A stretch of DNA of 64,000 nucleotides, taken from Paucimonas lemoignei (GTDB taxonomy: Bacteria; Pseudomonadota; Gammaproteobacteria; Pseudomonadales; Pseudomonadaceae). Numbering within the stretch: the first letter of the stretch is position 1; the number at the start of each line of letters is the position of its first letter. Shown here piece after piece: positions 1 through 64,000 of the stretch. The stretch is from the NCBI GenBank assembly GCA_900475325.1, contig LS483371.1:620001-684000 (forward strand). Reading direction: 5' to 3'. The position numbers and the translations under genes are program-made. The notes under the pieces are model-generated. The model was not told the DNA's origin. It searched no databases and saw nothing but the letters and a program-made list of their open reading frames with translations.

Positions 1-180
1 ATTCTATAGTTTAATGCTGGTTTCTCGCTGCGCCGTCCTACGTACGTTAACATCGCTCGGTGCTCAAATATACATTCCTTTTTTTTCTAATAAATGTATG
101 CCGTTTTCAATGCGGTTATTAAAGGTTTGTTAAGGTAAAAGCCTTACGGTATTGCCAGAAGTTTCCTACGCAAAAAAATA
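1..180. other. AT-rich intergenic DNA at left edge
   Basis: This stretch is AT-rich and I find no convincing gene in it. An open frame of about 39 codons starts at an ATG at position 14, but it has no Shine-Dalgarno sequence and no recognisable product. A 5-bp inverted repeat (131-135 with 142-146) is too short to call a regulator. Confidence 0.5.
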
Positions 181-208
181 TTGACTCACTTTTCCTCAGG
201 CGTAATCT
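181..208 (+). promoter_or_regulatory. Sigma70-type promoter of the peptide/SagB/AurF operon
   Basis: TTGACT at 181-186 and TAATCT at 203-208 are separated by 16 bases, close to the sigma70 consensus. Transcription would start near 215, about 47 bases before the ATG of the small peptide gene at 262. This placement supports the peptide as the first gene of the operon. Confidence 0.6.
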
Positions 209-261
209 GAATGTGTCAGCAACATCTGCTGGCATCTATTAATAAGCGAAAGGTGAATACT

Positions 262-327
262 ATGAAACGCATTTCTCTTGAGTCTAAAAAAATTTCCAAT
301 CTTAACTGCCTGGTGAAAACCCGGTAA
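262..327 (+). CDS. Candidate 21-residue precursor peptide
   Basis: This 21-codon gene reads MKRISLESKK followed by ISNLNCLVKTR and then TAA. It has a good Shine-Dalgarno sequence (AAAGGTG, seven bases before the ATG) and sits just downstream of a sigma70-like promoter. The peptide is basic, with five Lys/Arg, one acidic residue and a single Cys at position 16. It precedes two redox tailoring enzymes and an exporter on the same strand, the usual layout for a ribosomally made, modified peptide. It is not PqqA, because the Glu-xxx-Tyr pair is absent, and I recognise no other precursor family. A role as substrate is inference; it could instead be a leader peptide that controls the downstream genes. 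Confidence 0.6.
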   Translation: MKRISLESKKISNLNCLVKTR

Positions 328-347
328 GTTCAAGTCATAGGTATCAA

Positions 348-377
348 GCGAGCGAGGAGTGCCGGCTACTCGCTCGC
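348..377 (+). promoter_or_regulatory. Intergenic hairpin between peptide gene and enzyme genes
   Basis: GCGAGCGAG at 348-356 pairs perfectly with CTCGCTCGC at 369-377 across a 12-base loop. No T tract follows, so it is not a classic terminator. Hairpins here often lower readthrough or stabilise the precursor mRNA so that more peptide than enzyme is made; that role is inferred. Confidence 0.55.
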
Positions 378-399
378 AACAGATTGATGGGGTCTAGGT

Positions 400-1470
400 A
401 TGCTTTTTAACTCCAATATATTCTTTCTTGCCCGCCCACCGAACCTGATTGTCTGGAACTGCGAGACGCACGAGCAATTCGAACTTTCAGTGAACCATCA
501 AATACGTTTGCTTGAGTTGATAGGTGATCCAGATCGTTTCAATAGCGAGAACCCCATTGATTTGGGATTTTCCGATGCAGGTATCATCCTTGCGTCTGAG
601 GCTGTTAGCGTCAGGCCGTGGGGGTGGGATGTTCTTTCTAAACTGTTCCACGTCGGTACAAAAAATGTGCCTCTGGACTGTCAGCCCCTCTCTGCAAATG
701 ATTGGGCAGATCAATACCTGGCGCATTGTGATGAGGTATTGATCAAATCAAGGCCCGTTGAGAACTGTAAGGATGAGCCGAGTGTGAAGGTTGTTCTTCC
801 GAGACCTTCCCCTTGCAAAGGCGATTTAACGTGTGCATTAACATCCAGGAAGACGGCCAGAAACTACAGCGTTAAAGGGATTGAATTAGAGGTTTTATCA
901 GCCATCCTGTATTACGGTCTGGGGTACCTTTCAGAGCGGGAGGATCTGGAGTCAGCATCATTACCTGAAGGTCTCCGCAAGCGACGAAGCAGCCCGTCAG
1001 GTGGTGGCTTGAATTCAACCGAAGGGTACTTATACGCTAATAATGTTGAATCAATACCCAAGGGGTTGTACTACTACAATCCAGTCGATCATTCGCTGAC
1101 GTTACGCAGCTCTATCGAAGGTCAGGTGCTTGGCTCGCTCCTTAACGGACAGCATTTCATTGACGAAATGCCTTTTGGGCTTTTCCTCACGTCGCGCCTG
1201 GACAAACTCTGGTGGAAATACGAACACTCCAGAACCTACCGTATGGCACTGATTGAAATCGGGCACATCTCCCAAACAATTCAGCTGATCGCCACGTCCT
1301 GCGGCCTGCAGACCTGGCTCACTGGCGCATTGAACGATAGCGAAATAGAAGGCTTGATCAACGCACAAGTAGGAACAGAAGAAGTCATGTTTTTCGTGGG
1401 TGGCGGATACGGCGACGGCAGCGCTATTCCATCAAGCCTGAAAACCCAAATTAATAGCCGGGGAAAATGA
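400..1470 (+). CDS. SagB-like FMN-dependent nitroreductase-family oxidoreductase
   Basis: This 356-residue protein belongs to the SagB/ThcOx branch of the nitroreductase fold, which uses FMN to oxidise substrates such as azolines in modified peptides. The FMN-binding RKTARNYS lies at 150-157, the RRSSPSGGGLNSTEGY segment at 195-210, and the characteristic KYEH...RTYRMALIEIGHISQ region at 273-292. The N-terminal 130 residues resemble the helical domain common in SagB proteins, including a WDVLSKLFHVGT segment near 76-87. No SagC/SagD cyclodehydratase lies nearby, so its substrate is unlikely to be a standard thiazole/oxazole peptide, unless that enzyme is encoded elsewhere. It follows the peptide gene and hairpin and overlaps the next gene by four bases. 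Codon use is AT-richer than in the pha genes. The family call is firm; the reaction is not known. Confidence 0.75.
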   Translation: MLFNSNIFFLARPPNLIVWNCETHEQFELSVNHQIRLLELIGDPDRFNSENPIDLGFSDAGIILASEAVSVRPWGWDVLSKLFHVGTKNVPLDCQPLSANDWADQYLAHCDEVLIKSRPVENCKDEPSVKVVLPRPSPCKGDLTCALTSRKTARNYSVKGIELEVLSAILYYGLGYLSEREDLESASLPEGLRKRRSSPSGGGLNSTEGYLYANNVESIPKGLYYYNPVDHSLTLRSSIEGQVLGSLLNGQHFIDEMPFGLFLTSRLDKLWWKYEHSRTYRMALIEIGHISQTIQLIATSCGLQTWLTGALNDSEIEGLINAQVGTEEVMFFVGGGYGDGSAIPSSLKTQINSRGK

Positions 1471-2414
1471 TGAGAAGCTTCAAGGAATGCTTAACGCTAG
1501 AACATTGGAACAAAAATTCGTCAGTTCGCGCCAAGCCGAATATTTACTCAATGCCGTTATTGCGATGCAGTTCTAGCCTTACGAAAGACTGGTACCCTAG
1601 AAGCATGCTGCAATTCTTGACTCGGCCGGATTTTAAAACCGTACCCGATGAATGTATTGAGAAATTGCTTGCTCACCATCTTGTATATTTTTTGGACTAC
1701 ACAACCTTCCTAGAGCACATGATGGTCAATCGATCGCTGGAAATTATCGTCCATGACATGCTTGAGGTCGGGATTCCCGAGCCGATGAGGGCTGCAGGTC
1801 TTCAGATATACACAGACGAGGGCTACCATGCACTGTTTTCCAATCAGCTAGCTGCTGAGGTGGCAGGCATATATGCTATCGAGAGAAACGCTCGCACACC
1901 GTCAAGGATTCAGAAGCTGAATGCGCTGATTGCAAGTACATCTGAAGATTCCGTTGCCGCAGTCTATTTTGCTATAGGTTTTGTTTCTGAAACGATAATA
2001 GCCAAAGAAATATCATGTATAAAGTCAGATTCTCTCATCCCTCAAGTATACCGTTTGCTTCAGGATCATCTCGAAGACGAAGCTGTTCACGCGTGTTTTT
2101 TTGCTGAGGTCTTTGGGACCGTGTGGCGAGGTTGCTCAGAGCAACAGAGGGACTCCATTGCGTTTACGCTTCCATTGTTGTTGAGGATATTTTGTTCCAC
2201 CGATACTGCTTGGCTTTCAAATGTTTTATTGGAAGCGAACGTGTCCGTTACGACAACAAAAGCCATTGCTGCACAGGCGGATAATGTGACGCTCATAAAC
2301 GATAGGGTTAGCCGTGTGGCGTCATTAACTTTTGCTACGCTGCGAAATAATGGCTTTTTTAACAAGGAGAAGTACTCCCGCCATTTTCGAATGGAAGGTT
2401 TGACTTATGTCTGA
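1467..2414 (+). CDS. AurF/CmlI-type diiron N-oxygenase
   Basis: This 315-residue all-helical protein carries a complete AurF-like diiron ligand set: E83, E118-x-x-H121, E175, H201 and E205-x-x-H208. From memory, the AurF ligands are E101, E136, H139, E196, H223, E227 and H230, and the spacings agree within three residues throughout. AurF and CmlI oxidise arylamines to hydroxylamine, nitroso or nitro groups, so this enzyme probably oxidises an amine nitrogen. Its ATG overlaps the end of the SagB-like gene and its 3' end overlaps the exporter gene, so the three are translationally coupled. AT-rich codons suggest horizontal acquisition. Its substrate may be the small peptide, a fragment of it, or a free metabolite; the sequence does not say. 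Confidence 0.72.
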   Translation: MMRSFKECLTLEHWNKNSSVRAKPNIYSMPLLRCSSSLTKDWYPRSMLQFLTRPDFKTVPDECIEKLLAHHLVYFLDYTTFLEHMMVNRSLEIIVHDMLEVGIPEPMRAAGLQIYTDEGYHALFSNQLAAEVAGIYAIERNARTPSRIQKLNALIASTSEDSVAAVYFAIGFVSETIIAKEISCIKSDSLIPQVYRLLQDHLEDEAVHACFFAEVFGTVWRGCSEQQRDSIAFTLPLLLRIFCSTDTAWLSNVLLEANVSVTTTKAIAAQADNVTLINDRVSRVASLTFATLRNNGFFNKEKYSRHFRMEGLTYV

Positions 2415-3594
2415 AGTTCGACTTGGAGCAGACAGTCCGGCCAAGGCGTCGGCGATAGTCCTGCTCCTGTTAATGGTCCTGCTTGGCGTATTTCCTCTCG
2501 ACGTAATTCTTCCTTCATTCCCCGCGCTGTCAGCGCACTTCGATACACGCTCCTCCGACATAGCGTTATCGATAAGTATATTCGCCATCGGAGTCTCGAT
2601 CTCGCAGTTTTTTCTCGGGCCGCTATCTGACCAAATAGGGCGTAAATCATTGCTGATCATGGGGCTGATGATTTCCATCCTCGGCGCTATTGGCTGCGCA
2701 AATGCCGTGGAGTTTGCAACCTTCATGATCTTCCGAGTGCTGCAAGCTTTGGGCTGTGGTTGCTTTGTGCTAAGCAACGCGCTTGTCCAAGACATCTTCA
2801 GCAGCGAGGAGCGTGACCGGGTGCGGATATTGATGACCAGCGCCAGCGGGCTGTTTATCTCTTTGTCCCCACTCGCCGGAACGCTGCTGCAAAGTACGTT
2901 GGGTTGGACGGGTAGTTTCTATATTTTTTCCTTGATCGCTGCCGCGGTGCTTTTGCATGCAGTTCTGACGCTGCCACTCCCTCTGAATACTGTGGCGCGC
3001 AGAGCGCCATGGCTCAGCTCCTACATATCCATCCTCTTCAATGCGCAGTTCATGGGGTTGGCTCTAATTGCCGCTATTGCATTTACCTGCCATTTTTCGT
3101 TCATCGCCGTTTCACCCATCATCTTTCTGGATATCTTTGAGCTGTCCCAACTTCAGTTTTCACTGGCACTGTTGGGCTATGGCGTTGCGTATGTGATAGG
3201 CGGGCTGATCGCCCACCGCTTGCAGAGGACCATGACGCATCGACAGCAGCTTCTCGTTGGCTTGTTGCTGATTGGCGCAGCAGGTTTGTTGCTGATATGT
3301 CTTTCGCTAACAACGGAGAGGGGATTTTTCGTGGTTCTACTACCGATGCTGATTTGCACAGCGGGAATTACCATCACACGACCGGTAGCAACGTCGCGGG
3401 CTATGGATATTTTTCCTGATAATGCAGGGGCTGCCGCTTCGATGCTGAATACTGTGGTGTTTGTTTCTGGAGGCATTGCCAGTGCGCTCGTAGGTCTGAT
3501 GATTTCCAGTTTCGAAATAGTCCTGGCAACTGTCTTCATCGTGCTCAGCCTGACGGGGTTTTTAATTGTGCATACGCTATTTGGTTCTCGATGA
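2407..3594 (+). CDS. Bcr/CflA-type MFS drug exporter
   Basis: This 395-residue protein is predicted to span the inner membrane 12 times. The first helix carries the LDVILPSFPAL segment typical of Bcr/CflA proton antiporters (about 31-41), and motif A, GPLSDQIGRK, follows at 71-80. Bcr/CflA members export small drugs such as bicyclomycin, a modified dipeptide. The start overlaps the AurF-like gene by eight bases, so it is part of the same operon. It most likely exports the product of the two enzymes and gives self-protection. An unrelated small-drug pump is the alternative, but the coupling argues against it. Confidence 0.75.
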   Translation: MSEVRLGADSPAKASAIVLLLLMVLLGVFPLDVILPSFPALSAHFDTRSSDIALSISIFAIGVSISQFFLGPLSDQIGRKSLLIMGLMISILGAIGCANAVEFATFMIFRVLQALGCGCFVLSNALVQDIFSSEERDRVRILMTSASGLFISLSPLAGTLLQSTLGWTGSFYIFSLIAAAVLLHAVLTLPLPLNTVARRAPWLSSYISILFNAQFMGLALIAAIAFTCHFSFIAVSPIIFLDIFELSQLQFSLALLGYGVAYVIGGLIAHRLQRTMTHRQQLLVGLLLIGAAGLLLICLSLTTERGFFVVLLPMLICTAGITITRPVATSRAMDIFPDNAGAAASMLNTVVFVSGGIASALVGLMISSFEIVLATVFIVLSLTGFLIVHTLFGSR

Positions 3595-3614
3595 CCTCTA
3601 CTGAAGGAGCACTG

Positions 3615-3713
3615 ATGACCGTGGACCTGGACCTGAATTTCTTCCTGTCGGCCATGAGCGGGCAGATCCAGACCGAAGTCGAGCGGCAGCTGGATAAGGC
3701 GCTGGTTTCCTGA
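3615..3713 (+). CDS. Unknown 32-residue peptide after the exporter
   Basis: This short frame encodes 32 residues, MTVDLDLNFF...QLDKALVS. It starts 20 bases after the exporter stop and has a strong Shine-Dalgarno sequence, AAGGAG, five bases before the ATG. The peptide is acidic and its middle could form an amphipathic helix. I do not recognise it. It may be a fourth product of the operon or the remaining end of a native gene cut by insertion of the block. A REPIN follows 25 bases downstream. Confidence 0.4.
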   Translation: MTVDLDLNFFLSAMSGQIQTEVERQLDKALVS

Positions 3714-3737
3714 TCAGCCGACGACATGTGCCAAACC

Positions 3738-3831
3738 CTGTGGGAGCGAATTCATTCGCGAAGAGGCCAGTACATCCGAAAGAGATTGTTCGTGTGTAAT
3801 TGCCCCTTCGCGAATGAATTCGCTCCCACAG
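3738..3831. repeat. REPIN (GGGAGCGAATTCATTCGCGAA class)
   Basis: Two inverted copies of CTGTGGGAGCGAATTCATTC flank a short spacer and would form a long hairpin. The same head recurs at 6135, 11591, 19942, 39248 and 61181. REPINs are non-autonomous Pseudomonas elements mobilised by RAYT transposases; no RAYT gene is in this window. Confidence 0.85.
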
Positions 3832-3995
3832 GGGGAAAAGCATTCCAGCGGGAGGACCAAGTCCTACACCACTTTCCTACACCCCATCAACATCCTCCAA
3901 ACCTAGGGTGTGCATTCTAATTATTGCGATTACTTTCGTGCTCATGCCCCATTCCCTCGGGGTGATCCTCCAACATTTCGAGCGCGAGGTGGACC

Positions 3996-4424
3996 ATGGC
4001 CAAAGTAAGGTTGTTGAAGAAAAAAGCCGAAGCTGAACAGGAATCTGCAGTGTCCGACGTCAGGCTTTATGCCCGCAAGATCTGGCTGGCCGGGCTGGGT
4101 GCTTATTCCTGGGCCGAGCAGGAAGGTAGCGAGTACATCAAGGAACTGATCCGTACTGGCGAAGAAACCGAGAAGAAAGCCAAGCACGTCATCGACCAGA
4201 AAGTCGAAGCCGCGAACACCGAGCTTGATGCGTTTAACGATGATGTCGTTCAGACCGTTGATGCAGTCGAAAGCCGTCTGGACCGGATCGAGAATGCCTT
4301 TGATCGACGCGTTGCCAGTGCCTTGAATCGCATCGGCATCCCTTCCCGACATGACGTTGATGCACTGTCTGCTAAGCTCGATGGGCTGACGGCATTGCTT
4401 GAACGTGTAGTAAACAAAAAATAA
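3996..4424 (+). CDS. phaI: PhaI, polyhydroxyalkanoate granule phasin
   Basis: This 142-residue phasin coats medium-chain polyhydroxyalkanoate granules. The ARKIWLAGLGAYSWAEQEG segment near residues 25-43 is the conserved phasin core, and the rest is a long charged amphipathic helix with coiled-coil character. The same core occurs in the next gene, phaF, which starts ten bases downstream. The pair converges on the phaC1ZC2D genes, as in other pseudomonads. The start follows a GAGGTGG ribosome site. Confidence 0.93.
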   Translation: MAKVRLLKKKAEAEQESAVSDVRLYARKIWLAGLGAYSWAEQEGSEYIKELIRTGEETEKKAKHVIDQKVEAANTELDAFNDDVVQTVDAVESRLDRIENAFDRRVASALNRIGIPSRHDVDALSAKLDGLTALLERVVNKK

Positions 4425-4434
4425 GGAGAGCGGG

Positions 4435-5250
4435 ATGGCTGGCAAGAAGAAACTCGAAAAAGAAGGCAGCTCGTGGATGGGCGGAGTTGAAAAATACTCT
4501 CGTCAAATCTGGCTGGCTGGTTTGGGTGCTTACTCGAAGATCAGTAACGACGGCAGTAAGCTTTTTGAAACCCTGGTTAAAGATGGCGAAAAGGCTGAGA
4601 AAGAAACCAAGGTCGAAGTCGATAAACAGGTTGATGAAGTCAAGGGTCAGGCCAAAGCTGCGAAGTCCCGGGTTGGCGATGTGAAAGACTTGGCAATGGG
4701 CAAGTGGAGCGAACTGGAAGGGGCTTTCGACAAGCGCCTGAACAGCGCCATTTCTCGCCTGGGCGTGCCGAGCCGTAATGAAGTCAAGGCGCTGCACAGC
4801 AAGGTTGATCTGTTGACCAAGCAGATCGAGAAGCTGACCGGGCAAAGCGTTCCACCGGTTGCGCGTGCTGCGGCTTCCAAACCTGCGCCGAAGACCACTG
4901 CCAAGCCGCTGGTCAAGGCAGCTGCCAAGCCGGTCGCCAAGGCCGCCGATAAGGTAGCGACCAAAACGGCAGCGGCCAAGCCAGCAGCAAAAGCGGCAGC
5001 GGCCAAACCGCTGACGGCTGCAAGCAAGGCAGCGAGCAAAACCGCAACCAAGGCTAAATCCGTAGCAGCCAGCAAACCTGCTGCCGCGAAGAAGCCAGCC
5101 GCTGCGAAGAAGCCTGCGGCACCCAAGGCAGCACCCAAGGCCGCTGCCAAACCTGCAGAGCCAGCAGCCTCTGCGGCGACCAACACAGCGACAGCGCCTG
5201 CGTCGGCTGCAACCTCGACACCTTCGTCGACTCCAGCCAGCCAGTCCTGA
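4435..5250 (+). CDS. phaF: PhaF, granule phasin with histone-like tail
   Basis: This 271-residue protein has two parts. Residues 1 to about 140 form a phasin domain with the ARQIWLAGLGAYSK-like core, which binds the granule surface. From about 142 onward it is an Ala/Lys/Pro-rich tail of AAKP-type repeats, like histone H1, which binds DNA and helps segregate granules between daughter cells. The gene follows phaI closely and ends in a clear intrinsic terminator at 5268-5304. The low-complexity tail varies in length among strains. Confidence 0.93.
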   Translation: MAGKKKLEKEGSSWMGGVEKYSRQIWLAGLGAYSKISNDGSKLFETLVKDGEKAEKETKVEVDKQVDEVKGQAKAAKSRVGDVKDLAMGKWSELEGAFDKRLNSAISRLGVPSRNEVKALHSKVDLLTKQIEKLTGQSVPPVARAAASKPAPKTTAKPLVKAAAKPVAKAADKVATKTAAAKPAAKAAAAKPLTAASKAASKTATKAKSVAASKPAAAKKPAAAKKPAAPKAAPKAAAKPAEPAASAATNTATAPASAATSTPSSTPASQS

Positions 5251-5267
5251 TTCCGGGATGGCAGGGC

Positions 5268-5304
5268 AAAAGCCCGATCTGTGCAAACAGGTCGGGCTTT
5301 TTTG
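5268..5304 (+). terminator. Rho-independent terminator of phaIF
   Basis: AAGCCCGATCT pairs with AGGTCGGGCTT across a short loop, with one mismatch, and a run of six T follows. It lies 18 bases after the phaF stop. Confidence 0.85.
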
Positions 5305-5320
5305 TGGGTAGGGTTATGAC

Positions 5321-5416
5321 GACGTGGGACCGGCTTTAGCCGGGAAGAGGCCAGTACAGCCACTCCATATTTATCGTCTGATATCCCGCTTTCCCGGCTA
5401 AAGCCGGTCCCACGTC
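5321..5416. repeat. REPIN (GTGGGACCGGCTTTAGCCGG class)
   Basis: GACGTGGGACCGGCTTTAGC and its inverted copy flank a central spacer. The same head recurs at 46109-46200. It sits between the convergent phaF and phaD genes. Confidence 0.85.
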
Positions 5417-5478
5417 AGCGGTCCCACGTCAGCTTGCGGCCAACCATAAAATCTCCCACAGGTTGGCATGCAGAAAAA

Positions 5479-6093
5479 TCAGCCCTCCAGATAATGCATC
5501 GCCAACTGCTGCGCCGCGTCACGCGATGGCGGGATCAGGTGTGGCGCCACGAGCATCATGATCTGGTAAACCACTACTCGCACCTGCGCTTCGCGGTCCA
5601 GAATGCGTTGGTAGTCCAGGGAAAACAGCAGGGTCATGGTGATCTGCTCCACCAGTTGCCCGAGGGCCTGGGTATCGCTCTCCAGTTGACCTTCGGCTTT
5701 CAACCGCGCGAGCAATGAGGCCAGGGTGCGCTTGAGGCTGTTGAGCAGATTGCGAATGCCGCGCGCCAGTTTGGGCAGGCGGCCGGCCAGGTTGGATAAG
5801 TCTTGGAACAGGAAGCAGTACTGCGCCAACCGCTCGACGATCAGGTGCAGGAACAGCCAGTAATCTTCAGCCGCCAGTTGGGCGTTTTCCGGTGGGTCGA
5901 GCAGCGGCGTCAGCTCCGCCTGGAAGCGTTCAAACAGGCCAAGAATCAAAGGCTCCTTGCCATGAAAGTGGTAATACAGATTGCCAGGGCTGATGCCCAT
6001 CTCGTTGGCAATTTCCAGTGTCGAAACATTCGGCTCGCCCTGCTGATTGAACAGTGTCAGGGCGCATTCAAGGATACGGTCGCGGGTTTTCAT
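5479..6093 (-). CDS. phaD: PhaD, TetR-family regulator of pha genes
   Basis: This 204-residue protein starts with a TetR-type helix-turn-helix (MKTRDRILECALTLFNQQGE; recognition region VSTLEIANEMGISPGNLYYHF at about 23-43) followed by a helical ligand-binding domain. PhaD activates the phaC1 and phaI promoters in P. putida, responding to an acyl-CoA-type intermediate. It is the last gene of the phaC1ZC2D series, and a REPIN separates it from phaC2. Confidence 0.9.
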   Translation of the reverse strand: MKTRDRILECALTLFNQQGEPNVSTLEIANEMGISPGNLYYHFHGKEPLILGLFERFQAELTPLLDPPENAQLAAEDYWLFLHLIVERLAQYCFLFQDLSNLAGRLPKLARGIRNLLNSLKRTLASLLARLKAEGQLESDTQALGQLVEQITMTLLFSLDYQRILDREAQVRVVVYQIMMLVAPHLIPPSRDAAQQLAMHYLEG

Positions 6094-6134
6094 CCGGTCT
6101 TCTTGTTTGGGGTTAGGCCATGGGTTTGTAACAT

Positions 6135-6226
6135 TGTGGGAGCGAATTCATTCGCGAAAGGGCCGGTACATTCGACACAGATTCGTCGTCTGCAATGCCG
6201 CCTTCGCGAATGAATTCGCTCCCATA
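6135..6226. repeat. REPIN (GGGAGCGAATTCATTCGCGAA class)
   Basis: Inverted heads of the type also seen at 3738 flank a spacer. It lies between phaC2 and phaD and could affect their shared transcript. Confidence 0.85.
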
Positions 6227-6250
6227 GGGAGAGTTGCCAGCGTCCCGTCT

Positions 6251-7936
6251 TCACCGCACATGCACATACGTCCCCGGCGCCGCCTCCATGGGCGGGTAGG
6301 TGGCGTTGCCTGTTGCCCTGCGGGTTTCGTGCTGGGTGCCGGAGCGGGCCTGAATCCATTCAAGCCAGGTCGGCCACCAGCTGCCTTCGTGATTTTTTGC
6401 GTCGTAATACCAGGCGCGCGGATCGCTGCTCAATTCGCCGTTCTCGACGTAATTGGATTTCGGGTTGCCCGGCGGGTTGAGAATGCTCTGCACATGGCCG
6501 CTGTTGGACAACAGAAAGCGCCGCTCCCCGCCCAGCAACAGCGTCGAGCGATACACCGCATCCCACGGCGTGATGTGGTCGTTCATGCCCGCAACGTTGA
6601 AGCTGTCGACCGTGACCTTCTGCAGATCAATCGGCGTGCCGCACACCTCAAGCCCGCCCGGGTGGCTGAGCGGGTTGTGCTTGAAGAAATCCAGCAGGTC
6701 GCCATGTAGCGCGGCGGGCAGGCGGGTGCTGTCGTTGTTCCAGTAGAGAATGTCGAAGGGTGGCGGCGTCTTGCCCAGCAAGTAGTTATTGATCCAGTAG
6801 CTCCAGATCAGATCGTTGGGGCGCATCCAGGCGAATACCTTGGCCATGTCGCGACCATCCAGCACACCTTGTTGATAAGAGCGCCGCTTGGCCGCTTCCA
6901 GGGTTTGCTCGTCGATAAACAGCGTGGCCGGGCTTTCGATCTGGCTGTCCAGCAGGCTGACCATGTAAGTGGCGCTTGAGACCCGACGAATCTGGCGTTT
7001 GGCCTGTAAATGTCCTTGCAGCGCGGCGATGGTCAGACCGCCCGCGCAGGCACCCACCAGGTTGACCTCTTTTGCACCGCAGATGGTGCGGCAGACATTC
7101 AGCGCTTCCTCCGCCGCCTGGACGTAGGTCGACAGGCCCCATTCTCGATGGCGCACGTCCGGGTTGCGCCAACTGATGACAAACGTCTGCAAGCCATTCT
7201 TGAGGCAGTACTGGACGAAGCTGTTGGTTGGGCTGAGGTCAAAAATGTAGAACTTGTTGATTTGCGGCGGCACGATCAGCAGCGGTGTGGCGTACTGTTT
7301 TTCGCTCATCGGCTTGTAGTGGATCAACTCCAGCATGTCGCTGCGAAACACCACTGACCCTTGAGTGGTCGCCACCGTGCGGCCCACTTCGAAAGCGTCT
7401 TTGGTGGTCTGGCTTGGCAGGCCGTTGTTGTGCAGCAAGTCATCGAACATGTGACTCAGGCCTTTGATCACGCTGCTCCCGCCGCTGTTGAACAGCTCTT
7501 TGACGGCCATGGGGTTGAGCAGGGTGTTGGAGGGCGACAGGGCGTCGTTGAGCAGCGAAAAAATGAAGTGCGCCCGGTCGCGATCGTCTTTGCTCAGATC
7601 ACTGTCGTCGATCCATTGTCGGGTCTGGTGTTGGCAGGCCAGGTAAGTCTGCAGCGCGCGACGATAAACCGGGTTGAGGCTCCACGTGGGATCAGCGAAG
7701 CGGCTGTCACGCGGGTTCATCGGGTAGGGCGTCTCGCCCAGCAGCATCACCCGGCCCACTTGCTTGCCTAGCGTCAGTGCATGCCGCGCGCTTCGCAGCG
7801 GATGTCGCCAACCCTGGGCCGCGACCTTGCGTAGCGTGGACAGCAAGTCCTGGCCGCGCAGGCCGGTAATCGCGCTTTGCGCATTGATGTAAGTCGCCGC
7901 CGAGGTCTCGGCGCTGTTCGTTGATTTTTCTCGCAT
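6251..7936 (-). CDS. phaC2: PhaC2, class II polyhydroxyalkanoate synthase
   Basis: This enzyme polymerises (R)-3-hydroxyacyl-CoA into medium-chain PHA. The catalytic Cys is C297 in the lipase-like box GACAGG, and the Asp and His of the triad lie in GMNDHITPW and SGHVQS near the C-terminus. I choose the ATG at 7936, giving 561 residues, because a GGAG lies about ten bases upstream and known PhaC2 proteins begin near here; an in-frame ATG at 7966 would add ten residues. It is paralogous to phaC1 in this locus, with phaZ between them. Confidence 0.92.
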   Translation of the reverse strand: MREKSTNSAETSAATYINAQSAITGLRGQDLLSTLRKVAAQGWRHPLRSARHALTLGKQVGRVMLLGETPYPMNPRDSRFADPTWSLNPVYRRALQTYLACQHQTRQWIDDSDLSKDDRDRAHFIFSLLNDALSPSNTLLNPMAVKELFNSGGSSVIKGLSHMFDDLLHNNGLPSQTTKDAFEVGRTVATTQGSVVFRSDMLELIHYKPMSEKQYATPLLIVPPQINKFYIFDLSPTNSFVQYCLKNGLQTFVISWRNPDVRHREWGLSTYVQAAEEALNVCRTICGAKEVNLVGACAGGLTIAALQGHLQAKRQIRRVSSATYMVSLLDSQIESPATLFIDEQTLEAAKRRSYQQGVLDGRDMAKVFAWMRPNDLIWSYWINNYLLGKTPPPFDILYWNNDSTRLPAALHGDLLDFFKHNPLSHPGGLEVCGTPIDLQKVTVDSFNVAGMNDHITPWDAVYRSTLLLGGERRFLLSNSGHVQSILNPPGNPKSNYVENGELSSDPRAWYYDAKNHEGSWWPTWLEWIQARSGTQHETRRATGNATYPPMEAAPGTYVHVR

Positions 7937-8069
7937 GGGGGCAACACTCCGTCGTCGTGCCATCAACTGTTATTCCTGAGCTGTGCCTTACAACATCCCG
8001 TCAAAACGGCACAGTCAGTGAAGCGTTTTTGCTGTCGCGAAAAATTCAGGTCCTCGTTGCTGGTTCAGA

Positions 8070-8924
8070 TCAATGCGCGCCGGGCGCAGGATGCGGGTGC
8101 ATCACCGCGCGCTGCCGTTCCTGTTCGAGAAATTTCATGATGATGGGCGCCACTGCTTCGGCGCGGGTGATCAGGAATAAATGACCGTCATCGATTATGT
8201 GTAGCTGGGCGTTGGGTATACGCCAGGCCAGCAGGCGCATATTTATCAGGGGGATCAGCGGATCATCATCACCGGCGAGCACCAGCGTGGGCTGGTGGAT
8301 CTTGTGCAGCCAGTGGATGCTGGTCCAGCCCATGCCCGCGAACAGCTGCCAGTAGTAACCCAGCTTGCCGGACGAACGGACCTTCGCCGCGTGATTGGCA
8401 GCCAGGTAGGGATCACGTCGAAAGGCACCGCCGTAGATTTCCGGCGCGATGCGGATCACGTGGGACGGCTGGATATAGCGACGCGGGCTGGCCATCAACC
8501 ACAGCACACGGGGTTTGCCGGGCACCATCACGGCGCCTGCCGCCGTGGCCGCCAGCACCAGCTTCTTACAGCGCTCTGGATAGTCATAAGCAAACTGCTG
8601 CGCCAGGGCGCCGCCCCAGGACACACCGATGGCGTTGACCTGGCCGTAATCCAGATAATCGAGCATGCGCGCAGCCAGCTTCGCCAGACCGGGGAAGCGG
8701 TACGGGCGGCTGGGGGTTGAGGAACCGCCGACACCGGGCACATCGAACGCGATGATTTCCAGGTCCGGATCGAGGGCGTCCACGAACGGAAACACCAGCT
8801 CCAGGTTGGCGCCGATGCCATTGAAAATCAGCAGCGGCGTGAGGTTGCTTTTGCCGGGCCTGACCGCGGTGCGGATGCTGTGGCCATTGAGGTCGATGGT
8901 GCGAAAAATAAACGGTTGCGGCAT
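8070..8924 (-). CDS. phaZ: PhaZ, intracellular PHA depolymerase
   Basis: This 284-residue alpha/beta hydrolase degrades stored medium-chain PHA into hydroxy fatty acids at the granule. The nucleophile is S102 in GVSWGG, the acid lies in LAGDDDPLIP and the His in DDGHLF, matching the known PhaZ triad arrangement. It sits between the two synthase genes, so synthesis and mobilisation are encoded together. Confidence 0.93.
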   Translation of the reverse strand: MPQPFIFRTIDLNGHSIRTAVRPGKSNLTPLLIFNGIGANLELVFPFVDALDPDLEIIAFDVPGVGGSSTPSRPYRFPGLAKLAARMLDYLDYGQVNAIGVSWGGALAQQFAYDYPERCKKLVLAATAAGAVMVPGKPRVLWLMASPRRYIQPSHVIRIAPEIYGGAFRRDPYLAANHAAKVRSSGKLGYYWQLFAGMGWTSIHWLHKIHQPTLVLAGDDDPLIPLINMRLLAWRIPNAQLHIIDDGHLFLITRAEAVAPIIMKFLEQERQRAVMHPHPAPGAH

Positions 8925-9007
8925 GCGCGAGGCCCTGTGGGTTAAACCGCTGGAAAGCTGTCCTGCGCTTTGGTCGGATCATGTGAAGGTGATAAATGTG
9001 GCTGACC

Positions 9008-9080
9008 TGTAGAAGCTGCCGAAGGCTGCGAAGGCGCTAAGCCTGACACTCCGCTGTTCGCAGCCTTCGGCAGCTCCCAC
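9008..9080. repeat. REPIN (GTAGGAGCTGCCGAAGGCTGCGAA class)
   Basis: TGTAGAAGCTGCCGAAGGCT and its inverted copy form a hairpin between phaC1 and phaZ. The left arm has a small change from the usual GTAGGAGC. The same class recurs at 13739, 16366, 21651 and 43725. Confidence 0.8.
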
Positions 9081-9111
9081 GGGTCATCTATCCAATGTAG
9101 GTACCGGTTTA

Positions 9112-9151
9112 ACGGCAACGGATGGCAGTTCCTGACGCCATCCGTCGCCGT
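9112..9151 (-). terminator. Stem-loop after phaC1
   Basis: A 14-bp stem (9112-9125 with 9138-9151, one G-T pair) begins five bases after the phaC1 stop. No long T run follows, so it may only attenuate transcription into phaZ. A terminator-like hairpin between phaC1 and phaZ is known in other pseudomonads. Confidence 0.6.
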
Positions 9152-9156
9152 CCTGT

Positions 9157-10836
9157 CTAGCGTTCGTGGACATAAGTCCCTGGCGAGGCTTCGCCAGCCG
9201 GAAACGCCTTGCTGCCAAGGCTGGCCGGGATTTTCTTCAGTTTGCCGGAGCGTTCGGTCAGCCAGTTCTGCCAGTGCAGCCACCAGGAATCCGTGTGTTT
9301 GGTGCCGTTTTCCTGCCAGACCTTCGGATCGGCCGGCATTTCGCTGTTGGTCATGTAACGTGACTTGGGGTTGCCCGGCGGGTTGAGGATGCTTTGAATG
9401 TGGCCACTGCTGGACAGCACGAACTCGGTATTGCCGCCAAACAGTCGCGCCGATTTGTAGCACGAGCCCCAGGGCGTGATGTGATCGTTGGTGCCCGCCA
9501 GGCAGAACACGTCGCTGGTCACCTGTTTGAGATCGATTGGCGTGCCGCAGACTTCCAGGGCATTGGGGCGGATCAATGGGTTGTTCTTGAACATTTCGAT
9601 CAGGTCGCCGTGAAAGGCGGCGGGCAGGCGAGTGGTGTCGTTGTTCCAGAACAGGATGTCGAACACCGGAGGCTCGTTCCCCAGCAGGTAATTGTTGACC
9701 CAGTAATTCCAGATCAGGTCGTTGGGGCGCATCCAGGCAAACACCTTGGCCATGTCGCTACCCTCCAGTACGCCCGCCTGATAGGAATGGCGTTTGGCGG
9801 ACTCCAGCGTCTGCTCGTCGACAAACAGCGCCACATCAGTGTCTAGCGTGGTGTCGAGGACGCTGACCAGCAGCGTCAGGGCATGGACTTTCTGATCCCC
9901 GAGGGCTGCGTAATGGCCCAGCAGCGCCGTGCAGGTGATGCCGCCCGAGCAGGCGCCGAGCATGTTGATGTCCTTGCTGCCGGTGATCGCCGAGACGACG
10001 TCCACCGCTTCCTTCAGGGCATCGATATAGGTCGACAGGCCCCACTCGCGCTGCGCCTTGGTAGGGTTGCGCCAGCTGACGATGAACGTCTGTACTTTGC
10101 TGCCCAGGCAGAAACGCGCAAGGCTCTTTTCCGGGCTCAAGTCGAAGACATAAAACTTGTTGATCTGTGGCGGTACGACCAGCAACGGGCGCTCGTGGAC
10201 TTGTTCGGTGGCGGGCTTGTACTGGATCAGTTCGAGCACATCATTGCGAAACACCACCGCGCCTTCGCTAACGCCCAGGCTTTTGCCCACTTCGAAGGCA
10301 TCCATGTTGACCTGGCTGGGCATGCCGCCGTTGTGCACCAGATCTTTGGCCAGATGGGAGAGGCCGTCGAGCAGGCTTTTGCCACCGGTTTCGAAGAAGC
10401 GTTTGACTGCCGCAGGGTTGGCCGCGCTGTTGGTGGGTGACATGGCTTCGGTCATCAGGTTGATCACGAAGTGCCCGCGATTGATGTCCTGTGGCGAAAG
10501 ATTGCTGTCGCCGATCCAGTCGTGCAGCTCTTTTCGCCACGCCAGATAGGTCTGTAGATAGCGGCGATAAAGCGGGTTCTGGCTCCATGCAGGGTCGTTG
10601 AAACGGCGGTCGTCATCGCTGGGTTTCAAAGGCGATTTGCCGAGCATGACGTTCTTGAGTTCGACGCTCAGATGGGCGATGTGCTTGACGCTGTGGAACG
10701 GTTGCTTCAATGCCTGGCGTAGCACCATGCGCGCTGTGGTCAGTAGATCCTTGCGCCGCAGGCCTACCACTGGGTTAAGGCCCAGCGTGTGTTCAGAAGC
10801 CTGTTGTTGCAGGTCATCGTTGTTCTTGCTACTCAT
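9157..10836 (-). CDS. phaC1: PhaC1, class II polyhydroxyalkanoate synthase
   Basis: This 559-residue synthase is the main polymerase for medium-chain PHA. The catalytic Cys is C296 in GACSGG, with D451 (TNDHITPW) and H479 (SSGHIQS) completing the triad, exactly where they are expected in Pseudomonas PhaC1. It is the first gene of the minus-strand pha series. A sigma54-like site lies about 200 bases upstream at 11040-11055. Confidence 0.95.
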   Translation of the reverse strand: MSSKNNDDLQQQASEHTLGLNPVVGLRRKDLLTTARMVLRQALKQPFHSVKHIAHLSVELKNVMLGKSPLKPSDDDRRFNDPAWSQNPLYRRYLQTYLAWRKELHDWIGDSNLSPQDINRGHFVINLMTEAMSPTNSAANPAAVKRFFETGGKSLLDGLSHLAKDLVHNGGMPSQVNMDAFEVGKSLGVSEGAVVFRNDVLELIQYKPATEQVHERPLLVVPPQINKFYVFDLSPEKSLARFCLGSKVQTFIVSWRNPTKAQREWGLSTYIDALKEAVDVVSAITGSKDINMLGACSGGITCTALLGHYAALGDQKVHALTLLVSVLDTTLDTDVALFVDEQTLESAKRHSYQAGVLEGSDMAKVFAWMRPNDLIWNYWVNNYLLGNEPPVFDILFWNNDTTRLPAAFHGDLIEMFKNNPLIRPNALEVCGTPIDLKQVTSDVFCLAGTNDHITPWGSCYKSARLFGGNTEFVLSSSGHIQSILNPPGNPKSRYMTNSEMPADPKVWQENGTKHTDSWWLHWQNWLTERSGKLKKIPASLGSKAFPAGEASPGTYVHER

Positions 10837-11039
10837 TCACGACGCTCCATTGTCCTGAGACGAGTACTGACTTCCCTGTGAACCAGTGACACAGGCAAAT
10901 GCCGGTACTACTGCTCGGGTGACCGATGATGGCTAAACCACTTATTCCGTTAGAGGTACTCTGTCGCCAGCGCGCATGACGTGAACAGCTGCGCTTCTTG
11001 CGACGGCTTCTCGCACACCCTTTGTGCTGCACTCAGTGA

Positions 11040-11055
11040 TGCAGGGAACTTGCCA
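11040..11055 (-). promoter_or_regulatory. Candidate sigma54 (RpoN) promoter of phaC1
   Basis: Read on the minus strand, the site is TGGCAAGTTCCCTGCA. GG and GC are separated by exactly ten bases, and it departs from TGGCACG-N4-TTGCA at two positions. It lies in the 347-base gap between DUF971 and phaC1, which otherwise shows no gene. A -24/-12 promoter has been proposed for phaC1 in other Pseudomonas. Confidence 0.5.
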
Positions 11056-11183
11056 ATGCCATTGGTTACGCGAGATTCAAAAAAATCGCAAGCAGCGCCA
11101 GTCATTGGCCGCTGCGCGGCACATTGGAGCAAAACAAATTAGAAAGTGCGTCCTAATACGCCGGACGGCTCTGGGACGGGGGT

Positions 11184-11561
11184 TTAGAGCATCAGCCGAA
11201 TGACTTGCTCGGAAGGATCACGGGACTTGCCGGCGTTTTTCAGCTCCTGCAAATAGTCTGTCCACAATGTTTCCTGACGTTGCGCCAGTTGGTAGAGATA
11301 TTCCCAGGTGAACAATCCGCTGTCATGACCGTCATCGAAGGTCAATTTCAGTGCGTATTGCCCTGCCGGTTCAACCTTGCTGAGACCGACGCCCAGCTTG
11401 CCAAATTGCAGGATTGGCTTGCCATGACCTTGCACCTCTGCGGACGGCGAATGCACCCGCAGGAACTCCGCAGGCAAATGGTATTCCTCGTCCGGCCCGT
11501 ACTTGAGGGTCAGGGTTTTCGAGGCTTTGTGCAGCTGGATGGCGGTGGGGATTTTGGTCAT
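11184..11561 (-). CDS. DUF971 protein (gamma-butyrobetaine hydroxylase-like N-domain)
   Basis: This 125-residue protein consists of a single DUF971 domain, the small fold found at the N-terminus of gamma-butyrobetaine hydroxylases. Conserved features include LRVHSPSAE near 34-42 and the FDDGHDSGLFTWEYLYQLA segment near 75-93. It lacks an oxygenase domain, so it is not itself a hydroxylase. It regularly sits next to hslUV in pseudomonads. Its cellular role is not established. Confidence 0.85.
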   Translation of the reverse strand: MTKIPTAIQLHKASKTLTLKYGPDEEYHLPAEFLRVHSPSAEVQGHGKPILQFGKLGVGLSKVEPAGQYALKLTFDDGHDSGLFTWEYLYQLAQRQETLWTDYLQELKNAGKSRDPSEQVIRLML

Positions 11562-11590
11562 GGAAAGGCCATTACGTTCGGACGCGAAAC

Positions 11591-11680
11591 TGTGGGAGCG
11601 AATTCATTCGCGAAGGCGTCGTGTCAGGCGCCAATGATGCAGGAGTTGAAGGCCCCTTCGCGAATGAATTCGCTCCCACG
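11591..11680. repeat. REPIN (GGGAGCGAATTCATTCGCGAA class)
   Basis: Inverted heads flank a spacer between hslU and the DUF971 gene. It ends 17 bases before the hslU stop codon region and may act as the hslU transcript end. Confidence 0.85.
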
Positions 11681-11696
11681 GGGGGAGCGTTTGCCG

Positions 11697-13034
11697 TTAA
11701 AGGATGTAGCGCGACAGATCCTCATCCTTGGCCAGTTCGCCCAGGTGGCTGTTCACGTACTCGGCATCGATCAGGATCGGCGCGGCGTCCGGGGAGCTGG
11801 CCAGGTCACCTGCGCTGAACGACACCTCTTCGAGCAGGCGCTCAAGCAGGGTGTGCAGACGACGGGCACCGATGTTCTCGGTCTTCTCGTTAACCTGCCA
11901 GGCGATCTCGGCGAGACGCTTGATGCCGTCGGGCTGGAATTCGATGTTCAGGCCTTCAGTCTTGAGCAGCGCGCAGTATTGCTCGGTCAGGGACGCATGC
12001 GGCTCGCTGAGGATGCGCTCGAAATCCTGTGGTGACAGGGCTTTGAGTTCAACGCGGATCGGCAGACGGCCCTGCAGCTCAGGCACCAGGTCACTCGGCT
12101 TGCTCAGGTGGAACGCGCCGGAGGCGATGAACAGGATGTGGTCGGTCTTGACCATGCCCAGCTTGGTGTTAACCGTGCAGCCTTCGATCAGCGGCAGCAA
12201 ATCGCGCTGCACACCTTCACGGGACACATCAGCGCCGCCGACGTTGCCGCGCTTGGCGACTTTGTCGATTTCGTCGATGAACACGATGCCGTGCTGCTCG
12301 ACCGCTTCCAGTGCCTTGACCTTCAACTCTTCATCGTTGACCAGGCGACCTGCTTCTTCTTCGCGCACCAGTTTCAGCGCTTCCTTGACCTTGAGCTTGC
12401 GAGTTTTCTTTTTGCCCTTGCCCATGTTGGCAAACAGGCTTTGCAGCTGGTTGGTCATCTCTTCCATGCCCGGCGGCGCAGAAATATCGACGCCAACGGC
12501 TTCGCTGACTTCGATCTCGATGTCCTTGTCGTCCAGCTGGCCTTCACGCAGGCGCTTGCGGAACAGCTGACGCGTGTTGGAATCGTTGCTCGGCGCAGCT
12601 TCTTCCTGGAAACCGGTGCGGGCTGGCGTCAGCAGGGCGTCGAGGATGCGATCTTCGGCGGCGTCTTCGGCGCGGTGACGGACTTTGACGATTTCCTGTT
12701 CGCGCAGCAGCTTGATGGCGGCATCGGCCAGATCACGAATGATCGACTCGACATCGCGGCCCACATAGCCAACTTCGGTGAACTTGGTGGCTTCGACCTT
12801 GATGAATGGCGCGTTGGCCAGCTTGGCCAGACGACGGGCGATCTCGGTTTTACCAACGCCGGTCGGGCCTATCATCAGGATGTTCTTGGGCGTGACCTCA
12901 ACGCGCAGCTCTTCAGGGAGCTGCATCCGGCGCCAGCGATTACGCAGGGCAATGGCGACGGCGCGCTTGGCATCGTCCTGGCCGATGATATGGCGGTTGA
13001 GTTCGTGGACAATTTCACGGGGAGTCATGGACAT
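11697..13034 (-). CDS. hslU: HslU, ATPase of the HslUV protease
   Basis: This AAA+ unfoldase recognises heat-shock-damaged and regulatory proteins and feeds them to HslV. The Walker A motif GPTGVGKTE lies near residues 57-65, Walker B (IVFIDEID) near the middle, and the C-terminal SRYIL-type tail docks into HslV. I choose the ATG at 13034 (MSMTPREIV, 445 residues), the usual HslU length; the frame stays open 20 codons further upstream. hslV lies just upstream and is transcribed first. Confidence 0.95.
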
Positions 13035-13099
13035 GGTATTTGACGGTCCTCCAGCGGGGTCAGGCTGCATGGCCGCCTGCGCGGCGGCCAACATCAGGC

Positions 13100-13630
13100 T
13101 TACTCGGCGAGGTCCTGCTCCTCAATGGTGATGTTGTGGTTGGTGAACACGCAGATATCGCCAGCAATATGCAATGCGGTTTCAGCGATTTCACGTGCCG
13201 ACAGATCAGTCTTTTGCAGCAGGGCGCGAGCAGCGGCCTGGGCGAAAGCACCGCCCGAACCCATGGCAATAAGGCCATCCTCGGGTTCAACGACATCGCC
13301 GTTACCGGTGATGATCAGTGAAGCGTCTTTATTGGCGACTGCCAGCATGGCTTCCAGACGGCTCAGGGAGCGGTCGGTACGCCAGTCTTTGGCGAGTTCT
13401 ACAGCGGCACGCACCAGATGACCTTGGTGCTTCTCAAGTTGCCCTTCGAAGCGTTCGAAAAGAGTGAACGCGTCGGCCGTGGCGCCAGCGAAACCGGCAA
13501 TCACTTCGCCGTGATACAGACGACGCACTTTCTTGGCGTTGCCTTTCATGACGGTGTTGCCTAGAGAAACCTGGCCGTCGCCAGCCATGACGACTTTGCC
13601 GTGGCGGCGCACTGAAACGATGGTGGTCAA
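13100..13630 (-). CDS. hslV: HslV, proteasome-like peptidase
   Basis: This 176-residue N-terminal-threonine peptidase forms the HslV dodecamer that degrades proteins unfolded by HslU. The start is the TTG at 13630, preceded by GGAG at eight bases. The product then begins Met-Thr-Thr-Ile-Val, so removal of the first residue exposes the catalytic Thr1. An ATG at 13678 would extend the frame by 16 residues and bury that Thr, so I reject it. The GSGGAFA segment and the EEQDLAE end match the family. Confidence 0.95.
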
Positions 13631-13738
13631 GGGAGAGTCTCCACACAGCGGGGCGAAAATGCCCTGGTGAAAACTCATATGGGGGTGGGGGTGGGGATTT
13701 CAACCTTGAGGGATGAGTGGCGGTGTCGCAATGGACCT

Positions 13739-13811
13739 TGTAGGAGCTGCCGAAGGCTGCGAAGCGATTCATCAGATAGATCGCCATTCGCAGCCTTCGG
13801 CAGCTCCTACA
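13739..13811. repeat. REPIN (GTAGGAGCTGCCGAAGGCTGCGAA class)
   Basis: TGTAGGAGCTGCCGAAGGCT and its inverted copy form a near-perfect hairpin between hslV and the SPOR gene. Confidence 0.85.
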
Positions 13812-13827
13812 GGTGCAGGGCTACCGC

Positions 13828-14508
13828 TTACTTACTGCGCTGCTGCAACAACAAGTTACTAAACCCGCCACTGGCCAATTGTTTCTGAGCGATGGTCAGT
13901 TGTTCGCGGTTGCTGAACGGGCCGACCAGTACGCGGTACCAGGTTTCTTCCTTGACGGTGCCGGACTCGACCGCAGCGCTCTGGCCCAGCAGGATGATCT
14001 GCGCCCGTACCTTGTCGGCGTCTTCTTTCTTGCGGAACGAGCCCGCTTGCAGAAAGAACTGCGTCACCGCTGCCGGTTTCGCGACAGGAGGCGGCGGAGG
14101 TGGCGTCAGGCCGCTCAGTGCCGCTTGAGCACGAGCCGTGTCGATCTTCGCCGCCTGTTCAGGCGTGACTGGCGCAACCACCGGCGGCGGAGTTTTCTCC
14201 GGCACGGCTTCGTTGGGCACGATGACTTCCGATTCCGGCAGCAGCGTGTAGAAGTCATACTTGGGCTTCACGGGCGCGGTCGGGCTCGGCGGCGTCTTGT
14301 TCGCTTCGGCGATTTTGGCCGCCTTGGCTTCGGCCTTGACCCGCTTGACGTCATCGCCACCGGGTTCAAGCTTCATCAGAAACACGATGAAAGCACCGAC
14401 CGTGAGGCCAACCGCCAGCCACATCCATCCCGGAATCGGCTTCTTTGCAGGTGCTTGATAACGGCTGGCGCCGCGCTTGGGTGCAGGTTTCTTTTTCGCA
14501 GCAGCCAA
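13828..14508 (-). CDS. SPOR-domain inner membrane protein (FtsN-like)
   Basis: This 226-residue protein has a short basic cytoplasmic start, one membrane helix at about 28-45, a Pro/Ala/Lys-rich periplasmic linker, and a C-terminal SPOR domain from about 147 (QFFLQAGSFRKKEDADKVRA). SPOR domains bind denuded septal peptidoglycan, so the protein likely acts at the division site, as FtsN does. It lies one base after argS, in the same operon. FtsN itself is the most likely identity, but the linker is too variable to be sure. Confidence 0.75.
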   Translation of the reverse strand: MAAAKKKPAPKRGASRYQAPAKKPIPGWMWLAVGLTVGAFIVFLMKLEPGGDDVKRVKAEAKAAKIAEANKTPPSPTAPVKPKYDFYTLLPESEVIVPNEAVPEKTPPPVVAPVTPEQAAKIDTARAQAALSGLTPPPPPPVAKPAAVTQFFLQAGSFRKKEDADKVRAQIILLGQSAAVESGTVKEETWYRVLVGPFSNREQLTIAQKQLASGGFSNLLLQQRSK

Positions 14509-14509
14509 C

Positions 14510-16246
14510 TTACATGCGCTCCAGAGTTTCCAGACCCAACAAATCCAGGCCTTGCTTGAGGGTACGACCGGTCAACGCAGCGAGACGCAAACGGCTCTGC
14601 TGTTGTTCGGCACTGTCCGCACCCAGGATCGGGCAGTTCTCGTAGAAGCTGGAGAACAGACCGGCGAGGTCGTAAATGTAAGCGCACAACACGTGTGGCG
14701 TACCCTTTTCGGCGACGTTATTCAGGATTTCCCCGAACTGCGCCAGACGCGCCGCCAGTTCCTGTTCCTGCGCGGCCTCAAGGACGATTTGGCCCTTGCT
14801 GGCATCAAATGGCGTGCCGAGCTTGCGGAACACACCGGCAACACGGGTGTAGGCATACAGCAGGTAAGGCGCGGTGTTGCCTTCGAAACTGAGCATCTGA
14901 TCAAAGTTGAAGCTGTAGTCACTGGCACGGTGCTTGGACAGGTCGGCGTATTTCACCGCGCTGATGCCCACAGCCTTGGCGATGGTGCGCAGTTCGTCTT
15001 CGGCCAGCTCGGGATTCTTTTCCTTGACCAGGGTGTAGGCGCGTTCTTTGGCTTCATCGAGCAGGTCGATCAGCTTGACGGTGCCCCCGTCGCGGGTCTT
15101 GAACGGGCGCCCATCTGCGCCGTTCATGGTGCCGAAGCCCATGTGCTCCAGCTGCATGCCGTCGTGGACGAAACCGGCACGACGCGCGACTTCGAACACT
15201 TGCTGGAAGTGCAGCGCCTGACGCTGATCGACGAAATACAGCGCGCGGTCGGCTTTCAATACGTTGCTGCGGTAGCGGATCGCTGCCAGGTCAGTGGTGG
15301 CATACAGATAGCCGCCACCGGCCTTTTGCACAATGACCGGCAACGGGGTGTCGTCGGCGGTGCGGAATTCTTCGAGGAAGACGCACTGGGCGCCGTTGCT
15401 CTCAACCAGCAGGTTCTTGGCTTTCAGGTCGCTGACGACATTGGCCAGATCGTCGTTGTAGGCGCTTTCGCCCATCACGTCGGCCGGCGTCAGTTTCACG
15501 TTCAGCAGGTCGTAGACTTTCTGGCAGTGGGACAGGGAGATGTCTTTGAATTTGGTCCACAGGCTCAGGCATTCGGCATCGCCCGCTTGCAGTTTCACCA
15601 CCAGGCCACGGGCGCGTTCGGCGAATTCTTCGGATTCGTCGAAGCGTTTCTTCGCGGCACGGTAGAAGTCTTCCAGGTCGGACAGCTCGTCGCTGGTGGC
15701 TGGCTGCTCTTGCAGATACGCCAGCAGCATGCCGAACTGAGTACCCCAGTCGCCCACGTGGTTCTGGCGGATCACGGTATCGCCGAGAAACTCCAGAACG
15801 TTGGCCACGCCATCACCGATGATGGTCGAGCGCAGGTGGCCGACGTGCATCTCTTTGGCCAGGTTAGGTGCCGACAGATCGACCACGGTACGTTGCGCCG
15901 GCCCGGCTTTGCGCACCGACAGCTGGGCATCGGCCAGAGCCGCGTCCAGACGCGCCGCCAGGGCCTGGGTGTTCTGGAAGAAGTTCAGGAAGCCTGGGCC
16001 AGCGATTTCAACCTTGCTGATCTGCTCGTCGGCAGGCAGCGCGGCGATCAGCTTTTCAGCCAGATCGCGGGGTTTCATGCCAGCAGGTTTGGCCAGCATC
16101 ATGGCGATGTTGCTGGCGAAGTCGCCGTGGGTCTTGTCCTTGGCATTCTCCACCTGAATCGCTGGCGACAGGCCTTCTGGCAAGACGCCCTCGGTGACGA
16201 GTTGGCTCAGGGCTTGTTGGATCAGCTGGCGAATGGTGTCTTTCAT
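14510..16246 (-). CDS. argS: Arginyl-tRNA synthetase
   Basis: This 578-residue class I synthetase charges tRNA-Arg. The HIGH-type signature appears as HVGH within [11 protein letters not shown], about residues 128-138. The N-terminal Add-1 domain ([13 protein letters not shown]) and the C-terminal anticodon-binding domain ([11 protein letters not shown]) are present. As in most ArgS proteins no canonical KMSKS is evident. The SPOR gene follows directly. Confidence 0.96.
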
Positions 16247-16365
16247 GGTGCTCTCTTCGACCGCAAGCGCGGCAGCGCCTGGATGCGCGGGTGGAAAAAC
16301 TGGGCATTATCCGTTGCCGGAGCCACCTTGCCAACCGCGTTGGAGATGTATGGCACGACTCAGGA

Positions 16366-16443
16366 CCTGTAGGCGCTGCCGAAGGCTGCGAAAGCTGGGC
16401 ATCTGACACACCGCTATTCGCAGCCTTCGGCAGCTCCTACAGG
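16366..16443. repeat. REPIN (GTAGGAGCTGCCGAAGGCTGCGAA class)
   Basis: Inverted copies of CCTGTAGG(A/C)GCTGCCGAAGG lie between argS and priA, ending ten bases from the priA stop. Confidence 0.85.
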
Positions 16444-16453
16444 GGTGTGCTTC

Positions 16454-18673
16454 TCAATACAAATCCACCGGATCCACATCCAGCGACCACCTGACCTGCC
16501 GTCCGCTGGGCATTGACTCAAGTGCCAGCAGCCAGGTGCTGAGCAATTTATGCAGCGGCGCGCGGGCGTTGGATTGCAGCAGTAGTTGCGCACGATAGCG
16601 GCCCGCGCGACGCTCCATTGGAGCGGGAACAGGGCCGAGCAGTTCGATGCCGCCCAGGTTCATGTCGATCAACAATTGTTCGGCTTCAGCGCAGGCCTGA
16701 TCCAGAAAACCTTCAGCCTGCCCCGGTTTATGGGCTTCGGCGCGCAGCAGGGCCAGGTGCGAAAACGGCGGCAGGCCAGCGGCACGCCGCTCGCTCAAGG
16801 CCTGCTCGGCAAAGGCGAAATAACCCTGTTCAGTCAGCTGGATCAACAGCGGGTGGTCGGCCAGGTGGGTTTGAATGATCACGCGGCCCGGTTCTTCGGC
16901 CCGGCCTGCACGCCCGGCCACCTGCACGATCAGCTGCGCCATGCGCTCACTGGCGCGGAAGTCCCCGGAAAATAGCCCGCCGTCAGCATCCAGAATCGAC
17001 ACCAGCGTAACGCGCGGAAAGTGGTGCCCTTTGGCAAGCATCTGCGTGCCCACCAGAATGCACGGCTGGCCGCGCTGAATGGTGGCGAACAGCTGATTCA
17101 TGGCGTCTTTGCGCGAGGTGCTGTCGCGATCCACCCGCAACACGGGATAGTCCGGAAACAGAATCCCCAGTCGCTCCTCGGCGCGCTCCGTACCTGCGCC
17201 GACCGGGCGCAAATCCACTTTGCCGCACGACGGGCACTGGCGCGGCACGCGTTCGACATGGCCGCAATGGTGGCAGCGCAGCTCGCCGGAGCGTTGGTGC
17301 ACGGTCATTCGCGCATCACAACGCGGGCAACCGGACAGCCAGCCGCAGTCGTGACACAGCAACGTTGGCGCAAAGCCGCGACGATTGAGGAAGACCAGAA
17401 CCTGTTGACCTGCGGCGAGGGTCTGGCCGATGGCTTGTTGCATCGGGCCCGAGATGCCGCTGTCCAGCGGGCGGCTTTTCACGTCCAGACGCAGGAATTT
17501 CGGTTGTTGCGCACCACCGGCCCGCTGGTTCAGGCGTAACAGGCCATAGCGCCCGGTGTAAGCGTTGTGCAGGCTCTCCAGCGATGGCGTGGCCGAGCCG
17601 AGCACAATCGGGATGTTTTCCTGGCGGGCCCGCACCAATGCCAGATCCCTGGCGTGGTAGCGCAGGCCTTCCTGCTGTTTATAAGAGCCGTCGTGTTCTT
17701 CGTCGATGATGATCAGGCCCGGATTCTTCATCGGTGTGAACAGCGCCGAGCGGGTGCCGATAATAATGTCGGCCTCGCCATCCCGTGCTGCCAGCCAGGC
17801 GTCGAGCCGGTCGCGATCATTGACCGCCGAGTGCAACAGGGCGATGCGGGCGTTGAAACGCTGTTCGAAGCGCGCCAGGGTTTGCGGGCCGAGGTTGATT
17901 TCCGGGATCAGCACCAGCGCCTGCTTGCCCGCTTCAAGGGTTTCGCGAATCAGCTGCAAATAGACTTCGGTCTTGCCGCTGCCGGTAACGCCTGCCAGCA
18001 GGAACGCGTGAAAACTGTCGAAACCCGCACGAATCGCCTCGCAGGCCGCGCGTTGCTCGGTATTGAGTGGCAACTCCGGCTGTGCCAGCCAGTGTTCGTG
18101 ACGCGCGGCAGGCGCATGGCTGCGCACCTCGACCTGCACCAGCTCCTTGGCCAGCAGCAGGTTGAGGCTTTCCTTGTTGAGCATCAGTTTGCTCAACAAC
18201 TGATGGGCCACGCCATGGGGATGCTGGGCCAGCGTAGTCAGGGCTTCGCGCTGCTTGGGTGCGCGAGCGATACGCGGATCATCGACACTGGCCTTGGGGG
18301 CCACCTGCCAGAAGCGCTCCTGACGCGACTCGGCCGGTTCGCCCTGGCGCAACAGTACCGGCAGCGCCCAGCTCAAGGTATCGCCAAGGCTGTGCTGATA
18401 GTACTGGGAGGTCCAGAGACACAGCTTGAACAGCGAAGGCGGCAGTGGCGCGTGTTCGTCGAGCAGGGCGATGGCGGGCTTGAGTTTGTCGGCAGGGACT
18501 TCGCTGTGGTCGGCGATCTCGATCAGGATGCCGATCATTTCCCGGCGCCCGAACGGCACCCGCAGGCGCATGCCTGGCTGCAAGGCGCTGCGCAACACGC
18601 CGGCAGGGGCGCGGTAGTCGAACAGCCGCCGCAACGGCGAGGGCAGGGCAAGGCGCAGGATGGCATCGGGCAA
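16454..18673 (-). CDS. priA: PriA, replication restart helicase
   Basis: This 739-residue superfamily 2 helicase recognises stalled forks and reloads the replisome. The Walker A motif is GVTGSGKTE and the Walker B box is IIDEEH. Eight zinc-binding cysteines appear in the set CHDC, CPRC, CHHC and CPSC in the second half of the protein. The N-terminal 3'-DNA-binding domain (residues 1 to about 105) is complete. Confidence 0.96.
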   Translation of the reverse strand: MPDAILRLALPSPLRRLFDYRAPAGVLRSALQPGMRLRVPFGRREMIGILIEIADHSEVPADKLKPAIALLDEHAPLPPSLFKLCLWTSQYYQHSLGDTLSWALPVLLRQGEPAESRQERFWQVAPKASVDDPRIARAPKQREALTTLAQHPHGVAHQLLSKLMLNKESLNLLLAKELVQVEVRSHAPAARHEHWLAQPELPLNTEQRAACEAIRAGFDSFHAFLLAGVTGSGKTEVYLQLIRETLEAGKQALVLIPEINLGPQTLARFEQRFNARIALLHSAVNDRDRLDAWLAARDGEADIIIGTRSALFTPMKNPGLIIIDEEHDGSYKQQEGLRYHARDLALVRARQENIPIVLGSATPSLESLHNAYTGRYGLLRLNQRAGGAQQPKFLRLDVKSRPLDSGISGPMQQAIGQTLAAGQQVLVFLNRRGFAPTLLCHDCGWLSGCPRCDARMTVHQRSGELRCHHCGHVERVPRQCPSCGKVDLRPVGAGTERAEERLGILFPDYPVLRVDRDSTSRKDAMNQLFATIQRGQPCILVGTQMLAKGHHFPRVTLVSILDADGGLFSGDFRASERMAQLIVQVAGRAGRAEEPGRVIIQTHLADHPLLIQLTEQGYFAFAEQALSERRAAGLPPFSHLALLRAEAHKPGQAEGFLDQACAEAEQLLIDMNLGGIELLGPVPAPMERRAGRYRAQLLLQSNARAPLHKLLSTWLLALESMPSGRQVRWSLDVDPVDLY

Positions 18674-18741
18674 GCGGGGTTTCCCTGTTACGGTGTGTGA
18701 CGGATGCGCGATCTTAGCAGACGACTGGTCTAAACGGCCGC

Positions 18742-18769
18742 TTGCGTGATTTGCATTGTCTGTTAATAT
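18742..18769 (+). promoter_or_regulatory. Sigma70 promoter of rpmE
   Basis: TTGCGT at 18742-18747 and TAATAT at 18764-18769 are separated by 16 bases. Transcription would start about 65 bases before the rpmE ATG. Confidence 0.6.
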
Positions 18770-18839
18770 TCGCGGCCTATTTACGTGCGGTATTCAACAA
18801 TCGTGTTGGATGGCGGCACGCTAGCCCGAGGAAGTACCG

Positions 18840-19073
18840 ATGAAAGCTGATATCCATCCAGTTTACGAAGCCATTGACGCTACTTGCAGCTGCGGCAATG
18901 TCATCAAAACCCGTTCGACTCTCGCCAAGCCTCTGAGCCTTGACGTTTGCAACGAGTGCCACCCGTTCTACACCGGCAAGCAGAAGACGCTTGACGTTGG
19001 CGGCCGTGTTGACAAGTTCAAATCGCGCTTCGGTGCGTTCGGTGCTACCAAAGCTCCTGCTGCTGCAGAGTAA
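18840..19073 (+). CDS. rpmE: Ribosomal protein L31, zinc-binding form
   Basis: This 77-residue protein is bacterial L31 of the large subunit. Four cysteines at 16, 18, 37 and 40 (CSC and CNEC) mark the zinc-containing form rather than the zinc-free paralogue made in zinc starvation. It has its own promoter and a terminator downstream at 19119-19147. Confidence 0.95.
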
Positions 19074-19075
19074 GG

Positions 19076-19900
19076 TTGGCCGATCTGGAAAATCCAACGG
19101 GTTTCTCCAGGCTGCACAAAAAGGCGTCCCTCGCGGGCGCCTTTTTTGTGGCCGCGATTTGGCTGCCTGCTGCGCAGGCGTTGTGTACGGCGCCATCTTC
19201 CCTGCCGGTTGCTCAGGTCGAGCGTGTGGTCGACGGCGATACCTTGCGCCTGAACGACGGGCGCAATGTGCGCATGGTTGGCCTCAATACGCCCGAGACC
19301 GGCAAGAAAGGCCAGTCTGCCGAACCTTTTGCTGAAGCGGCCAAGCGGCGCTTGCAGGCATTGGTCGCTGAAAGTGATGGTCAGGTGAGCCTGGGAATCG
19401 GGCAGCAAGCCAAGGATCGTTACGGTCGGGTGTTGGCCAACGTTTATGGGCGCAATGGTGCCAACCTTGAAGCGCAGTTGCTCAGCGAAGGGCTGGGTTA
19501 TCTGGTGGCAGTTTCGCCCAATGTTGCTCTGGTAAATTGCCAGCAGGCCGCTGAGCGAGTGGCTCGCACGGCAAAGCTTGGGTTGTGGCGCAATTCGCCC
19601 GTGCAACCGGCGGCACAGGTCGACAAGGGCGGCTTTGCGCTGGTGGCCGGGACCATCGCGAGTGTTCAGCGCAATGGTGGTGGTCTCTGGATCGAGTTGC
19701 AGGACGGCCCGGTGTTGCGAATTGCGCCAGAGCTGATCAGTCAGTTCGATGCGCCAGCGCTGCTGCGCATGAAAGGCCAACGCATCGAAGCTCGAGGCTG
19801 GGTGGTGGACCGCTCACGGCGCGGCGGCCTCAAGCCGGGGCAGACCCGCTGGATGATGCCGATTACACATCCTGTAATGCTTGCTACGTCATCCCGGTAA
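19076..19900 (+). CDS. Exported thermonuclease-family (SNase-like) nuclease
   Basis: This protein of up to 274 residues has a staphylococcal-nuclease fold. VVDGDTLRL near 51-59, VRMVGLNTPETG near 65-76 and DRYGRVLANVYG near 113-124 carry the expected Asp, Arg and Glu residues. LHKKASLAGAFFVAAIWLPA followed by AQA is a typical signal peptide, cut before Leu-Cys, so it acts in the periplasm or outside. The start is uncertain: the longest frame uses a TTG at 19076, three bases after rpmE. The rpmE terminator hairpin lies inside the signal-peptide codons, so the gene may depend on readthrough or its own promoter. Confidence 0.8.
   Translation: MADLENPTGFSRLHKKASLAGAFFVAAIWLPAAQALCTAPSSLPVAQVERVVDGDTLRLNDGRNVRMVGLNTPETGKKGQSAEPFAEAAKRRLQALVAESDGQVSLGIGQQAKDRYGRVLANVYGRNGANLEAQLLSEGLGYLVAVSPNVALVNCQQAAERVARTAKLGLWRNSPVQPAAQVDKGGFALVAGTIASVQRNGGGLWIELQDGPVLRIAPELISQFDAPALLRMKGQRIEARGWVVDRSRRGGLKPGQTRWMMPITHPVMLATSSR
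19119..19147 (+). terminator. rpmE terminator inside the nuclease signal sequence
   Basis: GGCGTCCC (19123-19130) pairs with GGGCGCC (19135-19141) across a TCGC loop. Six T follow and A residues precede. It has the form of a strong rho-independent terminator for rpmE but overlaps the 5' coding part of the nuclease gene. Confidence 0.7.
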
Positions 19901-19941
19901 ACCGTCTGGCCGTGCAAGTCCCGGGTTTGCACTACCTTCCT

Positions 19942-20030
19942 TGTGGGAGCGAATTCATTCGCGAAAGCGGTGTGTCAGGCGCAGATATTTTTTCAGGTAT
20001 ATCGCCTTCGCGAATGAATTCGCTCCCACA
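19942..20030. repeat. REPIN (GGGAGCGAATTCATTCGCGAA class)
   Basis: Inverted heads flank a spacer in the gap between the nuclease gene and maeB. Confidence 0.85.
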
Positions 20031-20137
20031 GAGGGCGTGGTGGTAGATCCGTAAGTGTGCATATCCGACGCCCTACAAATTCGTTGCTCGTAGATGCAAC
20101 ACCCGCAATCTAAGCGTAAAGTCGTAGGCCCCGCCCC

Positions 20138-20166
20138 TTGACAGTAGTGACTGACCAGTCTTGTTA
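20138..20166 (+). promoter_or_regulatory. Possible maeB promoter
   Basis: A perfect TTGACA at 20138-20143 is followed after 17 bases by TTGTTA at 20161-20166, a weak -10. It is the best candidate in the 200 bases before maeB. Confidence 0.4.
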
Positions 20167-20232
20167 GGACTTTGCATCTTGCGTATCCTCGGCGGTCCGT
20201 CTGTCCCACAGTAAAAAAAGCGGAATGCCCAC

Positions 20233-21501
20233 ATGTCTGATTTGAAAACTGCTGCGCTTGAATATCACGCCAATCCTCGTCCAGGGAAACTGAGCGTCGA
20301 ACTCACCAAGCCAACCGCAACCGCTCGTGATCTGGCCCTGGCGTATAGCCCTGGCGTCGCTGAGCCTGTGCGTGAAATCGCCCGTGATCCTGAGCTGGCT
20401 TACAAATACACCGGCAAAGGCAACCTGGTAGCAGTTATCTCCGACGGCACCGCGATCCTGGGCCTTGGCGATCTGGGTCCATTGGCTTCCAAGCCAGTGA
20501 TGGAAGGTAAGGGCGTGCTGTTCAAGCGCTTCGCCGGCATCGACGTTTTCGATATCGAAGTCGATTCGGAAAGCCCGCAAGCGTTCATCGACACCGTCAA
20601 GCGCATCTCCATCACCTTCGGTGGCATCAACCTCGAAGACATCAAGGCCCCTGAGTGCTTTGAGATCGAGAAAGCCCTGATCGAACAGTGCGACATCCCG
20701 GTTTTCCACGATGACCAGCACGGCACCGCGATCGTTACTGCGGCCGGCATGATCAACGCACTGGAAATCGTTGGCAAAACTCTGGAAGACGCCAAGATCG
20801 TCTGCCTCGGCGCTGGCGCTGCGGCCATCTCCTGCATGAAGTTGCTGGTGAGCATGGGCGCTAAAATCGAAAACATCTTCATGGTTGACCGTACCGGCGT
20901 GATCCACTCCGGCCGTACCGACCTGAACCAGTACAAGGCTGTATTCGCTCACGCCACTGAAAAACGCACACTGACCGACGCCCTCGACGGCGCCGATGTG
21001 TTCGTTGGCCTGTCGGGTCCGAACCTGCTGAGCGCTGAAAACCTGCAATTGATGGCCAAAGATCCAATCGTGTTCGCCTGCTCGAACCCGGATCCGGAAA
21101 TCTCCCCAGAGCTGGCTCACGCCACTCGCAGCGACGTGATCATGGCCACCGGCCGTTCGGACTACCCGAACCAGGTCAACAACGTGCTGGGCTTCCCGTT
21201 CATCTTCCGTGGTGCCCTGGACGTTCGCGCCAAGCGCATCAACGAAGAAATGAAAATCGCTGCCGCCAACGCCCTGCGTGAACTGGCCAAACTGCCAGTG
21301 CCTCAGGAAGTCTGCGACGCCTACGGTGGTATCAAGCTTGAGTTCGGTCGTGAGTACATCATCCCGAAACCAATGGATACCCGCCTGCTGGGCCTGATCG
21401 CTGACGCCGTCGCCAAGGCAGCCATCGAAAGCGGTGTTGCTACCCTGCCGTATCCAAAGCACTACCCGCTGACCAGCGTTGACGATGTTTTCAAGGGCTA
21501 A
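20233..21501 (+). CDS. maeB: Malic enzyme (malate to pyruvate)
   Basis: This 422-residue enzyme oxidatively decarboxylates malate to pyruvate and makes NAD(P)H. It is the short form, lacking the phosphotransacetylase-like extension of the roughly 760-residue E. coli MaeB. Tyr in LALAYSPGV and Lys in the GLGDLG-SKPVMEGK region are the expected catalytic residues. FHDDQHGTA carries the metal-binding acids, and the Rossmann motif GAGAAA follows in the second half. A strong terminator follows the stop. Confidence 0.9.
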   Translation: MSDLKTAALEYHANPRPGKLSVELTKPTATARDLALAYSPGVAEPVREIARDPELAYKYTGKGNLVAVISDGTAILGLGDLGPLASKPVMEGKGVLFKRFAGIDVFDIEVDSESPQAFIDTVKRISITFGGINLEDIKAPECFEIEKALIEQCDIPVFHDDQHGTAIVTAAGMINALEIVGKTLEDAKIVCLGAGAAAISCMKLLVSMGAKIENIFMVDRTGVIHSGRTDLNQYKAVFAHATEKRTLTDALDGADVFVGLSGPNLLSAENLQLMAKDPIVFACSNPDPEISPELAHATRSDVIMATGRSDYPNQVNNVLGFPFIFRGALDVRAKRINEEMKIAAANALRELAKLPVPQEVCDAYGGIKLEFGREYIIPKPMDTRLLGLIADAVAKAAIESGVATLPYPKHYPLTSVDDVFKG

Positions 21502-21534
21502 ACGGCTAACGTTGTTAGCAGCCCCATAAAAAAG

Positions 21535-21560
21535 AACCCGGCCATTAGCCGGGTTTTTTT
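21535..21560 (+). terminator. Rho-independent terminator of maeB
   Basis: AACCCGGC pairs with GCCGGGTT across a five-base loop, with a run of T after it. The stem starts 34 bases after the maeB stop. About 20 bases further on is the dispersed Pseudomonas CAAGCTACAAGCTGCAAG repeat. Confidence 0.9.
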
Positions 21561-21650
21561 ATGGGGAAGTTTCAAGCTACAAGCTGCAAGAAAAAGCGGT
21601 CGGGAGCTAGGTTGCTGTTGTCTTGCCGCCGGACGTGGATCCGGTTGATT

Positions 21651-21728
21651 CCTGTAGGAGCTGCCGCAGGCTGCGAATAGCGGTGTGTCAGATGCCCATA
21701 TTTCGCAGCCTTCGGCAGCTCCTACAGG
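21651..21728. repeat. REPIN (GTAGGAGCTGCCGAAGGCTGCGAA class)
   Basis: CCTGTAGGAGCTGCCGCAGG and its inverted partner form a hairpin between maeB and the convergent ponA. Confidence 0.85.
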
Positions 21729-21763
21729 TACTGCGCCGTTCCTGACATCTTGTAGCTGCTTCC

Positions 21764-24223
21764 CTAGAACAAATCGATTGGCGCTGACTCATCCGCTGGC
21801 AGCGGGCTGCCCGGTGCACTGCCGCCCAGTTCGTTGACGCTTGGCGGGGTGTCTTCGCTCTTGAACAGCTCGAAGAACGCATTCGGCGTACTTGGCGTGG
21901 CTGCGCGGCCGCTGATCGGGTCGACCCGCAGACTGAGGATGCCATCCGGTTCGGCCTGTTGGTGCGGTGGCTTGTCCTTGAGCGCGGCGCTCATGTAGTT
22001 CATCCAGATCGGCAGTGCGACGGTACCGCCAAATTCATGACGGCCCAGGCTTTCAGGCTGATCAAAACCGGTCCAGACCGTGGTCACGTAATCCGCGTTG
22101 TAGCCGGTAAACCAGGCATCCTTGGATTCGTTGGTGGTACCGGTCTTGCCTGCGATGTCCGGGCGGTTCATGGCCAGGGCGCGTCGGCCTGTGCCACGCT
22201 TGATCACGTCCTGCAGCATGCTGTTGAGGATGTACGTGGTGCGGCCATCCACAATGCGCGGTGCGATGGCCGGCGCAGCTTGATCCGCCGGCGTAGCAGG
22301 CGCTGGCACGCCTTCTACGGAGTTGGTGATCAGTGCAGGGCCATTGGCGACCGCTACCGTCTTGGTGTCGGCAGCCAGAGGGCTGTCCGCCGCAGGGACG
22401 GTTGGCGGATTGGCCTCGAACAGCTTCACACCGTCGCGACTTTCAATGCTCTGGATCAGGTACGAATTGACCTTGTAACCGCCATTGGCAAACGTGCTCC
22501 AGCCGCTGACGATTTCCATCGGCGTCAGGGTCGCGGTGCCGAGGGCCAGCGACAGGTTGCGCGGCAGATCGCTCTTGTTGAAGCCGAAACGCGTCATGTA
22601 ATCAATGGATGTGTCGATGCCCAGTTGTTGCAGCAGGCGGATCGACACCAGGTTACGGGACTTGTACAGCGCTTCACGCAGACGTATCGGGCCGAGGAAG
22701 GTGTTGGTGTCGTTTTTCGGACGCCAGACCTTATCCAGGTATTCGTCGACGAACACGATAGGGGCGTCGTTCACCAGACTCGAGGCGGTATAACCGTTAT
22801 CCAGTGCGGCGCTATAAAGGAAAGGTTTGAAGCTCGAGCCCGGCTGGCGCTTGGCCTGCAAGGCCCGGTTGTAGTTACTCTGCTCGAAGGCGAAGCCGCC
22901 GACCAGGGCGCGGATGGCGCCGTTTTGCGGGTCGAGGGAGACCAGTGCGCTTTGAGCGACGGGAATCTGACTGAATTTCAGTGAGCCGTCAGCCTGACGT
23001 TGCACGCGAACCAGATCGCCAACATGAGCTACGTCAGCTGGCTGCTTGGGATTTGCCCCCAGACTGTTGGTATTCAGGTAAGGACGCGCCCACTTCATGC
23101 TGGCCCATTCAACGGTTTCTTCTTTTTCACCATTGCGGGTCAAGACGCGCAGGCCGGTCTTGTCGACCTGGCTGACGATGGCAGGCTCAAGCCCGCTGAT
23201 AGCGCGTTGCTTGGTCAGCTCCTGGGCCCAGCCTTCGCGGGTCATGCCCGGGAAGCGGCTCTCAGGACCACGGTAGCCATGGCGTTGGTCGTATTCGATC
23301 AAGCCTTCCTGAACGGCCGTGTTGGCGTGTTCCTGAAGATCGCTCGGGACCGTTGTGGTGACCCGGAAGCCTTCTGTATACGCATCGCTGCCATAACGAC
23401 CGACCATTTCGGCGCGGGCCATTTCCGCGATGTAAGGCGCGTTAACTTCGGGTGTCGGTACGTGGTAACTGGCGTTGATCGGCTCGTTGAGCGCGGTCTG
23501 GTAGGCGTTCTGGTCGATTTTGCCCAGCTTGAACATGCGCCCCAGGATCCAGTCGCGACGCTCCTTGGCGCGGGTCGGGTTGGCTAGGGGGTTGAAGCGT
23601 GAGGGGGCTTTTGGCAGGCCGGCAATCATCGCCATCTGCGCCAGTGTCACGTCACGAATCGATTTGCCGTAATAAACCTGCGCAGCCGCTTCGATGCCAT
23701 AGGCGCGGTTGCCCAGGTAGATTTTGTTCACGTACAGCTCAAGGATTTCATCCTTGGTCAGTTGGCGCTCAATTTGCAGGGCCAACAGAATCTCGGTGGT
23801 TTTCCGTGAAAAGCTGCGTTCACTGGTCAGGAAGTAGTTTTTAGCCACCTGCATGGTGATGGTGCTGCCGCCCGACTGGATGTGACCGCTTTTGACCAGT
23901 TGCGACGCCGCGCGCATAAGGCTGCCTGGGTCCACGCCATAGTGGTTGGCGAAGTTGTCGTCTTCGGCAGAGAGCAATGCATTGATGAAGTTGGGTGGTA
24001 TTTCGGCAAAACGGATCGGGGTACGGCGCATTTCGCCAAACTCCGCGATCAATTTGCCATCACTGCTATACACTCGCAGCGGAATTTGCAGCTGGATGCT
24101 GCGCAACGCCTCCACGGACGGCAGGTTGGGGCTCAAATACAGGAAGGCGCCGCTAAGACCGAGCAGCAGCGCACAGAATACGGCGACGAGAGACCACCAC
24201 AGGAACTTCAGCAGGCGTATCAA
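21764..24223 (-). CDS. mrcA: Penicillin-binding protein 1A
   Basis: This 819-residue bifunctional enzyme (also called ponA) polymerises and cross-links peptidoglycan. It has one N-terminal membrane helix, a glycosyltransferase domain with the catalytic SAEDDNFANHYGVD segment, and a transpeptidase domain with the active Ser in PGSSFKPF and the KTGTT box. An OB-like insert lies between the two. It is divergent from pilM, as in other Pseudomonas. The 218-base gap between them must hold both promoters, but I see no clear match. Confidence 0.95.
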   Translation of the reverse strand: MIRLLKFLWWSLVAVFCALLLGLSGAFLYLSPNLPSVEALRSIQLQIPLRVYSSDGKLIAEFGEMRRTPIRFAEIPPNFINALLSAEDDNFANHYGVDPGSLMRAASQLVKSGHIQSGGSTITMQVAKNYFLTSERSFSRKTTEILLALQIERQLTKDEILELYVNKIYLGNRAYGIEAAAQVYYGKSIRDVTLAQMAMIAGLPKAPSRFNPLANPTRAKERRDWILGRMFKLGKIDQNAYQTALNEPINASYHVPTPEVNAPYIAEMARAEMVGRYGSDAYTEGFRVTTTVPSDLQEHANTAVQEGLIEYDQRHGYRGPESRFPGMTREGWAQELTKQRAISGLEPAIVSQVDKTGLRVLTRNGEKEETVEWASMKWARPYLNTNSLGANPKQPADVAHVGDLVRVQRQADGSLKFSQIPVAQSALVSLDPQNGAIRALVGGFAFEQSNYNRALQAKRQPGSSFKPFLYSAALDNGYTASSLVNDAPIVFVDEYLDKVWRPKNDTNTFLGPIRLREALYKSRNLVSIRLLQQLGIDTSIDYMTRFGFNKSDLPRNLSLALGTATLTPMEIVSGWSTFANGGYKVNSYLIQSIESRDGVKLFEANPPTVPAADSPLAADTKTVAVANGPALITNSVEGVPAPATPADQAAPAIAPRIVDGRTTYILNSMLQDVIKRGTGRRALAMNRPDIAGKTGTTNESKDAWFTGYNADYVTTVWTGFDQPESLGRHEFGGTVALPIWMNYMSAALKDKPPHQQAEPDGILSLRVDPISGRAATPSTPNAFFELFKSEDTPPSVNELGGSAPGSPLPADESAPIDLF

Positions 24224-24438
24224 GGCTTTTGATTTTCCAGAAAAAAGAACAGAAAAAAGAATGAGTTAAGCGTAGGCATTTACACGCGGACACGCCTTGA
24301 AGCTTGGTTAAACGAAAAAAACGCTCGGCATTATAAGCATTTTTCGTCTCCGAGCGTGATTTGCGCTACTGTCAAGGCTGCCGACAGAGGCGTTGGACAA
24401 TAAATATTCCGTAAGTGACGGAAACTCATAGGAATTAG

Positions 24439-25505
<1,067 letters not shown>

Positions 25506-25506
<1 letters not shown>

Positions 25507-26072
25507 TGGCACGGATCAACCTTCTCCCTTGGCGCGAGCAACTGCGCGAAGAGCGCAAGAAACGCTTCCTGACCATTATGGTCGGCGTGCTGGTCGCCTC
25601 CGTCGGTGTGCTGTTCATGGCTGATCGCTATTTGAGCAGCGCTATTGATCATCAGTTGGCGCGAAATGCGTACATCCAGAAAGAAGTGGTGCAGCTGGAC
25701 GGACGCATCAAGGAAATCAGTGATTTGAAATCACGCCGCAAGCAGCTGCTGGAACGTATGAAAATCATTCAGGACTTGCAGGGTAACCGCCCGATCATTG
25801 GCCGGATCTTCGATCAGATGGCGCGCACGCTGCCCGATGGCGTTTATTTCTCCGAAGTGAAGATGGTGGGCAACCTCATCAGCATCAACGGAGCTGCGGA
25901 ATCCAACAACCGGGTGTCGGACCTGATGCGTAACCTCGACGCGTCTGACTGGATGGAGGCGCCGAGCCTGACCGAAGTCAAGGCAACCACCACAGGCGCA
26001 GTGGACCAGGCCAACGTGTTCCAGTTGACGGTTCGCCAGACCCAGCCAGCGGTTGAAGGAGCCAAGCCATGA
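25506..26072 (+). CDS. pilN: PilN, inner membrane pilus assembly protein
   Basis: This 188-residue protein begins with the conserved PilM-binding segment ARINLLPWRE, then has one membrane helix and a periplasmic coiled-coil/ferredoxin-like domain that pairs with PilO. I use the ATG at 25506, which overlaps the pilM stop by one base; an in-frame start 30 bases upstream would displace the INLLPW segment from the N-terminus. Confidence 0.96.
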
Positions 26073-26692
26073 GTCTTTCGGAATCTCTGGAAGGGCTGCG
26101 CAGGATCGACATCGGCGACCTGGACATGAACAACCTCGGCTCCTGGCCCGTGGCGGTGAAGGTCATCACCGGCGCGCTGGTCACGGCCCTGGTACTGACG
26201 CTGGGTTACTTCTTTTTTATCCAGGACATGGAAACCCAGCTCGACGCTGCCCGTAACAACGAGGCTGCACTCAAGGAGCAGTTCACCACCAAGGCGTTCC
26301 AGGCTGCCAACCTTGAGCCTTACAAAGTGCAGATGAAGGAAATGGAAAACACCTTCGGCGCGTTGCTGCGGCAATTGCCCAGCGACACCGAGGTGCCTGG
26401 CCTGCTGGAAGACATCACCCGTACGGGCCTGGGCAGTGGCCTGGATTTCGAAGAAATCAAATTGCTGCCTGAGGCCGCACAGCAGTTTTACATCGAGCTG
26501 CCGATACAAATCACGGTGGTCGGCGCGTATCACGACCTGGCGACGTTCGTCAGCGGTGTCGCCAGCCTGCCACGAATCGTGACCCTGCATGATTTCGATA
26601 TCAAGCCGGTCGAGGGCGCCAACCCCGGCAAGCTGCGCATGAGCATCCTGGCCAAGACTTATCGCTACAACGATGAAGGGTTGAAGAAATGA
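26069..26692 (+). CDS. pilO: PilO, inner membrane pilus assembly protein
   Basis: This 207-residue single-pass protein pairs with PilN in the periplasm to form the alignment complex of the type IV pilus machine. A membrane helix lies at about 30-50, followed by a coiled coil and a ferredoxin-like domain. Its ATG overlaps the pilN stop by four bases. Confidence 0.95.
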   Translation: MSLSESLEGLRRIDIGDLDMNNLGSWPVAVKVITGALVTALVLTLGYFFFIQDMETQLDAARNNEAALKEQFTTKAFQAANLEPYKVQMKEMENTFGALLRQLPSDTEVPGLLEDITRTGLGSGLDFEEIKLLPEAAQQFYIELPIQITVVGAYHDLATFVSGVASLPRIVTLHDFDIKPVEGANPGKLRMSILAKTYRYNDEGLKK

Positions 26693-27216
26693 GGGCGGCG
26701 CGATTGTTGTGCGTCAGCGTGGTATTGCTGGGTTTGGCCGGTTGTGACAATGACAGTTCGTTCAGCGACCTGAGCACCTACATGGACGAGGCGCGTGCAC
26801 GGCCCACCGGTAACATCGAGCCATTGCCGAAGTTTCGCCCTTATCAGGCATTTACGTATAACGCAGCGAACCTGCGCAGCCCGTTCCAGCCGCCAGTGAA
26901 AGTCGATCTGGTCAATCGCCAGAAAGGCTCTCGCCTTGTCAAACCCGACGAAACCCGGCCCCGGCAATTTCTCGAAGGCTTCAATATCGAAGCCTTCGAA
27001 ATGGTCGGCACCATGGCCAATGACACCGGCACGTTCGCCCTGCTCAAGGGTGCGGGTGGGGTGCATCGGGTCAAGGTGGGTGACTACCTGGGGCGCAACA
27101 ATGGCCGTATCGTTTCTATCAACGACTCAGCTGTGGATGTCGTCGAAATAGTTCCTGATGGAGAGGGGGCATGGTTGGAAAGGCCGCGCAGTATTTCCTT
27201 GAAAGAACGCTCATGA
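26689..27216 (+). CDS. pilP: PilP, pilus assembly lipoprotein
   Basis: This 175-residue inner-membrane lipoprotein links PilN/PilO to the PilQ secretin. The lipobox LAGC is at about 16-19, an unstructured region follows, and the C-terminal beta domain (GTFALLKGAGGVHRVKVGDY) contacts PilQ. It overlaps pilO by four bases. Confidence 0.95.
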   Translation: MRAARLLCVSVVLLGLAGCDNDSSFSDLSTYMDEARARPTGNIEPLPKFRPYQAFTYNAANLRSPFQPPVKVDLVNRQKGSRLVKPDETRPRQFLEGFNIEAFEMVGTMANDTGTFALLKGAGGVHRVKVGDYLGRNNGRIVSINDSAVDVVEIVPDGEGAWLERPRSISLKERS

Positions 27217-29354
27217 ATTGGGCAAAGCCAAGCACGCAAAACACCCTCGGGTTCGCAGGACGGAAAATGATCATGACCAGGATTTTCTCGATTATCGGTG
27301 TGTCGCTATGGATGGCGATGGTTTCACCGGTTCTCCAGGCCGCCAATCTCAAAACACTGGATGTCGCTGCGCTGCCGGGAGACCGGATTGAGCTCAAGCT
27401 GACCTTCGATGGGCCTGTGCCTGCGCCGACCGGTTACACCACTGAGCAACCGGCGCGTATCGCCCTCGACCTGCCGGGCGTATCCAGTCAGCTGGCGACC
27501 AAGAGTCGCGAACTGGGCACCGGGAATGCGCGCAGTCTGGTCGTTGTCGAAGCCAAGGATCGCACCCGTGTGATCGTCAACATGACGACGCTGGTGCCGT
27601 ATAGCTCACGTGTTGAAGGCAACCGCCTGTTCGTGGTCATCGGCCAGGGCGCTGCAGCTGCGCAGGCCTCCCAGCCGAGCACTGCCGCCGGAGCAGCCCG
27701 GGTCAGCGTGCCGCCAGCAGCAGCCGCGCGTCCAAAGCCTGCCGCGCCCGTGGGCAAAGCCATTCGCAATATCGACTTTCAGCGCGGTGAGTTGGGTGAA
27801 GGCAATGTGATCATTGATCTGACTGATCCGACCGTCGCCCCCGACATTCAGGAGCAGGGCGGCAAGATCCGCGTTGATTTCGCCAGGACTCAAGTCCCGG
27901 AGAGGCTGCGCGTACGGCTTGATGTCAAAGATTTCGCGACCCCGGTGCAATTCGTCAACGCCAGTGCCACCGGCGACAAGGCCAGCGTGGTCATCGAGCC
28001 CTCGGGCGCCTACGACTATTCCGCCTATCAGGCCGACGGCAAGCTGACCATCAGCGTGCGGCCGTTGACCAACGAAGATATTGATCGTCGCAACACTGAG
28101 AAACCGGCCTATAGCGGCGAGAAGCTGTCGCTGAACTTCCAGGACATCGACGTGCGCTCGGTGCTGCAACTGATCGCCGACTTCACCAGCCTCAATCTGG
28201 TGGCCAGCGATACAGTCCAGGGCGGTATTACCCTGCGCCTGCAAAACGTGCCGTGGGATCAGGCGCTGGACCTGGTGCTGAAAACCAAGGGTCTGGACAA
28301 ACGCAAGATCGGCAACGTGTTGCTGGTCGCACCTGCTGACGAGATCGCCGCGCGCGAGCGTCAGGAACTCGAATCCCTCAAGCAGATCGCCGAGCTGGCG
28401 CCTCTGCGCCGTGAACTGTTGCAGGTCAACTACGCCAAGGCCGCTGACATCGCCAAGCTGTTCCAGTCGGTGACCAGTGCCGAGTCGAAAGTCGACGAGC
28501 GTGGCTCGATCACGGTTGATGACCGCACCAACAACATCATTGCCTACCAGACTCAGGATCGTCTCGACGAACTGCGCCGCATCGTTTCGCAGCTGGACAT
28601 CCCGGTGCGTCAGGTGATGATCGAAGCGCGTATTGTTGAGGCGACAGTCGGTTACGACAAAGAACTGGGCGTGCGTTGGGGTGGGTCCAGCAACCGGGGC
28701 AACTTTACCGCTGGCGGCGGTACTCAGCAGCCGACGACCCTGACCGGCCAAAGCACCTCGGCGCCTTACGTGGACCTGGGTGCAGCCAACGCCACGTCCG
28801 GCATCGGTATCGCGTTCCTGACCGACAACACCCTGCTCGACCTTGAATTGAGCGCGATGGAAAAAACCGGTAACGGCGAAGTCGTGTCGCAACCCAAGGT
28901 TGTCACCTCCGACAAGGAAACCGCCAAGATTCTAAAGGGCACCGAGATTCCGTATCAGGAATCCAGCTCCAGCGGTGCAACCACGGTGTCGTTCAAAGAG
29001 GCCTCGTTGTCCTTGGAGGTAACCCCGCAGATCACGCCGGATAACCGCATCATCATGGAGGTCAAGGTCACCAAGGATGAGCCGGACTACCTCAACGCGG
29101 TGCTCGGTGTGCCGCCCATCAAGAAAAACGAAGTCAACGCAAAAGTGCTGGTGGCCGATGGCGAAACGATCGTGATCGGTGGTGTTTTCTCTAATACGCA
29201 AAGTAAAACGGTCGATAAGGTGCCATTTCTCGGCGATGTGCCGTATGTTGGCCGCCTTTTCCGGCGCGACGTGGTCTCGGAAGCAAAATCCGAGCTGCTG
29301 GTGTTTCTCACTCCGCGTATCATGAACAACCAGGCGATTGCTGTGAGTCGTTGA
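27213..29354 (+). CDS. pilQ: PilQ, outer membrane type IV pilus secretin
   Basis: This multidomain secretin forms the outer-membrane channel for pili. It has a signal peptide, two AMIN domains that bind peptidoglycan (from about 35 and about 175), an N0 domain ([20 protein letters not shown]), an N1 domain, and the secretin barrel ending in PRIMNNQ. I choose the ATG at 27213, which overlaps the pilP stop, giving 713 residues. Two later in-frame ATGs near 27267 would give a shorter signal sequence and are possible; an earlier frame inside pilP is unlikely. Confidence 0.95.
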
Positions 29355-29358
29355 TTCT

Positions 29359-29877
29359 GTGCGAAATTTAATACTTGTAGGGCCGATGGGGGCTGGCAAA
29401 AGCACCATCGGCCGTTTGCTGGCCAAAGAGCTGCGCCTGCCGTTCAAGGATTCCGACAAGGAAATTGAACTGCGCACGGGCGCCAATATCCCGTGGATAT
29501 TCGATAAGGAAGGCGAACCCGGCTTTCGTGACCGCGAGCAGGCGATGATTGCCGAGCTGTGTGGCGTCGATGGCATCGTGCTCGCAACCGGTGGTGGTGC
29601 CGTCATGCGCAGCGAAAACCGCCAGGCGCTGCATGAAGGCGGGCGGGTGGTTTACCTGCACGCTTCGGTGGAGCAGCAGGTCGGGCGCACTGCCCGCGAT
29701 CGCAATCGTCCGCTGCTGCGCACCGCTGACCCAGCCAAAGTGCTGCGCGAGTTACTGGAGCTGCGCGACCCGCTCTATCGGGAGATCGCCGATCTCGTGG
29801 TCGAAACCGACGAGCGGCCGCCGCGAATGGTAGTTATTGACATCCTCGCGCGATTGGCAGAGCTTCCTCCCCGTTAA
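29359..29877 (+). CDS. aroK: Shikimate kinase
   Basis: This 172-residue P-loop kinase phosphorylates shikimate in chorismate synthesis. The Walker A motif GPMGAGKST is at residues 8-16, and the conserved GGGAV lies near 78-82. The start is GTG at 29359, four bases after pilQ, so aroKB are probably cotranscribed with the pil genes. Confidence 0.95.
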
Positions 29878-30005
29878 AGCGCAGGCGCAAATGCGCTATT
29901 CTTGTCGACCTCCAAAAGCGGGGCGAGATGTGGCCTTGAGCCACCTTTTTGCATGGGCTTCAGCGTTGCTCATACGTAAGCATTCGGTAATCAATGTGGG
30001 GAAAA

Positions 30006-31109
30006 ATGCAGACACTTAAGGTCGAGCTTGAAGAGCGCAGCTACCCGATTCACATCGGCGAAGGCTTGTTGGACCGCCTCGAATTACTGGCCCCGCATAT
30101 CGTCGGTCGGCAAGTAGCGATCGTCTCCAACACCACAGTGGCCCCGCTTTACCTTGAGCGACTGACTCGCACCCTGGCGGGTTACAACGTGTTGCCGGTG
30201 ATTCTTCCCGATGGCGAAGCGTTCAAGAACTGGGAAACCCTGCAAACCATTTTTGATGGCCTGCTCAGCGCCCGTCATGATCGCCGGACCACGGTGATAG
30301 CTCTGGGCGGCGGCGTGATCGGTGACATGGCCGGTTTTGCTGCTGCCTGCTACCAGCGTGGCGTGGCGTTCATCCAGATCCCCACGACGTTGCTGTCGCA
30401 GGTCGATTCGTCGGTCGGCGGCAAGACCGGTATCAACCATCCGCTGGGCAAGAACATGATCGGTGCGTTCTATCAGCCAGGCGTTGTGCTGATCGATACC
30501 ACCAGCCTCAATTCCCTGCCTGCCCGCGAGTTATCGGCGGGGCTGGCCGAAGTCATCAAGTACGGCCTGATCTGCGATGAGCCGTTCCTGACCTGGCTTG
30601 AAGAAAACGTCGATCGCCTGCGTGACCTGGATCAGGCGGCATTGACGGTCGCCATCGAGCGCTCCTGTGCCGCCAAGGCACTGATCGTCGGCGCCGACGA
30701 GCGTGAGTCAGGTGTGCGTGCCACGCTGAACCTGGGGCACACCTTCGGGCATGCCATCGAGACGCACATGGGCTATGGTGTCTGGCTGCACGGCGAGGCT
30801 GTTGCGGCAGGTACGGTCATGGCGCTGGAAATGTCATCGCGTCTTGGCTGGATCTCCGAGCAGGAGCGTGATCGCGGCATTCGCCTGATGCAGCGTGCCG
30901 GGTTGCCGGTGGTACCGCCGCAAGACATGACGCCCGAGCATTTCCTCGAACACATGGCGGTCGACAAGAAAGTCATCGACGGTCGAATTCGTCTGGTGCT
31001 GCTCAGCCGTCTCGGCGAAGCAGTGATCACCGACGAATATCCGAAAGAAGTTTTACAGGCCACGCTGGTTGCGGATTACCGCGCCCTCGTGGATCAGCTC
31101 AGAGGTTAA
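30006..31109 (+). CDS. aroB: 3-Dehydroquinate synthase
   Basis: This 367-residue NAD-dependent enzyme makes 3-dehydroquinate, the second step of the shikimate pathway. [28 protein letters not shown] and the zinc ligands around [12 protein letters not shown] are all present. I use the ATG at 30006, preceded by GGGGAAAA, rather than the in-frame ATG at 29994, which has no ribosome site. Confidence 0.95.
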
Positions 31110-31118
31110 TGAAAATCC

Positions 31119-32738
31119 ATGACTAGTTTGCACGCCGACGAGGCCTTTCTCGGCCATTACCAGTTGAGTCATGACCCCTTTGCTGCGCGGGTGCCCGGCT
31201 TCAAGTTTTTCCCGGCGCAGCGTAAGCCCGTATTGGGTCAGCTCCATCATCTGGCGCGTTACAGCCAGCTGCTGCTGGTCGTCACCGGCCCGCAGGGCAG
31301 CGGCAAGACGCTGTTGCGCCAGGCACTGGTTGCCAGCACCAACAAGCAATCGGTTCAGAGCGTGGTGGTTTCGGCGCGCGGCGCCAGCGATGCAGCCGGT
31401 GTTCTGCGCCAGGTTGCCCAGGCCCTGAATGTCGCCCAGGCAGAGATGCAGGCCATCCTCTCGCAGATCGTGCAACTGGCCCTCACCGGCCAGGAAGTCT
31501 ATTTGTTGGTGGACGACGCCGAACAACTGGGCGAATCGGCACTCGAAGCCTTGCTCGGTCTGGCTGATGGAACGCCTGAAGGCCGCCCGCACGTGTTTCT
31601 GTTTGGTGAAGCTTCGCTGATCGATCGTCTGGAGCAGTTGTGTGCCGACGCGGAAAGTGAAGGCGAGCGCTTTCATGTCATCGAGCTGGCGCCGTACACC
31701 GAAGACGAAACCCGCGAGTACCTGGAGCAGCGGCTGGAAGGTGCAGGCCAAGGAATTGAATTATTCACGGCTGAGCAAATTACCGATATTCACGAGCATT
31801 CCAATGGTTGGCCAGGGGCTATCAATCAGGTTGCACGTGACTCAATGATCGAAGCGATGATCGCTAGCCGTTCGGCGGTCAAGCGCCCTAGTGTGGGATT
31901 TAAAATGCCGAAGAAATATATATTGGCCCTGGGTGGCGTAGTTGTGGCCGGCGTATTGGCTGCAGTGCTGATCCCGGGTCGTGGCGGCAATACCAATGCG
32001 CCGGCGACACAGCCTGCCAACGCCCAGGCGCAATTGCCGCTGGGGCAGGGCACGCCAAGTGCCCAGCAGTCGAACAACGGTGGCCCGGCCATTGAGTTTG
32101 CCGGTAACTCGCAGCCGATGCCGTTACCGCTGGTGGGTAACTCGCAGCCGGTCATGCGCGGCCCGTTGGCAGAAGCCGCAGGCTCTGGCGACGGCGATGA
32201 TGACGGCGTGCCGGTTTCGTCCATCGAGCGTCCGCCTACCGTGACCACCACCGCGCCGCCTGCTGGCGTTGCGGCGGGCCCGGCAGCTGCTCCGGCCGCT
32301 CCACGCTCATCAATCACGCCGCCACCGGCCGCCGCCAAGCCTGCGCCTGCTCAGGCCGCAACGCCTGCACCGGCAGCCAAGCCAGCACCGGCACCCACCC
32401 AGGTTGCCACTGCCAAGCCAGCACCGGCCGCAGCGGCCAAACCCGCAGCGGGCGGCAGCTGGTACAGCAGCCAGGCGCCGGGTCACTACGTCGTGCAGAT
32501 TCTCGGCACCAGTTCGGAAACCACCGCTCAGGCGTTCGTGGCCGAGCAGGGCGGCGAGTACCGTTATTTCAAGAAAACACTGCAGGGCAAGCCGCTGTAT
32601 GTGATCACTTACGGTAACTTTTCTGACCGCGCTGCCGCCCTGGCAGCCATCAAGGTATTGCCAGCCAAGGTTCAGGCTGGTAAACCTTGGCCTCGTACTG
32701 TCGCCAGCATCCAACAGGAGCTCGGCGCAACTCGCTGA
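31119..32738 (+). CDS. DamX-like AAA ATPase with C-terminal SPOR domain
   Basis: This 539-residue protein has an AAA/ExeA-like ATPase domain at its N-terminus with Walker A GPQGSGKT (about residues 57-64) and Walker B LLVDDAE. One membrane helix follows near 270-290, then a long Ala/Pro-rich linker. A SPOR domain occupies the last 80 residues (HYVVQILGTSSETTAQAF). Enterobacterial DamX has the SPOR domain and acts in cell division. The position between aroB and gltB is conserved in Pseudomonas. Anchoring at the septum is inferred from the SPOR domain. Confidence 0.8.
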   Translation: MTSLHADEAFLGHYQLSHDPFAARVPGFKFFPAQRKPVLGQLHHLARYSQLLLVVTGPQGSGKTLLRQALVASTNKQSVQSVVVSARGASDAAGVLRQVAQALNVAQAEMQAILSQIVQLALTGQEVYLLVDDAEQLGESALEALLGLADGTPEGRPHVFLFGEASLIDRLEQLCADAESEGERFHVIELAPYTEDETREYLEQRLEGAGQGIELFTAEQITDIHEHSNGWPGAINQVARDSMIEAMIASRSAVKRPSVGFKMPKKYILALGGVVVAGVLAAVLIPGRGGNTNAPATQPANAQAQLPLGQGTPSAQQSNNGGPAIEFAGNSQPMPLPLVGNSQPVMRGPLAEAAGSGDGDDDGVPVSSIERPPTVTTTAPPAGVAAGPAAAPAAPRSSITPPPAAAKPAPAQAATPAPAAKPAPAPTQVATAKPAPAAAAKPAAGGSWYSSQAPGHYVVQILGTSSETTAQAFVAEQGGEYRYFKKTLQGKPLYVITYGNFSDRAAALAAIKVLPAKVQAGKPWPRTVASIQQELGATR

Positions 32739-32744
32739 AGTCGC

Positions 32745-32765
32745 AGCGGCCTTATCCGGGCCGCT
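32745..32765 (+). terminator. Weak stem-loop after the damX-like gene
   Basis: GCGGCC and GGCCGC pair across a seven-base loop shortly after the stop codon. There is no T run, so termination would be weak or rho-assisted. The rest of the gap up to 32958 is AT-rich without a gene. Confidence 0.35.
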
Positions 32766-32958
32766 CACCCCAGCAACTCTGATTTGACCTCAAGCGTGCT
32801 GCCAATGGGCAGCGCGCCTTGTGGTGTCTGCGTTACGGGCACCCCGCGAAATCAGTACGCTTCTAGTCAGTTTCATAAAAAAAGCTTTTGACTAGCACAG
32901 CATCCAGCTATAAACGTTCATAAATGCGACACGAATTTACGACTGTTCGTCGTTAAAT

Positions 32959-32987
32959 TTGTGAGGCTTTGTGTCGCTGTGTACAAT
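32959..32987 (+). promoter_or_regulatory. Sigma70 promoter of gltBD
   Basis: TTGTGA at 32959-32964 and TACAAT at 32982-32987 are separated by 17 bases. Transcription would start about 100 bases before the gltB ATG. A TTGACT/TATAAA pair upstream has a spacing of only 15. Confidence 0.55.
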
Positions 32988-33096
32988 GACCTCCCTTTTG
33001 CCCCCGCCAAGCTGGCGTACGTTCAGCGCGATAGGTAACTGGTTGAATTGAAAAGAAATTTGCCTCGAATAGAGGCAGCCTGGTGAGAAAGTGTCT

Positions 33097-37545
<4,449 letters not shown>

Positions 37546-37617
37546 CTGCAGCCACAAGCGGCAAGCTTCAAGCCGCAAGCTAACAGCAGTGCGCGAGTTG
37601 CCTGCGAATATGATTCT

Positions 37618-37648
37618 GGCAGCTTCAGGTTTGTCCCCTGAAGCTGCC
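37618..37648 (+). promoter_or_regulatory. Strong hairpin upstream of gltD
   Basis: GGCAGCTTCAGG and CCTGAAGCTGCC form a 12-bp stem with a seven-base loop, ending about 19 bases before the gltD start. There is no T tract. It may be a processing or stability element that sets the gltB to gltD ratio. Just upstream (37553-37585) is a copy of the dispersed GCAAGCTTCAAGC-type Pseudomonas repeat. Confidence 0.45.
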
Positions 37649-37654
37649 ATGTAG

Positions 37655-39085
<1,431 letters not shown>

Positions 39086-39122
39086 TTTAGAGGCACGGCT
39101 CCCGCACAGGATTGCATGTCCC

Positions 39123-39203
39123 CTGTGGGAGCCGAGCTTGCTCGCGAAGCGTTGGACCTGTTGAGCCAGGAATATCGCCTCGCCAACAAGTTGGCTCCCA
39201 CAG
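39123..39203. repeat. Composite REP pair after gltD
   Basis: CTGTGGGAGCCGAGCTTGCT opens the element and CCAACAAGTTGGCTCCCACA closes it. The two arms pair at their outer ends but carry different inner cores, so this is a hybrid of two REP subtypes. Confidence 0.7.
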
Positions 39204-39247
39204 AGGCGGCGTCGTTTGCAGGTTCAGCAGGTTGAAATGCAATTTAT

Positions 39248-39336
39248 TGTGGGAGCGAATTCATTCGCGAAGGGGCGTCGTCAGACAGCACATCAACGCC
39301 TGACCCACCGCCTTCGCGAATAAATTCGCTCCCACA
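39248..39336. repeat. REPIN (GGGAGCGAATTCATTCGCGAA class)
   Basis: Inverted heads flank a spacer; the right arm has one change (GAATAAATTCG for GAATGAATTCG). It follows the composite element above in the gltD to toxin-gene gap. Confidence 0.8.
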
Positions 39337-39605
39337 GTTCCGAGGTCAGCCGAACCTTCAAACCCTGCAACAACTCAGCGCAGTGACACTGGCGAAGCAA
39401 TCTCCCAGCACAATCCAACACTGACACCCGCTCTAGCTCCCCGAACCTATTCAAGCCACTACCTGCTGGCCCGCCAACTGCTTTTCAGCTTATTTCCCCG
39501 ACGTTTTTCCGCGCTCAGGACGGGCTAGGATTTGCCTCGATCCAGCGGAAAACCCTCTGCCGGATTGATTCACCTTCCCTTACATGTCGCTATAAGGAAG
39601 TAGCC
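39337..39605 (+). other. Non-coding upstream region of the DUF6543 gene
   Basis: I see no gene here. The last bases carry AAGGAAG, a strong ribosome site five bases before the ATG at 39606. No convincing sigma70 promoter can be picked by eye. Confidence 0.5.
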
Positions 39606-42413
39606 ATGTCTCAAGAAACAACTGTGCCGCCATCCACCCCAAGCCTCAGCGCCATCCGTGAACACCACGCTCGTCAGCAGGCAGACCGGATTCTTGATCA
39701 GTTTGCTGACCGCTTCACCGAGAGAGATTACTTTCCCTTTGGTGGCGATGGCTTATTGTTCGCTATGTTGACCCAGCTCCCGCACTGGCCAGCGGATACT
39801 GAGCTGGCCATCGTCGATCAGGAAGGGGGCGAAATTGCCTGCTATCTCAAGGGCAGTGACGCAGCAGTTATTGAGCATTCGATCACTCTGGTACAGCACC
39901 TGGACGGCACCTACACCGGACTGGCCGACACTAATACCTATCCTGCCGAGCCGATGCTTCGCGGTCTGTTCAGGCAAGTTCCTTCCGATTCAGACCTTGG
40001 TAGTGGCGGCGATGATTTCACCGACAACAGCCGGATCAGCGTCGTGCGCGAACAAATCGCAGAGATCTCACGAACCAGACGTGCGCAGCTTCTGGAGGCC
40101 ATGCTCGCGGATGGCGATCGCTCAAAATCTGAAATGCCAAACGACGTGGTGAACCCATTTTTGCCTTTCTGGACGCCCACCCCAGAAGACCGGTCGCTGA
40201 CGTTATGGGCGTTGCGCGCGCAAAATCCGCAACTGCCCGCCGAGCGCCTGGAAGATCTGCTCAACGTCATGCCACTGACACCTGCCGAGGAAATCGACTT
40301 AATACATAACGACACATTGCCTGAAGCGTTTGCCCAAGCGCTGCAAGATTCCAGGGCGGAGTGGGCACGTGGTCGCGAAATTGATGGGTTGTTGGATGCC
40401 TCGACCTACAACGTTGAGACAAATAGCGCGGTCCCTGATTGGCTCAAGCGGTTTTCGGAAGCGGATCGACATGAGTGGAGTCGTGCCCTGCGCGCCTATA
40501 ACGAGGCGGTACTCGACGCGCAAGTGCCGGTCTTGCCTGATGCCGAGGTCTTTGAGAAGTCTGTGCCATTACGTGACTATGCTCGCATCAAGCTGCGAGA
40601 GCGCCTGATTGCTGATCATGGTCTGACGATTGAACCTGACGATGTGATCATCCACACAGTGCGTACTCAGTTCATTGGATTTCTGCTGACTTCGGCTCGG
40701 GGGGCCGCGCCAAAGAGCGTTGAGACAGTAACCTCGTTTGAGCAGCGAAGCCTCACGGAATTGAGCCTGAGCAATGTTGCATTTACGGACTTTCGTTTCC
40801 GGTTTACGGCCGAGGCCCGGCATGCCGTTAGCGGCCAGCCAATCACGGCGCTGACAAGCTCGTATATTTATGATCTTGTGCGTGAGCTGGATGTAGGCGA
40901 AGAGTATTCAAAGTTCGTAAAGTCGACCTTGCTGACTTCCGCCCAAGGGCGGTGGTATGCCAAGCGATATGCGCAGGTAATGCAGGCTCAAATGCGCTTT
41001 GATGCGCTGGAGGCCAAGTTGGCCGGAGATTTTCTTGAAGATGGCACATCACCGGCAGGTCAGGAGGATCGCGGATACAAATGGGTGAAGGCTGTTCTGG
41101 ACCATCCTGTCGATAACGGTCAGCGCGCTCTGGTTGAAGGCCATCAGATCCAGGTTCAAAAACTGCGGATTAACAGGATACAGCTGGATGGACTATTGAT
41201 CATCTGCCCGGCATCAAGGGGCGCTGTTTCCCCCGTTGTGATCTATACGCCTGACGCGCCTGATGGGAAATGCTTTCGTGAGCTAAACAAAGCTCAGGAC
41301 ATTGTTTCAATTTTGTATGATCCTCGCTTTCGGGATTATCTGATAAGAATGGCCCCGCTAGATAAGCAGGGCGATATCAAAAGAGCATTGGGTGCCCGGT
41401 GGAGCACCCACACCACCGATACCCTGCCTTATACGGGAAACTTCTTCGAAGCGGCGTATGAAGCGCATATCAGCCGGGTAATTGAGTTGGTCGACGAGCA
41501 GACCACTACAATCCAGGAAATTAACTGGGAAAGTGTCTGGAAAATCCTCAGCATCGCGGGTGATATCGCACTCTCTTTTACGCCATTCAAAATCGCATTG
41601 CCAATCGCTGCAATACGCAGTACTTACGCCGTCGCTCAAGGCCTGCGCGGCGCGGCGGAAGGGGATGAACCAGAGGCAGCGAGCTACTTTGTCGAAGCAG
41701 CACTTCTACTGCTCGATTTGATCCCCTATTCCAGAATATCCAAGGCAAAACCTCCAAAAATCAAACCTGTAGAGCCAAGGCATTTCATAGATAAGTACAC
41801 GGGTGTCATTAATTTCGACGTCAGGCCGGCAATGCCTCAATTACCCAGTGGCTTGAAACTGCGCACCGATGGTTTTCATAACGGCGTCCATGAGCGCGTT
41901 GTTAACGGCCAGTCGAGTTTCTACGTGGTGCGCCAAAACAAGGCGTATCCCGTCCAACCAGACCATACGAACAAGGTGTGGCGGATGATTGATCTTCGCC
42001 ATCCGAATGCATCCGCTAAAACACCGATGTTCCCTGATGAGAACAATGTGTGGCGTTACCATCCACCTGGGGGGGCAGGGGGAGCGGTCTTCAAGCTGGA
42101 TTTGTCAGGCTACAATCCAGCTGTGGACCCGTACAAGTTCTTCAAGAAACGGGACTACCACTTGGCGGAAGAGCTAAAGGAAGCCATCGAGAAAATCAGG
42201 GCTGATGCCGAACTTAACTATAAATGTCACGGTTTTCATAATGTGGAGAAACTTAAATCCGCTACCCAACCTGGCGTTAGGGAACAATATTTTACGTATG
42301 ACATTACCAGCCGCAATTTGTCGAGAGGGCGTGGCAAGTGGCGTTTAAAAGTCAAGCAGCCGGCGGATAACAAGGGCATCCTCGTCTTTGTTGAAATCAT
42401 GCCCTGGCATTAA
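39606..42413 (+). CDS. DUF6543 (dermonecrotic-toxin-like) protein with distinct C-terminal segment
   Basis: This 935-residue protein matches the DUF6543 family, annotated as dermonecrotic toxin domain proteins and common in plant- and insect-associated Pseudomonas. The core runs from about 300 to 610 and includes LTELSLSNVAF, SSYIYDLVRELDVGEEYSK and VIYTPDAPDGKCF. A hydrophobic stretch near 655-700 could insert in a membrane. A YxV/WRMIDL repeat region near 750-840 precedes a charged C-terminal segment of about 100 residues (SRGRGKWRLKVKQ...LVFVEI), which resembles a small RelE-like or nuclease toxin fold. No signal peptide is evident, and no immunity or secretion gene adjoins. Toxicity and the C-terminal fold are inference. 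Confidence 0.65.
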   Translation: MSQETTVPPSTPSLSAIREHHARQQADRILDQFADRFTERDYFPFGGDGLLFAMLTQLPHWPADTELAIVDQEGGEIACYLKGSDAAVIEHSITLVQHLDGTYTGLADTNTYPAEPMLRGLFRQVPSDSDLGSGGDDFTDNSRISVVREQIAEISRTRRAQLLEAMLADGDRSKSEMPNDVVNPFLPFWTPTPEDRSLTLWALRAQNPQLPAERLEDLLNVMPLTPAEEIDLIHNDTLPEAFAQALQDSRAEWARGREIDGLLDASTYNVETNSAVPDWLKRFSEADRHEWSRALRAYNEAVLDAQVPVLPDAEVFEKSVPLRDYARIKLRERLIADHGLTIEPDDVIIHTVRTQFIGFLLTSARGAAPKSVETVTSFEQRSLTELSLSNVAFTDFRFRFTAEARHAVSGQPITALTSSYIYDLVRELDVGEEYSKFVKSTLLTSAQGRWYAKRYAQVMQAQMRFDALEAKLAGDFLEDGTSPAGQEDRGYKWVKAVLDHPVDNGQRALVEGHQIQVQKLRINRIQLDGLLIICPASRGAVSPVVIYTPDAPDGKCFRELNKAQDIVSILYDPRFRDYLIRMAPLDKQGDIKRALGARWSTHTTDTLPYTGNFFEAAYEAHISRVIELVDEQTTTIQEINWESVWKILSIAGDIALSFTPFKIALPIAAIRSTYAVAQGLRGAAEGDEPEAASYFVEAALLLLDLIPYSRISKAKPPKIKPVEPRHFIDKYTGVINFDVRPAMPQLPSGLKLRTDGFHNGVHERVVNGQSSFYVVRQNKAYPVQPDHTNKVWRMIDLRHPNASAKTPMFPDENNVWRYHPPGGAGGAVFKLDLSGYNPAVDPYKFFKKRDYHLAEELKEAIEKIRADAELNYKCHGFHNVEKLKSATQPGVREQYFTYDITSRNLSRGRGKWRLKVKQPADNKGILVFVEIMPWH

Positions 42414-42430
42414 ATCCAGGCATTGATACG

Positions 42431-42522
42431 CAGGCGTCGCAGGCGCTGCCGAAGGCTGCGAAAGCGGTGTATCAGAGGCACCGCATTCGTAGCCGTCGTA
42501 ACCTCCGACAACTCCTATAGGG
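42431..42522. repeat. Degenerate REPIN
   Basis: The left arm GCGCTGCCGAAGGCTGCGAA is intact, but the right arm has drifted (GTAGCCGTCGTAACCTCCG), so the hairpin is imperfect. It looks like an old copy of the GTAGGAGCTGCC class. Confidence 0.65.
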
Positions 42523-42569
42523 AATGCAGTTTCAGTGGTATGCCCCCGCGACAAATCGACTCGATAGAT

Positions 42570-42598
42570 AAAAGGCACGGCTCGGTCCGTGCCTTTTA
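42570..42598 (+). terminator. Terminator after the DUF6543 gene
   Basis: AAAGGCACGG pairs with CCGTGCCTTT across a short loop, ending in TTTTA. It lies 157 bases after the stop and 47 bases before hemE. Confidence 0.7.
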
Positions 42599-42644
42599 CG
42601 TCTGTGTCTGAGAAAATGCCCGCACTTTTTTTGCGGATGCCGAC

Positions 42645-43712
42645 ATGACTGCCTTGAAGAACGACCGTTTCCTTCGTGCCCTGCTCAAGCAACCCGTGGA
42701 TGTCACGCCCGTCTGGATGATGCGCCAGGCCGGTCGCTACCTGCCTGAATACCGCGCCAGCCGCGCCAAGGCCGGGGACTTCATGAGCCTGTGCATGAAT
42801 CCGGAGTTCGCCTGCGAAGTCACCTTGCAGCCCCTTGATCGCTATCCACATCTGGACGCGGCCATTCTGTTCTCCGACATCCTGACCATCCCGGATGCCA
42901 TGGGCCTGGGGTTGTATTTCGAGACAGGCGAAGGCCCGCGCTTCAAGAAAACCGTCAACACCCTGGCCGATATCGAAGCCTTGCCTGTACTGGATGCACA
43001 AAAGGACCTCGGCTATGTGATGGATGCTGTCAGCACTATCCGCCGTGAGCTCAATGGCCGTGTGCCGCTGATTGGCTTCTCTGGCAGTCCATGGACCCTG
43101 GCGACATACATGGTCGAAGGCGGCTCGTCCAAGGACCATCGCAAGTCCAAAGCCATGCTCTACGAAAACCCGCAAGCCATGCACCTGCTGCTGGACAAGC
43201 TGGCAGACTCGGTCATCGCTTACCTCAACGGCCAGATCATGGCCGGGGCGCAGGCCGTGCAGATTTTCGACAGCTGGGGCGGCAGTCTTTCCGATGCGGC
43301 GTATCAGGAGTTTTCTCTGGCCTACATGCAGAAGATCGTCAACGGCCTGATCCGCGAGAACGACGGCCGCAAGGTCCCGGTGATTCTGTTCACCAAAGGC
43401 GGCGGGCTGTGGTTGGAAAGCATGGCCGAGACCGGCGCTGACGCACTGGGCCTGGACTGGACCACCAACATCGGCGACGCCCGTCGTCGTGTCGGCAGCA
43501 AAGTCGCACTGCAAGGCAACATGGATCCTTCCGTGCTGTACGCCAGCCCACAAGCGATCCGAGCCGAAGTCTCGCGTATCCTTGCCAGCTACGGCAGCGG
43601 CGACGGCCACGTCTTCAACCTCGGCCACGGCATCACCCCGGAAGTCGACCCGGCGCACGCCGGCGCCTTCATTGAAGCGGTGCATGAGCTTTCAGCGAAG
43701 TACCACCAGTAA
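42645..43712 (+). CDS. hemE: Uroporphyrinogen decarboxylase
   Basis: This 355-residue enzyme converts uroporphyrinogen III to coproporphyrinogen III in heme synthesis. The N-terminal signature [16 protein letters not shown] (about 20-35) and the conserved Asp and Tyr of the active site are present. The [13 protein letters not shown] segment and the C-terminal [12 protein letters not shown] also match. Confidence 0.96.
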
Positions 43713-43724
43713 AAGCACGCTACC

Positions 43725-43802
43725 CCTGTAGGAGCTGCCGAAGGCTGCGAATAGTGAAATCCTGACACACCGCTTTCGCAGCCTTCGGCAGCTCCTACAG
43801 GG
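43725..43802. repeat. REPIN (GTAGGAGCTGCCGAAGGCTGCGAA class)
   Basis: CCTGTAGGAGCTGCCGAAGG and its exact inverted copy flank a spacer between the convergent hemE and ynfM-like genes. Confidence 0.88.
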
Positions 43803-43806
43803 AGTT

Positions 43807-45135
43807 TTAAACCTGAGCAGTCACCTGCAACGGCGGCAGCTTCTTCAGCCTCAACGCCACAGCCAGTGCAATCAGCAGCAGCACGCCGATAAACACCACG
43901 ATGCCGTTCCAGCCGCCGTAGTGCCAGCACACCCCGCCCGCCGTACCTGCCACGCTGGACCCTGCGTAATAACTGAACAGGTACAGCGACGACGCCTGGC
44001 CTTTGGCTTTAAGCGCGCGCCGACCGATCCAGCTGCTGGCGACCGAATGCGCGCCGAAGAACCCGAAGGTGAACAACAGCACCCCGATGATCACCAGTGC
44101 AAGCGGCTCGAACATGGTCAGCGCCATGCCGACTAGCATCAGCACAATAACGGCCCACAAAACCTGGCGACGGCCCAGACGGTCGGCCAGCGAACCGATC
44201 TTCGCCGAACTGTAGATGCCCGACAGGTAGACCACCGAAAACAGCCCGACCAGCGCCTGACTCAAATGATAAGGCTCGGCCAGCAAGCGATAGCCGATGT
44301 AGTTGAACAGCGTGACGAAGCTGCCCATCAACAGGAAGGCTTCGAGGAACAGCAGCGGTAGCCCGGCGTCGCGGAACTGCATGACAAAGCCATCGATCAG
44401 GCTGCGCGGCTGCAACGAGCGCGCCCGAAAGTTACGCGATGGTGGGAGGATCTTCCAGAACACACCTGCCGCGATCAGCGCCAGAACCCCCACCACCATC
44501 AGCGCGACGTGCCAGCTGACATAGTCAATCAAGACCCCGGTGATCACCCGCCCGCTCATCCCGCCGATGGCGTTGCCGCCAATGTACAGGCCCATCGCAA
44601 GGCCGATATGGTTGGGGTGAATTTCTTCGCTGAGGTAGGTCATGGCCACCGCCGCCAGGCCACTGAGCGATAACCCCACCAGTGCGCGAGTGAACAGCAC
44701 GCCTTCCCAGGTGGGCATCAGCGCGCTGGCGAGGGTGAAGATGGCCGCGCAGAACAGCGCCAGCACCATCACTGGCTTGCGCCCGAGCCGGTCGGAAATA
44801 GGACCGGTGATCAACAAGCCGATCGCCAGCATCCCGGTGGAGACGGACAGAATCAGGCTGCTTTGCGCCGCATTAATGGAGAACTCCTGCGACAGCACCG
44901 GCATCATCGGCTGGACGCAGTACAACAGGGCAAACGTCGCGAAGCCACCCGAGAACAACGCCAGTACCGTGCGCATGAACATCGGCGTGTCTTTTTCGAT
45001 ATAGGTGTCGCCCAGCGGGATAGCCGTTTCAATCACGGTTGATGGCAGTGCAGGGGCGGGCGTTGCGACAGCAGGGTTCACGATTGACCTCGGCGCGGCA
45101 TGTAGGCGGACATTGCGAAAAAGAATATCGTTCAC
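43807..45135 (-). CDS. YnfM-like MFS efflux protein
   Basis: This 442-residue, 12-helix transporter resembles E. coli YnfM over most of its length, with shared segments LALFSGGFATFALLYCVQP, ITGPISDRLGRKPVM and HSVASSWIGRRALKAKGQAS. YnfM is a predicted sugar or drug efflux protein of uncertain substrate. The frame starts at a GTG with GGAAAG upstream and has a 50-residue cytoplasmic tail; a start nearer MFMRTVLAL at about 52 is possible. It diverges from a LysR gene, which probably regulates it. Confidence 0.82.
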   Translation of the reverse strand: MNDILFRNVRLHAAPRSIVNPAVATPAPALPSTVIETAIPLGDTYIEKDTPMFMRTVLALFSGGFATFALLYCVQPMMPVLSQEFSINAAQSSLILSVSTGMLAIGLLITGPISDRLGRKPVMVLALFCAAIFTLASALMPTWEGVLFTRALVGLSLSGLAAVAMTYLSEEIHPNHIGLAMGLYIGGNAIGGMSGRVITGVLIDYVSWHVALMVVGVLALIAAGVFWKILPPSRNFRARSLQPRSLIDGFVMQFRDAGLPLLFLEAFLLMGSFVTLFNYIGYRLLAEPYHLSQALVGLFSVVYLSGIYSSAKIGSLADRLGRRQVLWAVIVLMLVGMALTMFEPLALVIIGVLLFTFGFFGAHSVASSWIGRRALKAKGQASSLYLFSYYAGSSVAGTAGGVCWHYGGWNGIVVFIGVLLLIALAVALRLKKLPPLQVTAQV

Positions 45136-45148
45136 TAATCATTCTTTC

Positions 45149-45158
45149 CAATATATTG
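45149..45158. promoter_or_regulatory. Palindrome in the ynfM/lysR divergent gap
   Basis: CAATATATTG is a perfect ten-base palindrome in the 64-base space between the divergent genes. It may be part of the LysR operator, though short AT palindromes arise by chance. Confidence 0.3.
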
Positions 45159-45199
45159 TTCGACCTGTTTGATAGGTAAAAGCTCTTATTGGGAAGGCC

Positions 45200-46090
45200 A
45201 TGGAATTACGTCATCTGCGCTACTTCATTGCGGTCGCCGAAGAGCTGCATTTTGGCCGCGCCGCCCGGGTGCTGGGTATTTCGCAACCACCGCTGAGCCA
45301 GCAGATTCAGGCACTTGAGCAGGAACTGGGCGCGCGTTTATTCGAGCGCACCAACCGTCGCGTGGCGCTCAGCGAAGCCGGGCGCTTGTTTCTGGATGAG
45401 GCGCGGCTGGTGCTGGCACAGGTCGACAGGGCTTCGGATGTCGCTCGTCGAGCGCAACTGGGTGAACTGGGCGAGCTGAAAATCGGCTTCACTACCTCCG
45501 CGCCTTTCACCTCAAGCATCCCCCAGGCGATCTTTGCATTTCGGCAAAGCTACCCGGCGGTACACCTGGCCTTGCAGGAAATGAACAGCATGGCAGTCGC
45601 GGCGGGACTGGAGGATGAATCGATCCAGGTGGGCATCATGCGCCCGCTGGCGTTACCGGACTCGCTGGTGGTGGTCGAACTGCTGCGTGAACCGCTGGTG
45701 GCAATCATCAACGCCGATCATCCGTTGGCCCAGGGCAGTGAGCAGGGCCTGCATCTGGCGGAATTGGCGGGTGAGCCGTTCGTATTCTTCCCACGCACCT
45801 ACGGCAGCGGCTTGTATGCGCAATTCATGGAGCTGGCCCGCGCTGCCGGGTTCAGCCCGATGATCACCCAGGAGGCTGGAGAGGTGATGACCATCATCGG
45901 CCTGGTGGCGGCGGGGCTTGGCGTCACGGTATTGCCCGCCTCCTACCGACGCATGCGCATCGACGGCGTGGTCTACCGCAACCTGCTCGACCCCGATGCC
46001 ACCAGCGCGGTGTGGCTGGTACAACGCAAGGATCAGCAATCGCCCATGGCCAAGGCGTTTGTGGAGTTGGTGACGCAGCGGGCGGGGTAG
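45200..46090 (+). CDS. LysR-family transcriptional regulator
   Basis: This 296-residue protein has a LysR winged helix at residues 1-60 (ELRHLRYFIAVAEELHFGRA, then SQPPLSQQIQALE) and a two-lobed effector domain from about 90. The sequence is of the BenM/CatR-like subgroup, whose effectors are often aromatic or small organic acids. It is divergent from the YnfM-like exporter, the usual layout for a regulator and its target. Confidence 0.85.
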   Translation: MELRHLRYFIAVAEELHFGRAARVLGISQPPLSQQIQALEQELGARLFERTNRRVALSEAGRLFLDEARLVLAQVDRASDVARRAQLGELGELKIGFTTSAPFTSSIPQAIFAFRQSYPAVHLALQEMNSMAVAAGLEDESIQVGIMRPLALPDSLVVVELLREPLVAIINADHPLAQGSEQGLHLAELAGEPFVFFPRTYGSGLYAQFMELARAAGFSPMITQEAGEVMTIIGLVAAGLGVTVLPASYRRMRIDGVVYRNLLDPDATSAVWLVQRKDQQSPMAKAFVELVTQRAG

Positions 46091-46108
46091 TGCTCGGGGC
46101 TATGGTGT

Positions 46109-46355
46109 CGTGGGACCGGCTTTAGCCGGGAAGGCGGTCGTTCTGTCGACACAAATACGGTGTATGTACCGGCCTCTTCCCGGCTAAAGCCGGTCCCACG
46201 GGGGAAGCGAAAGCGGTGTGTCAGGCACGCCGCTGTTCGCAGCCTTCGGCAGCTCCTACAGGTCCTGCGTCCTTTCAGGCACTCCGCGGTCCTGTAGCTG
46301 ACCGAGGTTACGAGGGCTGCGAAGGCGGTGTGTCAGGCACACCGCCATTCGCAGG
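46109..46355. repeat. REP cluster: one REPIN plus decayed REP halves
   Basis: A complete REPIN of the GTGGGACCGGCTTTAGCCGG class spans 46109-46200. It is followed by a lone REP half (CAGCCTTCGGCAGCTCCTAC, about 46241-46260) and a decayed copy near 46293-46355. The cluster fills the gap between the convergent lysR and lipoprotein genes. Confidence 0.75.
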
Positions 46356-46356
46356 C

Positions 46357-47163
46357 TTACTCCTTGATCTGCGCCAGATCACCACGCAAGGCAACGCTGG
46401 CGATCAGCAGACCGGCGCGGCACTGGAATTTTTCGGTGTCTTTGTAGAGGCTGCGCTGGTCGACGCTGGCAATGTTGATGACCGCATTGGCCTTGGCTTT
46501 CTTGGCGGCGTTCTGCAGGGTGATCAGGCTCGATTGCAACGCCCAGTAGCACGCTTCTTCATCGGATTTGTTGCTGCCGTTGGTCTTGCGGCTGCTGCTG
46601 ACGGTGTCCAGCTTGTGCACCTGGGCAGGCAGGGTTTGCCCGGCGAGGTAGAACTTCACGCTGCCGTCCAGCAAGCCTGCTGCGGTGGCGCGTTTGACCC
46701 CTTCGCTGAAGCTGAGGTAGGTGGCGTCTTCGGCCCCTTGTTTGACGATGCCCAGATCGTTGACCTGCTCGATGGTCGGATCGATCGACAGCTCCTTAAG
46801 GATGTTGGAGCGCAGGTTGTTGACCCAGCGGTTGTAGTTGCCGTGGATCTTGCCGTCCTTGTAGTCCAGGCCGGTACTGCTGCGGTAGTCGATTTCGAAC
46901 GAAGTCGGGGTGTACGGAATATCCACTTCAGCATGGTGACGCTCGCGGACGGTGATAGCGGCCTTGATCATGCCCGGCTTCACCGACTGCACGACCCATT
47001 GGCGGTCATTCAAGGCGGTGACGATGGCGCGGCTCATCTGATCGTTGCTAAAGCCCATGTTGCCCGAAAAGTTTTCCTTGGCGTTGTACACCGGCTTGCT
47101 GGTACAGCCTCCGAGCACTAATGCCAGGGCCATCAAAGCGACGATGCGGTGGATCAGATTCAT
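46357..47163 (-). CDS. Predicted lipoprotein of unknown function next to the polyene operon
   Basis: This 268-residue protein has a lipoprotein signal with lipobox LGGC at about 17-20. The mature part has SVKPGMIKAAITVRERHHAEV near 61-81 and a C-terminal region with two further Cys. I do not recognise a characterised family. It lies 26 bases after the last ketosynthase of the aryl-polyene operon on the same strand and may be cotranscribed, but nothing shows that it acts in pigment synthesis. Confidence 0.7.
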   Translation of the reverse strand: MNLIHRIVALMALALVLGGCTSKPVYNAKENFSGNMGFSNDQMSRAIVTALNDRQWVVQSVKPGMIKAAITVRERHHAEVDIPYTPTSFEIDYRSSTGLDYKDGKIHGNYNRWVNNLRSNILKELSIDPTIEQVNDLGIVKQGAEDATYLSFSEGVKRATAAGLLDGSVKFYLAGQTLPAQVHKLDTVSSSRKTNGSNKSDEEACYWALQSSLITLQNAAKKAKANAVINIASVDQRSLYKDTEKFQCRAGLLIASVALRGDLAQIKE

Positions 47164-47189
47164 TCCCTTTACTCCGTAGTTAAATCAAT

Positions 47190-48422
47190 TCAATGCCAGC
47201 GGCGGAAAATCAGCGAGGTATTGACACCGCCAAACGCGAAATTGTTGTTCATGACGTACTCATGGCTCATTTTTCTCGGCTCACCGCGCAAGTAATCCAG
47301 ATCCCCGCACTGCGGATCGACCTCGTCCAGATTCAGCGTGTGGATATAACGGTCGCGATTGAGCATCTCGATACAGAACCATGACTCCAGCGCACCGCAG
47401 GCGCCGAGGGTGTGGCCCAGGAAGCTCTTCTGCGAGCTGATCGGCATGCGCGAGCCAAACAGGCTGCTGGTGGCCAGGGTTTCAGCGATGTCGCCCTGTT
47501 CCGTGGCGGTGCCGTGGCCGTTGACGTAGCCGATGGCTTCGGGGGGCAAGTTGGCGTCTTCCAATGCCAGCTCCATGGCGCGGCGCATGGTGGCTTGCTC
47601 CGGGCGGGTGCTGTGGGCGCCGTCGGCATTACTGCCAAAGCCCACCAGCTCGGCATGGATATGCGCGCCACGGGCCAACGCATGTTCCAGTTCTTCGAGT
47701 ACCAGCATGCCGCCGCCTTCGCCGATCACCAGGCCATCACGACCGCGGTCGTAAGGGCGCGGGCTGGTCTGCGGCGCATCGTTTTTCAGGCTCGTGGCGT
47801 ACAACGCGTCGAACACCATGGCCTCGGTCGGGCACAGCTCTTCAGCACCACCGGCCAGCATCAGCGGCAAGCGCCCGAACTTGATGGACTCGTAGGCATA
47901 ACCGATGCCTTGGCTGCCACTGGTGCAGGCGCTGGAGGTCGGGATCAAACGCCCGGTGAGGCCAAAGAAGATGCTGATATTGGCGGCGGTGGTGTGCGGC
48001 ATCATCCGCACGTAGGAGTTGGCGTTCAGCCCCTCGGCCACGGAATTGAGCAACATGTTGCCGAACGCCTTGATCTCGTCGGTGCTGCCGGTGGACGAGC
48101 CACAGGCGGTGCCCATGCGCCCGTCACGGATGATCGGGTCGTTGAGCAGGCCAGCGTCGATCAAGGCCTGCTCGGACGCGCCCACGGCCAGGCGTGAAAC
48201 ACGGCCCATGCTGCGCAGCTGCTTGCGGGTCCAGTGGGATGGCACCACGAAATCGTCGATAGGGCCAGCCAGCCGCGTGTTCAGCTCAATGAAACGATCC
48301 CATTCGTTCATGCGCCGAATGCCGCTGCGGTTGGCGTCGAAGTTGGCGGCGATGCTGTCCCAGGTGCTGCCCAATGAGGTAATGCCGGCCATGCCGGTGA
48401 CGACCACGCGCTTCATCAACAC
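47190..48422 (-). CDS. Beta-ketoacyl-ACP synthase (ApeR-like position)
   Basis: This 410-residue FabF-type condensing enzyme elongates carrier-bound chains. The catalytic Cys is in SSACTSGSQ, with the two His in NGHGTATEQGD and KSFLGHTLGA, so the Cys-His-His triad is intact. It is the last enzyme gene of the aryl-polyene operon and overlaps the ketoreductase gene by seven bases. By order it corresponds to ApeR of the E. coli aryl-polyene cluster. Confidence 0.88.
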   Translation of the reverse strand: MLMKRVVVTGMAGITSLGSTWDSIAANFDANRSGIRRMNEWDRFIELNTRLAGPIDDFVVPSHWTRKQLRSMGRVSRLAVGASEQALIDAGLLNDPIIRDGRMGTACGSSTGSTDEIKAFGNMLLNSVAEGLNANSYVRMMPHTTAANISIFFGLTGRLIPTSSACTSGSQGIGYAYESIKFGRLPLMLAGGAEELCPTEAMVFDALYATSLKNDAPQTSPRPYDRGRDGLVIGEGGGMLVLEELEHALARGAHIHAELVGFGSNADGAHSTRPEQATMRRAMELALEDANLPPEAIGYVNGHGTATEQGDIAETLATSSLFGSRMPISSQKSFLGHTLGACGALESWFCIEMLNRDRYIHTLNLDEVDPQCGDLDYLRGEPRKMSHEYVMNNNFAFGGVNTSLIFRRWH

Positions 48423-49144
48423 AAGCCTCCGTTGACGGCCAATACCTGGCGGGTGATGTAGGCGGCTTCTGACGACATTAGGAAATTCACCGCCCCGGCG
48501 ACTTCTTCAGGCGTGCCCATGCGCTGGGCGGGGATCATTTTCATCAGTTCATCCACCGGGACATTTTCGTCGAGCATGGCGGTATCGATCAGGCCGGGGG
48601 CGACGCAGTTGACGGTGATTTTACGCTTGCCCAGTTCGATGGCCAGCGCCTTGGCAGCGCCGATCACACCGGCTTTGGACGCGCTGTAATTGACCTGCCC
48701 GCGATTGCCAATCAGCCCCGAAACGGACGTGATGCAGACAATCCGCCCCGCCGCACGGCGCCGAATCATCGGCATCATTACCGGGTGCAGCACGTTATAG
48801 AAGCCGTCGAGGTTGGTTCTGAGCACCACGTCCCAATCATCCTCGCTCAAGGCCGGGAAAGCGCCGTCGCGGGTCAGTCCGGCATTGAGCACCACACCGT
48901 AGTAGGCGCCGTGGGTTTCCACGTCCTGTTCAAGAATGGTTTTGCAGGCTTCGCGGTCTGCCACGTCAAATTGCAGGATTCGCGCCTGGCGGCCAAGGGC
49001 GACGACCTCGGCCTGAACCGCTTCGGCTTCGCTGCGGCCGTTGCGGCAATGCAGGATCAGGTCAAACCCTGCCTGGGCCAGGCGCAACGCGATGGCGCGG
49101 CCAATGCCACGGCTGGAGCCTGTGACCAGTATCGAATCCGTCAT
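48416..49144 (-). CDS. 3-Ketoacyl-ACP reductase (FabG-like, ApeQ-like position)
   Basis: This 242-residue short-chain dehydrogenase reduces beta-keto intermediates with NAD(P)H. The cofactor motif GSSRGIGRA is at about 8-16, NAGL follows in the middle, and the catalytic Ser and YSASK are present. It overlaps both the dehydratase and the ketosynthase genes. Confidence 0.9.
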   Translation of the reverse strand: MTDSILVTGSSRGIGRAIALRLAQAGFDLILHCRNGRSEAEAVQAEVVALGRQARILQFDVADREACKTILEQDVETHGAYYGVVLNAGLTRDGAFPALSEDDWDVVLRTNLDGFYNVLHPVMMPMIRRRAAGRIVCITSVSGLIGNRGQVNYSASKAGVIGAAKALAIELGKRKITVNCVAPGLIDTAMLDENVPVDELMKMIPAQRMGTPEEVAGAVNFLMSSEAAYITRQVLAVNGGLC

Positions 49145-49596
49145 GCCGGGGCTCCTTCAGCCAGATAATTTGCCGCTTCGGGCGGGCAGTAAACGTTGAG
49201 GCGGGCAAAGGCTTCAATCGCAGGGCCTGTCAGGCGGCATTCGAACACGCCCATGCCGTTGTCGTCCTGCAGCGAGCGCAAGGCGTGGATGGTCAGTTCG
49301 CTTCCAGCGGCGAAATGTTCCACGTTGCATTCGAACTTGCGGCTGCCCAGCAGGAAGCCCAGCGCCACCGGTTCGCCCCGGCTGCGCGCCTGGCAACCGG
49401 CGTAGGCGGCGATGCTCTGCGCCATCAGCTCCACGCCAATCCAGGCAGGCATGTCGCCATTGGCCCGATTGAACAGGCCGCCGGGTTTGACAGTCGTGCG
49501 GGTGTGAATCTGTTCAGCGTCGAACGACAGCACCTCGTCGATGAGGATCATGTCGCCCGCGTGAGGGATCAGTTCGGCGAGCGGCCAAGCGATCAT
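49141..49596 (-). CDS. Hotdog-fold 3-hydroxyacyl-ACP dehydratase (ApeP-like)
   Basis: This 151-residue single hotdog protein probably removes water from the 3-hydroxyacyl intermediates to form the polyene double bonds. The candidate catalytic His is in LIPHAGDMILIDE near residue 12. It overlaps the neighbours by four bases on each side. A second dehydratase domain is fused to the ligase at 61387-63090, so the operon has the ApeP/ApeI pair expected for aryl polyenes. Confidence 0.8.
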   Translation of the reverse strand: MIAWPLAELIPHAGDMILIDEVLSFDAEQIHTRTTVKPGGLFNRANGDMPAWIGVELMAQSIAAYAGCQARSRGEPVALGFLLGSRKFECNVEHFAAGSELTIHALRSLQDDNGMGVFECRLTGPAIEAFARLNVYCPPEAANYLAEGAPA

Positions 49597-50789
49597 GGTG
49601 CGTCTCCGATAATCAGGCTGATGTTGTTGCCACCGAACGCAAACGAATTGCTCATCAGGTAGCGCTTCGAAGTGTGCGCCAGGCGCGAATCACGGTCAGT
49701 GAAACGCAACGTCGGCAGCTGCGGGTCGGCCTGCTCGTCCCACACGTGGGGAGGCAGGGCGTTGGCGGTGTTTTCCGGGGCCAGGCTCAACCAGCAAAAT
49801 GCGGCTTCCAGTGCGCCTGCCGCGCCAAGGGTGTGGCCGGTCAGCGGTTTGGTTGAAGAGCAGGGCACGCCGTCCGGGAAAATCGCCTCGACCGCGAGGC
49901 TTTCCATGGCGTCGTTGTGCTGGGTGGCGGTGCCGTGCAGGTTCAGGTAGCCGATCTGCTCGGCCCTGAGCCCGGCATTATCCAGTGCTTGTTGCATGGC
50001 CTGACGCGCGCCCCGACCGGTGGGCTCCGGCGCGGAAATATGGTGCGCATCGCAGGTGGCTCCGGCGCCCAATAATGCGATGCAATGCTCGCCGTTTGTT
50101 TCCCGGGTCATCAGGAACAGCACGGCAGCCTCGCCGATATTGATCCCGTCCCGATTACTGGAGAACGGATTGCAGCGCTGCGCAGACACCGCCTCCAGGG
50201 CTGAAAACCCGTTGAGCGTCAGCTTGCACAGTGTGTCGACACCGCCGCACAGCACCGCGTCGCACAGGCCCATGTCCAGCGCACGACGTGCACTGAGCAG
50301 AGCGCGAGCGCTGGAGGTGCAGGCCGTGGAAATCACATACGCCGGGCCGCTCAGTTGCAGCCACTGCGCCAGGAAGTTCGCAGGAGCGCCCAGTTCCTGT
50401 TGCTGATAATGATAATCCGCCGGGAACTGCTGATCGTTGAGCCAGGCGCCAATACTGCGGCCAGCTTCGTCAATGCCAGAGGTGCTGGTGCCCAGAATCA
50501 CGCCAATCCGGTCAGCTCCGTAACGCTGGATCGCGTCACGGATTTGCGGCTCGATTTGCAATGCCGCGGCCAACAGCAGCTGATTGTTGCGGCTGCTGTG
50601 CTCGGCCAGCTGCGCAGGGATTGCAGGCAACTCGGCCTTCACCGCACCGACCGGCAGGCTGCGCTCCGGCACCCAGTTGTTTTCCATGACCATGCCCGAA
50701 TCGTCAGCAGCAAACAGCCGACGGGCGACTTCGCTGCGTTCGTTGCCCAGCGCGCAGATCAGGCCCAGTGCATTGAGATAAGCCGTCAT
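49593..50789 (-). CDS. Beta-ketoacyl-ACP synthase (ApeO-like position)
   Basis: This 398-residue condensing enzyme has an intact triad: Cys in STACTSSA, His in NLHGTATQHND, and His in TGHTLGAAG. It is therefore a working ketosynthase, not a chain-length factor in which the Cys is replaced. In known aryl-polyene systems ApeO works with the chain-length-factor partner ApeC, which I do not see in this window and which may lie beyond the right edge. Confidence 0.86.
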   Translation of the reverse strand: MTAYLNALGLICALGNERSEVARRLFAADDSGMVMENNWVPERSLPVGAVKAELPAIPAQLAEHSSRNNQLLLAAALQIEPQIRDAIQRYGADRIGVILGTSTSGIDEAGRSIGAWLNDQQFPADYHYQQQELGAPANFLAQWLQLSGPAYVISTACTSSARALLSARRALDMGLCDAVLCGGVDTLCKLTLNGFSALEAVSAQRCNPFSSNRDGINIGEAAVLFLMTRETNGEHCIALLGAGATCDAHHISAPEPTGRGARQAMQQALDNAGLRAEQIGYLNLHGTATQHNDAMESLAVEAIFPDGVPCSSTKPLTGHTLGAAGALEAAFCWLSLAPENTANALPPHVWDEQADPQLPTLRFTDRDSRLAHTSKRYLMSNSFAFGGNNISLIIGDAP

Positions 50790-51286
50790 GGTGCACGCTC
50801 GTTGTTCAGCGGGCTGATGCCATAGTCCAGGCGCTGGCTGCCTTGGGTGCCCAGAATCACCAGCCGAAAGGTGTCTGCGCTGCTGTACTCCACGCCCCAG
50901 CGGGCCTCGAAGATGCGTTGCGTGCCGCGGCGCATGGCTTGGGGATAACCGGCACGGAGTTCGTTGTCGGGCGTCAGGGCGAACAACAGCGCGGCGAACA
51001 ATTCACGGGCTTCGGCATTGGGCGGGAGCAACCCGTCAGCCTGCCACTGACCATTGATCAGCTGCTGACGGGCGAGGGGGATGCCCAGCGGGTCCATCAA
51101 TGACCAGCGCAGGCCGGTCGCTTCCTGCTGGATCACCAGCAGCCAGTCCTGACGTTGGTCGGCCTGCTGACGTTGAATGTGTAATTGCATCGGCAGCTGC
51201 AAGTGCGGCATCGCGACGGGCAAGGGGACCTTGCTGGCGCACGCGCTCAACAGCAGCAGACAGCCAATCAATATGGCTCGGATCAT
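50786..51286 (-). CDS. DUF3261 lipoprotein (ApeN-like)
   Basis: This 166-residue outer-membrane-type lipoprotein has the lipobox LSAC at about 13-16 and a DUF3261 body. Members occur in aryl-polyene clusters beside the LolA-like and MMPL proteins and are thought to help move the lipid pigment to the outer membrane. Confidence 0.78.
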   Translation of the reverse strand: MIRAILIGCLLLLSACASKVPLPVAMPHLQLPMQLHIQRQQADQRQDWLLVIQQEATGLRWSLMDPLGIPLARQQLINGQWQADGLLPPNAEARELFAALLFALTPDNELRAGYPQAMRRGTQRIFEARWGVEYSSADTFRLVILGTQGSQRLDYGISPLNNERAP

Positions 51287-52017
51287 GATTTGCCCTCTTC
51301 AAGCGGCTTGCGGGCCACAACGTTGACGAGCGTTTCTTCGCGCTGGCCTATCGGCGCGGGCTTGCGGAGTTTCAGGCGCTCCAGCAGGCCGAAGTCTTTG
51401 GCGCGGCTCCACCACAGGTACGGGTAAGACACATTCTGCGCGCCGAACTGGAAGCCCTGATCGCGGAGCATCTGCAAATACTGCTCGGCACTCTTTTGCA
51501 CATGCATCGGGTGGCGGAACAGCCAGCGGATCACCCAGGTGTCGATGTAGGCTTCGGTGGATTCGGCAAACAGCAGATAGCCACCGGGCTTGAGCACGCG
51601 GTAGAACTCGGCAAGGGCTTGTTCCTGCTCGACCAAATGGTGGAAGGTCTGATGACAGAACAGCAGGTCGACGCTGGCGTCGGCCAGTTGCAGCGCGGCG
51701 CAGTCGCTGCCAATCAACTCGACATTGATACCGTGGGCGCGGGCTTCGGCGCGGCTCATGGTCAGGCTGTCGGGGTCGGCATCCACGCCCAGCAAGCGCG
51801 ACGGGGTGAACACCTGGCGCAAATGCTTGAACGATTTGCCCTGGCCGCAACCGGCGTCGAGCAACACCGGCTCACTGGGCGGCGCGCCATCAAACAGCCC
51901 ACGCAGGTCGTCGATGGCAACGCGCAACACCCGATGCTGCCAGGTGTGGCTGCGCAGAAACCACAGGCCGAAGCGGGTTTCTTCGACATAGCTGTCGCTC
52001 AGAAATGGACCGCTCAT
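51283..52017 (-). CDS. SAM-dependent methyltransferase
   Basis: This class I methyltransferase has motif I LLDAGCGQG near 50-58 and an acidic residue in LLGVDADP. It probably methylates the aryl head group or a ring carbon of the pigment. I start at the ATG at 52017 (244 residues) because it overlaps the preceding stop as ATGA; another ATG at 52035 would add six residues. Confidence 0.82.
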   Translation of the reverse strand: MSGPFLSDSYVEETRFGLWFLRSHTWQHRVLRVAIDDLRGLFDGAPPSEPVLLDAGCGQGKSFKHLRQVFTPSRLLGVDADPDSLTMSRAEARAHGINVELIGSDCAALQLADASVDLLFCHQTFHHLVEQEQALAEFYRVLKPGGYLLFAESTEAYIDTWVIRWLFRHPMHVQKSAEQYLQMLRDQGFQFGAQNVSYPYLWWSRAKDFGLLERLKLRKPAPIGQREETLVNVVARKPLEEGKS

Positions 52018-53261
52018 TGCGGCGTGCTCGCGCAAATTTCAGACAACATGCGTAGGCGGCGTTTGGGTTCGCTAACGAACGGGTTGCGCTCATCCCAGGC
52101 ATAACCGGCGAGGATCGCGCAGATCATGCGGCGGATTTCTTGCGTGCCATCCTGGTAGAAAATCACGTCCTGAAAAGTGCCTTCGTACCAGCCTTCAACA
52201 TAGGCTCGGAAGGTCTCCACGCCGCGTTTGAGGGGCTTGGAGAAGTCGCTTTCCCAGTCGACGGTTTCGCCTTGCAGCTGACGATCCAGCACCTTGGCGG
52301 CCATGCTCGCAGAGCGCATGGCAATGGTCACGCCGGAGGAAAATACCGGGTCGAGGAATTCCGCCGCATTGCCCAGCAGCGCGAAGTTCGGACCGTAGAG
52401 GGTTTTCACGTTGGCCGAATAACCACCGATGGTCCGCGCCGGGGTGTCCCATACCGCGTCCTTGAGCAGCGCTTTGAGGTGCGGGGTTTCGTCGATGAAT
52501 TCGCGCAGGCAGGCGTCCAGGTCTTCGGGCTTGCCCGCGAAACGCTGCGCGTCGGCGACCACGCCCTGGGAGCATCGGCCATCGCTGAACGGGATCGACC
52601 AGAACCACACGTCACGGTGCACCGGGTGGATGCTGACCAGAATTTTCTCGCGGTCGAAGTTCGCCGGGTCGATGTGGTCTTCGATATGGGTAAACACCGC
52701 CTTGCGCACCGGGAAATTGGACGGTGCTTCAAGGTCAAGCAGGCGTGGCAGCACCCGACCATAACCGCTGGCGTCGAGTACGAACTGTGCTTGCAACTGG
52801 TACTCGCTGCCGTCTTCGCGCCGTACGCTGAGTACGGGCGTGGTGCTGTCGAAATCCCCCGCGATGATTTCCTGCTGGTAGCGGATTTCCACACCCTGCA
52901 ACTCGGCCTGATCGGCCAACAGCTTGTCGAAGGTGCCGCGCTGAACCTGGAAGGTCGAGGGCTGACCCTGGCTGAAGGTGTCGCCGAAATCGAACGCACT
53001 GTATTGATCGCGACAGGCGAACGCTGCGCCATTTTTCTTCTGGAAACCGGCTGCTTGAACGGCTTCGAGCATGCCCGCTTCTTCGACAAAATCCAGGCAA
53101 TGGGACAGCAGGCTTTCGCCAATGGAGAAACGCGGGAACAGCTGACGCTCGATGATCAACACGTCGTGACCTTTGCGCTTGAGCAGCGTCGCGGCAATTG
53201 CACCGGCGGGGCCTGCGCCGATGACGACAACGGTGCGGCTTTCCCTATCAGTTATTGGCAC
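52014..53261 (-). CDS. Flavin-dependent halogenase-like enzyme
   Basis: This FAD protein starts at GTG 53261 (415 residues), with AGGAAG just upstream. The FAD motif GAGPAG is at 15-20 and FPRFSIGES at 42-50. The halogenase signature WxWxIP appears as WFWSIP at 219-224. A Lys at 75 or 76 (QKKNGAAF) lies where phenolic halogenases place the catalytic Lys. It may put chlorine or bromine on the aryl head, as in xanthomonadin and some flexirubins. A plain hydroxylase of the same fold is the alternative. Confidence 0.68.
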   Translation of the reverse strand: MPITDRESRTVVVIGAGPAGAIAATLLKRKGHDVLIIERQLFPRFSIGESLLSHCLDFVEEAGMLEAVQAAGFQKKNGAAFACRDQYSAFDFGDTFSQGQPSTFQVQRGTFDKLLADQAELQGVEIRYQQEIIAGDFDSTTPVLSVRREDGSEYQLQAQFVLDASGYGRVLPRLLDLEAPSNFPVRKAVFTHIEDHIDPANFDREKILVSIHPVHRDVWFWSIPFSDGRCSQGVVADAQRFAGKPEDLDACLREFIDETPHLKALLKDAVWDTPARTIGGYSANVKTLYGPNFALLGNAAEFLDPVFSSGVTIAMRSASMAAKVLDRQLQGETVDWESDFSKPLKRGVETFRAYVEGWYEGTFQDVIFYQDGTQEIRRMICAILAGYAWDERNPFVSEPKRRLRMLSEICASTPQ

Positions 53262-54417
53262 AAGACTTCCTTTCGTGTTCGACGGTGTTTGAACGCGGCA
53301 ACGGCGCTCGCCCCATGCCCAGCAGCGCGGGCAGCAAGGTGGCAAGCAGGCTCATCAGCATCAGCGCGAAATACAGCGCGGGGCTGATCAAATGTTGTTG
53401 CAGCAGCAGGTTGAGGAAAACGATTTCACTCAAGCCGCGAATATTGAGCAGGACGCTTTCCCGCCAGCGGCTTGCACCGGGGAAGGACGGCGGCGCCCAG
53501 CGCAGACCCAGCCAGTTACCGAGCATCTTGCTCGCAATCGGCAGAATAATCAGCGCCAGCAGCTCGCCCCAACTCAGGCTGTCCATGGCGCTGTGCACGT
53601 TGATCTGCACGATGCCAAAGGTCAGGATCAAGGGGATCGCCAGCCAGGTTTGAAGGGCCTTGAACCCCTTTGCGCTGATCGGCAGCACCCACGGCAGTTT
53701 CAGTCGCGCCATGCACAGCAAATAACCAATGCCGAAAATCAGCGCATTGAGCCGGTAATGTTCGGCCACCATCAGCAGCGCGAAAAACATCAGGCTGTAA
53801 AGCACCGGTTGGCGTATGCCCATGGCGCGCATCAGCAAGGGCACGCACGCACCGAGCAACGGCAACAGCAGGCTGGTCAGGTTCAGGCTGCCTTGGGCGA
53901 TGCCGAACAGGCTCCAGCAGGCCAGGTCGATGAAAATCGCGGTTTGCACCAGGCGCCGGGTGGCCTGGGGTGGATAGTCGATGTGTTGCAGGTACAGGTA
54001 CAGCACCGGGATCGCGGTAATCGCGAATACCAGGCCCAACGCCAGCGAGCTGATCCACGGCTGCTCAGGGAACAACCACGTCGCGCAGACCAGCCCAGCC
54101 AGGAACGGCACGCAGAAACTCGGCACTGCGACCTTGAGGCTCTGGCGATCCATTTTCACGTCGATCACGTCGCTGAGAATATGCCCCAGCACCAAGGCGA
54201 AACTCAGGCCGTACAGGGTTTTCAGCCACACCGGCGCTATCAGTTGCGCACCGCTCAGTTGCCAGTGAGGCTCGACCCAGAACAGCATCAGCAGCGGCAG
54301 GCAAAACGTCGCCAGCAGTAACTGACTGACAATCGGGATCAGGCCCAGATAACGGCCCAGGCGAGTCGCCACGGCAAACATCAGCAGGGCCATCAGCCAG
54401 AACAGCAGCGTCATCAC
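53248..54417 (-). CDS. CPA2-type cation/proton antiporter-like membrane protein
   Basis: This 389-residue protein has about 11 membrane helices. The RGLSEIVFLNLLLQQHLISP segment near 327-346 is typical of monovalent cation/proton antiporters. It lies inside the polyene operon, overlapping the MMPL gene by four bases and the halogenase start by 14. The usual tail domain of CPA2 proteins is absent, so it is a short form. Its role in pigment formation is not known. Confidence 0.65.
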   Translation of the reverse strand: MMTLLFWLMALLMFAVATRLGRYLGLIPIVSQLLLATFCLPLLMLFWVEPHWQLSGAQLIAPVWLKTLYGLSFALVLGHILSDVIDVKMDRQSLKVAVPSFCVPFLAGLVCATWLFPEQPWISSLALGLVFAITAIPVLYLYLQHIDYPPQATRRLVQTAIFIDLACWSLFGIAQGSLNLTSLLLPLLGACVPLLMRAMGIRQPVLYSLMFFALLMVAEHYRLNALIFGIGYLLCMARLKLPWVLPISAKGFKALQTWLAIPLILTFGIVQINVHSAMDSLSWGELLALIILPIASKMLGNWLGLRWAPPSFPGASRWRESVLLNIRGLSEIVFLNLLLQQHLISPALYFALMLMSLLATLLPALLGMGRAPLPRSNTVEHERKSCANN

Positions 54418-56759
54418 GAGGCAACCTCGCTTTCAGGTTTGCGTCGGCTAGCCGCCCAGGGCGCCAGCATGAAACTGAAAGCCAGCCCGAGGCTGACGGA
54501 CAAGCCGAAATTGCTGATGGCAGGTGTGCCCGAGACGGCCAGCAAACCGAAGGATAGCCAAGTGGTGACCGCCGCCAGCAGCGTGCCGAGCAGGCTGACG
54601 GCTGCGCCACCGATCTGTTCGCGCATCAAAATCGCGTAGTCGACACTGATGGCCGTGACCAGCAGCAAGCCGAACAGGCTGAACAACGTCAGCGGCTGGC
54701 CGAGCCAACCCAAGCTGGCCAGGCTGCACAGTGCGGCCAGTAACGGCAGTGCGACGATGCGCAGTGCGCCGCCAAAGCCGAAAGGCGCCACCAGCAGCAA
54801 CACGATCAGCACGCAGGACAGTAATTTGAGTTCTGCCGCGCTGATTTGCGTCGCGGCGAACACACTGTTGAGTTGCCCGAGGCGATCCACCAGTTGCACG
54901 CCGGGGAGATCCTGAGCCTGCAACCTGAGCAAGGCGGTGTCGTTCAGGCCTTGCAGGCTGACCAGCCCTGCGACGCCGTCTTCGGTTTCCCCAAGCCACA
55001 GCGTCCGCCAAGGCTCGCCCAATGGGCCCGCGAGCACCGCCGTGATGTCTTGCGGCGGCAGCGCTTGCAGTTGGGTGAGCTCCGCTTGCAACGCTGCGGC
55101 AGGTACGCCGACGTCTATCAGCGCTTGCCAGTGATTCGCCAGTTGCCCGAGGGCCTCGCGTACTGCGCTCTGCTGCGCGGCGGAGGTTGCCAGCTGATTC
55201 AGCGATAGGTAGCCCTTCAGTTCCTCAAGGCCCACCAGCGGGTCCAGACGTTGAGTCAGCGCCGCCTGACGTTCGAGCAGTTGTTGTTGGTCCTTGCCGC
55301 GCACCAGGAAGAACTGGCTGGTGGGCTGGAAGCCGGTGATGCGCGCGATGGTGCGGGCTTCGTCAGTGAGTGCAGCCGGGGCCGAGACCCACTGGCGAAT
55401 GTCATTTTTGGTGGTCAGCTGCCACAACCCGGCGGCGCAGAACATCAGGAGCAGGGCCAGCAGGATGGGCGTGTTGACGCGCCGCAGCAGGGCTTCGCGG
55501 CAGGCGAGCATGCGTTCTGCCAGGTCCAGCGGCCATTGCGCCGGGCGCAGCTCGGTGTTGTTGAGCAGCGCGGGCAGCAGGCAAACGGCAGTGAGATAAG
55601 CGCCGACCAGCCCGGCCGCCGAGAACACCGCGATTTGCGTCAGCGCCGGAAAGGGCGTCCAGGCCAAGGCCAGATAGCCAATGCAACTGGTTGCCAGGCT
55701 CAGGCTCAGGCCCGGCAGCGTCAGGCGCAAGGCAGGCCAGCTGCGCCAGGGTTTGAGGCTCCAGCTTTTGGACAGGTAATGCAGCGGGTAATCCACCGCC
55801 ACGCCAATCAGGCTGGAGCCGAGCACCAGCGTCATCACGTGCATGTGGCCGAAAAACGCCACGCAGGTCACCGCGCCGAACAGCATGCCCACCAGCACCG
55901 GGACGAATGCCAGCAATACCCGCCAGCGCCGGAATGCCAGCAACAGCAGCAATAGAATCCCGACCGTGGCGCCGCCGCCAACCCAGGTGATTTCCCGGCT
56001 CGCCTGACGTTGACCATCCGCTGCATACAGCAGACCGCTGGCGGCCAGCAGTTGGCCATTGGCTTGCGCCGCCTGCTGCCGCGCCGCGCTGAGCAAATCG
56101 GCGACGTGCAATGGCAACTGCATGTCGAACGCATTGCCTTGAGTCCGGGCGCGCAGCAGCACCCAGCTTTTGCCGTCGGCGTCGGCAATCAGCGCGCCGC
56201 TGCCGATGTCAGGTTGCACAGCGCCGTGTTGCGGCATGCCGTTCTGAATGCGCCCGGTCAGGCCCAGCCAGTCATCCTGACTCGGCACCAGACTGAAACC
56301 GGTGAACGGATCGAACAGGCTCTGCACGCGCTGCTGAACGAAGGCCTGTGGATCGTTGAGCAACTGCGCTCTGTCGGCGGCAGGCAGCATGGCCAGACGG
56401 CCCTGTAATAGCTGAGTGCGCAGGGCGGGCAGGTCGGCCTGCAGGTTCCATTGCACTTTTTCGAACAGTCCGCTGGCCTGCCATTGCTCGCCCAGTTGTT
56501 TAGCCAGCGCAATCGCCTGTTGCCGATCAGTGTGACCGACCAGGACCAGCATTTCGCGATTCAGCGGTTCCTGCATGCGTTGCTCGGCGCGCAGCTCCAG
56601 CGGGTCGGGGCTGGTGCCGGGTACCAGTTCCATCAGGTTGGCGGACAGCGGCGCGCCATCACGCCATTGCCAGCCCGCCAGAGCCAGGACGGCCAGCAGG
56701 AGGATCAGAAAAAGGCGCGGCAACAGGCGTTCAATCTGCAAAATCTTTACGCTCCGCAT
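54414..56759 (-). CDS. MMPL/RND-type lipid exporter (ApeM-like)
   Basis: This 781-residue inner-membrane protein has two repeats, each with one helix, a periplasmic domain and five helices, as in MMPL transporters. It likely extracts the acylated aryl polyene from the inner membrane and hands it to the adjacent LolA-like carrier. The two genes overlap by 29 bases. Confidence 0.82.
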   Translation of the reverse strand: MRSVKILQIERLLPRLFLILLLAVLALAGWQWRDGAPLSANLMELVPGTSPDPLELRAEQRMQEPLNREMLVLVGHTDRQQAIALAKQLGEQWQASGLFEKVQWNLQADLPALRTQLLQGRLAMLPAADRAQLLNDPQAFVQQRVQSLFDPFTGFSLVPSQDDWLGLTGRIQNGMPQHGAVQPDIGSGALIADADGKSWVLLRARTQGNAFDMQLPLHVADLLSAARQQAAQANGQLLAASGLLYAADGQRQASREITWVGGGATVGILLLLLLAFRRWRVLLAFVPVLVGMLFGAVTCVAFFGHMHVMTLVLGSSLIGVAVDYPLHYLSKSWSLKPWRSWPALRLTLPGLSLSLATSCIGYLALAWTPFPALTQIAVFSAAGLVGAYLTAVCLLPALLNNTELRPAQWPLDLAERMLACREALLRRVNTPILLALLLMFCAAGLWQLTTKNDIRQWVSAPAALTDEARTIARITGFQPTSQFFLVRGKDQQQLLERQAALTQRLDPLVGLEELKGYLSLNQLATSAAQQSAVREALGQLANHWQALIDVGVPAAALQAELTQLQALPPQDITAVLAGPLGEPWRTLWLGETEDGVAGLVSLQGLNDTALLRLQAQDLPGVQLVDRLGQLNSVFAATQISAAELKLLSCVLIVLLLVAPFGFGGALRIVALPLLAALCSLASLGWLGQPLTLFSLFGLLLVTAISVDYAILMREQIGGAAVSLLGTLLAAVTTWLSFGLLAVSGTPAISNFGLSVSLGLAFSFMLAPWAASRRKPESEVAS

Positions 56760-57450
56760 CGCTCAGCGCAGGCACGCTCTGGCTGTCGATCATCTTCAGC
56801 AGGGTACTGTCGCCCTGGGTTTCCAGCAGCTCAATGCGTTGCACCAACTGACCGCCATCAATGTTGATCTGCTTGAACACCTGTTGCAGCAGCATCGAGC
56901 GCGGGGTCAGGGTCAGTTGCCATGCCTTGGCATCGCCCTTGAGCTGCAAGTCGAAGTCGCGCTGCAGGCCACTGCTGTCGCCCTGCAGCACCGCGAGGAA
57001 CAAACGGTTCTGCTCGGCTCCGGCGCTCTTGTTGGGCAGCAGTTGCCAGCCATGGGCGGCATCACGTCGGGCGATGCCTGCCGGGCTGATGCGGTAATCC
57101 TGCTTGAGCGGCGAGCTGAGCAGCCACAGCAGGCCAAATTCCTTGGCCAGCACGAAGTGGCCTTTGCTGATCAGCGGCTGGGGCAGGGCGCGCAGGTGTT
57201 TTTCCTGAATGAAATCGCCGCGCACCACCACTGGTTTGGCCAGTTGATCGCTGAGCTGTTGCAGGTCGAAGGCGTGGGCGAGGGGGGAGAGGCAGAGCAA
57301 GAGCAAGAGCAGCAGGCCCAAACCTGAAATGCTTTTCCTGTAGGAGCGAGCTTGCTCGCGATGGGTTTTAACCGTCGATAAATGATCGTCTGACCGGACG
57401 CTTTCGCGAGCAAGCTCGCTCCCACAGAAGTCGGTGTTTATTGCTCTCAT
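56731..57450 (-). CDS. LolA-like outer-membrane lipid carrier with REPIN in its 5' end
   Basis: This frame encodes 239 residues of a LolA-like periplasmic carrier (FDLQQLSDQL onward). The signal-peptide core SGLGLLLLLLLCLSPLAHA does not appear until residues 42-60. The preceding 30 residues (about 9-38, CGSELARESV...HREQARSYR) are encoded by a REPIN that lies in frame. The ATG at 57450 overlaps the thioesterase stop as ATGA, so the original start is kept and the REPIN has lengthened the N-terminal region. Initiation inside the gene after the REPIN, where AGGAAAAG precedes ATT and TTG codons, is possible. Confidence 0.72.
   Translation of the reverse strand: MRAINTDFCGSELARESVRSDDHLSTVKTHREQARSYRKSISGLGLLLLLLLCLSPLAHAFDLQQLSDQLAKPVVVRGDFIQEKHLRALPQPLISKGHFVLAKEFGLLWLLSSPLKQDYRISPAGIARRDAAHGWQLLPNKSAGAEQNRLFLAVLQGDSSGLQRDFDLQLKGDAKAWQLTLTPRSMLLQQVFKQINIDGGQLVQRIELLETQGDSTLLKMIDSQSVPALSDAERKDFAD
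57338..57427. repeat. REPIN inside the LolA-like coding region
   Basis: CTGTAGGAGCGAGCTTGCTC and an inverted copy ending CTCGCTCCCACAG flank a spacer. The whole element lies within the open frame of the LolA-like gene and carries no stop in that frame. Confidence 0.85.
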
Positions 57451-57872
57451 CCCAACACCCTCTCAACCGCATCGGTAAAGACTTTCGGCGAGGCCAGTTG
57501 CATCTCGCGGGTTTCGATTGCCACGGCCACCTGGATCGAGCTGGCACGGGTCATGCGTTCGCCGGTTTCGGCATCGCTGATCAGGTAGTTGATCTTCAAA
57601 CGGCTCTCCCATTCCACCAGGCTGGCGCGCACCACCAGCCGCTGCCCGAAGACGGCGCCACGCACGTAGCGCAGTTGAATGTCGATCACCGGCCAGCCGT
57701 AGCCGGATTCCTGCATCTGCGTGTAGTTGTGACCGATGTGGTCCAGCAGTGCGCAGCGGGCGACTTCCAGGTATTTGATGTAATGGCCGTGCCAGACGAC
57801 ATTCATGGAATCCACGTCGAAAAATGGCACCAGCACGTCGGTATCAACGTGGAGTACACCTTTACTGCGCAT
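57447..57872 (-). CDS. Acyl-ACP/CoA thioesterase, hotdog fold (ApeK-like)
   Basis: This 141-residue 4HBT-type thioesterase has the active Asp within DVDSMNVVWHGHYIKYLEV. The start is the ATG at 57872, with GGAGG four bases upstream; a longer frame exists but lacks this support. It may release the finished or aberrant chain from the carrier protein, as proposed for ApeK. Confidence 0.85.
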   Translation of the reverse strand: MRSKGVLHVDTDVLVPFFDVDSMNVVWHGHYIKYLEVARCALLDHIGHNYTQMQESGYGWPVIDIQLRYVRGAVFGQRLVVRASLVEWESRLKINYLISDAETGERMTRASSIQVAVAIETREMQLASPKVFTDAVERVLG

Positions 57873-59409
57873 GCAACCTCCAATGGCGATCAGCGATACG
57901 TTGCAGGCACAGGCGCAATTCGCCTTCCAGTGCCCGGTCTTCGATGACGGGTGGAAAATCTGCCGCCAGTTGTTCGTGCATTGCCGCCAGTGCCGGTGGC
58001 AGCGGGCGGGCATCGAAGGCCTTGCTGCGCAGCCAGACGCCCTGGTTGGCGGCGATCAGCGTGGCGGCGGCGACTTGTTCGGTCAGCTCCAGCACCCGGA
58101 TGGCATCCCTGGCCGCGATGGTGCCCATGCTGACCTTGTCCTGGTTGTGGCATTCGGTCGAGCGGGAAAACACGCTGGCCGGCATGGTGTTTTTCAGTGC
58201 TTCGGCGGTCCAGGCGCTGGTGCCGATCTGCACCGCCTTGAAGCCGTGGTTGATCATGGCCCGATCAGCTGGTGCGCCTGATAAGTTGCTCGGCAAGCCG
58301 TGGTTGTAACGCTCGTCCACCAACAGCGCGAGCTGCCGGTCCAGCAGGTCGGCGACGTTGGCCACCAGGGTCTTCAGGCTGTCCATGGCAAAGGCGATGT
58401 GCCCGCCGTAGAAGTGCCCGCCGTGCAGGACGCGCTCGGCTTCGGCGTCGATGATCGGGTTGTCGTTGGCGCTGTTCAGTTCGATTTCGATGAACGAACG
58501 CAGCCAGTTCAGGCTGTCGGCCAGCACGCCCAGCACGTGGGGCGCGCAACGCAGGGAGTAGCGATCCTGCAAGCGATGCAGCGGCGCGGTCGGCGCGTCG
58601 ATGGCCAGGTCCTTGCGCAGCCAGGCCGCAACCTGCATCTGACCCGGATGAGGTTTGGCAGCGAACAGGCGTTCGTCGAAGTGTTCCGGATTGCCTTGCA
58701 GTGCGACCACATTCATTGCCGTGATGCGGGTCGCCAGTTGCAGCAGGTAATCGGCGCGGGCGAAGGCCAGGCACGCCAGGCCGGTCATCACGGCGGTGCC
58801 GTTCATCAGCGCCAGGGCCTCCTTGGGGCGCAGCACCAGCGGGTCCCAGCCCAGTTCGCGATGCACGTCGCTGGCATGACGGCGCTCGCCCCGGAACATG
58901 ACTTCACGTTCGCCGGACAAGGTCGCAGCCACGTAGGACAGCGGCGTCAGGTCGCCACTGGCGCCCACCGAGCCTTCTTCCGGGATCAACGGCAGCACGT
59001 CTTGATCGATAAACGCCTGCAAGCGCTCCAGCAGTTCGACGCGTACCCCGGATACCCCGTGGCACAGCGACTGCAAGCGGGCGGCGAGCACGGCGCGGGT
59101 CGCCTGGGCATCCAGCAGTTTGCCCAGACCGCAGCCGTGGAAGGTATACAAGTGACGAGGCAAGGCTTCGACGTGTTGCAACGGCACCGCCACCACGCAG
59201 GAATCGCCATAACCGGTGGTGACGCCGTAGATCACGCCTTCCTTGTCCAACAGCGAATCGAGAAACTGCGCGCCCTTGGCAATACGCTGGCGGTAGGCCT
59301 CGTCATTTTGCAAAACGGTCGTGACCTGGCGATTGGCCAAAGCCAGCACGTCTTCGATCTGCAACGCGCGCTCGCCGAAGGTAACCGGCTCAGGAACTTG
59401 ATTCGTCAT
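57862..59409 (-). CDS. Aromatic amino acid ammonia-lyase (HAL/TAL/PAL family)
   Basis: This 515-residue lyase forms the MIO cofactor from A150-S151-G152 in GSVGASGDL and has the catalytic Tyr 61 in YGVTTGYG. At the substrate-selectivity position it has F90-H91, where histidases have Ser-His, so it is probably not a histidase. In flexirubin clusters a tyrosine ammonia-lyase supplies 4-coumarate as starter, and the same role is likely here with tyrosine or phenylalanine. The ATG at 59409 has GGAAG upstream. Confidence 0.82.
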   Translation of the reverse strand: MTNQVPEPVTFGERALQIEDVLALANRQVTTVLQNDEAYRQRIAKGAQFLDSLLDKEGVIYGVTTGYGDSCVVAVPLQHVEALPRHLYTFHGCGLGKLLDAQATRAVLAARLQSLCHGVSGVRVELLERLQAFIDQDVLPLIPEEGSVGASGDLTPLSYVAATLSGEREVMFRGERRHASDVHRELGWDPLVLRPKEALALMNGTAVMTGLACLAFARADYLLQLATRITAMNVVALQGNPEHFDERLFAAKPHPGQMQVAAWLRKDLAIDAPTAPLHRLQDRYSLRCAPHVLGVLADSLNWLRSFIEIELNSANDNPIIDAEAERVLHGGHFYGGHIAFAMDSLKTLVANVADLLDRQLALLVDERYNHGLPSNLSGAPADRAMINHGFKAVQIGTSAWTAEALKNTMPASVFSRSTECHNQDKVSMGTIAARDAIRVLELTEQVAAATLIAANQGVWLRSKAFDARPLPPALAAMHEQLAADFPPVIEDRALEGELRLCLQRIADRHWRLHAQ

Positions 59410-60322
59410 CGGACTTCCAGAATGGGTAGAAATTGAACCACTGCTGCGGAGCTTGCAGGCAGTAGTGGCCGAGGCGATCGGCGTAGCGCTGGGCGCAGTG
59501 GGCAATGACTTGCTGGCGGTCGCTGCGACGCCATTCGATGGCATCGGCGAAGGGTTCCAGTGTCACTTGATAACCGCTCGGGCGTTTGAGGCAGAAAAGC
59601 AGATTGATCGGGCATTTCAGCAACCCGGCCAGCAACCAGGGGCCTTGTGGAAACGCGGCCTGGGCGCCGAGAAAATCCACCCGTGCATTGCGCCCGCCAT
59701 GCAGCGCCACGCGATCACCAGCGATAGCCAGCCATTCGCCGTCGTCCAGGCGCTGGCTCAGTTGCAGCATGACGGCGGGGTCCAGTTCGCTGACCTGAAT
59801 CAGCCGCAGGTTGGTCGCGCCCGCTTCGCCCAGCAACCGATTGAAACGCTCGGCATGCTTGGTGTGGACCAGCACGTTCATGGTGACTTTTTCACCGAGT
59901 TCGGCCAGGGCGCGACAGACTTCCAGATTGCCCAGGTGCGCGCCAACCAGCATCTGCCCGCGCTCGCCGCGCAGTTGTTTGCGAAGCAGGGCTGGGTCGA
60001 CGATCTCGATCTGTTCCAGACGCAGCTTGCCGTTCCAGACGTCGAGCTTGTCCAGCAGCGAATCGGCGAAGGCCATGAACTGACCGAACACACTCTTATG
60101 GGTGGGCATCAGTTCGGGGCGGCCGCTGGATGTGGACAGACGCCGTTGATACTCCCAGGCGCTCTTGCGTGCCTGGCGACCGAACAGGAAGAAGTACATC
60201 ACGATGCCGTGCAGCACCGGGCTAAGGACTCGACGCCCCAGATGGCGCACGCCCCAGGCGGTGAGTTTCATCAGCAGGAAACTGCCGCGCTCCTCGTGTT
60301 TGGCCCAGTGTTTATCGCTCAT
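59390..60322 (-). CDS. LpxL/LpxM-family lysophospholipid acyltransferase (ApeD-like)
   Basis: This 310-residue membrane-linked acyltransferase has the HLGNLE motif (His-x4-Glu) near 129-134 and an N-terminal hydrophobic segment near 34-48. In aryl-polyene clusters this family attaches the polyene, or a fatty chain, to a lipid anchor. It overlaps the ammonia-lyase gene by 20 bases. Confidence 0.82.
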   Translation of the reverse strand: MSDKHWAKHEERGSFLLMKLTAWGVRHLGRRVLSPVLHGIVMYFFLFGRQARKSAWEYQRRLSTSSGRPELMPTHKSVFGQFMAFADSLLDKLDVWNGKLRLEQIEIVDPALLRKQLRGERGQMLVGAHLGNLEVCRALAELGEKVTMNVLVHTKHAERFNRLLGEAGATNLRLIQVSELDPAVMLQLSQRLDDGEWLAIAGDRVALHGGRNARVDFLGAQAAFPQGPWLLAGLLKCPINLLFCLKRPSGYQVTLEPFADAIEWRRSDRQQVIAHCAQRYADRLGHYCLQAPQQWFNFYPFWKSDDESSS

Positions 60323-60403
60323 CAGGAACTCCCCCAGGTCCAGTGTTTGCTGCGCGACAGCGCGGCGTCGAAGACGTGGCGGGACCTCCTACAGATAAAC
60401 CGA

Positions 60404-61138
60404 TCATGGCAGCCACCGCCGCCAAAGGATCAACGGCCAGCGCGCCAGCATGCCGAAAAACAGCTTGGTGTGCATTTTCGAGATCAGGGCGTTGTCGTGG
60501 AACAGTCTGAAGTGCGACAGCCCATCCTGCGGGTAGTGCACCTTGGTCGGCAGCCAGTGCATGGGCTGGTTACGCCATGACAGGCGCACCAGGATTTCGG
60601 AGTCAAAATCCATGCGCTTGCCGATGTTCACGCTATCGATCAAACGCAGGACTGGCGCCAGGGGGTACACCCGAAAGCCGCACATGGAATCCTTGATCTG
60701 CAACGACAGGCTGTTGACCCACACCCAGAAGTGCGTGAGGTAGCGGGCGTACAGTCGGCCTTTTGGGACGCTGGCGTCGTATTGCGGATAGCCGCAGATC
60801 AGGGCGTCGGGCTGTTGGCGGGAGGCGTCGAGAAACAGGCTCAGGTCCGCCAGATCATGCTGGCCGTCGGCATCCACCTGCAGGGCGTGGCTGAAGCCCA
60901 GCCGCTGCGCTTCACGAAAGCCCGCCATCACCGCGCCGCCTTTGCCTTGGTTGACGGGCAGGGTCACCAGATAGACTTGATCCGCCTCGGCCAGCTGTCG
61001 CAGCACTGATGCGCACGCCGGGCTGCTGGCATCGTCCACCAGCACGCACGGCAAGCCCGCGGCCCGCACGGCTTTAACCACAGCAGGTACGGCCAGCTCA
61101 TGATCGAAAACCGGAATGATTGCGCAGGGGTTATGCAT
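60404..61138 (-). CDS. Family 2 glycosyltransferase
   Basis: This 244-residue GT2 enzyme has the DADGQHD metal/nucleotide motif near 88-94 and CGFRVYPL in the second half. In E. coli the glycosyltransferase and acyltransferase parts are fused in ApeJ; here they are separate genes. It probably glycosylates the head or lipid linker of the pigment. Confidence 0.82.
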   Translation of the reverse strand: MHNPCAIIPVFDHELAVPAVVKAVRAAGLPCVLVDDASSPACASVLRQLAEADQVYLVTLPVNQGKGGAVMAGFREAQRLGFSHALQVDADGQHDLADLSLFLDASRQQPDALICGYPQYDASVPKGRLYARYLTHFWVWVNSLSLQIKDSMCGFRVYPLAPVLRLIDSVNIGKRMDFDSEILVRLSWRNQPMHWLPTKVHYPQDGLSHFRLFHDNALISKMHTKLFFGMLARWPLILWRRWLP

Positions 61139-61180
61139 GGCGGGAGCCCTGTTTGCAGATCATTGATTGTGGTGGAACCC

Positions 61181-61269
61181 CTGTGGGAGCGAATTCATTC
61201 GCGAAGGGGATCGACTTGAAAAGCATCTGAGCCTGACACACCGCTTTCGCGAATGAATTCGCTCCCACC
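61181..61269. repeat. REPIN (GGGAGCGAATTCATTCGCGAA class)
   Basis: Inverted heads flank a spacer in the 248-base gap between the glycosyltransferase and ligase genes, interrupting an otherwise tight operon. Confidence 0.85.
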
Positions 61270-61295
61270 GGAATTGCGATTGCTGTCACATACCT

Positions 61296-61366
61296 CTGTA
61301 GGAGCCAACTTGTTGGCGAGGCGTCGTACCTGACACACCGCCTCGCGAACAAGTTCGCTCCTACAG
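61296..61366. repeat. REP pair of a fourth type
   Basis: CTGTAGGAGCCAACTTGTTG opens and AACAAGTTCGCTCCTACAG closes the element, with slightly different inner cores. It lies 27 bases after the preceding REPIN. Confidence 0.75.
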
Positions 61367-61386
61367 GGGCGTTGGTGGTCTTCAAA

Positions 61387-63090
61387 TCAATCAACACCCA
61401 CCTCCAGCAATATCCGCCCGCTTGAACACGGTGCATCGCCGTTGCGGAAGGCGAAGTAGAGCTTGCCGCGTTCGGCGTCGAAACGCAGGCTCAGGCTGAT
61501 CCGGTCACCAGGGCGCACCAGTTGTTGAAACTTGAGCACTTCCATGCCCGCGAATTTCGTCGGGAGAGCCATCAGGCGCTGGCCGATAGCCAATGCCCAG
61601 TCGACCTGAACCACACCGGGCAATACAGGGGCTGTCGGGAAGTGCCCGCTGAAATACGCCAGGTCCGGCGGCACGCCGAGTTGCAGGTGCCACTCACCTT
61701 CGATCAGCGCTTGGCTGAGGACTTCCGGCTGCTGCGCACGCGGAGCCAGCAACAGTGCCTGGACATCGGCCTGTGGCAATTTGCCCTGAGCATTGAGTGG
61801 TAATTGGCGCACCATGCGCCAGCGCCGAGGCAGGGCAATGGCCTCGCAGTGGGCGCTCAAGTGTTTACGCAAGGTTTCGGTCAGCGTGCGTCGGCCCTTA
61901 TTACGCAAGGCATGCAGGCCGCTGTCGCTGAGCACCAGCAACGCACCCAGCGAGGCACGGTTTTCCTGAATAACACCCAGGCGCGCTTCGCTGACCCATT
62001 CATGGGCCACCAATGCGTGCTCCAGCAGGGGGAGGGAAATGCGCTTTTCTTCGAGTTTCACGACCCGGTCCAGCCTGCCCAGCAACTCGAATCGGCCGTC
62101 GGCGTTCAAGCGAACGGCGTCGGCAGTCTGTTCAATATGGCCCGCTGGCAGATAAGGCGAACTGATGCGCAACGCGCCGTCAGCATCTTGCCCCAGTTCG
62201 ACGCCCGCAAAGGCTTGCCACAGGCTTTCACCCTGGCGCCAGGCGATACCGCCCGTCTCGGAGCTGCCCAGAATTTCAGTCGGCCATTGCCCCAGGCGCT
62301 GTTGCAGGCTGCTGGCCGCTTCGGCGGGCAGGGCGCCGCCGGATGAAAACACCCGTCGCACTTTGCTCAAACCTGGCCAGTCGAGGTTGTCACCCATACG
62401 CTTGAGCAACGCGGGGCTGGCAACCCAGGCAAAAGTTGGATGTTCGCGGCTGGCGCGTTGCAGGTCTTCCGGGAATGGCAGTTGTTTGCGCATGAAGGAC
62501 CGCCCGGCACTCAGTGGCCAGAGCACGCGAAACAACAAGCCGTAGATGTGTTGGGTGGCCACGCTGCCGATGATGCACGCCGCCCCCAGTTCCGCGCCCC
62601 AGAGTTCTTCCAGTGCCTGAACTTCGTTCGCCAACTGGCGCAGACGCTTTTCGATCAGCTTGGGTTCGCCGCTGGAGCCCGACGTGCACAGGCTCAGGCT
62701 GCAGGCGTCCAGATCCAACAGGGCTGGTGGCAGCGGATCGGCCAGCAATTCCTGCAGCTTGCTGTCGCCCGGTTGGTCGGTGAGCCAGCAGTCGACCTCG
62801 CCGGACCAGCGCTCGCGGGTCTGGGCCTGCAGGTCGGCGGGCAGCAACACACTGACGCCCGCTCGCCACGCCGCAAACAGGGCGACAGCCAGCTCGCCCG
62901 CATCTTCAAGGTGCAAGGCCAGGCGCTTGATGCCACGTGCCTGTAATCCGCCCGCAATGCTCAAGGCCTGGGTGCAGAACTGCCCGTGGTTCAGCTCGGG
63001 TGCCTGGGTCAACGCGCGGGCTGGCTGCGGGTCGAGCAACAGGCGTTCAGGGTTTATCCAGTCAACAACCATCGGGTTCATGCATTCCAT
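61387..63090 (-). CDS. Acyl ligase fused to a FabZ/ApeI-type dehydratase
   Basis: This 567-residue protein has two catalytic parts. Residues 1 to about 450 form an AMP-binding ligase with TSGSSGEPK, GSSETGG, GRLDRVVKLEEKRI and a C-terminal NAQGK Lys, which would activate the aromatic starter acid. Residues about 455-567 form a hotdog dehydratase with the catalytic His in SGHFPTAPVLPGV. The two functions are separate genes (ApeH and ApeI) in the E. coli cluster. ATGs at 63090 and 63081 are both possible starts. Confidence 0.85.
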   Translation of the reverse strand: MECMNPMVVDWINPERLLLDPQPARALTQAPELNHGQFCTQALSIAGGLQARGIKRLALHLEDAGELAVALFAAWRAGVSVLLPADLQAQTRERWSGEVDCWLTDQPGDSKLQELLADPLPPALLDLDACSLSLCTSGSSGEPKLIEKRLRQLANEVQALEELWGAELGAACIIGSVATQHIYGLLFRVLWPLSAGRSFMRKQLPFPEDLQRASREHPTFAWVASPALLKRMGDNLDWPGLSKVRRVFSSGGALPAEAASSLQQRLGQWPTEILGSSETGGIAWRQGESLWQAFAGVELGQDADGALRISSPYLPAGHIEQTADAVRLNADGRFELLGRLDRVVKLEEKRISLPLLEHALVAHEWVSEARLGVIQENRASLGALLVLSDSGLHALRNKGRRTLTETLRKHLSAHCEAIALPRRWRMVRQLPLNAQGKLPQADVQALLLAPRAQQPEVLSQALIEGEWHLQLGVPPDLAYFSGHFPTAPVLPGVVQVDWALAIGQRLMALPTKFAGMEVLKFQQLVRPGDRISLSLRFDAERGKLYFAFRNGDAPCSSGRILLEVGVD

Positions 63091-63091
63091 T

Positions 63092-63637
63092 TCATGCCGC
63101 GCCTCTGACTCGACGGCGGACCAACCATTCGCCTGCGAACAGCAGGCCCATCAATCCGTATGAAATCAGCCCGGTGTACAGGGCCCACCAGGTCAGCGGT
63201 GCCCAGAGTGTCAGCGCTGCTGCCGTCAGCCCGTTGGCCATGAAGAAACAGCACCAGACCTGCGTGACCTGCCGGGTGTAGCGAACAGCGACGTCGGGCA
63301 GCACCGGCTCGCGGATGCGCGCCAGGCGCTCAACGATGGGCGGCCCGTAGATCAGGCTCATGCCAAACAGGCTGAGCATCGAGGCGCTGATCAGTACCGG
63401 GTACCAGCGCAGCAACCCGGGGCTGTCGAACACACCCAACAGCATGCAGAAAACCAGCGCGATCAAGGCGGTGATCAACGTGCCAGGGCGCCTTGCAGCC
63501 GTCAGCGCGCGACCCAGCCATAAAACGCCCAGCAGCAGTGCAAATTGCCAGGGTGCAACATGGGCGCTGCCGTAATACACCGCGAACGGGTACAGCACGC
63601 CTGCCAGCAAAAGACTCAGGCCAATCAGCCGCTTCAT
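63092..63637 (-). CDS. COG4648-like inner membrane protein
   Basis: This 181-residue protein has about six membrane helices and lies between the carrier-protein and ligase genes, as in other aryl-polyene clusters. Its biochemical role is not known. It overlaps the carrier gene by four bases. Confidence 0.7.
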   Translation of the reverse strand: MKRLIGLSLLLAGVLYPFAVYYGSAHVAPWQFALLLGVLWLGRALTAARRPGTLITALIALVFCMLLGVFDSPGLLRWYPVLISASMLSLFGMSLIYGPPIVERLARIREPVLPDVAVRYTRQVTQVWCCFFMANGLTAAALTLWAPLTWWALYTGLISYGLMGLLFAGEWLVRRRVRGAA

Positions 63638-63888
63638 GCGGCGGTGTTGACCAGACGGTAGACCGCCTCGACCACATCATTGACGGTGCGCACGGTCTTG
63701 AATTCTTCTGCGGCGATTTTCTTGCCGGTCTTGCGTTTGATATGGTCGATCAGGTCCACCGCATCGATGCTGTCAATTTCCAGGTCCTGATAAAGGTTGG
63801 CCTGCAGAGTGACTCGCTCAGGTTCAAGTTCGAACAACTCAACCAGCGCAGTGCGCAGGGTTTCGAAGATGTCTTCACGGGTTTGCAT
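63634..63888 (-). CDS. Acyl carrier protein
   Basis: This 84-residue carrier has the phosphopantetheine site Ser in DLEIDSIDAVDLI near 38-43. The ATG at 63888 has GAGGA six bases upstream; the longer frame begins with an upstream TTG. It is one of two adjacent carriers, matching the ApeE/ApeF pair. Confidence 0.9.
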   Translation of the reverse strand: MQTREDIFETLRTALVELFELEPERVTLQANLYQDLEIDSIDAVDLIDHIKRKTGKKIAAEEFKTVRTVNDVVEAVYRLVNTAA

Positions 63889-63897
63889 GTCCAATCC

Positions 63898-64000
63898 TCA
63901 GGCCGCTTGCCGGGCGCTGACGAACGCCGCAAGGCTGTCTACGCTAGTGAAATGATTGCGGGTGTCCTTGGCGTCGGCGTCGATCTTGATGCCGTAGCGT
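63898..64000 (-). CDS. Second acyl carrier protein (partial, C-terminal end)
   Basis: Only the last 33 codons are in the window. They read RYGIKIDADAKDTRNHF then TSVDSLAAFVSARQAA and a stop, which is the usual end of the first carrier protein of aryl-polyene operons. The phosphopantetheine site lies beyond the edge. Confidence 0.7.
   Translation of the reverse strand, partial: RYGIKIDADAKDTRNHFTSVDSLAAFVSARQAA

Follow-up and report, generated by a model that had tools for sequence, protein, structure and literature searches.

Among the closest described systems are the pfl and pos clusters of Pseudomonas (PflA-PflF, and Os1348-1351 of strain Os17), in which, according to PMC12636437 and PMC7726476, a YcaO-free SagB-type nitroreductase domain works on a ribosomal peptide with no protease gene nearby, as would be the case here. 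The pfl domain makes dehydroPhe, and its authors suggested that other nitroreductase domains could make other dehydroamino acids (PMC12636437). Unlike the present locus, those clusters use a long NHLP-type precursor (85 aa in Os17) and different partners, namely a GNAT, an alphaKG-HEXXH enzyme and an MNIO fused to nitroreductase; AurF has no occurrence in the text of either paper. BmdC, the bacillamide oxidase, combines an RRE-like with an oxidase domain, an arrangement that our SagB-like protein may share, but it acts in NRPS assembly on a carrier-bound thiazoline and not on a ribosomal peptide (PMC8795117).

The SagB, McbC and ThcOx oxidases of LAP/TOMM pathways are FMN dehydrogenases of the same type, with a K-Y pair common to ThcOx and the protein studied here. 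Those pathways differ in that our operon holds no cyclodehydratase, as a sequence-only reading had pointed out, and in that a search for YcaO (PF02624) through the complete one-contig genome from which the window (the entire 64,000-nt stretch analysed) is taken gives nothing at E<=0.001, whereas the control search finds the E. coli protein; moreover, Cys occurs in only 26 of 146 peptides. Azole formation was considered and rejected as unlikely, because the genome is without a YcaO match. The arylamine N-oxygenases AurF and CmlI share their fold and all seven metal ligands with the second enzyme of the locus, from which they differ in sequence (15–18% identity in structure alignments) and in that the latter has a peptide gene beside it. 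PQQ-type pathways (PqqA, mycofactocin) start from precursors of about 22–30 residues with a few invariant positions, and the short peptide here resembles them in a way that speaks more for a small molecule than for a variable bacteriocin; unlike them, this operon lacks both a radical SAM enzyme and a stand-alone RRE protein, its enzymes are different ones, and its putative precursor has invariant Glu7 and Asn13. Lastly, TIGR04511, a putative peptide maturation dehydrogenase family, gives the SagB-like protein its best NCBIfam match by score, but at 128.8 bits this is far under the cut-off of 240, and the Xanthomonas partners of that family are absent from the operon. In the literature that we searched, which did not extend to subscription papers and may therefore miss a prior description, no account of SagB paired with AurF was found.

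Features of the locus in window coordinates
Feature	Position	Strand	Basis or remark
Possible sigma-70 promoter, weak, TTGACT-N16-TAATCT	181..208	+	by eye; TTGACT 181-186, TAATCT 203-208
Putative 5'-UTR hairpin, 8 pairs including one G-U	214..234	+	by eye; also in the consensus upstream of the peptide in 146 loci
Ribosome binding site of the peptide gene, AAAGGTG	249..255	+	sequence reading
Putative precursor peptide gene, MKRISLESKKISNLNCLVKTR	262..327	+	recurrence in loci, purifying selection, profile match
Intercistronic RNA hairpin, 9-bp perfect stem, loop with AGUGCCGGC	348..377	+	covariation
SagB-like FMN dehydrogenase, N-terminal wHTH/RRE-like and nitroreductase domains	400..1470	+	profiles, predicted structure
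AurF-like diiron oxygenase, all 7 metal ligands	1467..2414	+	Pfam, alignment, fold
Bcr/CflA-type MFS exporter	2407..3594	+	profile match; position behind aurF
Right copy of 127-bp direct repeat, outside the operon	3620..3746	+	holds PHA_gran_rgn 3' end

As read from the ORFs, the operon consists of four consecutive genes, encoding the peptide (21 codons, stop at 325-327), the SagB-like protein, the AurF-like protein and the exporter, with overlaps of 4 nt between the SagB-like and AurF-like ORFs and 8 nt between the AurF-like ORF and the exporter. Much of the sequence-only reading is thereby upheld: the two redox enzymes and the exporter do follow one another with overlaps and match the SagB, AurF and Bcr/CflA families, and both the short peptide gene with its good ribosome site and a hairpin behind it are present as it described them; the stem of that hairpin is perfect, and it covaries in relatives. 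It had also drawn the block out to position 3713, which was not borne out, as the operon ends at 3594. The ORF at 3615-3713 was rejected as an operon member or second peptide, since it duplicates the 3' end of the PHA_gran_rgn gene that lies upstream; the left copy of the repeat that carries it (125 bases identical between copies) lies about 380–510 nt before the window. The promoter it had proposed stands as a consensus-level match seen by eye and is otherwise a guess, since promoter scoring lists another site (152-179) instead; the relatives' consensus at the place of the former is TTGCCA-N16-TATTAT. At the place of the 5'-UTR hairpin, relatives have TGTCAC-N6-GTGACA.

In the SagB-like protein, the nitroreductase fold, the SagB signature (TIGR03605, 5.3e-33, 114 bits, above the cut-off of 78.4) and the catalytic pair, K273-Y274, aligned with those of ThcOx and BmdC, are all present. 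Residues 1-340 of its model align to ThcOx 117-469 and BmdC 6-324, with an rmsd of 12–15 A over both domains together and 2–3 A over the catalytic domain alone. The modelled N-terminal domain (beta-beta-beta-alpha-alpha) is placed by the alignment over the N-terminal portions of ThcOx and BmdC, a hint, at the level of fold, that it may be RRE-like. A Pfam scan of nine such domains found no PqqD, and hhalign against 13 of the 26 PqqD-type matches gave probabilities below 1%, like the catalytic-domain controls, a weak test given the shallow profiles; as the VIA table covers mainly residues 127-343, the absence of other folds for this domain there carries no meaning. The AurF-like protein (Pfam AurF, 1.6e-16) has the AurF fold, for which AurF and CmlI are the sole matches at E<=0.001, and the full E, ExxH, E, HxxxExxH ligand set (E82, E117, H120, E174, H200, E204 and H207 in P0001 numbering), invariant in 21 sequences and aligned with AurF. 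For the exporter, TIGR00710 was the best of 58 families (4.4e-54, 184.4 bits), and because this score is just under the curated cut-off of 200.9 we call the protein Bcr/CflA-type only.

The operon recurs as a unit. Among 186 Pseudomonas loci with this aurF, 184 also have sagB and the exporter, the latter behind aurF in every one of the 184; the other two lack an upstream sagB, one lying at a contig end (L101) and one being decayed (L105). In L101, a peptide match is found at the other end of the same contig. A search for the peptide upstream of the enzyme pair, proposed with the sequence-only reading, found it by motif in 183 of the 184 loci, and the remaining locus, L090, where sagB survives only as a 3' piece, has a peptide with a read-through end. 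The 184 loci were compiled from two sources that overlap, and the 183 peptide-bearing ones reduce to 146 distinct sequences, from an uneven sampling of species and with shared ancestry. In all 146 the order is peptide-sagB-aurF-exporter, with no more than 30 nt between the aurF stop and the estimated exporter start in 97.9%, and in 137 all three large frames are long. The sagB frame, in our own frame count, is shorter than 300 aa in seven of the 146, yet a motif-fitting peptide is kept; some of these cases may be due to draft errors or to the way start sites were estimated. Long flanks are available for 116 distinct loci, of which 103 lie between rlmI and ilvD; in these the operon is preceded by a median gap of 297 nt and followed by one of 259 nt (over 800 nt in four and seven, respectively), so that most have no room for a further gene.

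Genome-wide, the peptide profile, in which the window copy is one of 20 rows, matches its own genome at E 1.8e-10 and 105 of 398 Pseudomonas genomes overall. Where aurF matches strongly, in 104 genomes, the peptide is present in 103 and the exception is decayed; it is present in only two of the other 294, both of which hold deletion remnants of the peptide-sagB-aurF-exporter operon. Outside Pseudomonas, the remaining 368 genomes of the class sample gave no aurF match at E<=1e-12. A contig scan covering 84,980 species, able to detect only genomes with either of two exact 8-residue patterns, gave 124 relatives, the best 80 of which all belong to Pseudomonas; an earlier contig scan with the window's own sequence had found no relative. 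At E<=1e-30 the SagB profile matched 12 of 299 genomes of the phylum, comprising the window's, two further operon holders of the same genus and nine outside the genus. Within about 1.5 kb of the match in those nine, neither aurF nor the exporter had a relative by tblastn.

The peptide is under frame-specific purifying selection at the protein level, with a pN/pS of 0.43 in its own frame vs 1.11 and 2.61 in the two others (128 distinct loci with a 23-codon peptide). In relatives it has 21–26 residues, of which N13 is present in 146 of 146 distinct loci, E7 in 145, A12 in 144 and K2 in 142; the lone exception at E7 (L085) has its sagB split into three frame pieces. The sequence-only reading had expected a conserved C-terminal end, and this was not what was observed: conservation is strongest in the N-terminal and central part, MKxIxLE...(I/L)AN(L), whereas the C-terminus differs among clades. 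One could still envision a chance ORF in front of an MFS resistance operon of the usual kind that also holds two unrelated oxidoreductases, each single gene being from a common family, but the recurrence of the peptide in 183 of 184 loci, its frame-specific selection and the unbroken gene order refute this, and we give it practically no weight.

Alternatively, the short ORF and hairpin could form a translational or transcriptional attenuator, the ORF encoding a leader peptide that controls enzymes and a pump acting on an unrelated free amine. The layout, a short ORF and a conserved covarying hairpin followed by enzymes, is the classical one, the gap contains TTTTT in 18 of 146 loci, and terminator-like hairpins can be seen by eye in L099 and L100. 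The hairpin itself shows changes on both sides at 7 of 8 pairs (shuffled mean 5.1, reached in 3 of 500) and 51 cells with such changes vs 14.9 in shuffled alignments (0 of 500), counts that lean to the main clade and test a structure derived from the same alignment, which holds 44 of 76 diverse gap sequences, the 32 omitted including most outgroup loci with another hairpin loop. All 47 matches of an RNA model in 199 genomes begin 4–28 nt behind a peptide match; the search filters were strict, and because 58 genomes (handles up to G198) have the peptide, the model evidently misses divergent hairpins. Comparison with known RNA families gave nothing convincing, the only candidate being SorY, at E 0.22 and on the other strand. 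Against attenuation, however, the peptide has no run of one amino acid, its conservation extends to the N-terminal K2, I4, L6 and E7, and E7 and N13 are retained even as the aurF of relatives diverges to 30–43% identity with the copy in the window. Nor was the alternative ORF-hairpin pairing of an attenuator found over 143 loci, where pairing between the ORF and the 5' arm has no clear excess (mean z -0.3; below -2 in three) and the hairpin persists in 114 when folded together with the ORF. We thus consider attenuation unlikely.

A peptide with invariant central residues, little variability and tight linkage to its enzymes might instead serve the SagB-like or the AurF-like enzyme as a small protein partner, whether activator, chaperone or lid, the enzymes themselves acting on a free small amine. 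The Bcr/CflA family is known for small-molecule substrates, which would suit such an arrangement. At only 21–26 aa, however, the peptide is of a kind on which SagB homologues of RiPP pathways work, and different candidate short ORFs with a ribosome site precede other SagB genes that have no AurF nearby (one in Maritalea, L189, one in Roseateles, L190, and a third type in L195, L196, L198 and L199); such diversity fits substrates better than a fixed subunit. A role as protein partner therefore appears improbable.

As in RiPP systems, then, a gene-encoded precursor stands in a fixed operon with modifying enzymes, and we regard it as probable that the locus is a minimal RiPP-like biosynthetic operon whose peptide would be dehydrogenated, oxygenated, trimmed and exported. 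The peptide is probably made in excess: its ribosome site is strong (AAGGAG in 121 of 146 distinct loci), a hairpin follows, and sagB is mostly without a recognisable ribosome site, as judged from scans with slightly different windows and motif lists for the two genes and with sagB starts estimated from tblastn. As substrate of both enzymes, it would probably be held by its MKxIxLE N-terminus, in a putative leader role, in the RRE-like domain of the SagB-like flavoenzyme, which may then remove two hydrogens from a residue in (I/L)-A-N-L, independently of YcaO as in the pfl cluster. Oxygenation by the AurF-like enzyme would come next, with a nitrogen of the peptide as the most likely site; a host peptidase would trim the peptide, and the Bcr/CflA-type pump would export the presumably bioactive small product, probably also as self-protection. 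Counting against the RiPP-like reading are the lack of a PqqD signal in the sequence of the N-terminal domain, the seven loci that keep a motif-fitting peptide beside a short sagB frame, the absence of a protease gene from the operon, and the absence of an aromatic amine from the peptide, whereas characterised AurF relatives act on arylamines.

More tentatively, it is possible, though we would not insist on it, that the four genes define a new RiPP class, in which Glu7 and Asn13 would lie in or flank the product segment, the SagB enzyme would be YcaO-independent and an AurF-type enzyme would for the first time act on a ribosomal peptide, giving a small N-oxidised, dehydrogenated metabolite of PQQ-like logic exported by an MFS pump; the wider family would take in the short-peptide/SagB pairs without AurF in other Proteobacteria. 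With a total size of about 3.3 kb, the four genes should be straightforward to reconstitute in E. coli. Roughly one in four of the Pseudomonas species genomes in the sample carries the locus (two of them only as remnants), mostly at one fixed chromosomal site. If the RiPP-like reading is true, an AurF-type diiron enzyme would be added to peptide tailoring, and the operon would offer a very compact setting in which to test the function of YcaO-free SagB enzymes, a point that the authors of PMC12636437 did not settle.

The window, Pseudomonas DNA judging by its relatives in that genus, covers bases 620001-684000 of a 5.92-Mb genome in one contig. It carries the peptide, SagB-like, AurF-like and exporter genes in the overlapping layout that a sequence-only reading had described, at 262-3594, with overlaps of 4 nt between the enzyme genes and 8 nt between the AurF-like and exporter genes. 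That reading had run on to 3713; however, the open reading frame (ORF) at 3615-3713 comprises the final ~30 codons of a PHA_gran_rgn gene copy, a duplicated tail that is ruled out as a part of the operon, and an intact copy lies immediately left of the window (L002:14306-14584).

Features of the operon in window coordinates
Feature	Position	Remarks
Peptide ORF, 21 codons	262-327	preceded by ribosome site
Hairpin, 9 bp	348-377	between peptide ORF and SagB-type gene
SagB-type dehydrogenase	400-1470	TIGR03605, 114 bits vs cut-off 78.4
AurF-type protein	1467-2414	Pfam AurF, 60.8 bits vs cut-off 29.6
Bcr/CflA-type exporter	2407-3594	184.4 bits, slightly below cut-off 200.9

Strong AurF matches (best E < 1e-30) were found in 104 of 398 Pseudomonas genomes, the next-best genome scoring 8.8e-19, and these loci were compared together with 80 more that came from scanning 84,980 species (the best 80 of 124 confirmed relatives, all of them Pseudomonas). 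Both aurF and sagB were present in 184 loci, all with the exporter and 183 with the peptide by motif, which bears out the proposal that the peptide lies upstream of both enzymes in relatives; in the 184th (L090) the peptide has a read-through C-terminus and sagB is reduced to a 3' piece. Two aurF loci without sagB upstream fell outside this set: L101, which lies at the end of its contig, and L105, in which sagB is lost, aurF broken and the peptide absent. Genome G189 holds two operon copies (L108 and L101), one with short aurF and exporter frames. Removal of duplicates left 146 distinct peptide-bearing loci, all in the order peptide-sagB-aurF-exporter, and in 137 of them all three large frames are long. 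A profile built from 20 peptides and applied to the 398 genomes blind to neighbouring genes (those 20 rows matching by construction) matched 105: 103 of the 104 aurF genomes (all but G031, whose L105 is decayed) and 2 of the 294 others. Those two (G159 and G308) hold deletion remnants of the operon, one with peptide, 5' sagB and exporter, the other with exporter and a peptide of changed C-terminus; a weak additional match in G355 (E 0.007) is probably due to chance.

The peptide, 21-26 residues long and ending in R or K in 141 of the 146 distinct loci, is invariant at N13 (146) and nearly so at E7 (145), A12 (144), K2 (142) and L14 (140), with L6 in 136 and Met in the other 10. The window's peptide alone has Ser at position 12. 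The E7Q exception (L085) has its sagB in three frame pieces, but the peptide still fits the motif in seven distinct loci whose sagB frame is short, L085 among them. In the 128 loci whose peptide has 23 codons, the peptide frame gives a pN/pS of 0.43 as compared to 1.11 and 2.61 for the other two, and the most variable codon positions are third positions; these sequence comparisons show selection on the peptide at the protein level.

A short ORF followed by a hairpin could also be a classical attenuator. The roughly 55-91 nt that separate the peptide gene from sagB do fold as a strong hairpin: in an alignment of 44 of 76 script-chosen diverse gap sequences, from which outgroup hairpins with other loops were mostly excluded, 96.4% of cells were paired (83.5% when shuffled; 40-55% in slid controls), 51 cells changed on both sides (14.9 shuffled, equalled in 0/500 shuffles), and 7 of 8 pairs had such changes (5.1 shuffled, equalled in 3/500). 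A covariance model found the hairpin in 47 of 199 genomes, once in each, starting 4-28 nt 3' of the peptide match; AGTGCCGGC occurs in 113 of the 146 distinct loci, and several outgroup loci keep a hairpin with a different loop. However, the peptide ORF did not clearly pair with the 5' arm more than codon-shuffled controls do, which argues against a classical attenuator. AAGGAG precedes the peptide gene in 121 of 146 loci and none of the ribosome-site motifs scanned precedes sagB (starts estimated) in 130, as would be expected if the peptide were needed in excess. The upstream consensus of relatives includes a highly conserved block with the palindrome GGAATATTCC ahead of the -35 box and, upstream of the peptide, a 5'-UTR hairpin, TGTCAC-N6-GTGACA. 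Of the 146 distinct loci, 97 have ACAAGGA, which resembles the Gac/Rsm target consensus, as the peptide's ribosome site; the window's copy has another sequence there.

In the AurF-like protein (P0001), E82, E117xxH120, E174 and H200xxxE204xxH207, which we take to be the metal ligands, are kept in 21 of 21 aligned sequences and align with the same residues of AurF; structure matches to its model (pLDDT 88) at E<=0.001 were limited to AurF and CmlI. The SagB-like model (pLDDT 79; below 50 at residues 70-89) spans, from residue 1, ThcOx 117-469 and BmdC 6-324, with an rmsd of 12-15 A because the placement of the two domains differs; the catalytic domain lies within 2-3 A of stand-alone nitroreductases. 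K273-Y274 aligns with ThcOx and BmdC, and PMC8795117 describes a conserved active-site Tyr260 in BmdC, terms its N-terminal domain RRE-like and gives ThcOx additional RRE copies. Because sequence tests gave no PqqD signal in the SagB-like N-terminal domain, its modelled resemblance to an RRE is read at the level of fold only. Consistent with the claimed absence of a cyclodehydratase, YcaO (PF02624) had no match at E<=0.001 in the whole window genome, whereas the same search recovers that of E. coli.

Long flanks were available for 116 distinct loci. In 103 of these the operon lies between genes that, from their sequences, we take to be rlmI and ilvD, and in the remaining 13 it is next to neither. 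Because the gaps in the 103 are short (medians 297 nt on the upstream side and 259 nt on the downstream side; above 800 nt in 4 and 7 loci, respectively), the four genes are self-contained in most loci, with no space for an adjacent protease, YcaO or radical SAM gene. In the window genome rlmI and ilvD are widely separated (399 kb and 5.58 Mb). Here direct repeats of 127 bp (125 identical) and 81 bp (78 identical) lie on both sides of the operon (window 3620-3821 and L002:14491-14906), the right one holding the duplicated PHA_gran_rgn tail, which suggests that an insertion or a duplication took place at the pha locus. Because its GC content is 48.7% as compared to 60.0% for the window from 3751 onward, the operon looks acquired, inserted between the PHA_gran_rgn gene and the PHA granule genes on its right, presumably phaI/phaF.

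The data show an operon whose genes are inherited together, coding constraint, active-site residues that are intact and no cyclodehydratase match; the most probable pathway would be as follows. The peptide N-terminus (MKxIxLE), whose layout resembles other RRE-binding leaders, would dock onto SagB, which would dehydrogenate one residue within IANL; AurF would oxygenate the peptide, on N as first choice or possibly on C, a host peptidase would trim it, and the pump would export the product. PMC12636437 describes a YcaO-free nitroreductase of the Pseudomonas pfl cluster that forms dehydrophenylalanine, and proposes that further YcaO-free nitroreductases may yield other dehydroamino acids. The exporter frame is open after loss or breakage of enzyme genes in three decayed loci (L105, L214 and L215, in G031, G159 and G308), which fits self-protection, on three cases only; nine distinct loci have at least one short frame, and in two of these (L089, L108) the exporter frame is short.

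Some other SagB-like genes also have small ORFs nearby. A Maritalea myrionectae plasmid (NZ_CP021331.1; L189:4687-7104) has a 25-aa ORF with a strong ribosome site, a hairpin (by eye) and SagB-like and MFS genes; no diiron oxygenase is annotated within 10.9 kb, and the locus is possibly an AurF-free cousin. ORFs with ribosome sites lie immediately 5' of other SagB-like genes on a Roseateles plasmid (36 aa; L190:3571-4795) and in L195, L196, L198 and L199 (31 aa, near-identical among these four genomes of a single genus).

Because the peptide centre is near-invariant rather than a hypervariable core, and the pump is of a small-molecule type, the sequences suggest a small, conserved product. The enzyme families are all known, as is RiPP logic; the literature searched gave no description of SagB, a 23-mer peptide and an AurF enzyme in combination, and there is a fair chance that this operon represents a new RiPP class.
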